This document shows, in pieces, positions 1-64,000 of a stretch of 64,000 bases of DNA. The stretch covers positions 2,862,261 through 2,926,260 of the forward strand of contig NZ_CP012373.2 of NCBI RefSeq assembly GCF_001305575.3, in the 5' to 3' direction. Under the pieces are notes generated by a model that worked only from the letters and a program-made list of their open reading frames with translations, did not search any database and was not told the DNA's origin. The stretch is from Beggiatoa leptomitoformis (lineage in GTDB: Bacteria; Pseudomonadota; Gammaproteobacteria; Beggiatoales; Beggiatoaceae). Within the stretch, counting starts at the first letter, position 1. Every line of letters begins with the position of its first letter. The position numbers and the translations under genes were made by a program.

Positions 1-196
1 AACGTGTACCACTGCTAAAAACCTCACGCCAACCACTCATGACTAATGCACGCCCTTTTAGACAATTACCCATAGGATGGACGCAAGTAATATCGTCAGA
101 CTCTGCCCAAACCCGTGCCATGTCTGCAAGGTTAGCGGTTTCAAAAGCCTCATAAAAGGCTAATTCTGCTTCTTCAGGGGTTGTATAAACGGGCAT
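1..196 (-). CDS. SnoaL/NTF2-like protein, 3' end cut by window edge
   Basis: Sixty-five codons are visible from an ATG at 194-196, preceded by an AGGAA ribosome site about 7 nt upstream, and the frame stays open to base 1. The peptide starts MPVYTTPEEAELAFYEAFE and continues through a 'W..ESDDITCVHP' segment. That pattern (an early amphipathic helix, then a Trp and a Cys-Val-His-Pro strand) is typical of small SnoaL-like/DUF4440 proteins with the NTF2 cone fold. Members of this fold bind small hydrophobic ligands and many have no known function. No substrate can be inferred here. The C-terminal half, which would complete the fold, lies outside the window. It is transcribed in the same direction as tex but lies downstream of it. 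Confidence 0.6.
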   Translation of the reverse strand, partial: MPVYTTPEEAELAFYEAFETANLADMARVWAESDDITCVHPMGNCLKGRALVMSGWREVFSSGTR

Positions 197-301
197 AACA
201 AATTCCTAAACGTTCTTTAAAGGCTTTAAATGTATTATAGACGGCGGTACATAAAAATTGCTGTATATAAACAAACAGGTTTTACCCCCCAATCAATGGC
301 T

Positions 302-2698
302 TTAACGTTTTCGAGCGTTTGCCATTGCCTCTGCTAAGGCAGTACCCAACGCAGTGGGTGGCTGTGCAACGGCTTGTTTAGCAGGTTTTGCGGGTTTACT
401 GTCTTTTTGAACAGGTTTATGAGCGGGTGCTGTAGGCTTAGTCCGCGAATCGCTGTTCGCACTTTTGGGTTTTTCATCCTTGGGTAAGGATGCACTAATA
501 GCGGAATCTCGTCCTGAATCATTCAAACGCATGGTTAAAGCCACCCGTTTACGTGCTAAATCAATTTCTAAGACTTTCACTTTAACCACATCACCCGCTT
601 TAACCACTTCGCGCGGGTCTTTGATAAAGTTATTAGACAGTGCTGAAATATGCACTAATCCATCTTGATGCACGCCAATGTCAACAAATGCACCAAAATT
701 CGTTACATTTGTTACCACGCCTTCTAGTACCATATCAACTTTTAAATCGGCAAGAGTTTCCACACCTTCTTTAAATTCAGCGGTTTTAAATTCTGGACGT
801 GGGTCACGTCCCGGTTTTTCTAGCTCGTGTAATATATCGGTAATTGTTGGAATACCAAATTTATCATCTGTGAAGTCCTGTGGTTTTAGATGACGAATAA
901 ACGGCACATCACCGATTAAATTTTTAACGGGACGACTCGTTTTTGCCACAATGCGTTCAATTACAGGATAGGCTTCAGGGTGAACAGTGGATGCATCTAA
1001 AGGATTTTCACCATTCATCACCCGCAAAAAGCCTGCAGCTTGTTCAAATGTTTTTTCACCAAAACGGGGAATTTTGCGTAACATGTCCCGATTGGTGAAT
1101 GAACCGTGTTCATCACGGAACGCCACAATATTTTTTGCTAAACCTGCGTTTAAGCCAGATACCCGACTGAGTAACGGCACGGATGCGGTATTCACATCAA
1201 CGCCTACAGCATTTACGCAATCCTCGACCACTGCATCTAGGGTGCGGGCAAGTTGTGTTTGATTAACATCATGTTGGTATTGACCAACGCCGATGGATTT
1301 CGGCTCAATTTTTACCAATTCGGCTAATGGGTCTTGTAAGCGACGCGCAATAGAAACTGCACCGCGAATGGTGACATCTAAATCAGGAAATTCATTAGCC
1401 GCTAATTCGGACGCGGAATAAACGGAAGCACCCGCTTCAGACACAACAATTTTAGTCAAGCGCAATTCAGGATGTGCTTTGATTAAATCCATCGCTAAAC
1501 GGTCAGTTTCACGTGAGGCAGTACCATTGCCGATGCTGATTAATTCAACATTATATTTTTCTGCTAGTTTAGCAAGAATTGCCAGTGATTCCGTCCATTG
1601 ATTTTTTGGCGGATGGGGATAAATTGCTGTGTGGTCAACTAATTTACCTGTGTTATCAACAATGGCAACTTTTACCCCTGTCCGTAATCCGGGGTCTAGC
1701 CCCATTGTTGCGCGTTGTCCTGCGGGTGCAGCAAGTAATAGGTCATTTAAATTTTGTGAAAAAACCTTAATCGCTTCTGTTTCAGCCGTTTCACGTAGCC
1801 GCATCAACAGCTCGACATCTAAACTTAAACGAACTTTAAATCGCCATGTCCAACGTACAGTTTCTTGTAACCATTTGTCTGCCATACGGCTTTGGTCAGC
1901 AATTTGGTAATGTTGGGCAATCATCGCTTCACACGCATTTAATTGACGACTAGCGGGCGTGGTCGCTTCTTCCTCTTCAGTTAAGGGGAGGGTTAGTTGT
2001 AAAAAGCCTTCGTTGCGTCCACGAAATAGGGCTAAGGCACGGTGAGAGGGGATTTCTTTGAGGGGTTCACGATAATCAAAATAATCAGAAAATTTTGCCC
2101 CTTCCGTCTGCTTGCCTTCTATAACTTTGGAGGTTAGCTTGATATTTTCCCACATGAATATCCGCAGTTTACCCAATAATTCGGCATCTTCGGAAAATTG
2201 TTCCATCAAGATTTGTCGCGCGCCATCTAGGGCTTGTTTGGTATCGTTAATACCTTTTTCAGCATTGATAAAAGTTGCGGCGATGATTTCGGGGTCTTGC
2301 GTTGGATTTTGCCAAAGCGTATGCGCGAGGGGTTCAAGTCCTGCTTCTTTAGCAATTTGGGCTTTGGTGCGACGTTTGGGCTTGTAAGGTAAATACAAGT
2401 CTTCTAAACGGGTTTTGGTATCAGCTTCTAAAATGGCTTGTTCTAATTCAGGTGTGAGCTTGTCTTGTTCACGAATACTATTGAGTATCGCAGTACGGCG
2501 TTCATCCATTTCACGCAGATACCGTAACCGTTCCTCTAGGGTGCGTAATTGAGTATCATCCAAGCCACCCGTTAATTCTTTACGGTAACGGGAGATAAAC
2601 GGCACGGTCGCGCCGTCATCTAATAAAGCGATAGCCGCTTGTACTTGACGTTCTTGCACACCGAGTTCTTCGGCAATACGTTCGGCAATAGTCTTCAT
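302..2698 (-). CDS. tex: Tex family RNA-binding transcription accessory protein
   Basis: At 798 residues this has the usual Tex length and full domain order: a helical N-terminal Tex domain that opens [14 protein letters not shown], a YqgF/RuvC-like fold in the middle ([17 protein letters not shown]), a helix-hairpin-helix region ([15 protein letters not shown], then [16 protein letters not shown]), and a C-terminal S1 domain ([20 protein letters not shown]). Tex is a cytoplasmic nucleic-acid-binding protein linked to transcription and stress fitness; its exact biochemical role is unsettled. The tail after the S1 domain is rich in Lys, Pro and Ala and looks disordered, a common lineage-specific extension. 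The ATG at 2696-2698 is the natural start. The gene stands alone, with about 260 bases separating it from the fimX-like gene upstream. Confidence 0.95.
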
Positions 2699-2875
2699 AA
2701 ACGGAGAGTAACCTCTATACGGACAAGCAAATTAATTTCCCCAATGGTTTTAAGGTTAGCTGTGAATGGGGAAATGTAGAAAGGGCGGATTATACAATAA
2801 TCAAAGCATACTGGGGAGAAATCCAATAATTCTCACTATATTTGCAAGTTCGCAAACTGTAAAGCGTAGAAATGG

Positions 2876-2930
2876 AAAAGGACGCACGTTTTAACAGTTA
2901 TTTCCATGACTGTAAAATGTCCGTCCTGCT
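2876..2930 (-). terminator. Long imperfect hairpin behind the fimX-like gene
   Basis: Left arm AGGACGCACGTTTTAACAG (2879-2897) pairs imperfectly with right arm CTGTAAAATGTCCGTCCT (2910-2927) around a 12-nt loop. Read on the minus strand, the stem begins about 30 nt after the stop codon at 2959 and is followed by a short TTTT run, so an intrinsic terminator is the simplest reading. The stem is unusually long (about 18 bp) for a terminator, so it could also be a repeat-derived palindrome. Confidence 0.5.
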
Positions 2931-2958
2931 GGAAAACAAGCCCGCTATCTATATCGAG

Positions 2959-5034
2959 TTATTCTTCTTCAGTAAACTCATAAGACAAATCATCACTGGG
3001 TTCTTGTACATAATGTCCTTGTGCAAAATCGACTTCACATTGCCACAAAACGGTTAGGCTGTTGGCATCTTCAACGGCTTCTGCAATGGTAATTTTGCCT
3101 TGCTCATGCGCTAGTTTCACAATGTCTTGTACCGCTTTTTGGTTTTCTGTGTTGGTTGATAGCCCTTTTGCATAGGAGTAGTGGATTTTGACGTAATCAA
3201 CGGGTATATGTTTTAACGTTGTTGCTGAGTTTAATCCTGTCCCAAAATGTTCTAAGGCTGTTTTGCAGCCCATTTTGTTTAAAGTACTAATGAACGCTTT
3301 TGCTAAATTAACTTGGCTAATTGCAATGGTTTCATTAATTTCAAAGATTAAACGTTCTCCCGGTAATCCAGTGGCTTTTAATAATTTACGGATGAATAGG
3401 GGGATGTTTTCATCTTTAATGGCTTGGTCAGCCAGTTTGATAAAAAAGAAGGTTTGATGCCCAGATTTTTCTTGCTTCATCAGTACCTTAAATGATTCTT
3501 GTAAAACCCATTTATCTAACTTAATGCTTAAGTTGGCTTGTTCTGCGGCACTGAATAAACTGCCTGAGGGAATGGGCTTTCCTTCAGAATCAACCATGCG
3601 TAAAAAGACTTCATAAATCTCTTGCGATTCACCATGTAAACTAACAATAGGTTGATAACGCAAAGATAAACGGGATTCTTCTATCGCAGTTTCTATCATT
3701 TTTGCAATATCGCTGTTTTTTAAACCACCTTGTTCAGGGGTTTTAATAACCGCTTTATACACTTCAAAGGTATTTCCCCCGCGTTTATGGGCTTCTAAAC
3801 AAGCAGCGTGTGCATCGCTTAACACATTTTGCGGGGTTGCTGCTGAGGCAAGTACTAGCGCAATACCAATACTGCAAGTCGTAATAATCGATTCACCAAT
3901 CCCTAAATCCGTGACGGTTGCCTCTACTGCTTTACAAAGTTTGCCAGCTAATTCACTGGCATAAGTAATGTCTTTATCTATCATTAGGATAGTAAAGATA
4001 TTGTCACCAAATCGCGCTAAAACCCCTGTTTCAGTCAGTCCACCAATCACTTTACCAATATTCTTAATAACCAAATCGATACTGCCAACACTGACATTAT
4101 CTAACGTGATATATAAGACGGTGCTACGTACCGTACTTTCCATTGCTTTTGCTAAGGCTTTTTCTAATAAGGCAATAAAATGTGTACGATTATATAATCC
4201 TGTTACATGGTCACGAATATTTGCTTCTTTTAATTGTCGTTGTAATTTTTCTTTTTCCTCATCCTGAGATTGATCACGGACAATCACTTGAATGCAACGT
4301 TCACTAGAATAAATAGCCTGACTTACTTCCATTTCTACTTTAAAGGCTTTTCTATCTGCACGAATACCGCGTAATTGAATATTTCTATCCCCTTCCGCTT
4401 CATGTGTCATAAAATCGCGCATAAAATCTTTAAATTTTGACTGGTCCTCTAGTGACACTAAGTCCATGACGGGTAAGCCTTCTAGCACTTCCATGCTCTT
4501 ATACCCAAACATTTCTAAGTAGCTTGGATTTGCATGAACATGCATTCCATCATGCACATAGGCAATGGCATCTCTTGAGGTTTCTAGCAAAATACTATTT
4601 TGTCGCTGGCTTTCACGATATAACTGGTCTAAATGTTTATGTTGGCGACGGCTGGCTAATTCTTGTAGCTCGCGTCCAACGATGATTTGTAAACAATTTT
4701 CATTATCTCTGGGAATAACATGCCGCGCGCCTGCACTTAATAATGCCCCCATTGCTTGCCCTTCTAATTTTTCCATCAAGACAATAATTGGAATATCTTG
4801 GCGTGAAGAAGCAACCATTTCACAGGCTTGTGCAACGGTAAAATCACCTACTTGTGGAACAGAAATTAATAAATCCCATTCTTGTTCGGTTAACGCATTT
4901 TGCAAATCCTCATCATCTTCTACATGACGTGGACGAATAGGAAAACGTGCTTTACGTAAACTATTTAAAATCATTTCAGCATCGTTTGCTGATTCTTCCA
5001 CAACAATTAACCGGATAATATCAATCGGTATCAC
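2959..5034 (-). CDS. fimX: FimX-like degenerate REC-PAS-GGDEF-EAL protein
   Basis: The 691 residues match the length and domain order I recall for Pseudomonas FimX: REC-like (about 1-125), PAS (about 145-255), GGDEF (about 270-430) and EAL (about 440-680). All catalytic signatures are degenerate. The REC domain has LLISVP where the phospho-acceptor Asp is expected. GGDEF reads GDNIF (343-347). EAL reads EVF (475-477), and the DDFG metal site reads EHFG. FimX is known to bind c-di-GMP through its inactive EAL domain and to control type IV pilus assembly through PilZ and PilB, so the same role in twitching or gliding is inferred. Translation appears to start at GTG (5032-5034) behind GGGAGA. 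An ATG eight bases upstream is out of frame and soon stops. No pilus genes lie nearby. Confidence 0.87.
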   Translation of the reverse strand: MIPIDIIRLIVVEESANDAEMILNSLRKARFPIRPRHVEDDEDLQNALTEQEWDLLISVPQVGDFTVAQACEMVASSRQDIPIIVLMEKLEGQAMGALLSAGARHVIPRDNENCLQIIVGRELQELASRRQHKHLDQLYRESQRQNSILLETSRDAIAYVHDGMHVHANPSYLEMFGYKSMEVLEGLPVMDLVSLEDQSKFKDFMRDFMTHEAEGDRNIQLRGIRADRKAFKVEMEVSQAIYSSERCIQVIVRDQSQDEEKEKLQRQLKEANIRDHVTGLYNRTHFIALLEKALAKAMESTVRSTVLYITLDNVSVGSIDLVIKNIGKVIGGLTETGVLARFGDNIFTILMIDKDITYASELAGKLCKAVEATVTDLGIGESIITTCSIGIALVLASAATPQNVLSDAHAACLEAHKRGGNTFEVYKAVIKTPEQGGLKNSDIAKMIETAIEESRLSLRYQPIVSLHGESQEIYEVFLRMVDSEGKPIPSGSLFSAAEQANLSIKLDKWVLQESFKVLMKQEKSGHQTFFFIKLADQAIKDENIPLFIRKLLKATGLPGERLIFEINETIAISQVNLAKAFISTLNKMGCKTALEHFGTGLNSATTLKHIPVDYVKIHYSYAKGLSTNTENQKAVQDIVKLAHEQGKITIAEAVEDANSLTVLWQCEVDFAQGHYVQEPSDDLSYEFTEEE

Positions 5035-5263
5035 TGTTCATATCTCCCTATATACTTCTTGTTTATTTTACATGAGATAAACAGCGTTCTCACGTGACTA
5101 GCACGAAAAGTTTACTGTGAGCAATTATAGCGTTTAGCAAATTTTTACAATATATTACTTCAATAGAATGATGTTTTTGACGATATTTAAGAAATAAACC
5201 TGTTAAAATTGCCCTGAAGACGCTTGTTTAAACGGCAATTGCATATTTTAGACCATAGACATT

Positions 5264-5716
5264 ATGTATCTCCCTAAAGACCTACAGCAGTATCTCCATA
5301 TAAAGATACCCATTACGCAAGCAATGGGCATTCAAGTCACTCGCTTAGATGCACAAGGGTTAGGAATAAGCGCGCCACTCGCTCTCAATATTAACGATAA
5401 ATATACGGCATTTGGCGGAAGTTTAGCCGCTATTATGACCGTTACGGGTTGGGGGCTAACCCACGCGCTCATTCAACAAGCAGGTGCAACAGCTAACACA
5501 CTGGTTTATCAAACACAAATAACTTATTTAAATCCTGTAACACAGGATATTTATGCATGGTGCCAATTACCTGACAAGGCTATTGTTGACCTCTTTTTAG
5601 ACCATTTCTTTCAACGGGGAAAAGCCCGTTGGGAATTACAAGTTCAAGTATTGACTGTAGAAAATACGGTTGCTGTGCAATTGACGGGTGGCTATGTCGC
5701 CCTAAAAACAAACTAG
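5264..5716 (+). CDS. YiiD C-terminal-type hotdog thioesterase
   Basis: This 150-residue protein matches the thioesterase domain found at the C-terminus of YiiD (FabT-like putative thioesterase, hotdog fold). Diagnostic stretches are the early 'IPITQAMGIQV' strand, 'NINDKYTAFGGSLAAIMTV' (the asparagine-rich turn and long central helix of the hotdog) and a later 'YLNPVTQDIYAWC' strand. Here the acetyltransferase half that precedes the domain in YiiD is absent, so it is a stand-alone form. It probably hydrolyses acyl thioesters in the cytoplasm, but the substrate is unknown. It starts at an ATG and lies 62 bases ahead of queD on the same strand, so the two may be co-transcribed, although no functional link is obvious. 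Confidence 0.8.
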   Translation: MYLPKDLQQYLHIKIPITQAMGIQVTRLDAQGLGISAPLALNINDKYTAFGGSLAAIMTVTGWGLTHALIQQAGATANTLVYQTQITYLNPVTQDIYAWCQLPDKAIVDLFLDHFFQRGKARWELQVQVLTVENTVAVQLTGGYVALKTN

Positions 5717-5778
5717 GAATCGTGTATTAAGTGCCATAAACTGGTGCAAATGTTTTCTTTAGTCGAGATGATGATTGT

Positions 5779-6135
5779 ATGGAAATTTACAAAAAATTTA
5801 GTATTGAAGCCGCTCACCGCTTGCCAAACGTGCCAGAAGGGCATAAATGCGCGCGATTACATGGGCATTCATTTCAGATAACGATTTATGTGAGTGGTAC
5901 AGTCGCGCCACACACAGGATGGATAATGGATTTTGGCGATATTAAAAGCGCGTTTCAACCGATTTATGCGCGTTTAGACCATTATTATTTAAATGAAATT
6001 GAGGGGTTAGATAACCCAACCAGTGAAAATATTGCCCGTTGGATTTGGCTGCATTTAAAACCCGTTTTACCCGCGTTATCAAAAATTGTTATTGAAGAAA
6101 CATGCACGAGTGGCTGTGTTTATACAGGGGATTAA
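5779..6135 (+). CDS. queD: 6-carboxytetrahydropterin synthase
   Basis: A 118-residue protein of the PTPS/QueD family, which converts 7,8-dihydroneopterin triphosphate to 6-carboxytetrahydropterin, the second step toward preQ0 and queuosine. Zinc ligands H13 (in AAHRLP), H28 and H30 (in LHGHSF) are present, as is the catalytic Cys24, which sits in the CxxxHGH spacing (C24-A-R-L-H28-G-H30) that marks QueD rather than true PTPS. The downstream LDHYYLNEI and the '[10 protein letters not shown]' helix are also typical. The length is normal for the family and the enzyme is expected in the cytoplasm. No other queuosine genes are in the window except gluQ at 57.4 kb, which acts later on queuosine tRNA chemistry. 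Confidence 0.93.
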
Positions 6136-6155
6136 GTCAGAATCCACGCAGTTTT

Positions 6156-6298
6156 GGTAGTGCTAAAGCAGTAAGGATAAGTCATTTGCCCCGTAGCGAC
6201 TGTCTGAGATTATCAATGCAATCATTTTTATCACCGTCAATGTTGAAAACACTGACTTAAACAATGATGGCATTTATCCTTTTATATTTAGCACTACC
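6156..6298. repeat. 143-bp structured inverted-repeat element
   Basis: The outer arms GGTAGTGCTAAA (6156-6167) and TTTAGCACTACC (6287-6298) are perfect reverse complements. A second pair sits just inside: AAGGATAA (6173-6180) and TTATCCTT (6274-6281), separated from the outer pair by 5-nt bulges on both sides. A third hairpin, GTCAATGTT/AACACTGAC (6236-6244 and 6248-6256), lies inside that. The element fills the space between the convergent queD and acylase genes. It could be a MITE, a repetitive extragenic palindrome or a bidirectional terminator. No clear target-site duplication was seen. Confidence 0.7.
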
Positions 6299-6317
6299 GA
6301 TAATTTTTATTAACCCT

Positions 6318-8612
6318 TTAAGGTTTTAACACCAGCTTTTCCGCCTCTACATATCCCGTCGTTTTCATAGATAAATATTCACCTTTCTGCCATAAGGGTA
6401 ATAAATCATCAAAATGTGCAGACATTACATTACCAGATTGTCCAACGGTATGGATGTATTCAGAATTATCTAGCTGGCTAAAATCAATTAATTGGCGATA
6501 ACTGGGTAGATGAGTTGTTTTAAACGTATCAGGATCAACCCAGCCTGTGTTAATAGTGAACCGCTCGCCACCAAAATCAACCCGTCGATCAAATAAGGGC
6601 GCGAGAGGCGTATGCGTTAAAATGGCGTGATTAAATTCAGCTTGATGAATAAATCCCCATTGTGGAATGTCTGTTTTCCATTGTTCAACAACAGTTTCAA
6701 ATACTTGAGCGGCAATTTCTAAGCAACTACGTTTTTGCGTCGCGCAAGCACTGTCGCCCGATTTTAGGGCATTTAATAAATAACGGGGGTAAAAATACCA
6801 AGATTCTCCCGTTTCTGCATTGGGTAATCGTGCAAATCCCATATACCACGCCATAAATAATGTCGCTTCTGATGAATGACGTGACATATCACCACGCCAA
6901 ACTAATAACCGTTTTAATGCGGCTTGGGCTGTCGGTGAGGTAACGGGTAAATTTTGTAGATAAGGACGAAAATCATCATATAACAAACTATGTTGGTCTT
7001 GCTGAATCGCTCGCACACTGGCTAAATCATGCTTATCTGTTGCTGTAATAAGTTGATTAATACGTTGAAAACGATAGGGTTCACCACCCCATTCTAAAGA
7101 AATATGGTAGGGATAATTTGGTGGGCTAATATCATTATTTGCCGTTGCGATATAGCCAGCGGGTGGATTATATGTACGCGGTAATGCTTCAAAGGGGATA
7201 AAACCTTGCCAATCCCAATCACCATTCCCTGCAACAGGATATAAACCTGAATGCCCTGTTTTGCGAATGGGTAAGCGACCGGGAACAATATGACCGATAT
7301 TGCCTACTTTATCCGCATAAATAAAGTTTTGACTTGGCGCGATATAAAAACGCATTGCAGCATTAAAATCTGTCCAATCCCGCGCTTTATTAATCCAGTA
7401 ATAGGTGCTGAATGTCGTATCATCAGCGTCATGCCCTGTCCAACGCAGGGCGAGTGGTTTGGTGTGTGGCACGTCTGCGACTAAATCACTAATGACAACA
7501 CCATAAAGACTTTCTTTAATCGTGATAGATTGGTCAGCTTCTCCTTTCACTTTAATCGTTTCTGTGCGAATTGTGTAAGGCGTTACCACATTTTGATAAA
7601 GATAACCCTTACCATCAGCGGTTTCATCTAAAACGTAAATATCCTCAACATCAGCCTCAACATTGGTTACACCCCACGCAATATCTTGATTATGACCAAT
7701 GACAACGCAAGGCAAGCCCGGTAAAGACGCGCCAATAGCATTGTAATGAGGTGCTGACAAATGTACTAAATACCATAAGGAAGGATTACTAATGGCTAAA
7801 TGCGGGTCATTTGCTAATAAAGGCTGACCGCTTGCTGTATGTTGCCCACTAATCACCCAATTATTTGATACTTCACTGGTTACGGGCGTAAATTTATCCG
7901 CTTTAAACAAGGCTTCTATTAACTGATAATCGCGGGTAGTCGGATGAATGGGGGCTGCATCTGCTGGTTGTACCTGATTAGCATACAAAGGCATCAATTC
8001 TGCAATACGCTCTTCCGTTAACCCTTTGGCTAATAACGCATAACGGCGCAATTCTGTCCGACGATTACCCGCCAAATTAAAACTCATCATTTTTGACCAA
8101 ACTAATACATCTGCAGGTGTCCATTTAGCGGGTTTAACCCCCAATAAATAAAACTCTATAGGTAATGTTGGGTCACTTTCTAAATAACCATTAATACCTG
8201 CAACATACGCATTAATCACCGCTTTACCTTCACTATCTAAAGCAAGATAGGCTTGTTCTGCCGCGCGATAAAATCCCCATGTCCGTAAAAATTTATCTTG
8301 GTCTATCGCTTTATTGCCCAAGATTTCAGCCAAGCGTCCCGCACCGATTCGTCGTTGGAACTCCATTTGCCATAAACGGTCTTGTGCATGTGCAACCCCT
8401 TGGGCATAAAATAAATCTGTTTCATTCTCTGCTTGAATATGTACAACACCAGACGGTTCACGACTAATAGTGACAGGTGCAAGCAAGCCTTTAAAATGCA
8501 ATTCTCCCGTTACTGTTGGTAATGTTGTTTGCAAAAACCAATAACTACCTATAACAACCAATAGCGTTATACTAAAAAACCCAAGCACAAGACGTTTTAT
8601 CCACTTTAACAC
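6318..8612 (-). CDS. Penicillin acylase family Ntn-hydrolase
   Basis: 764 residues with the two-part layout of penicillin G/acyl-homoserine-lactone acylases. An N-terminal membrane segment or uncleaved signal (about 8-27) is followed by the alpha region, a spacer, and the new beta-chain N-terminus SNNWVISG. Ser249 there would be the autocatalytically exposed nucleophile. The conserved 'AVAHAQDRLWQME'-type block appears as VAHAQDRLWQMEF (73-85), and LLANDPHL and GGERFTINTG follow further on. The enzyme is probably periplasmic and cleaves amide-linked acyl side chains. Whether the substrate is an AHL signal, a lipopeptide or another amide cannot be told from sequence. The start is GTG (8610-8612); no ATG gives the signal segment. 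It is a single gene, convergent with queD. Confidence 0.9.
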   Translation of the reverse strand: MLKWIKRLVLGFFSITLLVVIGSYWFLQTTLPTVTGELHFKGLLAPVTISREPSGVVHIQAENETDLFYAQGVAHAQDRLWQMEFQRRIGAGRLAEILGNKAIDQDKFLRTWGFYRAAEQAYLALDSEGKAVINAYVAGINGYLESDPTLPIEFYLLGVKPAKWTPADVLVWSKMMSFNLAGNRRTELRRYALLAKGLTEERIAELMPLYANQVQPADAAPIHPTTRDYQLIEALFKADKFTPVTSEVSNNWVISGQHTASGQPLLANDPHLAISNPSLWYLVHLSAPHYNAIGASLPGLPCVVIGHNQDIAWGVTNVEADVEDIYVLDETADGKGYLYQNVVTPYTIRTETIKVKGEADQSITIKESLYGVVISDLVADVPHTKPLALRWTGHDADDTTFSTYYWINKARDWTDFNAAMRFYIAPSQNFIYADKVGNIGHIVPGRLPIRKTGHSGLYPVAGNGDWDWQGFIPFEALPRTYNPPAGYIATANNDISPPNYPYHISLEWGGEPYRFQRINQLITATDKHDLASVRAIQQDQHSLLYDDFRPYLQNLPVTSPTAQAALKRLLVWRGDMSRHSSEATLFMAWYMGFARLPNAETGESWYFYPRYLLNALKSGDSACATQKRSCLEIAAQVFETVVEQWKTDIPQWGFIHQAEFNHAILTHTPLAPLFDRRVDFGGERFTINTGWVDPDTFKTTHLPSYRQLIDFSQLDNSEYIHTVGQSGNVMSAHFDDLLPLWQKGEYLSMKTTGYVEAEKLVLKP

Positions 8613-8711
8613 AATAAAACCTCAAAAATTAATTAGATAGAGAGTGAAGCTGTTCATTCTTAATACCTATTATAAAGATTTTCTCTCACAGTTGGGCATC
8701 AAAAAAATCTA

Positions 8712-8740
8712 TTGACACTAGCTAGATAGAAAAATCTAAT
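8712..8740 (+). promoter_or_regulatory. Sigma-70-like promoter ahead of the PliI-like gene
   Basis: TTGACA (8712-8717), a 17-nt spacer and TCTAAT (8735-8740) form a near-consensus housekeeping promoter on the plus strand, about 105 bases ahead of the ATG at 8845. The interval to the start has no competing ORF. The assignment rests on motif match and spacing only. Confidence 0.5.
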
Positions 8741-8844
8741 CGGTTTTGAGCTTCAAATCGGATGGCGTAGATTAACACCAATCCTATTAGCTGGTTTAGA
8801 ATATCTGTTTCCATTTCATTATCATTCATCAACTGGAGAAGATT

Positions 8845-9366
8845 ATGCGTAAGTTAATCATTTGTATTCCTTGTATTTTATCAGCATTAATGCTTCCTGT
8901 CGTTAGTAGCGCAGCGGAAAATTGTACATTTGAACAAACACATAGTTATGAATCACTTGAATTTGTTATTCAAGGAACGGGTTGTGATGTCCATCAATGG
9001 GAAATTCAAGTAACAAATGAAGGAAAACCATTTACACAACTAAAAGGGGAAGGTAATCGCTTAAATAATGCGTGGGTAACAGATATGGATGGCGATGGTA
9101 ATCCAGAAATCATTTTACAAACAATCACCGTGAGCAAAACGGCTGAAGAAAATATCAGCTTAACCGAATTATCAGGCACAACTTTTTCCCCATCTCAAAC
9201 CGTGCCGATATTAACCGAAGAAGAAAAAGCTCACTATCAAGGACATGATAATTTTACGGTTGAAGACGGACAAATTGTTCGTACATTTCCCATCGAACCT
9301 GTAGGCGTAACCAAACAAATTTTTTATCAATTTTTGGATAAAAAACTGGTGGTTAAAATGCCTTAA
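8845..9366 (+). CDS. Secreted protein resembling I-type lysozyme inhibitor PliI
   Basis: 173 residues with a clear Sec signal peptide (about 1-23, ending VVSSA-A). The body shows the pattern I associate with PliI, a periplasmic inhibitor of invertebrate-type lysozyme: an acidic loop DMDGDGNPEI, then 'LTEEEKAHYQGHDNF', then 'VEDGQIVRTFPI', and a final aromatic strand (IFYQFLDKKL). The mature part has two cysteines, close to its N-terminus. If correct, the protein protects peptidoglycan from host or grazer lysozyme. Recognition is by pattern and not by a clear full-length match, so function is tentative. A GGAGA ribosome site precedes the ATG. An OmpA-like peptidoglycan-binding lipoprotein follows 55 bases downstream on the same strand and ends at a strong terminator, suggesting a two-gene cell-envelope operon. 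Confidence 0.65.
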   Translation: MRKLIICIPCILSALMLPVVSSAAENCTFEQTHSYESLEFVIQGTGCDVHQWEIQVTNEGKPFTQLKGEGNRLNNAWVTDMDGDGNPEIILQTITVSKTAEENISLTELSGTTFSPSQTVPILTEEEKAHYQGHDNFTVEDGQIVRTFPIEPVGVTKQIFYQFLDKKLVVKMP

Positions 9367-9421
9367 TCGGCGAGCCATTATCCTCTCAAATAAACAAATT
9401 AGAATAGGTTGATTAAGAGAT

Positions 9422-9976
9422 ATGTTAATAAATACCCATGCCTTATTAAAAAAAATGGCATTATGCGTAATGGTTTGTAGCTTACTCAATGCTTGTTCTA
9501 CTGTATCCGAACAAGATGCGCAACAACCTGAAGTATCCCCTGATAATACAAGCAACACAACGGATGAAACCGCCAGTGCAGCACTTGATAGTGTTCGCTC
9601 GCAACAAACGGCAAAAGGGTTATTGCTAACACTCAGTGATGGTTTATTTGAAACAGGTAAAGCGGAACTGCTCAGTACCTCAGCAATCAGTATTGATAAA
9701 ATCGCCAGTTATTTACATCAAAACCCAAGCCGTAATGTGTTAATTGAAGGACATACGGATAATACAGGCAGTCATGATTACAATTTAGGATTGTCACAAC
9801 GCCGAGCCGATGCTGTAAAATATGCGTTGATTTCACGAGGGATTGCATCCAAACGGATTGTTGCGAAAGGAATTGGCGAAGTACGTCCTATCACAGATAA
9901 TAAAACTCAAAGCGGTCGTCGGCAAAATCGACGGATTGAAATTACGGTTTTAAACGAAGGTTTAGCGGTGCGCTAA
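9422..9976 (+). CDS. OmpA-family peptidoglycan-binding lipoprotein
   Basis: 184 residues. The signal sequence ends in the lipobox L-N-A-C with Cys25 as the lipidation site. A Ser/Thr/Gln-rich linker follows, then an OmpA C-terminal domain (about 85-178). That domain carries the signature strand 'VLIEGHTDNTGSHDYN', the helix 'LGLSQRRADAVKYAL' and the closing 'RRQNRRIEI', which bind meso-diaminopimelate. The protein would sit in the outer membrane and tether it to the cell wall, like Pal or YiaD. It is about the size of Pal but is not next to tol genes, so a Pal role should not be assumed. The ATG has a GAGAT ribosome site, and the gene closes a putative two-gene unit with the PliI-like gene. 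Confidence 0.88.
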   Translation: MLINTHALLKKMALCVMVCSLLNACSTVSEQDAQQPEVSPDNTSNTTDETASAALDSVRSQQTAKGLLLTLSDGLFETGKAELLSTSAISIDKIASYLHQNPSRNVLIEGHTDNTGSHDYNLGLSQRRADAVKYALISRGIASKRIVAKGIGEVRPITDNKTQSGRRQNRRIEITVLNEGLAVR

Positions 9977-9996
9977 TTTGTTTATACAGACAATTT

Positions 9997-10037
9997 AAAA
10001 GGGATAACACACTATAAAACCGTGTTATCCCTTTTTT
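9997..10037. terminator. Strong bidirectional intrinsic terminator
   Basis: AAAAGGGATAACAC (9997-10010) pairs perfectly with GTGTTATCCCTTTT (10022-10035) around an 11-nt loop, followed by a T run on the plus strand. Read from the other side the stem ends in CCCTTTT, so it can also terminate minus-strand transcripts. It lies between the OmpA-like gene and the end of the small minus-strand ORF, whose second stop codon falls at 10036-10038. Confidence 0.85.
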
Positions 10038-10269
10038 ATTCATTAAAATCGAGTAATGCTAAACAGGCATGGATAACATCATTTAAAACAGTGGCATCCG
10101 TGCTATTTTTGCCATGAGCCTATTCATCAAACGGGCTACATCCGTGAACAGCAACGTTTTTTAACAACTCATCTTGTTGAAAAACTTTAATCATAGGCGG
10201 TTCATATTCAGGACGTTCTTCATGCGCTGCAACGCGCTCATTGGGGAGATTGTCTTGTGTATCGTTCAT
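10036..10269 (-). pseudogene. Small ORF interrupted by an in-frame amber codon
   Basis: Starting at ATG 10267-10269, 49 codons run to a TAG at 10120-10122. The same frame then stays open for 27 further codons to a TAA at 10036-10038, directly against the bidirectional terminator. The first part is acidic and ends NVAVHGCSPFDE; the continuation reads AHGKNSTDATVLNDVIHACL and ends with LLDFNE. The terminator position suggests the original gene spanned all 77 codons and that TAG is a recent nonsense mutation, perhaps from TGG. Readthrough cannot be excluded. The start is only 9 bases past the stop of the Fn3-like gene, so it is the last member of the C25 protease cassette. I do not recognise the family. 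Confidence 0.55.
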
Positions 10270-10278
10270 AAATAACCT

Positions 10279-11409
10279 CTACTGAATAATAATGTGTTGT
10301 ATGGTGCTATAGGCTTGATTACCCTGTTCATCTTGTCCAATAACCCGCCAGATGAGCGTTGTCGGTTTGGGTAATTGTTCTACCAATAATTGCCAATCAG
10401 GCATTGATGGCGTAAAAACATTGCTTGTCGGGATTTCATAAACAGTTTGCCCGTCATCTAGCGAGTATTGCAATTTGAAACTGGTGTAAGCATCCGCAGA
10501 CCAAGCTAACGCAGGCGTATGGTTTTTATCCAACGTTACATTATCAGCAGGACTGAGTAGCGTAATCGCATTGGGTTCAGCGGTAATTGGGTCATGAAAG
10601 GTACTAACTCCATGTAAATCAATATCTTCTAATTTATAATAATAACGTTGACCAGCAACCGCGCTATTGTCCATAAATCCATAAGAGCTACCAACGCCAT
10701 CAGCAAGAATCAATTCCGTTGTTAAGCGTTGATATGTTCCATCACGGGTTTCACTGCGCCAAATATGAAAGCCTGCATTGTCCAATTCAAACGCTGTTTT
10801 CCAAGTGAGTTTGACGCTGTTTGGTAAACTGATGGCGTTGAAACTAGACAGCGTGACAAGAAGGTCATTACCGCCATTTTGGTCACTTTGAGTTGTACAT
10901 AAAACGCAGTAACGAGTTGTCGCGCTAAAAGTGACACTATTAAAAATAATTTTTGCAAAACCTGCTGCTCCACCGACAAAATTGGCGGCTGCACCAGTAG
11001 TTAAACCTGCGCTAAAAGAGTTTACTCCACCAGAGGTAAAATAATCGGCTGATGTTGTTCCAGCAGGCTCGTTCGTACTGCACACCAACTTATAGGTATT
11101 AGGAACAAAAAAGTTGGGGGTTGGAATACCACCAGAGCCTAAATCAATGGTGATATTTTGATTAGTGCAACCAGTAGATGCGAACTGCCAGTATTTCCTA
11201 GTACATGCTACTAAACCTGCTGGAGAAGAGGGTAAGTTTGTATGAAATACGGCTGTCGATGAGCCAGAAATTCCCGTTACGCCATTAGGATTAACAACAT
11301 TACACCCTATTAAAGTGGTGTTTGTTGCTGCCCACACATCAAACTGCGCTCCCGCTGTTAATCCCAGCGTGAAAAATAGCGGTAAACTCTGTTTTAAACG
11401 ATGTTGCAT
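10279..11409 (-). CDS. Secreted protein with Fn3-like domains, C25 cassette
   Basis: 376 residues with a signal peptide (about 1-28, ending VWAA). The N-terminal half (about 30-180) is Gly/Ser/Thr/Ala-rich with several cysteines and resembles no family I can name. From about 185 it contains a fibronectin-III-like repeat of the type 'VKLTWKTAFELDNAGFHIWRS ... YYYKLEDIDLHG', common in secreted proteins of proteobacteria. A second beta-sandwich follows to the C-terminus (ITLLSPADNVTLD ... TTLIWRVIGQDEQG). It probably acts outside the cytoplasm as a binding or structural module. It follows the C25 peptidase by 20 bases and precedes the small amber-interrupted ORF by 9, so it is likely part of one transcript and might be a substrate or partner of the protease. 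Confidence 0.7.
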   Translation of the reverse strand: MQHRLKQSLPLFFTLGLTAGAQFDVWAATNTTLIGCNVVNPNGVTGISGSSTAVFHTNLPSSPAGLVACTRKYWQFASTGCTNQNITIDLGSGGIPTPNFFVPNTYKLVCSTNEPAGTTSADYFTSGGVNSFSAGLTTGAAANFVGGAAGFAKIIFNSVTFSATTRYCVLCTTQSDQNGGNDLLVTLSSFNAISLPNSVKLTWKTAFELDNAGFHIWRSETRDGTYQRLTTELILADGVGSSYGFMDNSAVAGQRYYYKLEDIDLHGVSTFHDPITAEPNAITLLSPADNVTLDKNHTPALAWSADAYTSFKLQYSLDDGQTVYEIPTSNVFTPSMPDWQLLVEQLPKPTTLIWRVIGQDEQGNQAYSTIQHIIIQ

Positions 11410-11429
11410 CTTATAAACTCCCTAAAAAT

Positions 11430-14162
11430 TCATTGTAACTGTAACCGTAAACTCGGTTCGCCAAATAAAGTATAAATCTCTAAATTATCAGTGGAAATGC
11501 CATAATCCGTAACCGCTTTGATTTTTGCACTGGTGACTAACGCGCCAACCTCTGTTTGTCGATTGATAAATAAAGATTTAAATAACTCTTCAGAGATTGC
11601 TGCATGTTCAATACTTGCACCTAAGCCTGTTGGTGCAAATACAGCAATTGCCCCCTTGTCTGCCGTATTTAATAATGCTTCCGCTAATGGATTTTCCTCA
11701 CGATAATTTGCAAATCGTCCATTAATACAACTTAGTATAACAGCAAATGTTAAACGGTCTTGATTGGTTAAGGCAGCAACATCACTAGATTCAAACATAA
11801 ACTCGCCCGCCCAATTTTCTACCCCACCATGTCCATTGTAAGTGGTGACTAACGCGCCTTCATTTAAATACTTGATAATATCCGCTTTTGCTAACACGCC
11901 ACTGTTATCATATCCACTCAAATAAACCGCATGTGCTATTTGGTTAGGAATTCTATAACCAATTAAATAATCAGAAATCGCTTGAAATTCTTCTTCATTA
12001 TCAGCGGCAAATAAAACATATTTTTGCCAACCGTCTGTGCTTGTGCTGGGTTGAAGATAGTTGATAATTTTATCAGTGACTGCATCCACTTGTGCTTGTG
12101 TCCGCACAGGCATTCTACCAGCTATTAAATCAGGAAGTTGGTCATCACCGCTGATGCTAACAAACCAATTATCTGAGGCGGTATCACCTAAACGCGGGGT
12201 TTTTAAAATGTAAGTTGGCACATAATTAATTCCCCCTTGCAAACGGTTTAAATAATCCTGATTCGCGTCGCCCATAAACAATACATACGCAGGGCTTGGC
12301 GTTTGATAATTGTTATAGGCATAGGTGAGAAAATCTTTAATGGCTTGCGGACTCATTACACCATTGTTGAACTCATCATAAATATCTTGCGTTGTAACGC
12401 TTAATACATTGAATCCTGTTGATTCTAGGTGTTTCACCAAACGACTCACATCAAAACTTTCATGATAAATCAGAATATAATCCGCTTGTTGGCAACTAGA
12501 TTGTAATGGCGTTTCTGGTGGAATTTCTAACGTCATTGCGCTGGGTTTGTGTAATAAAGCCACATCCAATCCTAATGCGAGCCATTTTTTTGGTGTGCTG
12601 AGCGTATCACCAAATAAGAGGCTATAGCGTCCATTGGCTTGTTGAGTAATAACCGTGTTGATGTAAGGAATAACATTTTTAGGGTCAGTAATATCCACTA
12701 ACACAATAAAATCAGACGTGAATCCATCTAGTTGAATATTAATATCACCTGTTTCTGCTGTGGTGAAGGTTAATTGATTATTTTCTGCGGTATAACTTGC
12801 GGTGTAGTCGACTTCTAGCGCGTCGACATACAATTCATCCACACTTGCGCCCGTTTTACCTAAGGAAGACAGCGTAATCGTATTCGTTCCACGAATTAGC
12901 TTATCTTGCGTCACATTTACCGTATGAACAAACACATCTTGTTCATCCCAATAAGCATCTTGTATATTGTCTTGATTAAGAAATACTAAGGTGTGATGGT
13001 CTGGCGTGTAATACACATCACCCGCACGCCCTTGTAATGTTACCCGTAACGTTGCTGTTTCTGTTACATCATTAATAACATTGAGCAAACTGACAGGCAT
13101 TGCCTGCGACCCACCTGCCGTTAATCTTGCCCAAAACCAACCATCACTCCCCGCTGTCGGGACACCGCCCCAATATTCCTTATCGACTTCTACATGCTTA
13201 CTGGCGCGAAATTGGGTTAAAGGGCTTAGGTCTGCATGAGGTTTCCCATCTGCAATGTTCATACGGGTTGAGCCGTCAAATTTGAGCGTTAAATCATAAA
13301 CATTTGTGCGGGTATAATCGCCAGTCATGGCTTGTGCGTAGAAAAAAATCGCATCACTCTCATCAAATACACCATCCTCTTCCCCCAAAACATATAAGGG
13401 AATTGCTTGCCCTTGACGGCTCATTTCTATCCAACGGGGGTCAAATTGACTAATATCTAGCCCAATATTCAGAAAGTCTTGTTTAGTTAAGAAATAAATA
13501 CCATCCGTATCCAGCATCAGTTGCAAACGAATATTGCCTGTTGGACAAGTGGTGGTTGTCGTTAGTGCGCGAGTTGTCGGATAGTTTGTAGGGCTGTAAT
13601 TGGGGAGTAACTGTTGAAATAGTTGATTAAAAACAGGCTGTGTTTCTGTACGATTTTGCGCGCTGCGTGTTGTTGGCGCGTTAAAATTTACACGGACTGT
13701 TAGTTTTTGATAAAAAGAGATTAGCTGTTTATCTGCATCGTATAACACAGGGTAAAAAATCAGTTGTGCGACGGATTGCTCACGGATTTTCCCTGTTAAT
13801 CCCAAGGTGACAGGACTCAGCGGTAAACTTGATTTATCAACAGTTATCAATTGTGCGGACATGGTTTGCACAACACTATCGACAATTTCTACGGTTGGTC
13901 GCGCCCCTTGTGGCACAGCCAACAACGTGCCACGTAACGGTAACGGTGCGTCGTGACGATAGCTTGCACCTGCTAATTGTACCGTTTGGATAAGTTGCCC
14001 GTTTTCACTCAGTTGTGGCGTTAATTGTAGCCCGTCACTTATCAACGTTAGCGTAACAGATTGTTCATTATTCTCTGTTATTTGTATTTCAACACTGGCA
14101 AACAGCGGCGAATTGATGGCAAAACACAGCCAAAAACTGGCAAGAAGATAAATAGTTTTCAA
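11430..14162 (-). CDS. Gingipain-like C25 family cysteine peptidase
   Basis: 910 residues. A signal peptide (about 1-23) leads into beta-rich propeptide-like regions, and the C25 catalytic domain occupies the C-terminal third. Catalytic His778 is in the NGHGGVENW motif and catalytic Cys812 in LSCINGRF, with 'NPLAEALLNTADKGAIAVFA' and 'YTLFGEPSLRL' completing the fold seen in gingipains and C25 domains. The protein ends right after the catalytic domain, without the Ig-like and type IX sorting tail of Porphyromonas enzymes, so export must use Sec followed by another route. Translation begins at TTG (14160-14162) behind GAGAT, because no ATG would preserve the signal peptide. It is flanked by an S26-type peptidase and ABC ATPase upstream and an Fn3-like protein downstream. 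Confidence 0.88.
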   Translation of the reverse strand: MKTIYLLASFWLCFAINSPLFASVEIQITENNEQSVTLTLISDGLQLTPQLSENGQLIQTVQLAGASYRHDAPLPLRGTLLAVPQGARPTVEIVDSVVQTMSAQLITVDKSSLPLSPVTLGLTGKIREQSVAQLIFYPVLYDADKQLISFYQKLTVRVNFNAPTTRSAQNRTETQPVFNQLFQQLLPNYSPTNYPTTRALTTTTTCPTGNIRLQLMLDTDGIYFLTKQDFLNIGLDISQFDPRWIEMSRQGQAIPLYVLGEEDGVFDESDAIFFYAQAMTGDYTRTNVYDLTLKFDGSTRMNIADGKPHADLSPLTQFRASKHVEVDKEYWGGVPTAGSDGWFWARLTAGGSQAMPVSLLNVINDVTETATLRVTLQGRAGDVYYTPDHHTLVFLNQDNIQDAYWDEQDVFVHTVNVTQDKLIRGTNTITLSSLGKTGASVDELYVDALEVDYTASYTAENNQLTFTTAETGDINIQLDGFTSDFIVLVDITDPKNVIPYINTVITQQANGRYSLLFGDTLSTPKKWLALGLDVALLHKPSAMTLEIPPETPLQSSCQQADYILIYHESFDVSRLVKHLESTGFNVLSVTTQDIYDEFNNGVMSPQAIKDFLTYAYNNYQTPSPAYVLFMGDANQDYLNRLQGGINYVPTYILKTPRLGDTASDNWFVSISGDDQLPDLIAGRMPVRTQAQVDAVTDKIINYLQPSTSTDGWQKYVLFAADNEEEFQAISDYLIGYRIPNQIAHAVYLSGYDNSGVLAKADIIKYLNEGALVTTYNGHGGVENWAGEFMFESSDVAALTNQDRLTFAVILSCINGRFANYREENPLAEALLNTADKGAIAVFAPTGLGASIEHAAISEELFKSLFINRQTEVGALVTSAKIKAVTDYGISTDNLEIYTLFGEPSLRLQLQ

Positions 14163-14249
14163 ACGAATATCTCACTTAATTAAATTGTGTATTTGAATAC
14201 AAGAATAGTGTTAAACAAATTAGGACGTAAAGATTATCCGAACCCTGAT

Positions 14250-14687
14250 TCAGGCAATTTTAATTATTAGCCTAATACAGTGGAATTTAAAACGATGTAA
14301 ATAATGACTTAAACGCGGGTATTGCGGATGTAGGCGAATAATAAAATGGCTACTACGGGCAATTATTTTTTGTAACCAATTTTTACGCGATAATACAAAG
14401 ATTTTATCTGTCGTTTCAATCTGAAGCACTTTTCCAAGCAACTGGGAAAATGAAATTGTATGCGCGGATAACATCGCATCGCCGCTTTGCAAAAAGACAT
14501 CTGTTTTTATGATTAATACCCGATGTGCAATGAGTTTATTATCCGCAATAAAAACTGCTATATCCCCAACACGAAGCAATGCAGGGGCGATAGGTTGAAT
14601 AAATATTCGTGAATTTGGTGGCATTAACGGCATCATGCTATGAGACGTAGTAGTCAACCAAAAAGGACGGGCGACGGGTTCAAACAT
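14250..14687 (-). CDS. S26/S24-type serine peptidase, signal-peptidase-like
   Basis: 145 residues. The segment 'TTTSHSMMPLMPPNS' places Ser17 in the S-M-x-P box of signal peptidases, followed by 'VGDIAVF' and 'KLIAHRVL'. The residue that is Lys in classic bacterial LepB is His55 here (A-H-R-V), as in the SEC11/SipW-type S26B enzymes, so a Ser-His mechanism is expected. There is no obvious N-terminal membrane anchor; the C-terminal third is basic and amphipathic. Its ATG lies within the end of the ABC ATPase gene (8-base overlap), implying translational coupling. Short peptidases of this type occur beside ABC exporters and peptide-modification genes, so processing of an exported protein or peptide is plausible, but the substrate is unknown. 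Confidence 0.72.
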   Translation of the reverse strand: MFEPVARPFWLTTTSHSMMPLMPPNSRIFIQPIAPALLRVGDIAVFIADNKLIAHRVLIIKTDVFLQSGDAMLSAHTISFSQLLGKVLQIETTDKIFVLSRKNWLQKIIARSSHFIIRLHPQYPRLSHYLHRFKFHCIRLIIKIA

Positions 14688-15675
14688 CTTGATAATAAGC
14701 TGAAAAAATATTTTCTAATGAATGCGATACAGGGCTAAAACTTAACACACGCCCCCCTACCGCTAATAAATCGGCTAACCATGCAGAATAATTAATTTGT
14801 GGAGAAGTAAATACGATTTCTAACAATAGATTACCATCATTTTGCACGGTTTGTTGCTGAATCTCACAGCTTGTTGCTAGCCAGTGCAATAACCCCATTG
14901 TTGGCTGTTGAAGTACTAATTGATAACAATTTTTAGGGGTTAATTGCTGGCGTAGTTCGTGTGGGGTTGCTACTGCTTTAATTTCCCCATTTTTCAAAAT
15001 AGCAAATCTATCTGCAAAGCGTTCGACTTTGCTCAAATTATGCTCTGTGATAATAACGGTTTTTCCTTGCTGATTAATCAAGACTTCACGAATATATTGC
15101 CACACCTGCTCTGCTGACAAACTGTCTAGTGCATTGCTAGGTTCATCCATCAGAATTAATGGCGGGTCAGTCAATAAACCACGTATAAACGATAATTTAC
15201 GTCGCATCCCCGTAGAATACGTTTGAAAAGGGGCATCTAATTGACGGCTTAATTCAAAACTTTGGCTTAATGCTTGAATTTTTTGCTGTGTTTTTGTGGG
15301 GGAAAGGTTTTGCAAACGAGCGAAAAATTGCAAGTTCTGTCGTCCTGTCAATCGCCAGTAAAAACTGCGTTCATCACTTAATACATACCCAATTAAGCGT
15401 TTAATTTGGGATGCGTGTTGTACAACATCTAAACCTTGAATTAACACAGTGCCGCTATTGGGTAACATCAGTGTGCATAAAATTTTTAATAATGTTGTTT
15501 TTCCCGCTCCATTTGCGCCTAATATACAAAATAGTTCATTGTTTGGGATAACTAAATTGACATCTTGAAGTGCCATCATGTATTTTTTTTGTAACGGTTG
15601 TAAAAAAAAATCGCTATAGCCCGAAACCATGGGGAATTTTTTACAAACATCTATTACTTCAACAGCTTGATTCAT
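14680..15675 (-). CDS. ABC transporter ATP-binding protein (no permease nearby)
   Basis: 331 residues with all ABC ATPase motifs: Walker A GANGAGKTT (53-61), signature YSTGMRRKL, Walker B LILMDEPSNALD and the H-loop VIITEHN. The segment 'IKRLIGYVLSDERSFYWRLTGRQNL' and the approximately 90-residue C-terminal extension are typical of NatA/NodI-like ABC-2 exporters. Such ATPases need a membrane partner, yet none is encoded next to it. The gene is the first of a minus-strand cassette with the S26-type peptidase (overlapping), the C25 protease, the Fn3-like protein and the small ORF. An ABC-2 permease without an ATPase lies at 30.8 kb but is of the polysaccharide-export type and on the other strand, so pairing is speculative. 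Confidence 0.87.
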   Translation of the reverse strand: MNQAVEVIDVCKKFPMVSGYSDFFLQPLQKKYMMALQDVNLVIPNNELFCILGANGAGKTTLLKILCTLMLPNSGTVLIQGLDVVQHASQIKRLIGYVLSDERSFYWRLTGRQNLQFFARLQNLSPTKTQQKIQALSQSFELSRQLDAPFQTYSTGMRRKLSFIRGLLTDPPLILMDEPSNALDSLSAEQVWQYIREVLINQQGKTVIITEHNLSKVERFADRFAILKNGEIKAVATPHELRQQLTPKNCYQLVLQQPTMGLLHWLATSCEIQQQTVQNDGNLLLEIVFTSPQINYSAWLADLLAVGGRVLSFSPVSHSLENIFSAYYQDV

Positions 15676-15738
15676 TAACTATATCGTCAATTTAGAGAGA
15701 ATTATGCAAAAATACTTACTATTTTATAGTGTTATTGA

Positions 15739-15760
15739 GTTAAACTAACTTAGTTTTAAC
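15739..15760. promoter_or_regulatory. Near-palindrome upstream of PHB depolymerase
   Basis: GTTAAACTAACTTAGTTTTAAC is a near-perfect palindrome (one extra T in the right half) about 52 bases ahead of the depolymerase start. A further GTTAAAAC copy lies at 15767-15774. The symmetry suggests an operator for a dimeric regulator, but no matching regulator is adjacent and A/T-rich palindromes arise by chance. Confidence 0.3.
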
Positions 15761-15811
15761 AACGGGGTTAAAACAGAAAATAATACACTGCTTATGAAAG
15801 GATTTTGCTAT

Positions 15812-16873
15812 ATGTCATATTCATTGAATATTCTCGCAAGCATAACACTACTGTCGTTACCCATTGTCAGTGTGGCAGAAACGGTTAGTTTGCCCGCTTA
15901 CGATGCAGATATTACGCAAACCTCAGTTTCTGGATTGTCATCGGGCGCATTTATGGCGGCACAATTTCAGGTCGCTAATTCTAGCAAGATAATCGGTGCT
16001 GGTATTATCGCGGGTGGGCCTTTTTATTGTGCGGGAAGCTATTCATTTAACACATTTTTAGAAAATGCAATGAACACTTGTATGCACCCACTGACAGCCA
16101 GTGTCGCGCCACAACCTGATGTATTAATAAAAAAAGCGCAAGAATTCGCCAGCAACAATGAAGTGGATGCTTTAGATAACTTACAAAAAGAGAAGATTTA
16201 TATTTTCTCTGGACAAGCAGATAGAACCGTTATTCCGCTAGTTGTGGATACAACGTATCAATTTTACAAACAACTCAATGTACCTGAAGAGAATATTAAA
16301 TATGTAACTACCGTTAATGCAGGACATGCCATTATTACTAATAATGATAATGATGTTACCTGCTCTTTAACCGCGCCCCCTTACATTAATGATTGTAACT
16401 TTATGCAATCACATGACATCCTTCGGCATATTTATGGCAATGATTTAAACCCACCTGCGAAGCCTTATCACTTAAGCGGTGATTTTGTCAGTTTTAATCA
16501 GTTTGAATTTATTGATAGTAATCGCTCTAGCATGAGTCAAACAGGATTTGCTTATATTCCAAATAGTTGTAATACAGAGCATTGTCGCGTTCATGTTGTT
16601 TTTCATGGTTGCGAACAAGGCGCGAAGAAAATCGGCAACGATTACTATTCAGGTACAGGCTACAACGAATTAGCGGATACCAATAACATTATTGTTCTTT
16701 ACCCACAGGTAGAACCCTCAAATATTCCCTATAACCCAAAAGGTTGTTGGGATTTTTGGGGATATACCAGTACCAATGCTCAAAACCCCAATTTTTACAG
16801 TCACACAGCCCCACAAATTTCAGCCGTTATGAAAATGGTTGAACGCTTAGCCAGTTCACGCGCACAACATTAA
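15812..16873 (+). CDS. Extracellular poly(3-hydroxybutyrate) depolymerase family esterase
   Basis: The ATG at 15812 is preferred (353 residues) because AAAGGA lies 9 nt ahead and the protein then opens directly with a signal peptide (1-22, cut near SVA-E). An in-frame ATG at 15794 overlaps that ribosome site. The lipase box GLSSG (41-45) gives nucleophile Ser43, and 'FSGQADRTV' and 'NAGHAI' supply Asp and His. Late in the chain, 'VVFHGCEQG' and 'GCWDFWGY' match the PHB depolymerase family in which the catalytic domain is circularly permuted. The enzyme would cleave PHB to hydroxybutyrate oligomers outside the cytoplasm. A phasin gene follows 34 bases downstream, which supports a role in polyhydroxyalkanoate metabolism. 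Confidence 0.87.
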   Translation: MSYSLNILASITLLSLPIVSVAETVSLPAYDADITQTSVSGLSSGAFMAAQFQVANSSKIIGAGIIAGGPFYCAGSYSFNTFLENAMNTCMHPLTASVAPQPDVLIKKAQEFASNNEVDALDNLQKEKIYIFSGQADRTVIPLVVDTTYQFYKQLNVPEENIKYVTTVNAGHAIITNNDNDVTCSLTAPPYINDCNFMQSHDILRHIYGNDLNPPAKPYHLSGDFVSFNQFEFIDSNRSSMSQTGFAYIPNSCNTEHCRVHVVFHGCEQGAKKIGNDYYSGTGYNELADTNNIIVLYPQVEPSNIPYNPKGCWDFWGYTSTNAQNPNFYSHTAPQISAVMKMVERLASSRAQH

Positions 16874-16907
16874 TCTTTTACACAAGTATCAATTAGGAGA
16901 CATTAGC

Positions 16908-17444
16908 ATGGAAAATACTTTTATTAAACAATGGCAAGACATGAATCAAGCCTCTTTAGACGCATTTAAAAAACTCGCCAGTGGTAATACTGAGGCGAGC
17001 AATGGTCTTTTTAACGCGCAAGCAGTTCCCGCTAATTTTGCCGAATTTATGAAAATGGCACTTGCCAGCACACGTGATTTGCGTGAATTCAATAGTAATG
17101 CGTTTAACACCCTGCTACAAAAGCAACTCAGCATTGTTGATCTACAAAGCTCGGCAACTGCCGTGAAAAGTTTAGGCGAAATTAGCCAAGCAGCCGTCAG
17201 TGGTTTCGTACAAAGCCAAACCGCAACGCTGGTTATTTATATGGAAAGTACCGCACATTATTTAGAAGAGCTGAAAAAAGCAAAAACCGCAGAAGATGTT
17301 ATTGCGGCACAAACTGCGTTATTTGCCGAGTTACAAGACAAGTTAAAAACCAACACAGAACAAACCCTAGAATTATTGGGTTCTGTAAAAACAGGCTTGA
17401 ATGCGTGGGCAGAAACCACATTAAACAGTGTATCGAAGAAATAA
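16908..17444 (+). CDS. Phasin family protein
   Basis: 178 residues, almost entirely amphipathic helix, matching the phasin_2 family: 'FIKQWQDMNQASLDAFKKLA' at the start, a middle 'DLREFNSNAFNTLLQKQLSI' and a long C-terminal helix that includes YMESTAHYLEELKKAKTAED. Phasins coat the surface of polyhydroxyalkanoate granules and control their size and number. There is no signal peptide, consistent with an intracellular granule protein. AGGAG precedes the ATG by 9 nt. Its position between the depolymerase and a small membrane protein suggests one PHB-related transcript, although the depolymerase is secreted while the phasin is not. Confidence 0.9.
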   Translation: MENTFIKQWQDMNQASLDAFKKLASGNTEASNGLFNAQAVPANFAEFMKMALASTRDLREFNSNAFNTLLQKQLSIVDLQSSATAVKSLGEISQAAVSGFVQSQTATLVIYMESTAHYLEELKKAKTAEDVIAAQTALFAELQDKLKTNTEQTLELLGSVKTGLNAWAETTLNSVSKK

Positions 17445-17472
17445 ACGCTTTCTAGCGTTGAGGGTAATTTTT

Positions 17473-17661
17473 ATGCAACTTATTTTAAGTGTATTTATAC
17501 TGATTGCAGATGTTTTTGCGATTTTAAAAATTATCCAAACCTCTGTTCCTGTTGAACAAAAAGTTGTTTGGGTCGTCATCGTTCTGCTTTTACCATTGAT
17601 TGGTGTGATTGCGTGGTACGTAGCAGGACCTGGTGATAAAACTTTACGACTGGGGAATTAG
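17473..17661 (+). CDS. Small PLDc_N-type two-helix membrane protein
   Basis: 62 residues from the ATG at 17473, which has GAGGG 8 nt upstream; a longer frame reaching back to 17428 would overlap the phasin gene and lacks a ribosome site. Two membrane helices (about 3-22 and 28-50) flank 'QTSVPVEQKVVWV', and the second helix ends 'LPLIGVIAWYVAGPGD'. This is the phospholipase D N-terminal (PLDc_N) domain that also occurs alone as a small inner-membrane protein. Its function is not known. A strong terminator follows about 50 bases later, so it closes the PHB depolymerase-phasin unit. Confidence 0.8.
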   Translation: MQLILSVFILIADVFAILKIIQTSVPVEQKVVWVVIVLLLPLIGVIAWYVAGPGDKTLRLGN

Positions 17662-17709
17662 CCATTCCTGATTAATTTATTTTTATAATCATTGTTCCAA
17701 TATTTGCTA

Positions 17710-17747
17710 AAAATTAAGGGTGAATTTATTCACCCTTAATTATTTTA
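17710..17747 (+). terminator. Intrinsic terminator after the phasin unit
   Basis: AATTAAGGGTGAA (17712-17724) pairs perfectly with TTCACCCTTAATT (17729-17741) around a 4-nt loop, followed by ATTTT. It ends the depolymerase, phasin and small membrane protein unit. Confidence 0.8.
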
Positions 17748-17758
17748 TGAGCTGGCAC

Positions 17759-17788
17759 TTGAATATTTGTTATTATAGATATATAAAT
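17759..17788 (+). promoter_or_regulatory. Possible promoter of the OYE-type gene
   Basis: TTGAAT (17759-17764) and TATAAA (17783-17788) are separated by 18 nt, about 45 bases ahead of the ATG at 17835. The surrounding sequence is very A/T-rich, so chance matches are likely. Confidence 0.33.
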
Positions 17789-17834
17789 ATATACGTAAGC
17801 AAATTTACAGATAAACCATTACAAGGAACAGCTC

Positions 17835-18965
17835 ATGCAAGCACTTACTGAACGTCTTACCGCAACCCTTTTCCAACCTTTTTCTTTTGGTGGTCAACAG
17901 TTACCTAATCGTCTGGTCATGGCACCCATGACTCGCAATCATTCACCTGATGGTATTCCGACAGAAGAAGTTGCGACCTACTATCGGCGACGCGCAGAAG
18001 GCGGTATTGGTTTAATTATTACCGAAGGTACTTATATTAATCATCCTTCTGCCAATGGTTATCCCAATGTACCCGCTTTTTATGGTGAAAAAGCCCTTGC
18101 AGGTTGGAAACACGTTGTTGATGAAGTTCATGCGGCAGGCGGAAAAATTATTCCTCAACTTTGGCATGTTGGATTAATTCGTCGCCCCGGTACAGAACCA
18201 GACCCCAGTATTCCTGGGGTAGGTCCTATGGAAATTCAAGAAGAGGGTAAAGTCGTTGTTCGTGCCATGACTCAAGCGGATATAAACGCTATTATTGAAG
18301 CCTTTGCCCAAGCTGCAAAAGATGCTGAACGGATTGGTTTTGACGGCATAGAACTACACGGTGCGCATGAATACTTATTAGATAACTTTCTTTGGGAAGG
18401 TACAAACCAGCGCGAAGATAAATATGGCGGTTCAATTGAAAACCGTGTTCGTTTTCCTGTTGAAATTGTCAAAGCGGTGCGCGCGGTTGTCAGCAAAGAC
18501 TTTCCTATTGTCTTCCGTTTCTCCCAGTGGAAACAACGCGACTATGCTGCTCGCTTAGCCAATACACCAGATGAATTAAAACGAATTTTACAACCGCTAG
18601 CGGATGCGGGTGTTGATGTGTTTCATGCCAGCACGCGCCGTTTTTGGGAAGCAGAATTTGCCGATTCTCCTGACAATCTTGCTACATGGACACATCGATT
18701 AACGAATAAACCCGTGATTACCGTTGGTAGTGTCGGTTTAGATAAAGCCTTTTCATTAGAACAATTTCAAGGTCGGGATTACCCAAGTATTCAATTTGAA
18801 CAACTTAGAACTTTGGCAGACCAGCTAGAACAAAATAAATTTGATTTAGTCGCTGTCGGACGGGCATTACTTTCAGAACCAGAATGGGCGAATAAAGTAC
18901 GCTCAGGGCATTATGAAACGATTAAAAATTTCAGTCATGAAGCCCTTACAACACTGGTGGTTTAG
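17835..18965 (+). CDS. Old yellow enzyme family NADH:flavin oxidoreductase
   Basis: 376 residues of the OYE fold, an FMN-dependent TIM barrel that reduces activated alkenes such as enones and nitro-olefins with NAD(P)H. Diagnostic blocks are 'LPNRLVMAPMTRNHSPDG', 'YYRRRAEGGIGLIITEG', 'IPQLWHVG', 'FDGIELHGAHEYLLDNFLW' and 'REDKYGGSIENRVRF', with the FMN phosphate site near 'VAVGRALLSEPEW'. The usual active-site His/Asn pair appears as the HGAHEYL motif. The physiological substrate is not predictable. The protein has no signal peptide and should be cytoplasmic. AAGGA precedes the ATG. An ArsR-type regulator follows about 220 bases downstream on the same strand and may or may not control it. Confidence 0.93.
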   Translation: MQALTERLTATLFQPFSFGGQQLPNRLVMAPMTRNHSPDGIPTEEVATYYRRRAEGGIGLIITEGTYINHPSANGYPNVPAFYGEKALAGWKHVVDEVHAAGGKIIPQLWHVGLIRRPGTEPDPSIPGVGPMEIQEEGKVVVRAMTQADINAIIEAFAQAAKDAERIGFDGIELHGAHEYLLDNFLWEGTNQREDKYGGSIENRVRFPVEIVKAVRAVVSKDFPIVFRFSQWKQRDYAARLANTPDELKRILQPLADAGVDVFHASTRRFWEAEFADSPDNLATWTHRLTNKPVITVGSVGLDKAFSLEQFQGRDYPSIQFEQLRTLADQLEQNKFDLVAVGRALLSEPEWANKVRSGHYETIKNFSHEALTTLVV

Positions 18966-19185
18966 ACATAACACGGTAAAATGGCGGTGATGAACCCCCC
19001 GTGAACTTGATGCTGTCGCGCTAAACAAGGAAGGGATATTTTTGCGCCCTGCTTTGTTTGGCGTAATTGATGTTGGTTGCTATTTAATTTTAATTATTAA
19101 ATCTAACGTTTTCAGCATAATGGCTGAAGTATAAAGAAATGGCTTATAAATTGCGGTAGTTGTGCAAAACTGAGGTATGTAGCAC

Positions 19186-19494
19186 GTGAGTAATGAATTG
19201 GATATTGATGGCATTATCAAAGCACTGTCTAACCCTGTGCGCCGTGAGATATTGACATGGTTAAAAGAACCTGAAAAACACTTTCAATCACAAGAGCATA
19301 CATTAGAAAATGGCGTATGTGTTGGACGTATTTATGAACGTGCAGGATTATCGCAATCTACCATTTCTGCTTATCTTGCCATTTTACAACGTGCGGGTTT
19401 AGTGACTTCTCAACGGGTTGGACAATGGGTTTTTTATAAACGTAATGAATCGGTGATATTAGCTTTTTTAGAATATCTGAAAAATGAATTGTAA
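19186..19494 (+). CDS. ArsR-type winged-helix regulator
   Basis: 102 residues, opening 'IIKALSNPVRREILTWLKEP', the hallmark first helices of ArsR repressors. The recognition helix is 'RAGLSQSTISAYLAILQRAG' and the wing is 'VTSQRVGQWVFYKRNE'. An inserted loop carries a single Cys (NGVCVGRIYE) but no CxC metal site, so metal sensing is unlikely; many such proteins sense small organic inducers or redox state. Translation starts at GTG (19186-19188) with GAGG 10 nt upstream; the nearby ATG is out of frame. Being next to an OYE-type reductase, it may regulate electrophile detoxification, which is an inference from position only. Confidence 0.85.
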   Translation: MSNELDIDGIIKALSNPVRREILTWLKEPEKHFQSQEHTLENGVCVGRIYERAGLSQSTISAYLAILQRAGLVTSQRVGQWVFYKRNESVILAFLEYLKNEL

Positions 19495-19540
19495 ATAGAT
19501 TTATTCATTTCTACCCTTCTTCACAAACTGAAGAGAGGCA

Positions 19541-19633
19541 CTGAGTTGTCCTCACTGTGAAGCTACATACATCATGAAATACGAAAAGCTATAACTGTCG
19601 CGAATGTGGACAAGGATTTATGGAACTGGCTAA
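19541..19633 (+). pseudogene. Remnant of a zinc-ribbon transposase N-terminus
   Basis: Codons from 19547 read CPHCEATYIMKYEKL and then stop. Shifting frame inside the same stretch gives YNCRECGQGFMEL. Together these form the CxxC...CxxC zinc ribbon that begins IS1/InsA-like transposases. No catalytic part follows, so this is a short, frameshifted relic. It lies in the 290-base gap between the ArsR-type gene and the LysR-type gene, where nothing else is visible. Short length limits certainty. Confidence 0.45.
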
Positions 19634-19785
19634 TTTTAAAACAGTGTGTCTGTTGTTTAATAAGGAAAACCTTACTTTTCTTCAAGAAGATAGAAAGTCA
19701 CGTCATTACCCTGTTTTTATGTCATTTTTCATTATAATTCCACCGAACCCGTTATGTACTCGGCTATAAGGTTTAATACAGTGAT

Positions 19786-20679
19786 TTACCCCCGATATCG
19801 CAACGCCTCCACTACCAATTTAAATACGGGTAACGATTGTTGACGGCTGGGATAATATAAATGATAGCCAGAAAATGGCTGACACCAATTTTCAAGCACT
19901 GACACCAAATGACCTGCCGTGATATGTTCTTTAACCATATCTTCTGGCAAGTACGCCAAGCCAAAACCAGCTAATGCTGCTCGCAAAATGGGCAGACCGC
20001 TGTTAAAAATTAATTGCCCCTCCACATGCACCTTTACCTCATGCCCATCTTGTGAAAATTCCCATGTCAACAATTCGCCGTAAGTGGGTAAGCGCAAATT
20101 AATACCAATATGCTCGGTTAAATCCTGTGGTACTTGGGGCAAACTATGTGAGGCAAAATAATGGGGCGAACCGACCACGCTCATGCGCCAATCTGGTCCA
20201 ATACGCACCGCAATCATATCTTTTTCTACTTGATCACCAATTCGTATCCCAGCATCACAACGCTGAGCAACAATATCAATCATGCCATAATCAATAATGA
20301 CTTCGACCTTGATATCAGGATACTCATGCAATAACGGCTCTAACTTAGGCCAAAGTATTGTATCAGCGGCATGACCTGCCGTATTAATGCAAATATTGCC
20401 TGCGGGTTTATCCCGATAGGCACTCAACGCAGCTAATTCCGCTTCAATTTCCTTCATTCGCGGTGCCACCGTTTGTAACAAATGTTCGCCTGCTCTAGTT
20501 GGCGAAACACTACGAGTAGTGCGTGTCAGCAAACGCACACCTAAACGGTTTTCTAAATTACGTAAGGTATGGCTTAATGCCGACTGTGACACGCCCAATT
20601 GTGCAGCGGCACGGGTAAAACTGCCTGCACGAGCAATGGTTAAAAAGGCAATCAAATCGTCAAAACGCTCTCGTGACAT
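19786..20679 (-). CDS. LysR family transcriptional regulator
   Basis: 297 residues, the standard LTTR length. The N-terminal winged helix reads 'LIAFLTIARAGSFTRAAAQLGVSQSALSHTLRNLE' split over the usual two helices, followed by 'RLGVRLLTRTTRSVSPTRAG'. A LysR substrate domain runs from about 90 to 295, with 'GNICINTAGHAADTILWPKL' opening the first lobe, a close match to the CrgA/YafC-like subgroup. It is divergent from a DMT-family transporter and an alcohol dehydrogenase, which are the likely targets. A TTATGA-N7-TCATAA motif lies immediately upstream of its start, the classic T-N11-A position for autoregulation. The inducer is unknown. Confidence 0.93.
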   Translation of the reverse strand: MSRERFDDLIAFLTIARAGSFTRAAAQLGVSQSALSHTLRNLENRLGVRLLTRTTRSVSPTRAGEHLLQTVAPRMKEIEAELAALSAYRDKPAGNICINTAGHAADTILWPKLEPLLHEYPDIKVEVIIDYGMIDIVAQRCDAGIRIGDQVEKDMIAVRIGPDWRMSVVGSPHYFASHSLPQVPQDLTEHIGINLRLPTYGELLTWEFSQDGHEVKVHVEGQLIFNSGLPILRAALAGFGLAYLPEDMVKEHITAGHLVSVLENWCQPFSGYHLYYPSRQQSLPVFKLVVEALRYRG

Positions 20680-20698
20680 TTATGAATTATTCTCATAA
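20680..20698. promoter_or_regulatory. Candidate LysR-type operator
   Basis: TTATGA (20680-20685), 7 nt, TCATAA (20693-20698) is a perfect dyad that satisfies the T-N11-A rule of LysR-type recognition. It touches the start of the LysR gene and lies about 80 bases from the divergent transporter, where it could control both. Evidence is symmetry and position only. Confidence 0.45.
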
Positions 20699-20781
20699 GT
20701 CTATGCAGATTATCCTATCTTATCATTAACACACTCAAGCATTAGAATAATCTCGTTATGATTACTGAGGAGATGAAACCC

Positions 20782-21723
20782 ATGCGTAACCCCATAGGCA
20801 AACCGTTGCCTACCACTGCACCTCATTTAGCAGAGACACAGCAGCCATGGCGTGGTATCTCTCTGCTGTTAGCGGCCGTTTTGTTGTTGGCTTGCATGGA
20901 TGCGACAACTAAGTTTCTTACCACTCAGTATGATGTCCCAATGATTGCTGCCATGCGCTATATCGTACATTGTTCACTCATGATTATCATACTAGCCCCC
21001 AGTCAAGGCAAACGCTTGATAAAAACCCAACGTACAGGCTGGGTTATAGTACGCGGTGCTTCCTTAGTAATCGCTACGCTCTTTATCGGGCTTGCCCTAC
21101 AACGGATGCCGATTGCAGAAACTACAAGCATTATCTTTTTATCACCATTGATAGTCGTGTTACTTGCCCGCCCACTATTGGGTGAACATATTGGTGCATT
21201 AGGTTGGGTAGCTGTCATTATGGGATTAATCGGCACATTACTGATTGTGCGCCCTACCAGTGGTTTAGACACATTAGGTGTCATCTATGCACTGGGCGCA
21301 GCTGTGGCAACCGTTGTGTACCAACTATTATCGCGGATGCTTGCTAGCAGTGAGCATACCATCAGCTTGTTATTTTACGCGGCGTTAATTGGCGCGTTTA
21401 GCTTTGGCTTATCATTGCCGTGGTTTTGGCAGGGCATTCAACCAAGTTGGCAAGATTACCTGCTGTTTATCAGCATTGGTATTTATGGTGGTTTAGGACA
21501 TTTTTTGTTTACCGCCGCATACCAGCACGCGCCTGCCTCGGTACTCGCACCCATGAATTATGTACAACTTTTGTGGGCAGGGTTACTTGGCTGGTTAGTG
21601 TTTCAACATATACCAGATCAACTCAGTCTGTTGGGTATGACAGTTGTGGCAGCTTCTGGCGTATTGGTCGTGCTGAAATCTCGCTTACCCCGCTTACAAA
21701 CTGCGTCAACTGATCTGGCGTAA
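20782..21723 (+). CDS. EamA/DMT family transporter
   Basis: Ten hydrophobic helices in two EamA repeats (313 residues from ATG 20782). The first repeat begins 'ISLLLAAVLLLACMDATTKFL' across two segments; the second starts near 'LGVIYALGAAVATVVYQLLSRML'. Family members export or import small metabolites such as amino acids, purine precursors or SAM; the substrate here is unknown. GAGGAG at 20767-20772 fits the ATG at 20782, so two upstream in-frame ATGs (20758, 20773) seem less likely. It is divergent from the LysR regulator and 52 bases ahead of the alcohol dehydrogenase, so a regulated transporter-dehydrogenase pair is plausible. Confidence 0.9.
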   Translation: MRNPIGKPLPTTAPHLAETQQPWRGISLLLAAVLLLACMDATTKFLTTQYDVPMIAAMRYIVHCSLMIIILAPSQGKRLIKTQRTGWVIVRGASLVIATLFIGLALQRMPIAETTSIIFLSPLIVVLLARPLLGEHIGALGWVAVIMGLIGTLLIVRPTSGLDTLGVIYALGAAVATVVYQLLSRMLASSEHTISLLFYAALIGAFSFGLSLPWFWQGIQPSWQDYLLFISIGIYGGLGHFLFTAAYQHAPASVLAPMNYVQLLWAGLLGWLVFQHIPDQLSLLGMTVVAASGVLVVLKSRLPRLQTASTDLA

Positions 21724-21775
21724 TGAACATAAGCAAAACGGCTTCCTATCAAAATCAATCACTGGAAAACCTCTT

Positions 21776-22831
21776 ATGACTATGAATATACTTGGTTATG
21801 CAACCCATTCACCAACGGATAACTTAGCCCCTTACCATTTTGAACGGCGTGAACCACGTGCAGACGATGTGGTAATTGAAATTTTATATTGTGGCGTATG
21901 TCACTCAGATTTACATCAAGCCCACAACGACTGGCATAACAGCAATTATCCCTTAGTGCCGGGACATGAAATTGTAGGGCGTGTGACGGAAGTTGGCGCG
22001 GCTGTGACCCGTTTTAAAGTCGGTGATTTAGCCGCTGTTGGCTGCATGGTTGATTCCTGCCAACACTGTGAACCTTGTGAACATGGTGAAGAACAGTATT
22101 GCGTTGAGTTTCCAACCCTCACCTACAACTCAGTTAACCGTCATGATCAGATGCCAACCTATGGCGGCTATTCAGAAAAAATCGTTGTTACTGAAAAATT
22201 CACATTAAAAGTGCCAGAAAACCTTGAGTTAGCAGGTACAGCACCACTGCTGTGCGCAGGCATTACTACTTGGTCGCCGTTGCGACACTGGAAGGTAGGC
22301 AAAGGCAGCCGTGTGGCGGTGGTTGGTTTGGGCGGCTTAGGGCATATGGCGTTGAAATTAGCCAAAGCGTTAGGAGCAGAAGTAACTTTATTTACCCGTT
22401 CTGAGGGTAAAGAAGCAGATGCACGTCGCTTAGGTGCAGATAATATAGTCTTATCTAGCGATGAAACACAAATGGCAGCAGTACAAGGCCATTTTGATTT
22501 CATTCTTGATACTGTGCCATATATACATGATTTAAATCAATATATCCCAACATTAGCTATTAGTGGTACATTAGTGCTGGTTGGCTACTTAGGACCTTTA
22601 GAGCCAATGTTAAATACTGCACCGATGGTATTAGGTCGTAAATCGATTGCAGGTTCACTCATTGGTGGTATTGCTGAAACACAAGAATTATTAGACTTTT
22701 GTGCTGAACACAATATTACGTCAGACGTTGAAGTGATTAAGATTCAAGAGATTAATACCGCTTATCAACGCATGTTAAAAAGTGATGTCAAATACCGCTT
22801 TGTGATCGATATGAAATCGTTGAAGGCATAA
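21776..22831 (+). CDS. Zinc-dependent NAD(P) alcohol dehydrogenase (YahK/CAD-like)
   Basis: 351 residues of the medium-chain dehydrogenase family. Catalytic zinc ligands appear in 'CGVCHSDLH' and 'PGHEIVG'. The structural zinc site is the four-cysteine lobe 'CQHCEPCEHGEEQYC'. The nucleotide-binding segment 'VVGLGGLGHMALKLAKALGA' is the Rossmann glycine motif. The layout matches cinnamyl-alcohol or YahK-type aldehyde reductases, which prefer NADPH and reduce a broad range of aldehydes. The protein is cytoplasmic. ATGs at 21776 and 21782 are both possible; neither has a good ribosome site, which suggests coupling to the upstream transporter. Regulation by the LysR protein is an inference. Confidence 0.93.
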   Translation: MTMNILGYATHSPTDNLAPYHFERREPRADDVVIEILYCGVCHSDLHQAHNDWHNSNYPLVPGHEIVGRVTEVGAAVTRFKVGDLAAVGCMVDSCQHCEPCEHGEEQYCVEFPTLTYNSVNRHDQMPTYGGYSEKIVVTEKFTLKVPENLELAGTAPLLCAGITTWSPLRHWKVGKGSRVAVVGLGGLGHMALKLAKALGAEVTLFTRSEGKEADARRLGADNIVLSSDETQMAAVQGHFDFILDTVPYIHDLNQYIPTLAISGTLVLVGYLGPLEPMLNTAPMVLGRKSIAGSLIGGIAETQELLDFCAEHNITSDVEVIKIQEINTAYQRMLKSDVKYRFVIDMKSLKA

Positions 22832-23041
22832 GATGATAAGTAATTTATTTGCCGATTTATTGGTTAAATAAAATATGAATCCCCTAAAGGAGACTCAAGA
22901 AGCAATTTATCTTAAAGTCTCCCTCAGCGAATTTAGTGGCAATGAATGTGCCGCTGAAATCTAGGAAGGTTTGCAAAAAACGGATTATATTTATTTTAGC
23001 GGTCAAATAAAGCGGTAATCTGCTGTTATATCATATAGGTA

Positions 23042-23800
23042 TCACGGGATTTTATAAAAATCCTGTGTTACTAGGTCAACCCCACATTCTAGCGTTTCAA
23101 TCCACGCTAAAAATTGTGCAATCATTTCTTTTCCTTTAAAAGACCGCCCATGTTGTGGAACAATCCATTCAATATCTAATTCTTTGATCATGTTAACCCA
23201 ATAGCGACAAACTTTGTTGCTTGACATATACCGTTGATGAAACGGTTTCATGTATTTAATGTGCGCCTCAAAGTCGTCAACTGGCTGGTCTTCTTTTGAA
23301 TGCACCATTGACGCGCCTAAGTCACCAGAAAATAATATCTTACTCAGTGGGTCGTAAAATTGAAAATTACCTTCTGAGTGTAAGAAATGTGCGGGAATTG
23401 CTTTTAGAATGGTATTACCTAAGTAAATATCCATACCTTTATCAGGAATGCCAATAATTCGATCTTTTGACTTTCCTGGAGGGGCAAAATGCGGAATAAA
23501 TCGTTCCCATATACCGGGGACAATAACTTTACATTCACTCCCAACTAACCATTTATTCAAAGAAGAAATAATATCGGGGTCTTGATGTGAACCGATAACA
23601 TACTCTAAATTTTTAGTAAAAACATACTTATACGACTTCATAAATAAATCGTTATAAATTAAATCTCCTCCCGGATCGATGAGTGCAGAATGACTGCCAT
23701 TCACGATTAAAAATTGATTTGCTTGCACGCCTTCGCCTGACACTAAGTCATAAAAAGCAATGCATTTATGTGTACCATCATTGTACAATTCGACAGGCAT
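23042..23800 (-). CDS. ODP-type metallo-beta-lactamase-fold di-iron protein
   Basis: 252 residues. The complete set of di-iron ligands of the FprA/ODP lineage is visible: H72, D74 and D76 in SHQDPD, H141 in FLHSEGNF, D160 in SGDLG and H217 in PQHGR. The flavodoxin domain of FprA flavodiiron proteins is absent, so this is a stand-alone core like the oxygen-binding di-iron protein ODP, known in Treponema as an oxygen sensor for chemotaxis. The first ligand triplet is H-x-D-x-D where flavodiiron proteins have H-x-E-x-D. A cytoplasmic O2- or NO-binding or reducing role is inferred. No chemotaxis or redox partner gene is adjacent. GGAGA precedes the ATG. Confidence 0.85.
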   Translation of the reverse strand: MPVELYNDGTHKCIAFYDLVSGEGVQANQFLIVNGSHSALIDPGGDLIYNDLFMKSYKYVFTKNLEYVIGSHQDPDIISSLNKWLVGSECKVIVPGIWERFIPHFAPPGKSKDRIIGIPDKGMDIYLGNTILKAIPAHFLHSEGNFQFYDPLSKILFSGDLGASMVHSKEDQPVDDFEAHIKYMKPFHQRYMSSNKVCRYWVNMIKELDIEWIVPQHGRSFKGKEMIAQFLAWIETLECGVDLVTQDFYKIP

Positions 23801-24220
23801 TTACTTCATTCTCCTCACACAACCCATCAGGCTTTCCGCATCCTTTTACCATAAAAATCTGCAATTTTAACCTGAACTCACTAAAATTCAATTTGAAAAT
23901 ACGTTGTTTAGTTAAAAATCAAGTTAAACAGTGTATCAGTAAGTGCTTTATAACAATAGTTAGCAAGCGTGTATAAATTAACTGCTGTGATATACCCTAC
24001 GCTTAAACCTGTATGATAGATAACAGGCATGATGTACTGCAACAGGTTATTTTGTCTATCTTGTGTTTAGTTATCACGGCAAAAAACAGCCATTTTTACA
24101 GGGCTTAAGCAGATAAATCTGCGTAGAAAGCGTAAAATATGGGTTTGAATATGCTATTTAAATCTATTTTTTATTAGTCAATGGTGATTTTCTTTTCATT
24201 TGTTTATAGTTGGTACGCTT
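23801..24220. other. 420-base divergent intergenic region, no gene seen
   Basis: This gap separates the divergent di-iron protein and dacB genes. I find the ribosome site of the minus-strand gene at its left end and A/T-rich sequence that could hold two promoters, but no ORF, RNA gene or convincing operator. Confidence 0.5.
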
Positions 24221-25726
24221 ATGTTCATTTCAGTCAATTCTATTCGTACTCTCAGCAATTGGTATGCACATTTCGGTGCAGTTTGTTTATTAATTTCAAA
24301 CACTGCTTTTGCTGCCCCGACACTCACACAAACAATTGATAACGCATTAACCGCGCGATGTTTAAATAAAGAACGTACGGCAGTAAATATTGTTTCTTTA
24401 TCCACAGGGCGCACGATTTATAGTCGTAACCCACAAACGCCGTTGTTGCCTGCCTCTATTATGAAGTTAGTCACGACAGCCGCAGCATTGCATTATTTAG
24501 GTCCTGAGTATCGTTATAAAACCAAACTGTTACAAACAGGCAGACGAATTGGTGACACCCTACAAGGTGATTTAATTCTGATGGGAAGTGGCGATGCGAA
24601 ATTGGTTCATACCGATTTATGGCAAATGGCTCAACAACTTAAAGCCAGTGGATTGAATTTTATTGAGGGTAAGTTAATTGCAGATGTTTCATTATTTGAC
24701 AATTATGACCGCGCCCCAACATGGGATGTTGACCGCAGTCAGCGTCCTTTTGACGCGAAAATTGGTGCATTGTCACTCAATTTGAACACTGTTGCGGTTA
24801 ATTTACGTCCCGGTGCAAACGTGGGTGACCCATTAGTTATTTGGTTAGAACCTTCACCCGCTTACATGCGCATTGATAATCAAAGCACAACGGCAGCTAA
24901 AGGAAATGGCACCGCAGGTGTGCGACGCGTGGATGATGCGCAAGGTGGAGTGAGAATTGTGGTGACAGGTAATTTACCACAGGGGGATTACGACCGAACA
25001 GTATTGGTTAATGTTGACAATCCTAGTCGCTATACCATTGAATCATTTCGTGATTATTTGGGTAAAGCAGGTATTACAGTTCGTGGCGCGACAGAAATTG
25101 TTAATATTTCTCCCAATAATGCACGTGAAGTGTTAGAACATGAATCCCCGCCCCTTTCATTAATTATCAAAGAAATGAATACTTATTCTAGCAATTTTAT
25201 GGCAGAACAACTGGTTAAAACCATTGCGGTTGAAAAAGTGGGCAAGCCTGCAACACATTTAAATGGGCTAAAACAAGTTGCTGATTTTCTTCAAACCAGT
25301 GGCGTTAGTACGCAAGGGGTGATGTTAGCTGATGGCTCAGGTTTATCTAAACAAAATCAAATTACTGCGAAAATGATGACGGATTTATTAGTCATGATGC
25401 ACAATCGTTTTGATATAGGTCCTGATTTTATGACTTCTATGCGGGTGATGGGCGCATTTGGTTTGCATTCTAATCGGTTTAAAAACTCCCCAGCACATGC
25501 ACATGTGCGCGCAAAAACAGGCACACTAAATGGTGTAAGTACTCTCACAGGTTATGTTCCTAGCAATACGGGACGACAATTGTATGCTTTTAGCTTATTA
25601 CTCAACAATAATGGATGTGGTTATAAGGGAGCAGATGATGTGGAAGACCAAATTGTAAATGCGTTATTTCTACAAGGGGACGAATTACCCTTAGTAAGCA
25701 GTTCCCAACTACCTGTTACACAATAG
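24221..25726 (+). CDS. dacB: D-alanyl-D-alanine carboxypeptidase/endopeptidase PBP4
   Basis: 501 residues from the ATG at 24221; the frame can be extended to a TTG at 24200, but that only lengthens the signal peptide (which ends near AFA-AP, about 31). The three penicillin-binding motifs are in order: S79-I-M-K82, S323-S-N325 and K432-T-G434, with the large insert between the first two that defines class C PBP4. The enzyme removes terminal D-Ala and cuts D-Ala-mDAP crosslinks in the periplasm. Length is close to E. coli DacB. The gene is monocistronic: the next hairpin, at 25892-25925, terminates it. Confidence 0.94.
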   Translation: MFISVNSIRTLSNWYAHFGAVCLLISNTAFAAPTLTQTIDNALTARCLNKERTAVNIVSLSTGRTIYSRNPQTPLLPASIMKLVTTAAALHYLGPEYRYKTKLLQTGRRIGDTLQGDLILMGSGDAKLVHTDLWQMAQQLKASGLNFIEGKLIADVSLFDNYDRAPTWDVDRSQRPFDAKIGALSLNLNTVAVNLRPGANVGDPLVIWLEPSPAYMRIDNQSTTAAKGNGTAGVRRVDDAQGGVRIVVTGNLPQGDYDRTVLVNVDNPSRYTIESFRDYLGKAGITVRGATEIVNISPNNAREVLEHESPPLSLIIKEMNTYSSNFMAEQLVKTIAVEKVGKPATHLNGLKQVADFLQTSGVSTQGVMLADGSGLSKQNQITAKMMTDLLVMMHNRFDIGPDFMTSMRVMGAFGLHSNRFKNSPAHAHVRAKTGTLNGVSTLTGYVPSNTGRQLYAFSLLLNNNGCGYKGADDVEDQIVNALFLQGDELPLVSSSQLPVTQ

Positions 25727-25891
25727 TTATTTCTATCAGAGTATGTTATGAATCCTCACTGTTCACTGAAAAGACGATTAGCAACTGCCCGAGATAACGG
25801 TTTATTACACGATTGGGAATGGAAAGTGATTTGCTGAATACTTTTCAATGCGGATAACTCGGTAAATACTGATTCAGACAGACTCCAAATA

Positions 25892-25928
25892 AAAAACGGT
25901 GATTATTTTCATAATCACCGTTTTTATT
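25892..25928. terminator. Bidirectional intrinsic terminator after dacB
   Basis: AAAAACGGTGATTAT (25892-25906) and ATAATCACCGTTTTT (25911-25925) form a 15-bp stem that ends in T runs on either strand. It serves dacB from the left and the minus-strand Ig-like gene from the right. Confidence 0.85.
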
Positions 25929-25950
25929 CTTACCAAAAACCCTAAGTTAA

Positions 25951-25984
25951 AGACATGTCTCAATCAGAAACATGTCTATTTTTT
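25951..25984. terminator. Second hairpin next to the end of the Ig-like gene
   Basis: AGACATGT (25951-25958) and ACATGTCT (25970-25977) form an 8-bp stem followed by ATTTTTT on the plus strand. It lies just past the stop at 25987 of the minus-strand gene, giving two tandem stems between these convergent genes. Confidence 0.55.
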
Positions 25985-25986
25985 AT

Positions 25987-28854
25987 TTAGGGTGTTGTGG
26001 GGCAAGTATCGCTATTAACAATATTTGCTTGAATTGCAGAGCTAGAGAACACAACCTTGCCAGCTGTATTACGGTAGCCAACATAAAGGTTCAATAAACC
26101 ACTGCTGTAGAACTGATCTTGGTATAAGGTGCTGGAGTACAGTGCAGGTAATTCACCAACATTTTTTGCAGCAGTTAAACCCGCTAAGCTCATGCCGTCC
26201 CATGTCACAATATTGGACGCATCCATCATGTACCAACCGCTGAAGTTAAACTCACCAATCGTCAATAAACCAATGAAGAGAACTTCACCAGCCTTGCCTA
26301 CGTCAGCAGAATCAACTTGGAAGGCAACTTGAATACTAACTGGGTTATTAGGACCGAAGCAAGGAATAACGGCTGTTTTATTGAAGCCATCTTCGGGTTT
26401 TTGTGCTTGGTAAATACCACCAAAGAAGTTTAATGTGCCTTCAACAACTTCGCCTGTTATCGGATCAAACACAGAACCTGTGCTGGTCAATTCAGGACGG
26501 ACAGAACATTTATCACCCGCATAGAAACCGAGTGATTCCACACAAGTCGCTTCAGTGGTGCAGGCAGACAAGTTAGAAGATGAGCATTGACCTTCAAAGG
26601 CAGAAGCAACGGTAAAGGTACGTTCTGTTTTGATAGTTCCATCAGGATTTTTGAAGGTTAATTTGAATGTGCCTTCAACAGGACCTGCGCCAACCACTAA
26701 TACTTTTCTAGAACCTGCGGTTGTGAAGAGTTTTTGACCTGTAGCAATAACATTACCACTTAAGTCTCTCACATCAGGTGTTTGAATCAGGCTATCACTG
26801 ACGGCTAACCCATCATTGAATAAAACGATAACATCTGTTGTTGGGAAAGGATTGCCATATTGGTCAACAATTTCAACGGTTAATGCAACTTCACTATTGG
26901 TAGGAATCTTCTCTTGAGTGATGTAGGCATTGATAGTCGCTAATGTAGATGGTGCGCTAACATTAGTGGTTACCGTAAGCGTGTTTGTACCTAAACCAGG
27001 TTTGTCAAACGCTAATGCGATATTATCTGTACCATTAAATGCCTTAGCACCCGCCGTTGCATAGGTAACTTCGACCATACCACTAGAAGGTAAGCTAGGA
27101 ATACCTGAAGAGGCTGTGGTTGTATTGACATATTGCACACTGACTGCGTTACTGCTGCTAGCAGTAAATGTGCCTGTACCACCAGGAGAGCCAGGTGTTA
27201 CGGAGTTACCGAAAGTGTCAAACATCTTCAGTGAATATTCAGGGATTTTTGCAACGCGATCTGTTGATGTGCTGCTCACGACTTCGGTATTGACAGATGT
27301 CACGACTTGGTTATGGGCATTACGCAATTGAACACTGGTTGCTGCTGCACGAGTGATTCCAGCGGCAGTGACTAACTCTTGCGCATAAACCCCTGTGCTA
27401 TCAGACAGTAAGTACATTGCACCGTCGGTTGCTGTTTTGAAAAATCCTTGTGCTATATTCGTGTTAGGATCACGATTGACAGTTAAGGACTCACCAGAGG
27501 TGACATTGAGAATGTTGACAGAACCTAAATTGATGTTGCTGTCACTGGTATTAACGGTGAAAGCATTAAACTCTGTACCTGCCATTTGAGGCATACCCAC
27601 AAACAGCGGTGTCACAATCAGACTTTTATCAACGGCACTAATTGCGAGTGATTGAGATGATGCAATACCAGAAATAACGGTTCTATTCGCACCTAAGGGT
27701 GTTCCTGTTAAAGCGGCTGTACTTGCCTTAGCAAAAGCAGAATTACCCGCAACACCTAACATGTAGCTATTTGATGAAGCACCAACTACGATAGGAATAT
27801 CAAACGTACCAACGCTGGTTGTGACTGTGTTAGCATCTTTCACTTCCACAGTAATCGCAGTACCTGCTCTGCTGGTTGTTGTGTTACCAAACGCATCTTT
27901 CAGGGTTGCTTTAATTGTCGCGCCTTGTCCTGCACCGACATTAATACGTTGTTTATTAGCTGTTAAAGTAACGCTATGGGGTACACCTGTGGATAATACC
28001 TCAACGGTATCGGCATAGAGTAAATCAACGCTATTGCCTGTAAACCCTTTAAAGGTTGCTTCAATGTAGTATGAACCAGCACTTGTTACTTTATCATCAA
28101 TAGTAACAATGGCTTCACCCTTTTGCATTTGAGCCGTATAAGCAGTACCTGTGGTGCTACCTTTCTTTCTCAGGGTAACGGTTACTTCCCCAGCGGCTGA
28201 AGCATTTTCAGCTTCAATGAAGATTTGCGCGCCAGCAACACCCGCTGTCATTTTCCCAGTGATGCCATCAACATCGTTCACATCATCTGTTGTGCCTAAT
28301 GGTTTTTCTGGGTCAAGATCAGAAGCCTTGAATCCAGTAATGCCTAATGCTTTAGGATCGGATGAGGGAGGATTGACAGTTACAACACGGTCAGCAGTGG
28401 CAATTGTGTGGAATTCTACACCACCACCTGTGGTTGGGACTCTTTCTTGCAGAGTAATGGTAATGGTGTCAGTGCCTGTTACATTGGCTGGGTAGTTGAT
28501 GCTAACCTGACCATTACCTTGATTCAATCTGAAATATCTGACTTGAGAGCTGAATTGACCAGATAAAGGTCTTGCATCATCAGGAGTTGCACCGGGATAA
28601 GTGGAACCACCAATAATTTCGCCCTTGATCGTGTTTACAACAGCAATAATAACAGAGCCTTGTTGTTCACCAAAACGGTCAACCGCACCAGACTTGTCTA
28701 AGCCAAGTAAAGCTAAATTAACGACACCGCCTGCTGTGACAGTTGATTTATCAAGGATAAATTCACCACCAACTGTGGTGGTAACTGCCATTACAGAACC
28801 CGTTGCCAAAGTCAGCGCGATAGCTGAGGCTAAAGCTGTTTTCTTTAAGTTCAT
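25987..28854 (-). CDS. Large secreted Ig-like (invasin/Big_1-type) protein
   Basis: 955 residues from the ATG at 28854 (GGAGA 10 nt upstream); a GTG two codons earlier is closer to the ribosome site and less likely. A signal peptide (about 1-24, ending VMA) is followed by a chain of beta-sandwich repeats rich in Thr, Val, Gly and Ala. Repeated 'LKDAFGNTTTSRAGTAITVEV', 'MFDTFGNSVTPGSPGGTGTF' and 'IVDQYGNPFPTTDVIVLF' segments are the D-x-(F/Y)-G-N core of bacterial Ig-like group 1 domains. A cysteine-rich stretch lies near residue 740-775, and a distinct C-terminal domain follows. There is no anchor, sorting motif or transmembrane helix. It is probably an abundant surface or matrix protein; no function can be assigned. 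Confidence 0.82.
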   Translation of the reverse strand: MNLKKTALASAIALTLATGSVMAVTTTVGGEFILDKSTVTAGGVVNLALLGLDKSGAVDRFGEQQGSVIIAVVNTIKGEIIGGSTYPGATPDDARPLSGQFSSQVRYFRLNQGNGQVSINYPANVTGTDTITITLQERVPTTGGGVEFHTIATADRVVTVNPPSSDPKALGITGFKASDLDPEKPLGTTDDVNDVDGITGKMTAGVAGAQIFIEAENASAAGEVTVTLRKKGSTTGTAYTAQMQKGEAIVTIDDKVTSAGSYYIEATFKGFTGNSVDLLYADTVEVLSTGVPHSVTLTANKQRINVGAGQGATIKATLKDAFGNTTTSRAGTAITVEVKDANTVTTSVGTFDIPIVVGASSNSYMLGVAGNSAFAKASTAALTGTPLGANRTVISGIASSQSLAISAVDKSLIVTPLFVGMPQMAGTEFNAFTVNTSDSNINLGSVNILNVTSGESLTVNRDPNTNIAQGFFKTATDGAMYLLSDSTGVYAQELVTAAGITRAAATSVQLRNAHNQVVTSVNTEVVSSTSTDRVAKIPEYSLKMFDTFGNSVTPGSPGGTGTFTASSSNAVSVQYVNTTTASSGIPSLPSSGMVEVTYATAGAKAFNGTDNIALAFDKPGLGTNTLTVTTNVSAPSTLATINAYITQEKIPTNSEVALTVEIVDQYGNPFPTTDVIVLFNDGLAVSDSLIQTPDVRDLSGNVIATGQKLFTTAGSRKVLVVGAGPVEGTFKLTFKNPDGTIKTERTFTVASAFEGQCSSSNLSACTTEATCVESLGFYAGDKCSVRPELTSTGSVFDPITGEVVEGTLNFFGGIYQAQKPEDGFNKTAVIPCFGPNNPVSIQVAFQVDSADVGKAGEVLFIGLLTIGEFNFSGWYMMDASNIVTWDGMSLAGLTAAKNVGELPALYSSTLYQDQFYSSGLLNLYVGYRNTAGKVVFSSSAIQANIVNSDTCPTTP

Positions 28855-29160
28855 GTTCACTAATCTCCGTGGTTAATCTTGAGATGGGTAGGGCTGTGAT
28901 TCGGAATATATACAGCCTGAGGTGTCAATATTTTAACACTATTTTGTATAGATTCTACACGACCACGCACACCCAACTTATACATCAGGTTACTACTTAT
29001 ATTGCACATAAAACAAACAATTTTCAAGTTATTTTACGACTTTAATCTGTCATTCCATCATCACGAATAGCTTTGTTTTATTTGGTTTCTCAATATGTTT
29101 ATGTATAAAATGTCTTTTTTATATTTAGAATTTCAACAGGTTAATAAACTATCTATTCAT
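28855..29160 (-). other. 306-base leader region of the Ig-like gene
   Basis: The gap between the Ig-like gene and the subtilase holds the GGAGA ribosome site and, further upstream on the minus strand, a TTGAAA-N17-CAATAT pair that could be a weak promoter. I see no ORF, no RNA gene and no convincing operator. The long untranslated leader suggests independent transcription. Confidence 0.4.
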
Positions 29161-30666
29161 TTAGTCAGCACTAATCCATAAAATTTGTCGCTGATACGCG
29201 AGTTGTTTTGCATCTGTTATTAGGGTTGCATCTACTTCGTAAATTCCTTCGGTTAATCCAGCGATTAGCGCACCACGTATCAGTAAGCCATTTTCTCCAA
29301 AAAGGGATAGTTGCAGGTCATCCGTGAAAGGAAATGGGCTAATAATTGTTTGATTAAATGGAATTGAATCTAGTGTTGGCTCAGCATTAAAAAGCTGGTA
29401 GAGGCTTATTCTTTGAGTGTCTATGGGTAAATTAATGCGTAAATATAAATCTGCCGATTGCCCCCTTAAGTCAGTCAAAAAAAGGTCTAAATTTAATTGT
29501 TCGTTAGGATGATAAACCATTTTGCCGAAGGCTGAGAATTGCAGATGAGGGTCTGTTGTTTGTACGGATGACAAATGGAGTTGACCAAATCCAGATTGTT
29601 CATCCCATCCTGCGGGAGCGGGGTCTTGGCTGGCGGTAATAAGGCTTACAATTAATTCTGGCGCAGTATAAGTGGGATGGCTTGCGATTAATAAGGCTAG
29701 TGTTGCACTAACTAATGCGGTTGCTGGGGATGTTCCTGTGTAAAAATTAACGTATTCTTTACCCGGTTGTGTGGTCCATAGGCTTACACCGGGGGCGATA
29801 ATTTTGAGCCCCTCACCATAGTTGCCAAATCGTTCATGATCTTTAGTAAACGCGCCAACACCCACAACAAACGGCAAATTAGCAGGAAAAGCAACCGTTG
29901 GTAAATTATCGTTACCTGCTGCGGCAACCAATAGTTTGTTTTTACCTTGTGCATAACGCAATGCGTCCTCTACCCAAGGTGCTGACTCATCTAATACAAG
30001 ACTCATTGAGATAATTTGTGCATCACTATCGGCGGCAGCTAAAATGGCTGTTGCCAATGTTGCTGAGCTAAAGCTACCACTATCTGTCTGATTTAACTTG
30101 TAGGGAATTATTTTTGCCTGTGGTGCAACACCACAACCACCAATCGCATTATCACACTGTGCTACCATTAAGCCTGCCATTGCGGTGCCATGTCCGTTCG
30201 CATCGTAGGCATCTGCGTCGGCATCTCCAAAATCATATCCTTGTGTAAACAAAATATTATCTTTTAAATCAGGATGATTTGGGTCAACCCCTGAGTCTAA
30301 TAATGCAATCGTGACACCTTCACCTCGCGTTATATTCCAGTAGTCAGGGACCCCTATTTCATCGAGATGCCATTGTTGAGCATACAGCGGGTCGGTGGGA
30401 GTACTGGCAAAATGACCGCGTATGTCTTCATAAATAGCGAGATTGTTTGCTTGTCTTAGACGGGCGTTTGTTTCAGCGATGTCCACAACCAACCAAGGCA
30501 GTGGGGATAAATCTTTTACCACACGTCCTTGTTGATAGAGTGTGGCTAATTCTGCGGAATTTGTTTGCGTATCTAAATGGATTAATACCTGTCTTGCTTG
30601 TACAGGTAAGATAAATACCGACAGCAAGATGGCAATAACAATGACTTTATAAGAAAAATAAGGCAT
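29161..30666 (-). CDS. Secreted subtilisin-family (S8) serine peptidase
   Basis: From the ATG at 30666 the protein has 501 residues, beginning with a signal peptide (MPYFSYKVIVIAILLSVF, ending PVQA). The catalytic triad is D124 (LLDSGVD), H159 (NGHGTAMAG) and S313 (GTSPATALV). A propeptide-like I9-type region precedes it and a beta-rich domain of about 130 residues follows, ending in 'ILWISAD'. The frame can be extended upstream to 30780, but that buries the signal peptide and runs into the divergent permease gene. No strong ribosome site distinguishes the starts. It would act as an extracellular or periplasmic endoprotease. Its target is unknown, though it sits next to the large Ig-like secreted protein. 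Confidence 0.9.
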   Translation of the reverse strand: MPYFSYKVIVIAILLSVFILPVQARQVLIHLDTQTNSAELATLYQQGRVVKDLSPLPWLVVDIAETNARLRQANNLAIYEDIRGHFASTPTDPLYAQQWHLDEIGVPDYWNITRGEGVTIALLDSGVDPNHPDLKDNILFTQGYDFGDADADAYDANGHGTAMAGLMVAQCDNAIGGCGVAPQAKIIPYKLNQTDSGSFSSATLATAILAAADSDAQIISMSLVLDESAPWVEDALRYAQGKNKLLVAAAGNDNLPTVAFPANLPFVVGVGAFTKDHERFGNYGEGLKIIAPGVSLWTTQPGKEYVNFYTGTSPATALVSATLALLIASHPTYTAPELIVSLITASQDPAPAGWDEQSGFGQLHLSSVQTTDPHLQFSAFGKMVYHPNEQLNLDLFLTDLRGQSADLYLRINLPIDTQRISLYQLFNAEPTLDSIPFNQTIISPFPFTDDLQLSLFGENGLLIRGALIAGLTEGIYEVDATLITDAKQLAYQRQILWISAD

Positions 30667-30772
30667 TTGAATTAGGGGATGAACGCAATGGATTTTGTAT
30701 TGTAGCGGATTAATTTGCACAATTGTAGTAATCTTTCGACGCACTGTTACTTTTTTGTCACAAACTAGATTC

Positions 30773-31597
30773 ATGAGCATGGTAATACTTAACTTTCTGA
30801 AGCGTTACATTTTTACCACAAAAAAAGGGTTGTTATCCCCCTTTCAAGCCGTTTATCAACATAAGCATTTAGTTTTTTTGCTATTAAAACGGGATGTTAT
30901 TACGCGCACATCAGGCACTTGGTTAGGTGATGCGTGGCTGTTATTACAACCTGCATTGCAAATTGTGGGCTTTTGGTTTTTATTAGACGTGGTTCTAAAA
31001 GTCAAATTTCCGAGTGGCGTTGCGTTTGTAACTTACTTTTTATTAAGCATGTTACCTTGGCTATTTATTGCGGAGGTGTTGAATCGTAGCTTAAATGTCT
31101 TAAGCGAATTTGGAGGGTTATATCGGCGGGCTGTTTTTCCTATTATTATTTTGCCTTTACTGCCTTTAATTTTATCCTCCGTTCTGTATGCGATTGTTAT
31201 GGCAATTATTGCAGGACTAATGCAAGGATGGAGCGCAATCCCAACAGGTATATTCAGTATTTTTATATTAGCTATTTGGCTAATGCCTATGTGCTATTTA
31301 TTGGCGATAATTGGATTGTTTTTAAAAGATATTAGTCAGTTTTTTCCTTTTCTTATTACAATTACAATGTATTTAACCCCCATTATGTACATGCCTGATT
31401 TAATGCCTGAACCATTACAATGGATATTAGTGATAAACCCAGTTGCCGATGTAATGAGACTGATACACGCCAGTATTCAAGGTCTATCATGGGATTATTT
31501 CAACATTATTCGCCCTGTTTGTTTATGGTTATTACTATTAGGACCTGCATGGGTGTTATTTCATCGGGCAGAACCGCATGTGCGTGAAATGTTGTAA
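30773..31597 (+). CDS. ABC-2 type export permease (Wzm/TagG-like), no ATPase partner
   Basis: 274 residues from the ATG at 30773; an upstream extension to 30695 would read through non-hydrophobic sequence overlapping the subtilase leader. Six membrane helices follow the entry motif 'LVFLLLKRDVITRTSGTWLGDAW', which with 'LSMLPWLFIAEVLNRSLNVL' and the late 'YLTPIMYMPDLMPE' is typical of permeases that export O-antigen, teichoic acid or capsule chains. Such transporters need an ATPase (Wzt-type), normally the next gene; here the next gene is a convergent iron permease ending 4 bases away. Either the ATPase is elsewhere or the gene is a fragment of a former operon. Confidence 0.85.
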   Translation: MSMVILNFLKRYIFTTKKGLLSPFQAVYQHKHLVFLLLKRDVITRTSGTWLGDAWLLLQPALQIVGFWFLLDVVLKVKFPSGVAFVTYFLLSMLPWLFIAEVLNRSLNVLSEFGGLYRRAVFPIIILPLLPLILSSVLYAIVMAIIAGLMQGWSAIPTGIFSIFILAIWLMPMCYLLAIIGLFLKDISQFFPFLITITMYLTPIMYMPDLMPEPLQWILVINPVADVMRLIHASIQGLSWDYFNIIRPVCLWLLLLGPAWVLFHRAEPHVREML

Positions 31598-31600
31598 CGT

Positions 31601-33271
31601 TTAACACAGCCGTGCTGAACGTTTTACCAAAAAAATAACGGGTAGTAACCCTACTAGCACTAGCGTTAATGCTGGCAATGCTGCCCGTTCCCATTCACCT
31701 TCAGCCGTCATCTCATAAATACGCACAGCTAACGTATCCCAACCAAACGGACGTAACAGTAAAGTTGCAGGCATTTCCTTCATTACATCAACTAATACCA
31801 ATAAAAACCCTGCAAATAAACCGGGACGCAAGAGCGGAAAATATAAGTGTTGCAAAATATCCCGATGTGTCGCGCCCAAACTACGCGCAGCATCTTGTAA
31901 AGAGGGACGAATTTGATGCAATCCACTATCAACTGAGCCAAAGGCAACGGCCATAAACCGCACTATATATGCCAATACTAGGGCAATAATTCCCCCCGTT
32001 AACAAGCGATAAGACCCCAAACCAATGCTGATGAAAAATGTTTGTAATTGGTTATCTATCCAAACAAAACTTAACATCACTCCCACGGCTAAAACAGAGC
32101 CGGGTAATGCATAACCCATCGTTGCAACAGAGACGGCAAAACGAATACTCCGACTTTTACGTTGAATTCGTTGGCTAAATCCTAATAATAATGCACCCAA
32201 CACTGTTAGAAATGCGGCTATTCCTCCCAATGAGATGGTATTTATCAACAAATCAACATAACGATAATCTAAATCGCGGGCGGCTGTTTTCCAAACCCAT
32301 ACAATTAGTTGCAACATGGGAATTAAAAATGCGCAAGCAAAAATAACACTTGCAAAGGCTGTTGCACCAAAGGCTTTCCAACCGCGCAATTGATAACGAT
32401 GTTGACGACGGGAATCAGTATGATAACGGGCGCGCCCCCGAAAATACCGCTCCATTAATAATGCAATAATAACAAACAGTAACAGTAATGTTGCTAATTG
32501 AGCGGCGGCATGAAGATTAAATAGGCTAATCCATGCCTTATAAATAGCCGTTGTAAATGTATTGTAATTAAAAACCGTAACTGTGCCAAAATCTGCCAAG
32601 GTTTCCATCAGTGCCAGCGAAACCCCCGCCGCGATAGCTGGACGCGCCATTGGCAAAGCGACATGATAAAACGCTTGTAATGGACTTGCTCCCAATGAAC
32701 GGGCGGCTTCCATCATCCGTTGTCCTTGTCCTAGAAAAGCAACACGGGTGAGCATGTAAATATAGGGGTATAAGGCGAGAACCATCACGAGAATCACCCC
32801 CTTTTCTGAACGCACGGCAGGAAACCACAGGCTTGAACCAAACCATTGACGCAATAAAGTTTGTACAATACCGCTATAATCAAATAAACCAACCACCACA
32901 AAAGCCAACACATAAGCAGGAATGGCTAAGGGAAGCATCAATCCCCAATCAAAAAAGCGTCTGCCCGGAAATTCGCACATCGCGGTTAACCATGCCAACC
33001 CCACCCCAATCACGCTAACCCCAATCCCAACTCCAACCAGTAACACAACGGTATTTCTCAGTAATTCGGGGAGGACTGTTTGTAATAAGTGTTGCCAAAT
33101 TTCTGTTTCACTCGATAGCCAAGTAGAACCGAGGACAAGCAATGGCATTAACACCAAAGCGGCGAGACCTAAACTAATCAATTTCCAACCACCGCCCCGC
33201 GCAAAAAAATTATTCAATGCAGATGTTTGTATGGGTAACATGGGGGGAAATGCTTCAGTGAGTGTGTTCAT
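31601..33271 (-). CDS. fbpB: Ferric iron ABC transporter permease (FbpB/AfuB type)
   Basis: 556 residues holding two fused BPD_transp_1 modules with about 12 membrane helices. The EAA loops (for example MMEAARSLGASPLQAFYHVA and SLQDAARSLGATHRDILQHL) are the sites that contact the ATPase. Fused-dimer permeases of this length are typical of Fe(III) uptake systems that take free ferric iron from a periplasmic binding protein. The binding-protein gene lies upstream on the same strand, about 120 bases away, so the two probably share the Fur-controlled transcript. The cognate ATPase (FbpC) is not in the window. The gene is convergent with the ABC-2 permease, only 3 bases separating the stops. Confidence 0.92.
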   Translation of the reverse strand: MNTLTEAFPPMLPIQTSALNNFFARGGGWKLISLGLAALVLMPLLVLGSTWLSSETEIWQHLLQTVLPELLRNTVVLLVGVGIGVSVIGVGLAWLTAMCEFPGRRFFDWGLMLPLAIPAYVLAFVVVGLFDYSGIVQTLLRQWFGSSLWFPAVRSEKGVILVMVLALYPYIYMLTRVAFLGQGQRMMEAARSLGASPLQAFYHVALPMARPAIAAGVSLALMETLADFGTVTVFNYNTFTTAIYKAWISLFNLHAAAQLATLLLLFVIIALLMERYFRGRARYHTDSRRQHRYQLRGWKAFGATAFASVIFACAFLIPMLQLIVWVWKTAARDLDYRYVDLLINTISLGGIAAFLTVLGALLLGFSQRIQRKSRSIRFAVSVATMGYALPGSVLAVGVMLSFVWIDNQLQTFFISIGLGSYRLLTGGIIALVLAYIVRFMAVAFGSVDSGLHQIRPSLQDAARSLGATHRDILQHLYFPLLRPGLFAGFLLVLVDVMKEMPATLLLRPFGWDTLAVRIYEMTAEGEWERAALPALTLVLVGLLPVIFLVKRSARLC

Positions 33272-33390
33272 AGCACGAGACAGCTAACGACTTCATCCAA
33301 TAAAATATAATGCAACACGGCAGATAAATGCACTATGTTGCACTGAGTAAAGGCTAACGCTAGGGATGCTCTAAGCCCTATTCGTTTATC

Positions 33391-34395
33391 TTATTTATAA
33401 CCCGCTCTATCCATCAGTTTGACCGCTTCAACCTGTAAACGTCCTGCTTCAACAACATCAATGGTATTTGGCTTAAATTCACCCCATTTTTTTACCAATT
33501 CGCTGGCAGAAACGCTAGGATTTGCAGGATATTCATAATTTAATTCGGCAAACACTTTTTGTGCGTCGGGCGTAGTCAACCATTCTAAAAGTTTAATTGC
33601 CGCCTCGCGGTGTTTCGCATATTTGGTGATACCCGCGCCCGAAATATTCACATGCGCGCCATCTTGACTCCAAAAAATAGCCACAGGCAAATCAGGTTTT
33701 TCTGCTTGTAATCTGCCTAGATAATAAGTGTTAGCAATACCAACATCACATTGTCCCGCAGCAATCGCCTCAATTAATTTGGTATCGTTAGAAAATACAT
33801 CTGTGGCTAAATTAGCCACCCAACCGTTGACAATGATTTCCGTTTTTTCTTCGCCCAATTGGCTAATCATCATGCCAACCATTGATTGGTTATAAACTTT
33901 CTTTGATGTCCGTAAACATAAACGTCCTTTCCATTGTTTATCTGCTAACGCAGCATAAGTGCTGAGTTCTTCAGGCTTAACCCGCTGTGTACTATACATA
34001 ATAGTGCGGGAACGGATAGATAACCCCGTCCAGCGGTTTTTCGGGTCGCGTAAATAGGCAGGAATATTTTTCTGGATAATGCTTGAATCCACAGAGGCTA
34101 AAACATCACGTTCTGTTGCTTGCCACAAATTGCCAGCATCCACCGTGATAAGCATATCCGCAGGCGTATTTTCCCCTTCTGCTTGTAATCGCTCTAATAA
34201 TGCAGCTTCTTCAGCGGTTGTAAACTTAATTGTAACCCCTGTTTCTTTGGTATAAAGGTCAAATAACGGTTTGATTAAACTATCGTTACGTGCAGAATAC
34301 ACAATAATTTCATCTGCTGACCAAACAACAGGGCTTAAACCCAAACAGGCAACAGTGAACACCATGCTGAGTTTTTTAATTTTTTTCAATAACAT
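33391..34395 (-). CDS. fbpA: Ferric iron ABC transporter substrate-binding protein
   Basis: 334 residues from the ATG at 34395, which has AAGGAG upstream; a TTG two codons earlier is less likely. A signal peptide (about 1-26, ending VWSA-D) leads to the periplasmic binding fold: 'EIIVYSARNDSLIKPLFDLY' at the start, 'AEEAALLERLQAEGENTPAD' and a late tyrosine-rich 'LNYEYPANPSV' segment with the conserved Tyr ligands of the FbpA/FutA class. It captures ferric iron in the periplasm and delivers it to the fused permease encoded next. A strong Fur box about 50 bases upstream predicts repression by iron. The nearest start, operon order and regulation all agree. Confidence 0.92.
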   Translation of the reverse strand: MLLKKIKKLSMVFTVACLGLSPVVWSADEIIVYSARNDSLIKPLFDLYTKETGVTIKFTTAEEAALLERLQAEGENTPADMLITVDAGNLWQATERDVLASVDSSIIQKNIPAYLRDPKNRWTGLSIRSRTIMYSTQRVKPEELSTYAALADKQWKGRLCLRTSKKVYNQSMVGMMISQLGEEKTEIIVNGWVANLATDVFSNDTKLIEAIAAGQCDVGIANTYYLGRLQAEKPDLPVAIFWSQDGAHVNISGAGITKYAKHREAAIKLLEWLTTPDAQKVFAELNYEYPANPSVSASELVKKWGEFKPNTIDVVEAGRLQVEAVKLMDRAGYK

Positions 34396-34444
34396 TATCA
34401 AAGTAACTCCTTTTGAAAGGGTTGAACATCCAACAGGTTTCTGT

Positions 34445-34463
34445 GTAAATGATAATCGTTATT
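34445..34463. promoter_or_regulatory. Fur box controlling ferric uptake genes
   Basis: GTAAATGATAATCGTTATT matches the 19-bp Fur consensus GATAATGATAATCATTATC at 15 of 19 positions, with a core of 13/14 in ATGATAATCGTTAT. It lies about 50 bases upstream of the binding-protein start on the minus strand. Confidence 0.82.
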
Positions 34464-34604
34464 ATTTGTAAAGACAACCTAAACCATGAATTTTCATTTA
34501 ATTTGAAGGTGTTTTAGCGGAAAGTAGCCCGATTTACATAAGATGAATGTGTCGCTGGTGCAAATTTATTTGCACCAATGGCATGATAGATTTATGGATA
34601 ATGA

Positions 34605-36464
34605 CTAATTAAGCCATGCTTGACTGCTTTGTTGGGTCACGCAAGCGTACATCGTATCAATTGTTTTACACAGTAAAGGCGTTGTTGTGTTGGCTTGTAA
34701 TATGCCAGCATACGTGGGGTGGAGGATATAAATACTATCGTTTTCCACATGTCCTTGTTCAATTTCAAGACGTTGCTGCTCACAAGCTAGCAATGTATTT
34801 TTAATATCAACACGAGCGGCACGCCCTGCATTGAGCGTTAAACCATTTTTAGCCGCTAAATAAGCAAATGGTGCGTAATCACCAGCGGATTCGCCACAAA
34901 CATCAGGCGCACCAACCATAACAATATGTTGATAATAGGGTGCCGCTTTTTCCCATATTGGATTACTCAGCGGATTTTCCCACACAAATGTTGCATTATC
35001 TGCTTGGCGTATAATATATTTTTCATGAAAAGGCAAAAAGTCAACTAGTTGAATGACTACGATAAAACCCAGCAACACACCTGCTTTTGTAGTGGAATAA
35101 CGACGGAGGAGTAAACCAATAGAGGACAATAAAATAAAGTAATTAACAACCCAGAAAAACCGTCCTGACGATTGAAACACGTTTAACAAAAAAAGGAATT
35201 GATTATTCCATTCCCATAACACCACATCGCTCATGGTTGCTTTATTACTCAGTGCAAACAGTGTAAAACCAATGCTTAAGAGGAAAAAAGGCAGGAAAAA
35301 GCGTCTAGTAACAGATTTTATAGGAAAACGAATAAGGGCATAAATTGCCCAAACACTCAATAATATTCCGCCTACTCCAAAATAATTAAAACCTTCGTAT
35401 TGTCCCGTTGTTGCCTGTTTGATGGCAGGTAATATTAAAAATAAGCCCATTGAATCTAATGGTGCAAGCAGATTCATAGAGAAATAGCCTAAAGCAACTT
35501 GAGTAACAACGCTTTGCGTATTATGGATTAAGAAAAACCCCGCTTGCCACCATGTTAATAATACAACCCCCCCAATAAAGCCTAATTGCATAATGACTTG
35601 TAATATAGACTGATAACGCTCAAGTAATAAACGCGCATAAAACGCAACCATCATTCCAAGCACCATTACCGCTAAATACGGATGAATTAAGGCACTGATG
35701 ACCGCTAATAATAACCACCAACCTAACCAAGCATTGTTTGAATAACTATTTGTCGGCTGAATATAAAAATAAATACCCGCGAGTAATAACCAATGCGCAC
35801 AAAGGGCAACGTGTCCCATACGCATGAGTAGCACAGGACTCAATACAAACAGTGTTGCGCCAAGAACTTGCAAAAAAATATTCTGGGTAAAACGACGAAT
35901 TAACAATGTACCCAAAACACCCTGCAAGCAAAAACAAAGACATAACCAAAAACCCAAATACTGAAAATGATAAGGCAACCAATGATTAAAAGGCTTAAAT
36001 AATAACGCCATCAGTGGCACGGTATCCGCGTAACCAATGGATGAACCCGTTGGATAAATATAATGACTGATTTTACCTATCGGAAATTGCCACTCTTCCG
36101 CCCGAAAAAACTGCCACGCCAAAAAATTAAACTGCCAATCGTTGTGCATCACCCAACCAATTTGGCGCGGGTCTAAATACGCTAAGCCCAAGGTATGATT
36201 AAACAAAATAAAACCAATCATCGCACCTAATAATGAACTTAACAGCGGATGAGACAATGGACGGATAAGGGCAATACTTAAAATCAAAAATAATAAGCTT
36301 ATCAATACATAATTAAGCTGATGACTCAAAATAAAATAAACATTGGGAGATATTTGCTGATAGGGTGTAACAGTCAGCCAAATGAGGCTTAGAAGATAAG
36401 CAACCAATAAGATAAATCCTTGTTGTAACACTTGCCGCTGTTGCCCTAACATGCTTAAAACCAT
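34605..36464 (-). CDS. DUF6311 multi-pass membrane protein
   Basis: 619 residues with about 11-12 membrane helices. The first periplasmic loop reads 'HNDWQFNFLAWQFFRAEEW', followed by 'GSSIGYADTVPLMALLFKP', the marker region of DUF6311 proteins; an Asp in that loop (D128) recalls GT-C glycosyltransferases. A soluble domain of about 110 residues follows the last helix and contains 'YYQHIVMVGAPDVCGESAG'. It is probably a membrane glycosyltransferase or related polymer enzyme, but catalysis is unproven. The DUF302 protein lies 40 bases upstream on the same strand, so the two likely form an operon. No lipid-carrier or other cell-wall gene is adjacent. Confidence 0.78.
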   Translation of the reverse strand: MVLSMLGQQRQVLQQGFILLVAYLLSLIWLTVTPYQQISPNVYFILSHQLNYVLISLLFLILSIALIRPLSHPLLSSLLGAMIGFILFNHTLGLAYLDPRQIGWVMHNDWQFNFLAWQFFRAEEWQFPIGKISHYIYPTGSSIGYADTVPLMALLFKPFNHWLPYHFQYLGFWLCLCFCLQGVLGTLLIRRFTQNIFLQVLGATLFVLSPVLLMRMGHVALCAHWLLLAGIYFYIQPTNSYSNNAWLGWWLLLAVISALIHPYLAVMVLGMMVAFYARLLLERYQSILQVIMQLGFIGGVVLLTWWQAGFFLIHNTQSVVTQVALGYFSMNLLAPLDSMGLFLILPAIKQATTGQYEGFNYFGVGGILLSVWAIYALIRFPIKSVTRRFFLPFFLLSIGFTLFALSNKATMSDVVLWEWNNQFLFLLNVFQSSGRFFWVVNYFILLSSIGLLLRRYSTTKAGVLLGFIVVIQLVDFLPFHEKYIIRQADNATFVWENPLSNPIWEKAAPYYQHIVMVGAPDVCGESAGDYAPFAYLAAKNGLTLNAGRAARVDIKNTLLACEQQRLEIEQGHVENDSIYILHPTYAGILQANTTTPLLCKTIDTMYACVTQQSSQAWLN

Positions 36465-36504
36465 TATAATTTTCCCTAATATGGTTAAATCACACTACTG
36501 ATAA

Positions 36505-37164
36505 TTAACGTAATGTACCACTTGCACCCGCACCAATTATTTTTAATAAACTTTCTTGCGTACTACTGATTTGTAAACGGGTGGTTTCGTCAAGATTGTG
36601 CGCACTATGAATAAATAAATCTAAATTAACCGTTGCGAGCCATAACTGATTATTTTGGTCCTCATATAAAATAATTCGATAAGGAATTAGCACTGCATAA
36701 TCAGGATTATAATCAACCAAATTCAACGTATTTTTTAAATCCCCCAGCTCAAACACCTCTAAAAAACGAGATTCTTTCCCCAATAATTCACTAAGCTCTT
36801 TATGCAACGCATACCGTGCAACCAGTTTGATATGATTTTGTTCGGCTGCAGATTGAATTGCACGAATGGCTTCCTGAATTTTAACCCCTTGTTCAACAGG
36901 TGTTTTAACAAGAATGGCACTCACCATGTCCGAAACGAATAACTGCTCGACAAATTGACTAAAAAAGGTAATAAACCGCTCATCAAAATGCCCTGTAATA
37001 TATTGTCCTTGAATATAAAAAAACAGGCTCATACTGACAACCACTAATCCAACAAAGGTTAAGAAATTTCTAAACAGATTAAAGACAAAACGAAAAGGGC
37101 GAATAATACTAAAATTTTTATTTATAACAGGTTGTTGTGGGTAAATTATTTTTTCTTGGGTCAT
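36505..37164 (-). CDS. Membrane-anchored DUF302 protein
   Basis: 219 residues. One membrane helix (about 35-52, FLTFVGLVVVSMSLFFYI) follows a cytoplasmic leader, so the rest lies in the periplasm. The domain at about 100-195 matches DUF302: a predicted strand-helix run, then 'FLEVFELGDLKNTLNLVDYN' and 'AVLIPYRIILYED', ending in a strand with 'NQLWLATVNLDLFI'. The fold is known structurally in a few proteins but the biochemical role is not. The gene precedes the DUF6311 protein by 40 bases and is probably co-transcribed with it. Divergent from mepA. Confidence 0.72.
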   Translation of the reverse strand: MTQEKIIYPQQPVINKNFSIIRPFRFVFNLFRNFLTFVGLVVVSMSLFFYIQGQYITGHFDERFITFFSQFVEQLFVSDMVSAILVKTPVEQGVKIQEAIRAIQSAAEQNHIKLVARYALHKELSELLGKESRFLEVFELGDLKNTLNLVDYNPDYAVLIPYRIILYEDQNNQLWLATVNLDLFIHSAHNLDETTRLQISSTQESLLKIIGAGASGTLR

Positions 37165-37349
37165 GATGACTTATAAGCAGAAGGTGGTGAAAAGTGACAT
37201 TTATTATTTTTAAATTAACTGCCATTTGACGGCGACATAGTATAAATCAGGACACATTAAACAGCGCACAGTTATTCGATTTTATTTATCCATAAATTAT
37301 CGTTTAATCATAAAGATAACGACACAAGTTTCAAATAGGATACTTTTCA

Positions 37350-38153
37350 ATGATACGCATCATACTCCATAGTTTATGCCTCAGTTTTTTGTGTTATCAC
37401 CCAAACCTTTGGGCGGACAATACAGCCCCTACACAAATTTATGGAACACATGCCGCAGGATGTATTAAAAACGCCCGTATTCTCCCGCCAGAAGGCGAAG
37501 GTTATCAAGCCATTCGCTTAAGTCGCCAGCGCAATTATGCACACCCAAGCTTAATTTATTTCATTCAAACACTGGGAAAGCAAATGGCACGACAACAAAA
37601 TAGCACCTTATTCATTGGCGATATTGGACAAGAAGGAGGCGGGGCAATGTCTGGACATGGAAGCCATCAAATTGGTTTAGATGTCGATATCCTCTTTTTA
37701 CAACCCGCCAATTCACACCTGCTAAGCGTTGCTGAAAGAGAAAAAATCAACCCCATTTCTATGCTCACCAATAATCAAACAGAAATAGACACAAAACGTT
37801 GGCGACCTGTGCATGACAGCATGTTACAACTTGCCGCAGAAAATTCGCCTGTAGAACGGATTTTTGTTAATCCCGTGATTAAAAAATACCTATGCACACA
37901 ATACCCACAAGCCGCATGGCAAGCAAAAATTCGCCCTTGGTGGGGACATGATGGACATTTTCACGTCCGCCTTCGCTGTCCGTCTGATAGTCCGCACTGC
38001 GTTATGGCAACCCCGTTGCCCGCCAATAATGGATGTGGAACAGAACTAGACTGGTGGTTTAGTGCGGATGCTAACAAATCCGCCCAACAAAAATATGATA
38101 AATCCAAACCCAAAAAACCCCGCGTTTTACCTACGGAATGTAGTGTGCAGTAA
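37350..38153 (+). CDS. mepA: Penicillin-insensitive murein endopeptidase
   Basis: 267 residues, close to E. coli MepA. A signal peptide (about 1-22) precedes the LAS metallopeptidase domain. Zinc ligands are in 'GHGSHQIGLDVDI' and 'HDGHFHVRLRCP', and cysteines in the conserved places (for example HAAGCIK and KYLCTQYP) are expected to form disulfides. The enzyme cuts D-Ala-mDAP and mDAP-mDAP crosslinks in the periplasm. AGGA precedes the ATG. It shares the D,D-endopeptidase activity of PBP4 encoded at 24 kb. Divergent from the DUF302 gene, with no clear promoter seen. Confidence 0.93.
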   Translation: MIRIILHSLCLSFLCYHPNLWADNTAPTQIYGTHAAGCIKNARILPPEGEGYQAIRLSRQRNYAHPSLIYFIQTLGKQMARQQNSTLFIGDIGQEGGGAMSGHGSHQIGLDVDILFLQPANSHLLSVAEREKINPISMLTNNQTEIDTKRWRPVHDSMLQLAAENSPVERIFVNPVIKKYLCTQYPQAAWQAKIRPWWGHDGHFHVRLRCPSDSPHCVMATPLPANNGCGTELDWWFSADANKSAQQKYDKSKPKKPRVLPTECSVQ

Positions 38154-38246
38154 AAACTGCCCATAATTCCGATATAATACGCAAAATCCAACGAGCGAAT
38201 AGTATTTACTATAATGCTCATGTTTTACCTAACTTAATTAACTTGT

Positions 38247-39890
38247 ATGCTCCTCATCGAAGTTATTATTCTCCTGCTTTTAGCCATCGTGATACTCATC
38301 GCGATATTTGGCAAATACCTAACGACACCCTACCCTATCCTACTCGTCATTGGTGGCTTAGTGCTTGGATTAGTCCCCGTTTTACCAAAACTAGAACTAG
38401 ACCCACACTTTGTTTTTCTCTGCTTCCTCCCCCCCCTACTATATTCAGCCGCCTTATTCACCTCATGGCGTGAATTTAAAGCCGATATTCACCACATCAG
38501 CTCACTTGCATTCGGATTAGTCTTTGCGACCACCTTTGGCGTTGCCTTTATCGCACACTACACCATACCCGAATTAACATGGACAGCCGCGCTAGTACTT
38601 GGGGCCATTGTTTCCCCACCCGATGCAGTTGCCGCTACCAGCATTACACAACGGCTTAATGTCCACCCACGTTTAGTCGCTATTTTAGAAGGAGAAAGCC
38701 TAATCAATGATGCAAGCGGTTTAATTGCCTATCGCTTTGCTGTTGCAGCCGTTGTTACAGGAACATTTTCCTTTTGGTCAGCCAGTTTACAATTTATAAC
38801 CGTCAGTGTTGGTGGCATCCTACTCGGGTTAGGCATGGGTTGGATATTAGCAAATATTCAAAAACGTCTAAACGACCCCCCTGTACAAATCACACTCTCC
38901 CTGCTCACCCCCTTTATTGTTTACTTAGGCGCGGAAGAACTACACCTCTCAGGCGTGTTAGCGACCGTTGCGACAGGTATGTACATAGGCAGACACTCCT
39001 CAGAATTTCTCTCGCCCGTCACCCGCTTACAACTGGTTGCCGTCTGGCAAACTGTTATTTTTGTTTTAAATGGATTTGTTTTTATTATTATTGGCTTACA
39101 ACTCCCCTTTATTTTAGAAAACATCCTCAAAGAAAAATCCCTCAGCACCCTACTATGGCAAGCAAGTTTAATTAGCATTGCCGTTATCGCCATACGCCTA
39201 CTTTGGGTTTTCCCCTCCGCCTACTTCCCACAACTACTAGGTCATTTTATCCCCTGCCTACGTAAAGATACCCCACCACCGCCTTGGGAAGCCGTCCTCA
39301 TGGTTGGCTGGTCAGGGATGCGTGGCATTGTATCGCTAGGTGCGGCACTGGCTATTCCCCTCTACACAATAGATAACCAACTTTTTCCTGCCCGCGATTT
39401 AATTATTTTTCTCACCTTTTGCGTTATTTTCTCAACCCTCGTACTACAAGGGCTAACCCTACCCGCTTTAATCCGCTGGCTAGGTGTAACCGATGATGGA
39501 GAAGCAACAAAAGAAGAAATGCACGCACGTATCAAAGGCTTACAAGCAGGGATTGCACGCATTGACGAACTCGTTGCCATGGAAATGACACATGTACCCT
39601 ATGAAAAAATTGCCTATGTTCGCCACTGGTATGAAGACCGCATTAACCGCTACACAGCACACCTAGAAGGCAACCATAATGAAAAGCAAAGTCAAATAGA
39701 TAAAGCCGTTGCCACCCTACAACAAGAGGCTTTAAAATCAACACGACGTACCATTATTGAATTACGGAATCAAGACAAACTAAGTGACGAAGGACTACGC
39801 AAGATTCAACACCAATTAGACCTTGTAGAATCACATATTCACCATGATATTGTCGCGTTAGAACACTCTTTACAACTGAAAGAATCTTGA
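38247..39890 (+). CDS. CPA1-family Na+/H+ antiporter
   Basis: 547 residues with about 12-13 membrane helices across the first 410 residues and a cytoplasmic tail of about 130. The ion site appears as 'GAIVSPPDAVAATSI' and 'EGESLINDASGLIAYRFA', the ND motif of NhaP/YjcE-type antiporters. The arginine-containing segment 'GWSGMRGIVSLGAALAIPL' is another family mark. The tail contains charged helices such as 'IKGLQAGIARIDELVAMEM'. It exchanges Na+ (or K+) for H+ at the inner membrane and helps control pH and salt. No good ribosome site precedes the ATG at 38247, so translation may be weak. A palindromic repeat and terminator follow. Confidence 0.92.
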   Translation: MLLIEVIILLLLAIVILIAIFGKYLTTPYPILLVIGGLVLGLVPVLPKLELDPHFVFLCFLPPLLYSAALFTSWREFKADIHHISSLAFGLVFATTFGVAFIAHYTIPELTWTAALVLGAIVSPPDAVAATSITQRLNVHPRLVAILEGESLINDASGLIAYRFAVAAVVTGTFSFWSASLQFITVSVGGILLGLGMGWILANIQKRLNDPPVQITLSLLTPFIVYLGAEELHLSGVLATVATGMYIGRHSSEFLSPVTRLQLVAVWQTVIFVLNGFVFIIIGLQLPFILENILKEKSLSTLLWQASLISIAVIAIRLLWVFPSAYFPQLLGHFIPCLRKDTPPPPWEAVLMVGWSGMRGIVSLGAALAIPLYTIDNQLFPARDLIIFLTFCVIFSTLVLQGLTLPALIRWLGVTDDGEATKEEMHARIKGLQAGIARIDELVAMEMTHVPYEKIAYVRHWYEDRINRYTAHLEGNHNEKQSQIDKAVATLQQEALKSTRRTIIELRNQDKLSDEGLRKIQHQLDLVESHIHHDIVALEHSLQLKES

Positions 39891-39895
39891 TGCGT

Positions 39896-39948
39896 TTGTA
39901 GGGGCGATTCTACCCGCTTAACTGCTAAGACAAGCCCCTACGTTTTTT
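39896..39948 (+). terminator. GTAGGGGC palindrome with T run
   Basis: GTAGGGGC (39898-39905) and GCCCCTAC (39934-39941) enclose a 28-nt loop and are followed by GTTTTTT. The 'GTAGGGGCGA...CCCCTAC' form is like dispersed palindromic repeats in many genomes, so it may be a repeat that also acts as terminator for the antiporter gene. Confidence 0.6.
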
Positions 39949-39967
39949 CTACCCGAGAAAACACCTT

Positions 39968-40492
39968 ATGCCTGACACACCAAAAGAACGCCTATTTTTT
40001 GCCCTATTTCCACCGCCTGAAATCCGTGACCAAATTGTTAAACTAACGCGCCCCCTTATCCAACCCAACACAGGCATAGAACTGCAAGCCACTGATTTAC
40101 ATATCACCCTGATTTTTATTGGCGAAACAGAAACCCAACACAAATCCTGTATAACACAAATAGCCGATGGCATTCGTGCAACCCCGTTCACCTTAACACT
40201 AGAAACCCTTGGCTACTGGGAAAAGCCCCGCATACTCTGGCTTGCACCGCAACCCTCACCCGACTTACACCAACTAGTAAACCAACTCACACAACAACTA
40301 AGCACTTGCGGTTATCAAGCGGAATTACGCCCTTATCAAGCACACATTAGCCTATTACGTAAAGCCTCCCCACTCACAACCTACCCGCCAATTCCCCCGC
40401 TCGCATGGACAGTTGACGCATTTTGTCTAGCGCGGTCAATACCACACTCACAAGAAAATCGTTATGAAATTATTCAACGTTGGCTATTTTAA
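39968..40492 (+). CDS. thpR: RNA 2',3'-cyclic phosphodiesterase
   Basis: 174 residues of the 2H phosphoesterase family (ThpR/LigT). Both catalytic H-x-T/S motifs are present: HIT in 'LQATDLHITLIFIG' and HIS in 'YQAHISLLRKA'. The opening 'RLFFALFPPPEIRDQI'-type block also fits (here ERLFFALFPPPEIRDQI). The enzyme opens 2',3'-cyclic phosphates at RNA ends to a 2'-phosphomonoester. It lacks any targeting signal, so it works in the cytoplasm. The last 29 bases overlap the start of the nuclease-like lipoprotein gene in another frame, suggesting translational coupling. Confidence 0.9.
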   Translation: MPDTPKERLFFALFPPPEIRDQIVKLTRPLIQPNTGIELQATDLHITLIFIGETETQHKSCITQIADGIRATPFTLTLETLGYWEKPRILWLAPQPSPDLHQLVNQLTQQLSTCGYQAELRPYQAHISLLRKASPLTTYPPIPPLAWTVDAFCLARSIPHSQENRYEIIQRWLF

Positions 40493-40994
40493 TCAACAAA
40501 ACATCCTACTAAAACTAACACTTTTAACCAGTTGTCTAGTTTTCTCTGCCTGCCAAAGCAGCGCGGTTAAAAGCAGCGGCACAGCAACAGGGATTAGCGC
40601 GCGGGTTTTTACCATAGAAAGCGGTGACACACTCACACTACTAGACAGCAAAAACAAACTACTAACCGCTCGTTTAGCCGAAATAGACGCACCAGAAAAC
40701 GCACAAGCATTAGGCATGGCAGCAAAACAAAACCTATTCAATCTCACCTTTGACAAAACAGTACAAGTGATTATTGAAAAAACCGAAGCTCGCCAAGTCA
40801 TTGCAAGAATTTACGTCAACAAAACAGACCTGAGTACAGAACAGGTTAAAAAAGGATTAGCATGGGTTCTCACCACATCAACCGATAAAAACCTACAAAC
40901 GTTAGAAAAAACCGCGCGTTCAAAAAAACTGGGATTATGGGCAGCCGCAAACCCCATTCCACCGTGGGAATATCGAGCGGGGAAAAAACGTTAG
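40464..40994 (+). CDS. Thermonuclease-like lipoprotein
   Basis: 176 residues. A signal sequence ends in the lipobox F-S-A-C with Cys30 as the lipid site. The staphylococcal-nuclease fold follows: 'VFTIESGDTLTLLDSKN', 'ARLAEIDAPENAQALG' (the R and E/D active-site strand), 'RQVIARIYVN' and a C-terminal 'SKKLGLWAAANPIPPWEYR'. The Asp-x-Asp calcium site is reduced (ESGDT), so activity should be tested. It is predicted to sit in the outer membrane, facing the periplasm or outside, and to hydrolyse nucleic acids. It overlaps the end of thpR by 29 bases. Coupling of an RNA-end enzyme and an exported nuclease is unusual. Confidence 0.83.
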   Translation: MKLFNVGYFNQQNILLKLTLLTSCLVFSACQSSAVKSSGTATGISARVFTIESGDTLTLLDSKNKLLTARLAEIDAPENAQALGMAAKQNLFNLTFDKTVQVIIEKTEARQVIARIYVNKTDLSTEQVKKGLAWVLTTSTDKNLQTLEKTARSKKLGLWAAANPIPPWEYRAGKKR

Positions 40995-41397
40995 TTTGTT
41001 AGAATCTGAATTTTCAGAGGTTTTAGTCTATGTAGCCAGTACAGAATGCGTTATGACACGAAAGAATGCACCTAACACCCCATGCTTACTTTAACTTTAA
41101 ATAAGCAACCTTATAGATTGATTAGAATAAATGCGTGAACTGATTCAGGTTTACGTATCCCATCAATAACAGTAAGAACAGTTGTTTGGCTTCCTTGCTG
41201 TGAGGAGTGATGTAACAACCCAATCATTCAAATTTCTCAAATGAATTCTTTAAGCATTTATTGAATAGAGAAAATATCTATTACTTCCTAGATTTACTAC
41301 AACAAGGTTATTAGAAAGAAAATAGCACGTATAGCCCATTTCCCCATTGACAACGGTCGCTTATAATACAAAAACTTAAAAAAATTGGGGGAATGCG
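40995..41397. other. 403-base intergenic region ahead of the NTPase locus
   Basis: The only frame of note is a 38-codon minus-strand ORF at 41111-41227 whose peptide (ending KPESVHAFILINL) I cannot relate to any family; it could be a relic. A TATAAT hexamer at 41362-41367 lies 30 bases ahead of the first NTPase gene and may be its -10 box, but no -35 fits. No RNA gene is seen. Confidence 0.4.
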
Positions 41398-43014
41398 ATG
41401 AACGAGGATAATAAACGTCTGCTATTGGAAAAAATTGTCTCGTTAGAAAAAGCACTTATTCTAGAAACAGACCCTGCTGAGCGATTTAAATTAAACCATC
41501 AAATTAAAGGGTGTAAACAACAGCTTTTAGAATTAAATTCTGCTATCGACGACAACCCTTCAATTGATATAAAAATCACCATTGGCACAGCAGATACCCG
41601 CCCTATAAAGCAACAGATTGAAGCAGATAAAAAAGCACGCTTAGACACTCTTAGAAAAGGACAAAATCCTTACCCTTCTTCTTATAACGCCTTGCCCGTA
41701 CAATCCCCTGTTTTTGTAGGACGAGATGAGGAAATTACCAATATTTACGCCCGATATAACAAGGCAGATAAACCCGCTTGTATTAGTATCATTGGAGAAA
41801 GACGAATTGGTAAAACCTCCTTACTCAATCAAATTATTCATTATTTAAGCCGATTAGAAAAATTAGTCTTAATCTCTTTTTCAGCCCAAGCATGGAAACC
41901 TAACACAGAAAACGATTTCTTTGCAGGATTACAACGCTGTTTATACTCTAATTTTAAAGAAAACAATTCCCAACCATGTTTTAGCAATTTCTTAAACGAA
42001 AAAGCAAAACATGGCTATCAATTTTTATTAGTTATTGATGAATTTGAAGCATTTTGTGAAAACACTTTTGTCAATGCGCAGTTTTTAGGGAAATTACGTG
42101 CATTATCAGAAAATGATGATTACAAACTAGGCTATTTATTAAGTAGTAAAGTCAGTCTAAGTGATTTAGCAACACAGCATAAAACAGAATCTTCTTCTTT
42201 TCATAATGTTTTTTATTCTCAAGTTATTAGTCTATTAAAAACACAAAATGTGCAAATTCTCACACAAACAATTTGGCAACATAGCACGGATAAGCCATTG
42301 CCTAATGAAGTAAACATCCAACAATATGCAGGAGAACACCCCTTATTATTGCAATTAATTTTACGGCAATTATGGCAAGATGCTGATGCGGAGAGTGCAA
42401 CTAACGAGAATCAATTAAAAATACAATGTAATGAGATTTTTAAAGGCTTATGGGAGCGACGGACAGAAGCAGAAAAAAACTTACTGATTTTAATTGCACG
42501 GAGAGAAAAATCGGGAAATTCTTATTTAATAGGAGAACTTCAACAGCGTGGCTTATTATTACTAAACAATCAATTATTTAGTAGCCAATTTAGTATATTC
42601 ATCTTAGAACAGCCTGAAGCGACACAAACAATGCAAAAAGAAACTGAAGTTGAGATAAGCAAGGAGAAGGAGAAAACCATGAAAACGGCACTTACTGTAT
42701 TACATGAAGCTATTACTCAAGTACCTGCTGTTAAGTATGCATTAGGGATTGTAGGCATTGCCGCAGCAGTTGCAATTATTCAATTGTTTCTAAAAGATTT
42801 ACGTATTGCTTTAATAAGCGTTATGCTAATGTTGATTTTTATGGGTTTTTTGTTTTTATTTGCCAAGTTAGGCGATACAATTCCAGCAAAGGCTAAAAAC
42901 GTTTTTATTTGGTTTATTTTACTTTTATTTATAACAAGTTGTGTTTTTTTAACCACTTCCGTATTTTTTGATATACCAATGCCTTTAAAAACATTAATGC
43001 TAAAACCCCTTTAA
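41398..43014 (+). CDS. P-loop NTPase with coiled-coil N-terminus and C-terminal membrane helices
   Basis: 538 residues. An N-terminal charged coiled-coil (about 1-50, with 'LLEKIVSLEKALILETDP') resembles an effector-associated adaptor domain. The ATPase starts at 'SPVFVGRDEEITNIYARY' and has Walker A GERRIGKT (133-140) and Walker B LLVIDE (210-215), so it belongs to the AAA/STAND-like class. A winged-helix-like part follows (near 'LIARREKSGNSYLIGELQQR'), and three membrane helices end the protein (about 445-465, 468-490, 500-522). No enzyme effector is seen; the membrane segments may be the effector. The next gene, 19 bases on, codes for a related NTPase with 'GQRRIGKTSLLNQ' where this has 'GERRIGKTSLLNQ', and both have 'AQAW' shortly after. 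A GGGGGAA ribosome site precedes the ATG. Function unknown; conflict or signalling is inferred. Confidence 0.75.
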   Translation: MNEDNKRLLLEKIVSLEKALILETDPAERFKLNHQIKGCKQQLLELNSAIDDNPSIDIKITIGTADTRPIKQQIEADKKARLDTLRKGQNPYPSSYNALPVQSPVFVGRDEEITNIYARYNKADKPACISIIGERRIGKTSLLNQIIHYLSRLEKLVLISFSAQAWKPNTENDFFAGLQRCLYSNFKENNSQPCFSNFLNEKAKHGYQFLLVIDEFEAFCENTFVNAQFLGKLRALSENDDYKLGYLLSSKVSLSDLATQHKTESSSFHNVFYSQVISLLKTQNVQILTQTIWQHSTDKPLPNEVNIQQYAGEHPLLLQLILRQLWQDADAESATNENQLKIQCNEIFKGLWERRTEAEKNLLILIARREKSGNSYLIGELQQRGLLLLNNQLFSSQFSIFILEQPEATQTMQKETEVEISKEKEKTMKTALTVLHEAITQVPAVKYALGIVGIAAAVAIIQLFLKDLRIALISVMLMLIFMGFLFLFAKLGDTIPAKAKNVFIWFILLLFITSCVFLTTSVFFDIPMPLKTLMLKPL

Positions 43015-43033
43015 AATCTATTTTATTTGGATA

Positions 43034-46000
43034 ATGTTAAAAATGTCTCCTGTTCAGTCAATATTATTAATTTTAAAAAACGCGCCATTATGGTGGATAC
43101 GATTTTGGTTGCGTCCATTGGAAATACAGGGGCAGATGAGACAAAACGGGTGGGTTACATTCTTGACTGCACTTTTAAGTGGTTTGTTATGGGGGGGAGT
43201 TTTAGGGAGTATTTTCTGGTTACAAACGGATAATTTACACTCTATTTGGATTACTGCAATTACAGTGGCAACTGCATTTACATTTATGTTCACATTTGTA
43301 ACTAAAGGTACATTTGCCTTCATGGTCGTAGGTGCAGGAATAAGTGCATTCATAGGAGTATTTACAGGAGTATTTATGAGTGCATTCACTGGTGTTTTCG
43401 TAGGGATTTTTGCGAGTATAAGCTTAGGAGCTGGTGCATCTATAGGTATATGGATAATTGGCATTTTTGCAGGTTTATTATTTCCCTTAGTTTGGATTCA
43501 AACAATTAGCATCCTGACAGGTAGTATTATTCTAATATTTGGTTCGTGGATATTGTTTAGGATACATATTAAAGATTATCCGAAATGGGTAGTTATTTTT
43601 TTCGTAACTACTTGGTTAATAGGACTTCAGATAGTTACTTTTGCATCTTTTGTGCATTACCCGTTAGCAGAAGCAACTAACTTTATAAATATATTAACTA
43701 TTTCAGTGGGAGTTGGTTTTTTAGCAGGAATAGAACACTGTTATAAACAATCTGAATTTTTAACTAAATTAAGCATATTTTTTGCCATATTAGCTTCTTT
43801 TTTATGGGTGATTACTTTTACAGTAGCCACTTATCAACTAAAAGAAAAAATTATCATTTTAGTTTATTACCTAACAGTAACTCCATTTATTCTCAGTGGG
43901 TTACCATTCTACCCCCTAGTAGCCTTTTGGCATCGATATCAAACACAATTACACATTTTTAAATTATCTCAACTAGATAATTTATTGATGTTTCAATGGC
44001 AATCTTTTGCCTATCCCTTGCCCGCTTTTGAGCAGTTATTTCGCCATATTATTCAGCTCTATGATATAGAAACCTTATTAAAATTTATGGCTAATGCACA
44101 GCAAAAGTGCTTGCAACAGTCAACAATGGCGCGTGCTATGCGAAAATTGATTAATAGCCCAGAGTTAGCTATTGCGATTTGTGCAAAAATAACAACAAAA
44201 ACCAATTCTGATACCATTTTACAATTAGCGTTTATTAATCCATTGGGGCAAGCTATTGCCGTATTAATCCCAAAAAAAGAGGATGGGGAAACTCATCATG
44301 AAAATTCACAACCCGATAAATACACACTATTTCTTGCAAAACCATGGCAGAAAAATAATTTTTTATCTACTTTTTTGAAACAGCCAAATGATAATAAACT
44401 TGTTATAAATTCATTTGAACAGGTGAGTAAAACCTCAATATCTCATCGCCTTACTTACGCACTAGAACAACTAGAATCCTGCTTACATTATGAGCAAGCA
44501 AAAGAATTTAAAGCATTACTTTCAGCCCTGCACCACTACGCAAATATTAAAAACATCATAGAATTTGATGAGTTACGTTATCACCCACAAAACAGCCAAA
44601 CAACAACAGACTGGTTGAATCAAGGCTGGCAACTTTTCCCGATATTTCAAAATACTATTAATGAACTTACGCCTTATCGCCAATTTAATAACGCAAAATC
44701 GCGTCGGGATTTACTGAGACATTTAATTAAAAAAATAAAAAACAGAAACACACCACGACTATCAGATATTGCCTCTTATTGGGCAGATATAGGCAGGGAA
44801 ATCTATGAACAATGGATGGAAATTTTAGAAACAGCTATAGAGGAAGACCGCGATTATCTCAGTATTAACGTGACCATTCCAGAACAAACTTTTCTCGCTA
44901 ATGGACAACAACAAACGCTACAACTGCGTATTAGTAATACTAGCAACGTTATTGCTAAACGATTAATTTTAAATATTTTAACTTGTAGTGATGGTATTCA
45001 CTGTACAACTGAACATCAAACCTTTCCACTTATCTTAGAACGCCAAGCTACCCAAACGCTTACATTTACTTTTATCTGTCATCAATCGGGCGATTATGAA
45101 TTACAGGGTGAAGTTATCGCCGAAGCCTTGGATAATACGTTGTATCGAATCCGATTTAATACCCGTTTACATGTTGGTGTATTTGGCAAACCTTATATAA
45201 GACCAACTCACGCGCTCTATATCATCGGTTCGAGCATTGGTTCAAGCGAACGCTTTATCGGACGTAAAAAGCTGATTCAAACCCTAAAAGAGGCGTGGCA
45301 ACAAACAGATGATAAACCTGCTATTTTATTATTAGGACAACGCCGTATTGGTAAAACTTCATTGTTGAATCAATTAGAACGTATGAGTTTAGAAGAATGC
45401 CAGTTACTGCCTATTAAAATTGATGCACAAGCATGGCAAACTGAACGCGAGTTTTTAATGGCTGTTATAGATCGTCTTGCAAAAAAACTTAAAATTCCAT
45501 GTATTACTTTACCTGACAATGACTATCGCGCTACCTTCTCTTATTTTATTACGCATACCATTCATATCCCCTTAGCACATCAACGGATTTTACTCATGGT
45601 TGATGAAACAGAAGATTTATTTTCTGCGCAAAAATACTACGGTTCATTAGTTGGCTATTTACGAAGTATGATGCAAGGTCATGAATATCCGCTTTTATTA
45701 CTTTTCTCCGGTGCGCATAAACTAAAAGCCATTGCTAAACAAAAAGATTCTGTGTTTTTTAATACCACACAAGAATTTACTATTAGTTATATGAATTCCC
45801 ATGAAACCAGCGAGCTACTGACTAAAAACGCACAAAATTATTTAGAATTCAGTCAACTTAGCTTAGAAGTTGCCTATCAATTGACACATGGGCAACCTTT
45901 GTTATTACAAATGCTTGGTAATCAAATTATTGAGCAATTCAACGATTGTCTTGAATCCAACCAAACTCGTAGCATTTACGTAGATTACAACGACATTCAA

Positions 46001-46339
46001 CAAGCTGCGGATAAAGTTGCTAACGCAAAAGAAAACAAGGCATTTACCGAACATTGGGACAAAATCAGCCTTGTAACACAATCTGTTTTAGCTGTGTTTG
46101 CTGTAGAAAGTGATGAGGAAAACCACCCTTTTTTAGATATTGAGGTGTTAGACAGAGCCATTAAAGCTCATAAACTCTCCTTACAACGCCATGAATTAGC
46201 AGATATTTTGGATGATTTAACGAATGAAGAAATTTTGCAACGAACAGAATTAACCTATGGTTTTGTCGTCCCGCTTTATCGCCGTTGGATAAAATGGCGA
46301 CATCCACCCCAACAGGTTAGAGAACGCTATCCACAATAA
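43034..46339 (+). CDS. Large multi-pass membrane NTPase with Ig-like domain
   Basis: 1101 residues. The first ~300 residues form about 8-10 membrane helices, including a Gly/Phe-rich repeat-like stretch (ISAFIGVFTGVFMSAFTGVF). A soluble helical region (about 300-620) is followed by a beta-sandwich like CARDB/Ig (about 620-725, YLSINVTIPEQTFLANG). A P-loop domain then starts at 'SSERFIGRKKLIQTL', with Walker A GQRRIGKT near 768-775 and a Walker B 'ILLMVDETED'. The C-terminus is a winged-helix-like 'VLDRAIKAHKLSLQRHELAD'. No nuclease or TIR domain is seen. It is paralogous in its ATPase core to the gene upstream (19 bases apart) and probably works with it. The start could be ATG 43034 or 43043. 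The pair looks richer in A+T than the neighbouring genes (not counted). Confidence 0.75.
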   Translation: MLKMSPVQSILLILKNAPLWWIRFWLRPLEIQGQMRQNGWVTFLTALLSGLLWGGVLGSIFWLQTDNLHSIWITAITVATAFTFMFTFVTKGTFAFMVVGAGISAFIGVFTGVFMSAFTGVFVGIFASISLGAGASIGIWIIGIFAGLLFPLVWIQTISILTGSIILIFGSWILFRIHIKDYPKWVVIFFVTTWLIGLQIVTFASFVHYPLAEATNFINILTISVGVGFLAGIEHCYKQSEFLTKLSIFFAILASFLWVITFTVATYQLKEKIIILVYYLTVTPFILSGLPFYPLVAFWHRYQTQLHIFKLSQLDNLLMFQWQSFAYPLPAFEQLFRHIIQLYDIETLLKFMANAQQKCLQQSTMARAMRKLINSPELAIAICAKITTKTNSDTILQLAFINPLGQAIAVLIPKKEDGETHHENSQPDKYTLFLAKPWQKNNFLSTFLKQPNDNKLVINSFEQVSKTSISHRLTYALEQLESCLHYEQAKEFKALLSALHHYANIKNIIEFDELRYHPQNSQTTTDWLNQGWQLFPIFQNTINELTPYRQFNNAKSRRDLLRHLIKKIKNRNTPRLSDIASYWADIGREIYEQWMEILETAIEEDRDYLSINVTIPEQTFLANGQQQTLQLRISNTSNVIAKRLILNILTCSDGIHCTTEHQTFPLILERQATQTLTFTFICHQSGDYELQGEVIAEALDNTLYRIRFNTRLHVGVFGKPYIRPTHALYIIGSSIGSSERFIGRKKLIQTLKEAWQQTDDKPAILLLGQRRIGKTSLLNQLERMSLEECQLLPIKIDAQAWQTEREFLMAVIDRLAKKLKIPCITLPDNDYRATFSYFITHTIHIPLAHQRILLMVDETEDLFSAQKYYGSLVGYLRSMMQGHEYPLLLLFSGAHKLKAIAKQKDSVFFNTTQEFTISYMNSHETSELLTKNAQNYLEFSQLSLEVAYQLTHGQPLLLQMLGNQIIEQFNDCLESNQTRSIYVDYNDIQQAADKVANAKENKAFTEHWDKISLVTQSVLAVFAVESDEENHPFLDIEVLDRAIKAHKLSLQRHELADILDDLTNEEILQRTELTYGFVVPLYRRWIKWRHPPQQVRERYPQ

Positions 46340-46383
46340 TCTGATTTAATGATGTTTTTTACCGTGTTGCCCACCCTATCATT

Positions 46384-46758
46384 TTATTTCTCCCTCAAAA
46401 TCCTTGATAAATTAATCTCAATCCAATCAACCAGTAATTCTACCTGTTTGGCTAATTCTACGCCTAATTCTGTTAGGGAATATTCTACATGGGGTGGAAT
46501 AACAGGGTAGGCAGTACGCAAAATGAAGCCGTCGGCTTCTAAGGTTTGCAGGGTTTGAGCAAGCATTTTTTCGCTTACGCCATTTAATTTGCGACGTAAA
46601 TCACTAAAGCGATGCGTGCCTTGTAATAACGCAACTAGCGTTAAACAGCCCCAGCGGTTGGTAACGTGTTTTAAAATTTCACGAGAAGGACAGTCTTTTG
46701 AAAAAACTTCTCCGCGCATCATACGGGTGGATAGGGTGCTGGCATCAACTGTATTCAT
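46384..46758 (-). CDS. HxlR family transcriptional regulator
   Basis: 124 residues. The segment 'CPSREILKHVTNRWGCLTLVALLQGTHRF' holds the conserved Cys of HxlR/QorR proteins followed by the first helices of the winged helix; 'LNGVSEKMLAQTLQTLEADGF' is the recognition region. The Cys may be a redox switch, as in QorR and HypR. The gene is divergent from an NmrA-type NAD(P)H-binding protein, with a palindromic operator between, the same arrangement as YtfH/QorR with QorB. A regulator of quinone or electrophile stress is inferred. The ATG at 46756-46758 gives the expected length. Confidence 0.92.
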   Translation of the reverse strand: MNTVDASTLSTRMMRGEVFSKDCPSREILKHVTNRWGCLTLVALLQGTHRFSDLRRKLNGVSEKMLAQTLQTLEADGFILRTAYPVIPPHVEYSLTELGVELAKQVELLVDWIEINLSRILREK

Positions 46759-46764
46759 GACACT

Positions 46765-46797
46765 TACCTTTTAGTACGTACTTACAAAAAGTAAGCA
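46765..46797. promoter_or_regulatory. Palindromic HxlR operator
   Basis: The 10-bp perfect palindrome AGTACGTACT (46773-46782) is flanked by CTTAC at 46763-46767 and GTAAG at 46791-46795. It lies between the divergent HxlR and NmrA-type genes, close to the HxlR start, and resembles operators of the QorR class. Confidence 0.55.
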
Positions 46798-46850
46798 TAG
46801 CAATTATTATCTGTTCCTACCATTTTTAAATCATACAAAGAGGGTTGTTT

Positions 46851-47699
46851 ATGATTATCGTGACAGGGGCAACAGGTCAATTAGGTCGTTTAGTCATTGC
46901 TTCATTACTGCAAAAAGTACCTGCAAGCAGTATTGTGGCGGTTGTACGTAATGTGGAGAAAGCACAGGATTTGGTCGCGCTGGGGATAGCCGTGCGCTAT
47001 GCCGATTATAATCAGCCCGCAACGTGGAAAAGTGCATTAGTGGGGGCGGAGAAACTGTTGTTAATTTCTTCTAGTGAAGTGGGTCAGCGGACTCAGCAAC
47101 ATCGTACCGTTATCGATGCGGCAAAGCAGGCAGGTGTTAAGTTGTTGGCTTATACCAGCTTATTACATGCAGATACGTCGCCGTTGGGTTTAGCAACCGA
47201 GCATCAGGAAACGGAAAAATATTTGCGTGCTTCTGGTGTGCCTTTTGTGATTTTGCGTCATGGTTGGTACACAGAAAACTATACCGTATCGCTAGGCAGT
47301 GCTATTGCGCATGGGGCTATTTATGGATGTGCAGGCGAGGGGTTGATTGCGTCGGCAACACGGGCGGATTATGCCAAAGCGGATGCGGTAGTGTTGACAA
47401 GTGCGAATCAGGCGGGGAAGGTGTACGAGTTAGCGGGCGATAGTGCTTATACGTTGTCAGCTTTGGCTGCTGAGGTGTCACGGCAAACAGGGAAATCTAT
47501 TAATTATGTGAATTTGTCGCAGGGTGATTATCAAGCGGTGTTAGTCAAGGCGGGCTTGCCCGAGGGGTTTGCACATTTGTTAGCGGATTCAGATACGGGT
47601 GCATCGCAAGGGGCATTGTTTGATGAGGGGCATCAGTTAAGTCAGTTAATTGGTAGCGTTACAACGCCATTAAGTGTGGCGGTCGCGACCGTTTTATAG
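46851..47699 (+). CDS. NmrA-type NAD(P)H-binding protein (QorB-like)
   Basis: 282 residues from the ATG at 46851 with AAAGAGGG about 6 nt upstream; an extension to TTG 46845 has no support. The Rossmann motif 'VTGATGQLGRLVIASLLQKV' opens the protein, and 'LLAYTSLLHADTSPLGLATE' and 'ILRHGWYTENY' follow, as in QorB/YtfG-type quinone reductases. The usual YxxxK of short-chain dehydrogenases is absent, normal for the atypical NmrA group. Activity may be NADPH-dependent quinone reduction. The divergent HxlR regulator with shared operator is the same pair as qorB/qorR. Confidence 0.9.
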   Translation: MIIVTGATGQLGRLVIASLLQKVPASSIVAVVRNVEKAQDLVALGIAVRYADYNQPATWKSALVGAEKLLLISSSEVGQRTQQHRTVIDAAKQAGVKLLAYTSLLHADTSPLGLATEHQETEKYLRASGVPFVILRHGWYTENYTVSLGSAIAHGAIYGCAGEGLIASATRADYAKADAVVLTSANQAGKVYELAGDSAYTLSALAAEVSRQTGKSINYVNLSQGDYQAVLVKAGLPEGFAHLLADSDTGASQGALFDEGHQLSQLIGSVTTPLSVAVATVL

Positions 47700-47723
47700 T
47701 GTTGCAGGTGAGGCTGAATAGTG

Positions 47724-47746
47724 GGGTGGGCAGGATGCCTGCCCTA
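47724..47746. repeat. GGGCAGG-AT-GCCTGCCC palindrome
   Basis: GGGCAGG (47728-47734), AT, then CCTGCCC ending at 47744 form a tight hairpin between the convergent NmrA-type and acyl-CoA ligase genes. The 'GTGGGCAGGATGCCTGCCCTAC' form looks like a dispersed palindromic repeat, and could stop transcription from both sides. Confidence 0.55.
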
Positions 47747-47776
47747 CAATAAGTGAGTTGTGTTGTCTAAAGCTAT

Positions 47777-49585
47777 TTATTTTTCTTGATATAACAGGGC
47801 TATTTCTGCCGCGTGGTGTTGCATAATATTGCGTCGTTTTACCCTGAGTGTTGCCGTGAGTAAATCATCTTCAATACACCAAGCATCTAAAAATAGGGCG
47901 ACATGATGAATATGGTGATGCGCTGGTAATTGATATAAGTAGCTATTTATACGGTGTAATATCCGATTTTTAACAAGGGGGTTTTGTAGGTGGGTTGTGT
48001 CATCTGTTGTAATGCCTAATGTTGGTGCAATGGTTTGCCAAAGACTTTGATTTAAAACAACTAATGCACTTAAGCAAGGTTGTCCATCACCAATCACTAA
48101 CACTTGTTGAAAAAGCGCGTCATGTAAAATAAGATTTTCTATATCGGTTGGTGATACGCTGTGTCCATGTTGTAATACGATGACTTCTTTTAAATAGCCT
48201 GTAATATACCAATGCCCTAGCGCATCTTGCCGCGCTAAATCTCCTGTGTGTAACCATCCGTCTGCATCAATGGTATTTTCCGTTAAACTCGGATTATTCC
48301 AATAACCCAGCATTACACAGGCACTGCGGGTTAATAATTCTCCATTTTCAGCGAGTTTCATTTCTATGGTAGGCAATGGTATTCCGACACTTTCGGGAAC
48401 ATTGTTTTCAGGACGATTGACAGTTACAACCGTACTATTTTCAATTAATCCATAGCCTTGTAATAAATTTAGTCCTAAACCAATAAAAAAGCGTGAAACG
48501 GGCAACGGTAATGCTGTCCCCCCACAAACGGCAAGGCGTAAACGTCCCCCCAAACTCCGCAAAATGGGCATTGCAATGTATTTACGTAAAAAACCGCCTA
48601 GTAATAGGCTAGGATGCCATGCGGTGCGTTTTTGTTCATAACAAAATTGTCGCCACCCTATATTTAATGTGAGGTCAAATAGTCGGCGTTGAAACCAATT
48701 ACATTTATCTAAATTGTTGTAAATACGTTGATAAATTTGTTCGTAAATACGTGGTACAGAAATTAATACGGTAGGACGTAAAACAGCTAAATCAATCCCT
48801 AGTTGTGGAATTGAACGCGCAAAAGCAACAGGTGTTGCGGTATATAAGGGTAAATAGTAACCCGCGTTACGTTCCAATAAATTAGATAATGGTAGGAAAG
48901 ATAAGAATAAATCATCTGTTGTAAAACCGACGTGGCTTTGTGTTGCCGTTTCTACCAGCAGGCGAACATTGGTTAATAAATTTTGATGGCTCAACATAAC
49001 CCCTTTGGGTTTGCCTGTTGTGCCTGCGGTATAGACAATGGTCGCTAATTGGTCTGGTGCGGATTCTGAGGCTTGTAATGAATACAAGGCATTATTTTTT
49101 TCTAAGGGTAACCAGTTGGTTAGCGTTACTAAACGGGCATCACTAAAGGCGGATGTTGTCAGGGCTTGTGTGGTTACGATTTGTTGTACTGTGCGGAAAT
49201 GTTGACGCAGTGGATATAAGCGTTTCCATTGTAAAGAGCCTTCTAAGAGTAAAAATTTCGCGCCTACTTCTTCAATAATATGTGAAATATTTTCTGGGCG
49301 GTCATCTAGGTGTAGGGGGACAACAATCAAGCCTAATCCCAGTGCCGCTTGGTCAAATATGACCCATTCTGGGCAGTTATGTAGCAAAATCGCAACTCTG
49401 TCGCCTGCCTGTAATCCTGTTTGTGCAAAAGCAACTTGCCAACGAGCAACTTGTTCCGCAATCGCAGCCCACGTGTAAATATGCCAAACTTTTCTTTCTT
49501 TATCAAAAGCCTGATAGGCAACTTGGCGCGGGTTTTGGCTAACCCGTTGACGAAAAAGCGCGGGAATAGTTATTACCTGTGTCAT
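47777..49585 (-). CDS. Long-chain acyl-CoA ligase (AMP-forming)
   Basis: 602 residues from the ATG at 49585; a GTG four codons upstream is also possible and neither has a clear ribosome site. The P-loop 'YTAGTTGKPKGVMLSH' and 'LLQGYGLIE', 'GWLHTGDLA' and 'GYLKEVIVLQHG' are the A3-A8 motifs of the adenylate-forming family; the C-terminal Lys region reads 'TATLRVKRRNI'. The closest subgroup is the FadD15/long-chain type seen in membrane lipid remodelling and activation of fatty acids to acyl-CoA via acyl-AMP. No signal peptide. It is a lone gene with a palindromic repeat at its end. Confidence 0.92.
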   Translation of the reverse strand: MTQVITIPALFRQRVSQNPRQVAYQAFDKERKVWHIYTWAAIAEQVARWQVAFAQTGLQAGDRVAILLHNCPEWVIFDQAALGLGLIVVPLHLDDRPENISHIIEEVGAKFLLLEGSLQWKRLYPLRQHFRTVQQIVTTQALTTSAFSDARLVTLTNWLPLEKNNALYSLQASESAPDQLATIVYTAGTTGKPKGVMLSHQNLLTNVRLLVETATQSHVGFTTDDLFLSFLPLSNLLERNAGYYLPLYTATPVAFARSIPQLGIDLAVLRPTVLISVPRIYEQIYQRIYNNLDKCNWFQRRLFDLTLNIGWRQFCYEQKRTAWHPSLLLGGFLRKYIAMPILRSLGGRLRLAVCGGTALPLPVSRFFIGLGLNLLQGYGLIENSTVVTVNRPENNVPESVGIPLPTIEMKLAENGELLTRSACVMLGYWNNPSLTENTIDADGWLHTGDLARQDALGHWYITGYLKEVIVLQHGHSVSPTDIENLILHDALFQQVLVIGDGQPCLSALVVLNQSLWQTIAPTLGITTDDTTHLQNPLVKNRILHRINSYLYQLPAHHHIHHVALFLDAWCIEDDLLTATLRVKRRNIMQHHAAEIALLYQEK

Positions 49586-49727
49586 GCGGATACTCACTAT
49601 GGGGAAAAATGGCGATATCAGTGCGGGGAATGGAATTATAACGTAAGTGACCTGTTTAAGAGCAGGTTGCTGGTATTTTGATATTACGAAAAATAAGTGT
49701 AGTCGCGTTTGCTACGCTTATGCACGT

Positions 49728-50717
49728 CTAATGTCTTAAGTGTTTTGATAATTGTGTAGCACTTGCTGTTAAAAATCCAATGCCATAACTCAGGTGCAAT
49801 GTGATAAAAACCAAGGCGACTAAGCCAAACAATGATAGGGTTGTTTTATACGTTGTTTGCAGGGTAAAAATAGTGAGCGCGAATAGATAGCTAACAATAA
49901 CAGGTAATAATAGGTATAACCCCAAGCCATGATAAAAGCTGCTTAGTATGCCTATTAATAAACTGAGAACGAATAATGCGGGAATCAGGTGACGAATCGA
50001 TGTTGGTAGGGTGTGTTTGCGAATCACGCCAAATTTCCCATAGCCGTATTGAAAGTATTGTCGCCACAGTTTTTTTAAAGAATCTCGTGGATAGTAATAA
50101 GATTGAATTGCAGCCGTTAGATAAATTTTCCCTCCTTGTTTTATAAGGCGATAATTTAATTCATCATCTTCTGCACCAATCAAATTTTCATCATAATAAC
50201 CAATCGTAGTAAATACTTGGCGACGATATGCACCTAAATAAACGGTGTCGACATAGCCTTCTTGGTCGGTGTAATGAAATTGTGAATTTCCCACGCCAAA
50301 TAGGGATGTTGTCGCAAGTGCAATGGCTTGTGCAACGCGGTTTGTCGCTTTAATACGAATATGACCACCAACATTGTCTGCCCCTGTTTTGTCTAAGGCA
50401 GCAACACATTGTCTTATATAATCAGGCGCATATTCTGTATGACTATCCATACGAATTAAGTAATCCCCTTGTGCTATTTGAATCGCCATGTTCAAACTGC
50501 TAGGCGCGCTGCGGCGTGGATTGCTCAAAACGGTTAATTTAGGTATTTGTTGTTGATACGCTTTTAGTAGGCTGAAAGAAGTATCGGTGGAATGCCCATC
50601 CACCGCGATAATATCTATTGCCGCTTGTGGATAATCTTGTTGTTGAATAGATTGAAAAAGCAGGGGAAGAAACGATGCTTCGTTATAGACAGGGATTAAA
50701 AGGCTAACGGTTTTCAT
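49728..50717 (-). CDS. GT2 glycosyltransferase with C-terminal membrane helices
   Basis: 329 residues. GT-A fold: 'LIPVYNEASFLPLLFQSIQQ' opens, 'AVDGHSTD' and 'LIRMDSHTEYAPDYI' supply the nucleotide-sugar and metal sites (DSH in place of DxD), and 'LIGAEDDELNYRLIKQGGKI' is the ED/Q-R-like acceptor region. Three or four membrane helices (about 245-320) end the protein. The layout is that of ExoA/succinoglycan-type transferases that extend lipid-linked sugars. The substrate is unknown. The start ATG overlaps the stop of the cyclase gene by 4 bases (ATGA), implying coupled translation with a cAMP-forming enzyme, which is odd for an envelope sugar gene. Confidence 0.9.
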   Translation of the reverse strand: MKTVSLLIPVYNEASFLPLLFQSIQQQDYPQAAIDIIAVDGHSTDTSFSLLKAYQQQIPKLTVLSNPRRSAPSSLNMAIQIAQGDYLIRMDSHTEYAPDYIRQCVAALDKTGADNVGGHIRIKATNRVAQAIALATTSLFGVGNSQFHYTDQEGYVDTVYLGAYRRQVFTTIGYYDENLIGAEDDELNYRLIKQGGKIYLTAAIQSYYYPRDSLKKLWRQYFQYGYGKFGVIRKHTLPTSIRHLIPALFVLSLLIGILSSFYHGLGLYLLLPVIVSYLFALTIFTLQTTYKTTLSLFGLVALVFITLHLSYGIGFLTASATQLSKHLRH

Positions 50718-51790
50718 GTTGTTTGCCGTCCGAGTAAAAAATAGGTTTGCATTTCTCCTTTGCCTTTTATGTCTAATGTTCCACGTGATTCAAATGTAAA
50801 TTGGGTGTGCAGTTCTTGATAAATTGCATCGGATACGTGGATTTTATCTGGCAAACTGTGCGATTCCATGCGACTGGCGGTATTAACGGTATCGCCCCAT
50901 AAATCGTAGATAAATTTTTTCTGTCCAATCACGCCCGCAACAACCGCTCCCGAATGGAAGCCTATACGTAACTGTAAACTGCGTCCTGTTTCTTGGTTAA
51001 ATAAATGAATTTCATGCAACATTTCCAATGCCATTTCTGCCATATTCACAGAATGATGTGGCAACGCATGAGGAATTCCTCCCACAACCATATAGGCATC
51101 ACCAATCGTTTTAATTTTTTCTAAATCATATTTTTCTACTAAACGGTCAAAACGACAGAAAATATTATCTAATAAGCCAACTAATCCTTCAGGTGAGATG
51201 CTGGCGGAAAGTTTGGTAAAACCAACTAAATCAGCAAATAATACGGTTGCATTGGGATAACTATCGGCAATGATATTCGTGCCTTCTTTTAGGCGTTGCG
51301 CCACAAGATGGGGCAAAATATTAAGCAATAATCGTTCTGACTTGGCTTTTTCCGCCGCTAAAGCACGATAAGCAGCGACTAATTCATGATTTTTTTCTGA
51401 TAATTGAATATTTTGTAAATGTTCTATTTCTCGTTGTTGCACAATAGCCAGTAGCCGAAATAGTCGTAATATACGGACAAAACGAAGAAAAATAGCAAAA
51501 TGGGTACTGGGTAATAGGTAAACGGCAACGAGTAAAAAATCAAAAACATTCCATTTGTCTAGAAAAAACTGTCCAAATTGTCGTCCATACGTCCCGATAC
51601 GAATGATAATTTCTATTAAAAAAATGATAAAAATAATATGGTCTAACCAATAAAAAAGATGCCCGTAACTGTTAAGCAGCTCGGGATAACCTTCTAAGCA
51701 GACAAGAAAAACGGAAAAAAAGATAGTACCAATAATAAAGTTTTGAAATTCTTTAGTACGTTCAATTTTTCGACAGAACTCAACCAGCAT
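50714..51790 (-). CDS. Voltage-sensor-like domain fused to class III adenylate cyclase
   Basis: 358 residues. Residues about 18-118 form four helices of the ion-channel voltage-sensor type: S2 ending 'IFLIEIIIRIG' (E60, R64), S3 'KWNVFDFLLV' (N81, D84) and S4 'FLRFVRILRLFRLLAI' with Arg at 103, 106, 109 and 112, every third residue. No pore helices follow. A coiled-coil (about 120-165), 'LLLNILPHLVAQRLKEG', leads to the class III cyclase domain (about 180-355): metal Asp187 and Asp231, adenine pair Lys227/Asp296, and transition-state Asn303/Arg307. The K/D pair points to ATP rather than GTP. Membrane-potential control of cAMP is inferred. It overlaps the glycosyltransferase by 4 bases. Confidence 0.88.
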   Translation of the reverse strand: MLVEFCRKIERTKEFQNFIIGTIFFSVFLVCLEGYPELLNSYGHLFYWLDHIIFIIFLIEIIIRIGTYGRQFGQFFLDKWNVFDFLLVAVYLLPSTHFAIFLRFVRILRLFRLLAIVQQREIEHLQNIQLSEKNHELVAAYRALAAEKAKSERLLLNILPHLVAQRLKEGTNIIADSYPNATVLFADLVGFTKLSASISPEGLVGLLDNIFCRFDRLVEKYDLEKIKTIGDAYMVVGGIPHALPHHSVNMAEMALEMLHEIHLFNQETGRSLQLRIGFHSGAVVAGVIGQKKFIYDLWGDTVNTASRMESHSLPDKIHVSDAIYQELHTQFTFESRGTLDIKGKGEMQTYFLLGRQTT

Positions 51791-51977
51791 TTCTTGTCCT
51801 TTGTCTCAGTCGTTTATAATGGGAAAGAGATGAATAGGGATTTATTATCGCTGTAGTACGATTATCGATACGATAAATATTACCCGTTGTTTCCAGCCAT
51901 TTTTTAATCTAAAGAAAGCATGGAAACATCATTCAGTTTCTAGGATATTACCGAAGTAATCCTGATGTTGTACAGTT

Positions 51978-51997
51978 GGCGAATGCGTACATTCGCC
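51978..51997. repeat. GGCGAATG hairpin downstream of obg
   Basis: GGCGAATG (51978-51985), CGTA, CATTCGCC (51990-51997) is a perfect 8-bp hairpin about 30 bases past the obg stop. It has no T run on the minus strand. It resembles the inner part of 'GGGGCGAATG...CATTCGCCCC' palindromic repeats. Confidence 0.5.
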
Positions 51998-52026
51998 ATT
52001 CACTGGGGTGTCGTTTGTGCAACGAT

Positions 52027-53565
<1,539 letters not shown>

Positions 53566-53781
53566 TTATTGATTTTCCTGTTCTTGCTGTTTGCTATGTT
53601 CTTGTATAATCCCTTCTACGGCTTTGGCTTTGTCTATGGGACGTTTGACATCTTCTGTTATCGTAGCAGGCAAAGAAGACGATTTTTCTTTGCTACTCGT
53701 TGCGTTGTTATTGGTGGAAGAGTCTGAACAAGCGGCCAATAAACCGCTTAGTAACGCTAACATCACGAATGAACGATACAT
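53566..53781 (-). CDS. Small lipoprotein
   Basis: 71 residues. The signal sequence 'MYRSFVMLALLSGLLAACS' ends in the lipobox L-A-A-C with Cys18 as the lipidation site. The mature part is hydrophilic, Ser/Asn/Lys-rich and then charged, without a recognisable domain. It probably sits in the outer or inner membrane leaflet facing the periplasm. The coiled-coil gene lies 30 bases upstream on the same strand, so the two may share a transcript. No family is recognised. Confidence 0.7.
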   Translation of the reverse strand: MYRSFVMLALLSGLLAACSDSSTNNNATSSKEKSSSLPATITEDVKRPIDKAKAVEGIIQEHSKQQEQENQ

Positions 53782-53811
53782 ATTTTATTCCCGATAATTG
53801 TGGAATGAAAT

Positions 53812-54771
53812 TCATTTATTTCCAGAGGTTGCTACCAATTTTGTTTCCAACCGCTCGATTGCTTTTTTCTCCCGTTCCAATGCTCCCTCCGCCTTGATAA
53901 TACGTGTACGTAAGGTATTTGCTTCACCTTTAATAAAGGTATTCTCTTGTTCTAATTTTGCAATCGTTTCTCTGTAAACTTTTTCTTGTGTTTCGGCGCG
54001 TGTTGTCACTGCAATGAGTTTCTTTTCTGTTTCAATGCGTGCTTTTTCTTCAGTATTGCGTGCTTCACGAAACTCTTGTTTGTCTTCTTTCAAGACTTTA
54101 ACATCGCTTTCTAATTTGCGTGTGGTTTCACGTAATTCTTGCGTTAATGCCTCTGCAACAGCGGATTTAGTTTGCTCAAGTTTCAGTTGTTTCCAACTTT
54201 GTTCAGCTTCTAACGTAGCGGTATTTAACGTTTTTTCTAACCGTTCCCGATTACGTTGTTGTACGGTCACTTCCTCGCGCAGATTACGTAAATCTGTTTG
54301 GTCTTGTTGACTTTGATAAACAACCTCATGCAGACGTTTTTGCGAGACTTCGATAGTTTCGCGCGCTCGGCCTAGCTCTTCACATAAGTTTTTAATCTCA
54401 TGTTCTTGCTTATCTACTTTTTCTTGTAAAATAGCAAGTTGACTGTGTGCTGTATTCAGTTCACCAATTTCACGATCCAAGTCAATTTGTAATGACTTAT
54501 TTTCTTTAGTGATATTGTCTATCCGTGACAATGCTTGTTGCAATTCTATATTAATCTTCTCTACTTGTTGCAAGGCATCTTGTTTTTGCGCTAAAACCTC
54601 TTTTTCAACCAATGCTGAGGCATCGCGAATTTTGCAAATTTCGGTATATGCAATAGATTGTGCCACTTGCCAGACTGCTTGCACGGCTTCACTGCCAATG
54701 CGTTGAATCTCATCAGGCACTTTTATAGGCGTTTCTTCGATTAAGGATAAGCTAATTTTTTTATCAGACAT
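53812..54771 (-). CDS. Long coiled-coil protein, function unknown
   Basis: 319 residues, cytoplasmic, with no signal peptide. Residues about 20-45 form a short helical head ('IGSEAVQAVWQVAQSIAY'), followed by about 250 residues of heptad-rich coiled coil from 'VEKEVLAQKQDALQQVEKI' to near the C-terminus, rich in Glu, Lys, Gln and Arg. The head-plus-coil layout recalls KfrA-type plasmid DNA-binding proteins, but the head lacks a clear helix-turn-helix and the match is weak. The gene sits alone with the small lipoprotein gene 30 bases downstream. Possibly a structural or scaffolding protein. Confidence 0.65.
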   Translation of the reverse strand: MSDKKISLSLIEETPIKVPDEIQRIGSEAVQAVWQVAQSIAYTEICKIRDASALVEKEVLAQKQDALQQVEKINIELQQALSRIDNITKENKSLQIDLDREIGELNTAHSQLAILQEKVDKQEHEIKNLCEELGRARETIEVSQKRLHEVVYQSQQDQTDLRNLREEVTVQQRNRERLEKTLNTATLEAEQSWKQLKLEQTKSAVAEALTQELRETTRKLESDVKVLKEDKQEFREARNTEEKARIETEKKLIAVTTRAETQEKVYRETIAKLEQENTFIKGEANTLRTRIIKAEGALEREKKAIERLETKLVATSGNK

Positions 54772-55106
54772 AAAGTATTACTTTACACAGTATGAGGGGA
54801 GAATAAAGGATTTACCATTGAGTTTAGCAGTATCTTTAAAGGGTTAAAGACCAATAAAGATGTTTGGAATCGTCATCATCATAATACTCGATATTTTCGT
54901 TAAAGAATAACCGCGTCTCGCTTTTGTTATGTTAGCTAATTATTAAAAATACAGTAAATTAAAGCAGATATATTTAATCAAGTCTTTCAGGATTAAAATA
55001 AATTAACCGCTTGTCTGCATCAAAATTGTCAGGTACACGGGGTTTTTAGAATAGCTATTTCATTATTAATCAATAATTTATTTAAGTTAATTAGCCTAAC
55101 TAAAAA
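54772..55106. other. 335-base intergenic region, nothing identified
   Basis: A/T-rich spacer between the coiled-coil gene and the SIS gene. I find no ORF above about 16 codons, no tRNA-like fold and no strong hairpin. It may hold the coiled-coil gene's promoter (minus strand), but I cannot place it. Confidence 0.45.
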
Positions 55107-56689
<1,583 letters not shown>

Positions 56690-56938
56690 AAGACTTCATA
56701 ATTTATAAGGGTAAATAGATGAAACATTTTAACCGAAGCGGGATGTTCTCTCAAAAATTAAATCCGTTGGCTAATTGATTTTACGTAAAACCAAACAGAC
56801 TGCGGATAAATAGAATGACTGATGTTTTATCAATCTATCTGCACATAGACTATACTACTAAGTTATTTTTCTTGTGTTCTGCTCTTTTTTTTGGTATAAG
56901 GCAACACTTTTTTTAAAAATAATGAGGAGGCAATCCCC

Positions 56939-57361
56939 ATGTTAGATAAAAGCAAAGACCCCGTATTTAAGCCCTACGAGTTAGTAGAAGGCGAAGAATA
57001 CATGAATGATAATCAGTTGAAACACTTCGAAGAAATCTTACTCGAATGGAAAAAGAGTTTGATGGAAGAAGTTGATCGCACCGTACATCACATGCAAGAT
57101 GATGCAGCGAACTTTCCTGACCCGAATGACCGCGCAACGCAAGAGGAAGAATTCACGCTGGAATTACGCACTCGTGACAGAGAACGTAAATTAATTAAGA
57201 AGATTGACGAATCTTTACAACTGATTAAAACAGGTGATTATGGTTATTGCGAAGCCTGCGGCGTAGAAGTTGGTGTGCGCCGTTTAGAAGCGCGACCTAC
57301 TGCAACAAAATGTATTGATTGCAAAACGTTAGATGAATTTCGTGAAAAACAACACGCCTAA
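56939..57361 (+). CDS. dksA: DksA RNA polymerase-binding regulator
   Basis: 140 residues, close to E. coli DksA. The N-terminal globular part is followed by a coiled coil with the conserved tip ('NFPDPNDRATQEEEF', which contains the two acidic tip residues) and a C-terminal zinc finger: 'YCEACG' and 'KCIDCK' give the four cysteines. DksA binds the RNA polymerase secondary channel with ppGpp and controls rRNA and amino-acid promoters. AGGAGG lies 8 nt ahead of the ATG, the strongest ribosome site seen in the window, consistent with high expression. gluQ follows 45 bases later, the common gammaproteobacterial order. Confidence 0.97.
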   Translation: MLDKSKDPVFKPYELVEGEEYMNDNQLKHFEEILLEWKKSLMEEVDRTVHHMQDDAANFPDPNDRATQEEEFTLELRTRDRERKLIKKIDESLQLIKTGDYGYCEACGVEVGVRRLEARPTATKCIDCKTLDEFREKQHA

Positions 57362-57406
57362 TGCCTAGCCGATAAATTAAAAAGCGGGCAGGGTTATTAA
57401 CAGCCA

Positions 57407-58291
57407 TTGATTACAACACCTCTTTATCGAGGGCGTTTCGCGCCTTCACCAACGGGCTATTTACATTTTGGCTCTTTGCTGACAGCAGTTGGTAGTTTTT
57501 TACATGCCCGCCATCATCAAGGTGAGTGGCTAGTTCGGATTGAAGATTTAGACATCCCGCGTAATGTGCAAGGGGCGAGTGCTGCCATACTAGATACCCT
57601 AATACAACTGGGAATGTATTGGGATGGAGAAGTATGGTATCAAAGCCAACGGCTTACGCATTATCAAACCGCGCTAGCATGTCTTAACACCCGTCAACTA
57701 ACCTATCCTTGTATTTGTCCTCGCCGTTTAACAACGGGCATGATTTATTCAGGATACTGTCGTACACATCCCCCTGCGTCGTTTCTAGCACATGCTATTC
57801 GGTTAAAAACTAATACAGACATCATCCGCATTAACGATGAGATTCAAGGGGAAATCCGCCAAAATCTTGCCGACAGTGTAGGCGATTTTGTTTTAAAACG
57901 ACGTGATGGCATTTTTGCATATCAACTCGCGGTTGTTGTTGATGATGCCGCGCAAGGTATTACACACATTGTGCGCGGCGTTGATTTGCTCGATAACACC
58001 CCCCGCCAATGCTACTTACAAACCCTGCTACAATACCCAACCCCATACTACGCCCACTTACCCCTAATTGTGGACACAACAGGGCGCAAACTGAGCAAAC
58101 AAAACCACGCACCCCCCATTAATCCTACGCACCCCATCCCCCTGTTATATCAGGTACTCAAATTGTTAGGTCAACAACCGCCGCTTTTTTTATATAACAG
58201 CACGTTACCCACTTTTTGGGAATGGGCAATTGCCCATTGGGATACGCGAAAAATCCCACCCACTCAAACCTTAAACCCGATGACCGTATGA
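57407..58291 (+). CDS. gluQ: Glutamyl-Q tRNA(Asp) synthetase
   Basis: 294 residues of a truncated GluRS lacking the anticodon-binding domain. The HIGH-like segment is 'FAPSPTGYLHFGSLL', and the KMSKS-like loop is 'RKLSKQNHA'. Zinc-binding cysteines appear in 'YPCICPRR' and 'SGYCRTHP'. The enzyme attaches glutamate to the queuosine base of tRNA(Asp), completing a pathway to which queD at 5.8 kb contributes earlier. Translation appears to start at TTG (57407); an in-frame stop lies just upstream, so no ATG is possible. The stop overlaps the folA start (ATGA). It lies downstream of dksA, the usual order. Confidence 0.94.
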   Translation: MITTPLYRGRFAPSPTGYLHFGSLLTAVGSFLHARHHQGEWLVRIEDLDIPRNVQGASAAILDTLIQLGMYWDGEVWYQSQRLTHYQTALACLNTRQLTYPCICPRRLTTGMIYSGYCRTHPPASFLAHAIRLKTNTDIIRINDEIQGEIRQNLADSVGDFVLKRRDGIFAYQLAVVVDDAAQGITHIVRGVDLLDNTPRQCYLQTLLQYPTPYYAHLPLIVDTTGRKLSKQNHAPPINPTHPIPLLYQVLKLLGQQPPLFLYNSTLPTFWEWAIAHWDTRKIPPTQTLNPMTV

Positions 58292-58800
58292 AAACACCTG
58301 CTACAAAACAGGGCATAATTAGCGTTATTGTTGCCATGAATCCCCAACGGATAATTGGATTTAATAACAAAATGCCTTGGCACTTACCCGCTGATTTAAG
58401 TTATTTTCGACGTATCACTATGGGAAAACCCATGGTTATGGGACGTAAAACCTATGAATCCATTGGTAAACCCCTACCGGGACGACAGACAATTATTCTC
58501 TCTCATCAACTTGATTTGCACGTTGAAGGCTGTCAAGTAATACACAGCTTGGCAGAAGTATTGCATGTTCTTCACGACTATCCAGAGCTTATGGTAATTG
58601 GTGGGGGCAGTGTTTACGCAACATTACTGCCTTATGCGCAACGACTTTACCTTACCATTATCGAAGGCGAGTTTGTAGGAGATACTTATTTCCCCGACTA
58701 CAAACCCGAAAATTGGCAAGTAACGCAACGCGAAACACATGCTGCAGATGCAAAAAATCCATTTAATTATACATTTTTGGTTTTAGAGCGTGTAAATTGA
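58288..58800 (+). CDS. folA: Dihydrofolate reductase
   Basis: 170 residues from the ATG at 58288, which overlaps the gluQ stop. Active-site segments are 'MNPQRIIGFNNKMPWHLPAD' (with the W-x-x-P-x-D core: W, P, D), 'GRKTYESIGKPLPGR' and 'VIGGGSVYATLLPYA', the NADPH-binding loop. A short N-terminal extension (MKTPATKQ) precedes the first strand. The enzyme reduces dihydrofolate to tetrahydrofolate. In the usual DHFR an Asp (Asp27 in E. coli) is needed; here the matching residue is D in 'LPADLSYF'. Coupled translation with gluQ is clear from the overlap. Confidence 0.96.
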   Translation: MKTPATKQGIISVIVAMNPQRIIGFNNKMPWHLPADLSYFRRITMGKPMVMGRKTYESIGKPLPGRQTIILSHQLDLHVEGCQVIHSLAEVLHVLHDYPELMVIGGGSVYATLLPYAQRLYLTIIEGEFVGDTYFPDYKPENWQVTQRETHAADAKNPFNYTFLVLERVN

Positions 58801-58959
58801 CTGTCTCTTTGCTATAGTTAAAAACAATCACATTTACGAATCTGGCACTTGTTTGGATAATAGTGGTAAGCGTTGGCGTGAACGTGAACGACCGATGATG
58901 GATACACAACCCATTGACTTTTCAACTTTCTCTTAAATGACGCACTAACGGTGACAACC

Positions 58960-59493
58960 ATGATAGATACAGACGGTTACAGATTAAATGTCGGTATCAT
59001 TCTCGTTAATCGGGAAGGGCGCGTTTTCTGGGCAAAAAGAGTAGGACAAAATGCGTGGCAGTTTCCACAAGGTGGCATTAAAGCCCACGAAAAACCCGAA
59101 CAAGCGGTTTATCGTGAACTATATGAAGAAGTCGGTTTAACCAGTAAACACGTAAAAGTCGTTGGCTGTACCAAACAATGGCTACGCTACAACCTCCCAA
59201 AAAATCTTATCCGCTATCACCAAAAACCCCTGTGTATTGGGCAAAAGCAAATGTGGTTTATGCTACAACTGGCTTGTGATGATAGTCATGTTTCCCTAAC
59301 CAGTACCAACGCCCCAGAGTTTGACAGATGGAAATGGGTTGATTACTGGTATCCACTTGAAGAAGTTGTCTATTTTAAACGCAATGTCTATGAAAATGCG
59401 TTGGAAGAACTACAACGTTTTCTCCCTGTTAGTAAAAAAGTGGTTAAAGTCTCTTTAACAACCGTTGGACAATCTGCCGTCATCGTCAGATAA
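58960..59493 (+). CDS. rppH: RNA pyrophosphohydrolase
   Basis: 177 residues from the ATG at 58960. The start [15 protein letters not shown] aligns with E. coli RppH (MIDDDGYRPNVGI), so the GTG three codons earlier is not used. The Nudix box '[20 protein letters not shown]' has the required Glu cluster, and 'QKQMWFML' and '[18 protein letters not shown]' are typical of RppH. The enzyme removes pyrophosphate from the 5' end of mRNA and starts RNase E decay. Soluble, cytoplasmic. Convergent with the large AAA ATPase gene. Confidence 0.96.
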
Positions 59494-59620
59494 ACCGCAT
59501 AATCCGCTGGCAATCTCTAACAGCTCGCCTACAGACAAATATACTTTTCTTATACGCAATATTAAGACTTTTGAAAGTCTTATAACGCATCTAATAGCCA
59601 ATCAAAAACATAACTAAATA

Positions 59621-62600
59621 TTATTCCTCATTGCCCAAAAAAGGCGTATGTTTTTGCGCGCGCGCTTTTTTAAATGCCTCAGGATAAATTTCGCGCAAGG
59701 TTTCAGAAACATCTTTTAAACGATTCCAAATAACCAAATCTAACCGCGATTTCCGCTCAAAGCCACGTACTAACGGCATTAATGTTGCCTCAACCATATC
59801 AACTAATTGTTGTAAAACGACTTCCATCCCTTGTGGTAACTGATTCACAACATTAACATCAACTTTCGCATCCCCTAAGGCTTTACTCAAAGCGGGCAAA
59901 ACCGATAAATGTTTAACCAATTGCTCAATTTGCGCCGTCGGTACAACAGGGCTAACGGGTTTTTCCGTATTTAACGCCTGCAACAATTTGGGTAATGCTG
60001 ACAAATAATTAAGCACTTGTATTACCTGCTCAGGCGCGAACGGTGAGGCAGCGGGTGGGATTATTTTTGTCAAACGGTCTTGCTGAACCGCTTGTGTTTG
60101 TACCGCCTTCAACATAGTTAAACGAATATTCTCTAACTGTGTGGCTAAATTCGCCAATTGACTGACAACTTGTATCGCAGGGTCAGCATCAGGGTCACTA
60201 CTGGTTTTTAAACGATGATAAGTGCTTTTAATTTGTTCCCAACGTGCCTGTTGCTCAGGACTTAAACAATCCCGTAACTCAGCAAGTTTTAATAAATTTT
60301 CTTCCGCTCCTGTCGTCAGCGTTTGTGCTTCTCCTTGATAATGGTCAGTTATTAAATTTTGCAACTCCGTCGCATTCATCACCGCAACCACTTTTTCTGC
60401 TAACTTATTCATGTTGCGGTAACTACCCTGTAGCTTAAAGGGTGGTTCGGTTCTGTACGCCTCTTGTTGTGCGGCAGAAGCAATATACTGTTGATTAACC
60501 TTTAATAAAACCGTTTGCACTTGGAATAATTTATGGAAAATATCCGTCATTTCACGCAACTCTGTTGCTGAATAGGCATGAATAAACTCACTCGCGTTGA
60601 CCGTTTCCCCTTGCGCTAAACGAACCAAACGATACAAGTCTTCACGCTCCCGATTTGCCAAAGGGGCTAATACGGCATTAGAGGTTAAACAATTTTCTAA
60701 ATAACTCAACGCAAATAAAGCTTCTTTTCCACCCAAAACATCGCCTAAATTGTAAATATCTGCCCGATTTGCCAACATATCAGGAATTTTAAATGTTTCC
60801 CCCGATTCTGTATAAGGATTGCCCGCCATCGCAATACAAAAACGTTTCCCCCGAAAATCATAGGTTTTCGACACACCTTGCCATACCCCTTCAATTTTTC
60901 GCTGCCCATCCGCTAAAGAAATAAATTTTTGTAAAAACTCAGGGTTACTATGCTGAATATCATCTAAATACAACATGATATTATTGCCCATTTCTAACGC
61001 CAGATTTAACTTTAACAACTCCTGTCGCGCGGTTGCACTGCGTGCTTCTGTCGGGTCAACAGAAACGACCTGATGTCCAATGGTTGGACAATTAATTTTC
61101 ACAAAAATCAAGCCCAAGCGTTGGGCAATATATTCCAATAACGTTGTTTTGCCATAACCGGGTGGGGAAATTAACAACAGTAACCCCATCAAATCCGTGC
61201 GCTTTTGCTCACCAACCGTACCCAATTGTTTGGCAAAATTATCGCCAATCAATGGTAAATAAACCTCATTAATCAAACGATTGCGCACAAATGAAGTTAA
61301 AGGTTGTGGCTTTAACTCATGCAAGCGTAAATTTTTCCGTTCACGTTCAATCACTTGTTGGCGTAAGCGTCGAAAAGTTTTATATGCAGGTATTTCAACA
61401 GTGCAATGCTGTTGTAATCGCTCTAAAAAATCATCCAGTTGTACAACAAGATTTCTCTCCCGAATACGGGGATGTTGTCCCAATAAACCTGTTAAAATAA
61501 CCTGTGTTTGCGCCGTATTTGCCTGCTGACTTAATCCTTCTGCTTGCGCTAATAAAATAGCCGTGATTTCTAACACCTGTTCTGTAGGCATAACGGTTGG
61601 CTGAAAAACACCTACTATCCAAGCATTTAATAAAGCACACTGTTTAACCAAATAACCACGTAAAGATTTTACATCAGCTTCAAATTCAACCCGCTGTTGA
61701 CGTGTATCCAAGACTTTTAAAAATGTGGCTGCTTGTTGTAATGCTGCACCTGTTACGGTAAAACGCAAAGTTTCTTGTTTTAATTCTGCAATTAAATACT
61801 GCCCTGCCAGCGCAATATCTTTTTCTTCAAAAACAATATCTTGTTGCGATAAAAAATGATGAATAGCCTGATGCAACTCGGCGGCTAACGTATTCGTAAA
61901 AGTTTCCCAGCCTGTGCCGAATAAAGTTTGCAATTGCTGTAAACTTTTCGCGCTTCGTTCCCATAACACACACTGTTCACGATGTGGATAAAAACTCCAG
62001 AATAACTGTGCTAATGCGCGACAAGTAGGGCTAAAACGCAGTAAACCGACATTTTTCTGCAAATCATACAACTTCGCTAAAATAAGACTGGCATCAACAT
62101 CATGCACACCGCGTTCATAGCCCTCTTCATAATGGTCTGTCGCATAACGGCGAATAGACGTCAATAAATTATCAGGTTCAAAAGAGGATGATAGTTGGTT
62201 TTCTCTTAATAATTGATACGCCAAATATTCCCCCCGATAAACACTTTCTGATTCAGAGATTAACGCCCGCTCCCAATAGGCTTGACTTGCATTTAACGTT
62301 GCATCTTCTAAGGGCTGAAAATAATCTGTTCCTGTTAAATGGACGACTAAACGCTTTTCCCCATCTTTTTCATGGGGGACAAGGGTTAAATCTAAAACTT
62401 GGGTATTAACACTAAAACGATGTTTTCCCAGTAAAATAACCGCGCCATTATCAACAAAAATATCTTGTTTATCGCGTAATTCTCGGACAGCTTGGTCACG
62501 GGCGGATTTTAAACGCGATTCAACATCCCCTGCTTTTACGCTATCGCCTAAATCATATAACTGCTTTATTAACTCACGGATTTTTAAAACCATTGCATCT

Positions 62601-64000
62601 GCTACAAAATAGGCATTTTGTTCATCGGCTGTTTGAAAACTAGCCGCACGGCGAATAACGCCTTGTAAAATCCGTTCTGCGGTTTGACTAAGATGTAAAG
62701 CACGGCGTTGACGTTCTTCAACTAAGGCTTGTTTACGGGCTTCAAAACTGGCATAAACTTCATCGCGCTTGTCTGCAATTTGACTTAAAAATTCCTCAAA
62801 ATCACTAAAACGGCTATCTAAATCCTCTAACTGCACTAATAAACGGGTTAATTGTTCATCCGCTTTGTCGGGCGTGTCTGCTTGCGCCATTGCCCCCGCG
62901 ACGTTTTGCGAAAAAAGTTTAAACTGCGCGGCAAAAGCAGCAACGGCTTCTGTTGAAGACAAACTTTTACGGTGTAACGTCAGTTCAGCCCGCACACGAT
63001 TTAATTTAGCGTAAACATCAGAAATTTCTTCAATAATCTTTGTGCGAACATTGGGGTCTTCAATACTTAAATCATTTAAAACCGTATTCAATAACGCTAA
63101 ACCAACCGCCGTGTTATCTAAAGATTCTTGTAATGGTTTTATTTCTAAGGTGTTTTTTAAGGTGGGAATTGTGGTTAAATAGCTTTCTAATGTTTGATGA
63201 TAAGGTTGTAACGCACTGTCTTGTAATAAAAAAGTAACCGTTTTTTGACTTAACTGATTAAATCCTTCAATAACGCTTGCTTCTAAGTGATTTAGCCGTT
63301 CTACATCAACATAACGTACATCCCGCAAGCTAATCAAGCGTCCACGTTGTGTGCGTAATTCTGTTAGATATTTTACGTATTCTTCAATTGTTTGCCAGCG
63401 ACTGGCTTGTTGAATAGCATTGATTAATGAATTTTGTAAATTTTCCGCATCATTAATAGACTTTTCTGCTTCGCGTTGTAGCGTTTGAACTTTTTCAAAT
63501 TCTGCACGAATAAGATTTGTATTTGTTTGAATTTCTTTTAAAATAGCCAATAAATTGCCTACATCTGCATGTCCTAACCAATGATAAGCATCAATGGCTT
63601 TTTGCACATTCGTGAGCAGTTGTTCATAAATTGCCATATTGGGGCTTTGCTCATCAATCATGCGTTTAATGCTATAACTATCAGAAATACCACGAACTAA
63701 TTCAGGATTACCAATTTTACCAATAAATGAGCCATCTTTCGGCACTTGAGCAGCATATTCATCGCTCATATAGGGTGTTTGCCAGATTTGCATGGGATGC
63801 ACGCGCACAGGGGTATTATCATCCGCGCGGAACACGACCATTCGACCATCTTTAAAAATAGAATAGCCATGACAAATAATTGGATTTTGTACTTCTTTAC
63901 GAATTAAGTTATAGGAAAATAGGACTAATTTACCAATTTCTGCTTGATGAAAGATAAATAATACATCTTCTCCATTTGGGGAGCGAATCATACGCTTATA
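59621..64000 (-). CDS. DUF3686-type AAA+ ATPase ('DNA repair ATPase'), 5' end cut
   Basis: At least 1459 residues are visible; the frame stays open to the window edge (… Y-K-R before the Met at 63991), so the true start lies to the right. A long N-terminal region with helical, coiled-coil parts (about 150-500) precedes an AAA+ core: Walker A 'ISPPGYGKTTLLE' (Lys near 948 from Met 63991), Walker B 'NIMLYLDDIQH' (near 1005) and 'MAGNPYTESGE' (sensor 1 region). The tail is helical. This matches proteins labelled 'DNA repair ATPase' with DUF3686. The family name is historical and DNA repair is not proven; related genes occur in membrane-stress or PspA-like operons in some bacteria. No partner is seen in the window. 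Confidence 0.85.
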   Translation of the reverse strand, partial: YKRMIRSPNGEDVLFIFHQAEIGKLVLFSYNLIRKEVQNPIICHGYSIFKDGRMVVFRADDNTPVRVHPMQIWQTPYMSDEYAAQVPKDGSFIGKIGNPELVRGISDSYSIKRMIDEQSPNMAIYEQLLTNVQKAIDAYHWLGHADVGNLLAILKEIQTNTNLIRAEFEKVQTLQREAEKSINDAENLQNSLINAIQQASRWQTIEEYVKYLTELRTQRGRLISLRDVRYVDVERLNHLEASVIEGFNQLSQKTVTFLLQDSALQPYHQTLESYLTTIPTLKNTLEIKPLQESLDNTAVGLALLNTVLNDLSIEDPNVRTKIIEEISDVYAKLNRVRAELTLHRKSLSSTEAVAAFAAQFKLFSQNVAGAMAQADTPDKADEQLTRLLVQLEDLDSRFSDFEEFLSQIADKRDEVYASFEARKQALVEERQRRALHLSQTAERILQGVIRRAASFQTADEQNAYFVADAMVLKIRELIKQLYDLGDSVKAGDVESRLKSARDQAVRELRDKQDIFVDNGAVILLGKHRFSVNTQVLDLTLVPHEKDGEKRLVVHLTGTDYFQPLEDATLNASQAYWERALISESESVYRGEYLAYQLLRENQLSSSFEPDNLLTSIRRYATDHYEEGYERGVHDVDASLILAKLYDLQKNVGLLRFSPTCRALAQLFWSFYPHREQCVLWERSAKSLQQLQTLFGTGWETFTNTLAAELHQAIHHFLSQQDIVFEEKDIALAGQYLIAELKQETLRFTVTGAALQQAATFLKVLDTRQQRVEFEADVKSLRGYLVKQCALLNAWIVGVFQPTVMPTEQVLEITAILLAQAEGLSQQANTAQTQVILTGLLGQHPRIRERNLVVQLDDFLERLQQHCTVEIPAYKTFRRLRQQVIERERKNLRLHELKPQPLTSFVRNRLINEVYLPLIGDNFAKQLGTVGEQKRTDLMGLLLLISPPGYGKTTLLEYIAQRLGLIFVKINCPTIGHQVVSVDPTEARSATARQELLKLNLALEMGNNIMLYLDDIQHSNPEFLQKFISLADGQRKIEGVWQGVSKTYDFRGKRFCIAMAGNPYTESGETFKIPDMLANRADIYNLGDVLGGKEALFALSYLENCLTSNAVLAPLANREREDLYRLVRLAQGETVNASEFIHAYSATELREMTDIFHKLFQVQTVLLKVNQQYIASAAQQEAYRTEPPFKLQGSYRNMNKLAEKVVAVMNATELQNLITDHYQGEAQTLTTGAEENLLKLAELRDCLSPEQQARWEQIKSTYHRLKTSSDPDADPAIQVVSQLANLATQLENIRLTMLKAVQTQAVQQDRLTKIIPPAASPFAPEQVIQVLNYLSALPKLLQALNTEKPVSPVVPTAQIEQLVKHLSVLPALSKALGDAKVDVNVVNQLPQGMEVVLQQLVDMVEATLMPLVRGFERKSRLDLVIWNRLKDVSETLREIYPEAFKKARAQKHTPFLGNEE

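Follow-up and report, generated by a model that had tools for sequence, protein, structure and literature searches.

Proteins that join a voltage sensor to cyclic AMP synthesis have been described as channel-cyclases with a K-channel pore in ciliates (Paramecium, Tetrahymena) and apicomplexans (Plasmodium) (PMC10651576 and PMC4588038), the primary sources being Weber 2004 and Schultz 1992 (as cited in PMC10651576 and PMC12414865). According to a 2025 review, voltage or channel cyclases appear restricted to protozoans, and mammalian tmACs are without S4-type sequences (PMC12414865); the available text of a 2024 review names channels, exchanger/transporters and phosphatases as voltage-regulated, with no bacterial enzyme among them (PMC13095418). 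Among the means by which bacteria might sense their membrane potential, channels are known, but the literature searched, which consisted mostly of non-subscription papers, yielded no bacterial enzyme under direct voltage control and no description of a bacterial voltage-sensing cyclase or kinase.

The window (the whole stretch of DNA that was analysed, 64,000 nucleotides) comes from the Beggiatoa leptomitoformis genome, a single contig of 4,265,317 bases, and encodes a 358-residue protein in which an S1–S4 voltage-sensor domain (VSD) of the bacterial sodium channel (BacNav) type is fused, with no intervening pore, to a class III adenylate cyclase. The features of the locus are as follows.

49728–50717, minus strand: family 2 glycosyltransferase gene, with a 4-base overlap with the cyclase stop
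50714–51790, minus strand: predicted voltage-sensor adenylate cyclase ORF, 358 residues, ATG start, stop at 50714–50716
50732–51268, minus strand: predicted class IIIa adenylate cyclase catalytic domain, residues 175–353 (PF00211, AC9 alignment)
51269–51430, minus strand: helical linker or cyclase transducing coiled coil, residues 121–174, continuous with S4 in the model
51431–51790, minus strand: voltage-sensor domain S1–S4, residues 1–120 (PF00520, BacNav match, model and fold match)
51431–51499, minus strand: S4, residues 98–120, with R103, R106, R109 and R112 (model; invariant in six VSDs)
51518–51556, minus strand: S3 helix, residues 79–91, with N81 and D84 (model; invariant in six VSDs)
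51587–51685, minus strand: S1–S2 loop helix and S2, residues 36–68, with F57, E60 and R64 (model; invariant in six VSDs)
51692–51754, minus strand: S1 helix, residues 13–33 (model)
51797–51800, minus strand: AGGA, Shine-Dalgarno-like, 6 nt upstream of the cyclase ATG (sequence)

An ORF at 50714–51790 had been proposed in an earlier note on this DNA, which gave no strand; the frame is present on the minus strand and ends in TGA, and the plus strand of the same interval carries many stops throughout. The overlap with a glycosyltransferase gene that the note had pointed out is real, the four bases ATGA at 50714–50717 being common to the end of the cyclase gene and the start of its neighbour.

Residues 1–120 are confirmed, by sequence and modelled fold, as a BacNav-type S1–S4 voltage-sensor domain, for which a response to voltage is predicted. 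The Ion_trans family (PF00520, Pfam) matches at 6e-14 over profile positions 4–113 of 241, corresponding to the S1–S4 part only, and residues 1–124 match solved bacterial sodium channels in phmmer searches (4bgn at 2.3e-14, NaChBac at 2.9e-13, 6yz2 at 1e-12 and NavAb-type entries at 2e-12), values well beyond chance. In the BacNav alignment R103, R106, R109 and R112, at every third residue, fall on the S4 arginines; E60, N81 and D84 on the acidic or Asn residues of S2 and S3; and F57 on the charge-transfer Phe of S2. A model of residues 1–168 (pLDDT 88.7) superposes on NavAb with Z 15.1 and an rmsd of 2.3 over 116 residues, and NavAb entries rank first in a Foldseek search; since the alignment used for the model included channel homologues, the sequence matches constitute the more independent evidence. 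A full-length model is of low confidence (pLDDT 66.7) and supports no claim. The ORF contains neither S5–P–S6 nor a TLExW-type filter after S4, and the cyclase follows directly, S4 and the linker forming one helix in the VSD model (residues 98–167). Elsewhere in the genome there is no second S1–S4 match; the single further Ion_trans match scores weakly and is confined to a pore region.

The cyclase half matches Guanylate_cyc (PF00211) at 3.3e-64 over residues 175–353, and there is a match at 4e-61 to membrane cyclases of the Rv1625c/Cya-type class IIIa (PDB 7yz9 and 7yzi, and AC9). In the alignment with AC9, the metal-binding residues D187 and D231 match its C1 half, and K227 and D296 (purine) and N303 and R307 (transition state) its C2 half; in class III cyclases such a Lys/Asp pair denotes ATP rather than GTP. 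Because C1-type and C2-type residues occur in one chain, the pattern is that expected for a homodimer with two active sites, and the catalytic domain, complete by its residues, is expected to make cAMP as such a homodimer. The linker resembles the coiled-coil end of HNOBA (PF07701, 8e-5, just under its cut-off), and the distance from the fourth S4 arginine to the motif SERLLLNILP changes by heptads among four of the five cyclases (32, 39, 39 and 46 residues), the fifth, with 35, falling outside this step; these lengths fit coupling via coiled-coil register, with so few members only suggestively. The earlier note had named E60, R64, N81, D84 and the four S4 arginines as marks of a voltage sensor without pore helices, and a coiled coil leading to a cyclase with D187, K227, D296, N303 and R307; all of these residues lie at the positions given, D231 is the second metal Asp, and the anticipated fold and helical connection are both obtained in the model.

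Among described systems, NaChBac, NavAb and NavMs share with this protein an S1–S4 unit with R1–R4 and a charge-transfer centre, but continue into S5–P–S6 with a TLExW filter, where the Beggiatoa protein has a cyclase instead. The protozoan channel-cyclases likewise combine an S4-type sensor with a class III adenylyl cyclase in a single polypeptide and link voltage to cAMP, a comparison that for the Beggiatoa protein extends to manner of working only: they are eukaryotic and possess a K+ pore, whereas the protein described here is bacterial, lacks S5–S6 and carries a BacNav-type VSD. In Rv1625c/Cya and AC9 the last membrane helix leads, as here, through a helical domain into a catalytic domain with the same catalytic residues, although Rv1625c/Cya has a six-helix anchor without S4 charges in contrast to the four-helix voltage sensor of Beggiatoa. 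Hv1 and TMEM266, a type described as eukaryotic only in PMC13095418, also have a pore-less VSD with S4 running into a coiled coil and are expected to be dimeric; they have no enzyme, however, and Hv1 conducts protons and has a mid-S1 Asp that the Beggiatoa protein lacks. Ci-VSP has, as here, a pore-less VSD on a cytosolic enzyme, but is an animal phosphoinositide phosphatase with a different linker, whereas this protein has an S4-continuous coiled coil and an obligate dimeric catalytic domain; the part following the VSD has no Pfam match to a PTEN-like phosphatase domain, the enzyme being a class III cyclase. The analogy with voltage-sensing phosphatases drawn previously thus stands for the sensor-plus-enzyme logic, but the S4–coiled-coil layout is closer to Hv1/TMEM266 and mycobacterial Cya. 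Neither Ci-VSP nor Hv1 is among the 50 fold matches listed; as channel entries fill that list, their absence from it excludes nothing.

Four further genomes of the family encode the same VSD–cyclase architecture (88, 57, 56 and 54% identity), with the gating and catalytic residues named above invariant in all five proteins. A sixth protein, from a sister genus, carries the same VSD (42% identity to that of the window) on HisKA and HATPase_c domains, and F57, E60, R64, N81, D84 and the four S4 arginines are invariant in all six VSDs. This candidate voltage-sensing histidine kinase is encoded at L068:5242–6396 (plus strand, genome G016), and no response regulator gene adjoins it in the surrounding stretch of L068. 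Taken with the cyclases, the kinase fusion suggests from its sequence that the sensor can move between outputs.

Searches for the VSD covered about 1,700 genomes from the family, class and phylum of Beggiatoa and from four further phyla, the latter reached via cyanobacterial, Bacteroidota, spirochaete and myxobacterial loci. More than 100 frames were among the best matches; leaving aside a few that were truncated or broken, the six were alone in lacking a pore of Nav or K type; other long-frame matches to the VSD had pores too, and rarer VSD fusions may lie outside the best matches of each search. With a profile built from the six VSDs, those six score between 1e-53 and 1e-60, the next best matches being channels at 4e-43 or weaker, and a plasmid collection held no record covering 80% of the query. 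In a further scan, the candidates from Myxococcales, Verrucomicrobia and Treponema that reached furthest N-terminally were rejected, being cyclases whose N-terminal part is a different membrane anchor, a response-regulator receiver or a repeat-type periplasmic sensor; that scan depended on exact matches to short peptide patterns, and its low sensitivity means that it says little on distribution. Two unusual channel loci were also observed. L228:1392–3701 (minus strand, Bacteroidota genome G1229) encodes an unusual channel architecture, in which a Nav-type VSD and pore precede some 500 residues that by eye have a tandem RCK/TrkA-type look, and genome G018 has two adjoining Nav-type channel frames (L099:218–907 and 1438–2298, plus strand), the first of which, its frame being lost after S4, has the look of a damaged copy of the second.

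In a tree with Nav-type channels only, the six VSDs occupy one side of a branch with support 97/98, whereas they form a grade when distant K channels are added; a single origin rests on the former sampling and is, from these sequences, likely rather than certain. Grouping of the five cyclase domains is weak (93/71). The simplest history would comprise one loss of a BacNav-like pore within the family, a cyclase fusion, and a single switch of output between cyclase and kinase. A comparison of the window gene with its sister-species orthologue gives dN values of 0.042 for the VSD, 0.120 for the linker and 0.094 for the cyclase, dS being close to 1 or higher; in S4, dN is 0 between the sister species, though codons differ. 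The VSD is the most conserved part of the protein, purifying selection acting on it more strongly than on the cyclase. The conservation of the VSD, its invariant charges and the kinase fusion together point to a working, swappable voltage input and not a relic. The family profiles, the fold match, the charges kept in orthologues, the kinase fusion and purifying selection all support reading the protein as an adenylate cyclase to which a pore-less S1–S4 voltage sensor has been fused.

A more conservative interpretation would see in S1–S4 a mere membrane anchor or dimerising scaffold derived from a channel, attached to a cyclase that is constitutive or otherwise regulated, and channel VSDs can indeed persist as structural modules. 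The membrane part of most bacterial cyclases is, moreover, of unknown role according to PMC12414865. A plain anchor would, however, have no need of four S4 arginines and all their counter-charges, which are kept across 54–88% identity; nor would it account for conservation that is stronger in the VSD than in the catalytic domain or for the same VSD on a kinase, and the anchor interpretation is considered unlikely. S1–S4 might alternatively sense lipid, ion, pH or membrane tension, with the charges serving that purpose, and VSDs do bind lipids. Responses to lipids are described for the membrane domains of Rv1625c and mammalian cyclases in PMC12505454 and PMC11606603, but the residues kept here, including the charge-transfer Phe and the spacing of the S4 arginines, are those that define BacNav voltage sensing, and a stimulus other than voltage appears improbable.

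Ion conduction by the VSD itself, with the cyclase answering local ion flux or pH, has a precedent in Hv1, a pore-less, proton-conducting VSD that dimerises via its S4 coiled coil (PMC13095418). The mid-S1 Asp described there as needed for proton selectivity in Hv1 is absent from all six members, however, an invariant Ser26 occupying the position as judged without direct alignment to Hv1, and wild-type VSPs, which are pore-less too, are without proton conduction in the same text; conduction of protons or cations is accordingly held to be very unlikely. An assembly or annotation artefact fusing two unrelated genes is given almost no weight: the protein is a single ORF in a closed genome, purifying selection is strong across the junction, and the artefact reading is refuted because four orthologues (54–88% identity) share the domain order.

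Voltage-gated cAMP synthesis, in which movement of S4 through the coiled coil sets the output of the cyclase dimer, is the probable reading by sequence and model, and the following steps are envisaged. The six-helix cyclase anchor would have been replaced by the VSD of a sodium-channel-type protein after pore loss, and two copies would pair via the coiled coil that extends S4. The catalytic dimer of Rv1625c/Cya is guided by a coiled coil that continues the last membrane helix (PMC9433096), and S4 would hold the place of that helix here. A change in membrane potential would move S4 along its axis; in NavAb, S4 travels about two helical turns on passing from the resting to the activated state (PMC13095418), and a comparable movement would shift or rotate the coiled coil, resetting both catalytic domains and altering cAMP output. 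The most likely stimulus would be loss of energisation, with a drop in membrane potential; whether cAMP output would rise or fall in response is not readable from sequence. The genome encodes seven cNMP-binding-domain matches, one of them a CRP-like protein (L233) that is encoded elsewhere in the genome and carries the canonical cAMP-pocket motif FGEIALLDGSPRTA, so that a receiver for cAMP is available, and cAMP could act via this protein. It also has 16 class III cyclase catalytic-domain matches in 4.27 Mb, as a result of which any cAMP pool may be shared and a specific role for the VSD–cyclase is hard to infer; the members of this architecture that are cyclases number five, all in one family.

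If correct, membrane potential would be read out directly by second messenger and by phosphorylation, with the VSD–cyclase linking potential to cAMP in one step, and bacteria would turn voltage into a chemical signal. Voltage-controlled enzymes are already known, a modular prokaryotic voltage input being a plausible, bolder reading; the chances are somewhat better than even that this pore-less input evolved in the family as a dedicated domain, plugged into both cAMP synthesis and a histidine-kinase phosphorelay, and gives the first voltage-controlled enzymes known from prokaryotes. The protein would also offer a small, pore-free system for studies of S4-driven coiled coils, and might serve as a tool for controlling cAMP by voltage.

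The earlier suggestion of an envelope response, drawn from the overlapping glycosyltransferase gene, is not supported: that neighbour is kept in the sister species only, and beside the other three orthologues there is no glycosyltransferase, their neighbours being unrelated. The arrangement therefore represents at most a genus-level operon, and the link to the cyclase gene is weak. Elsewhere in the window, 53812–54771 (minus strand) encodes a 319-residue, coiled-coil-rich protein with no Pfam match at 0.001, whose N-terminus recalls KfrA-type DNA-binding proteins.
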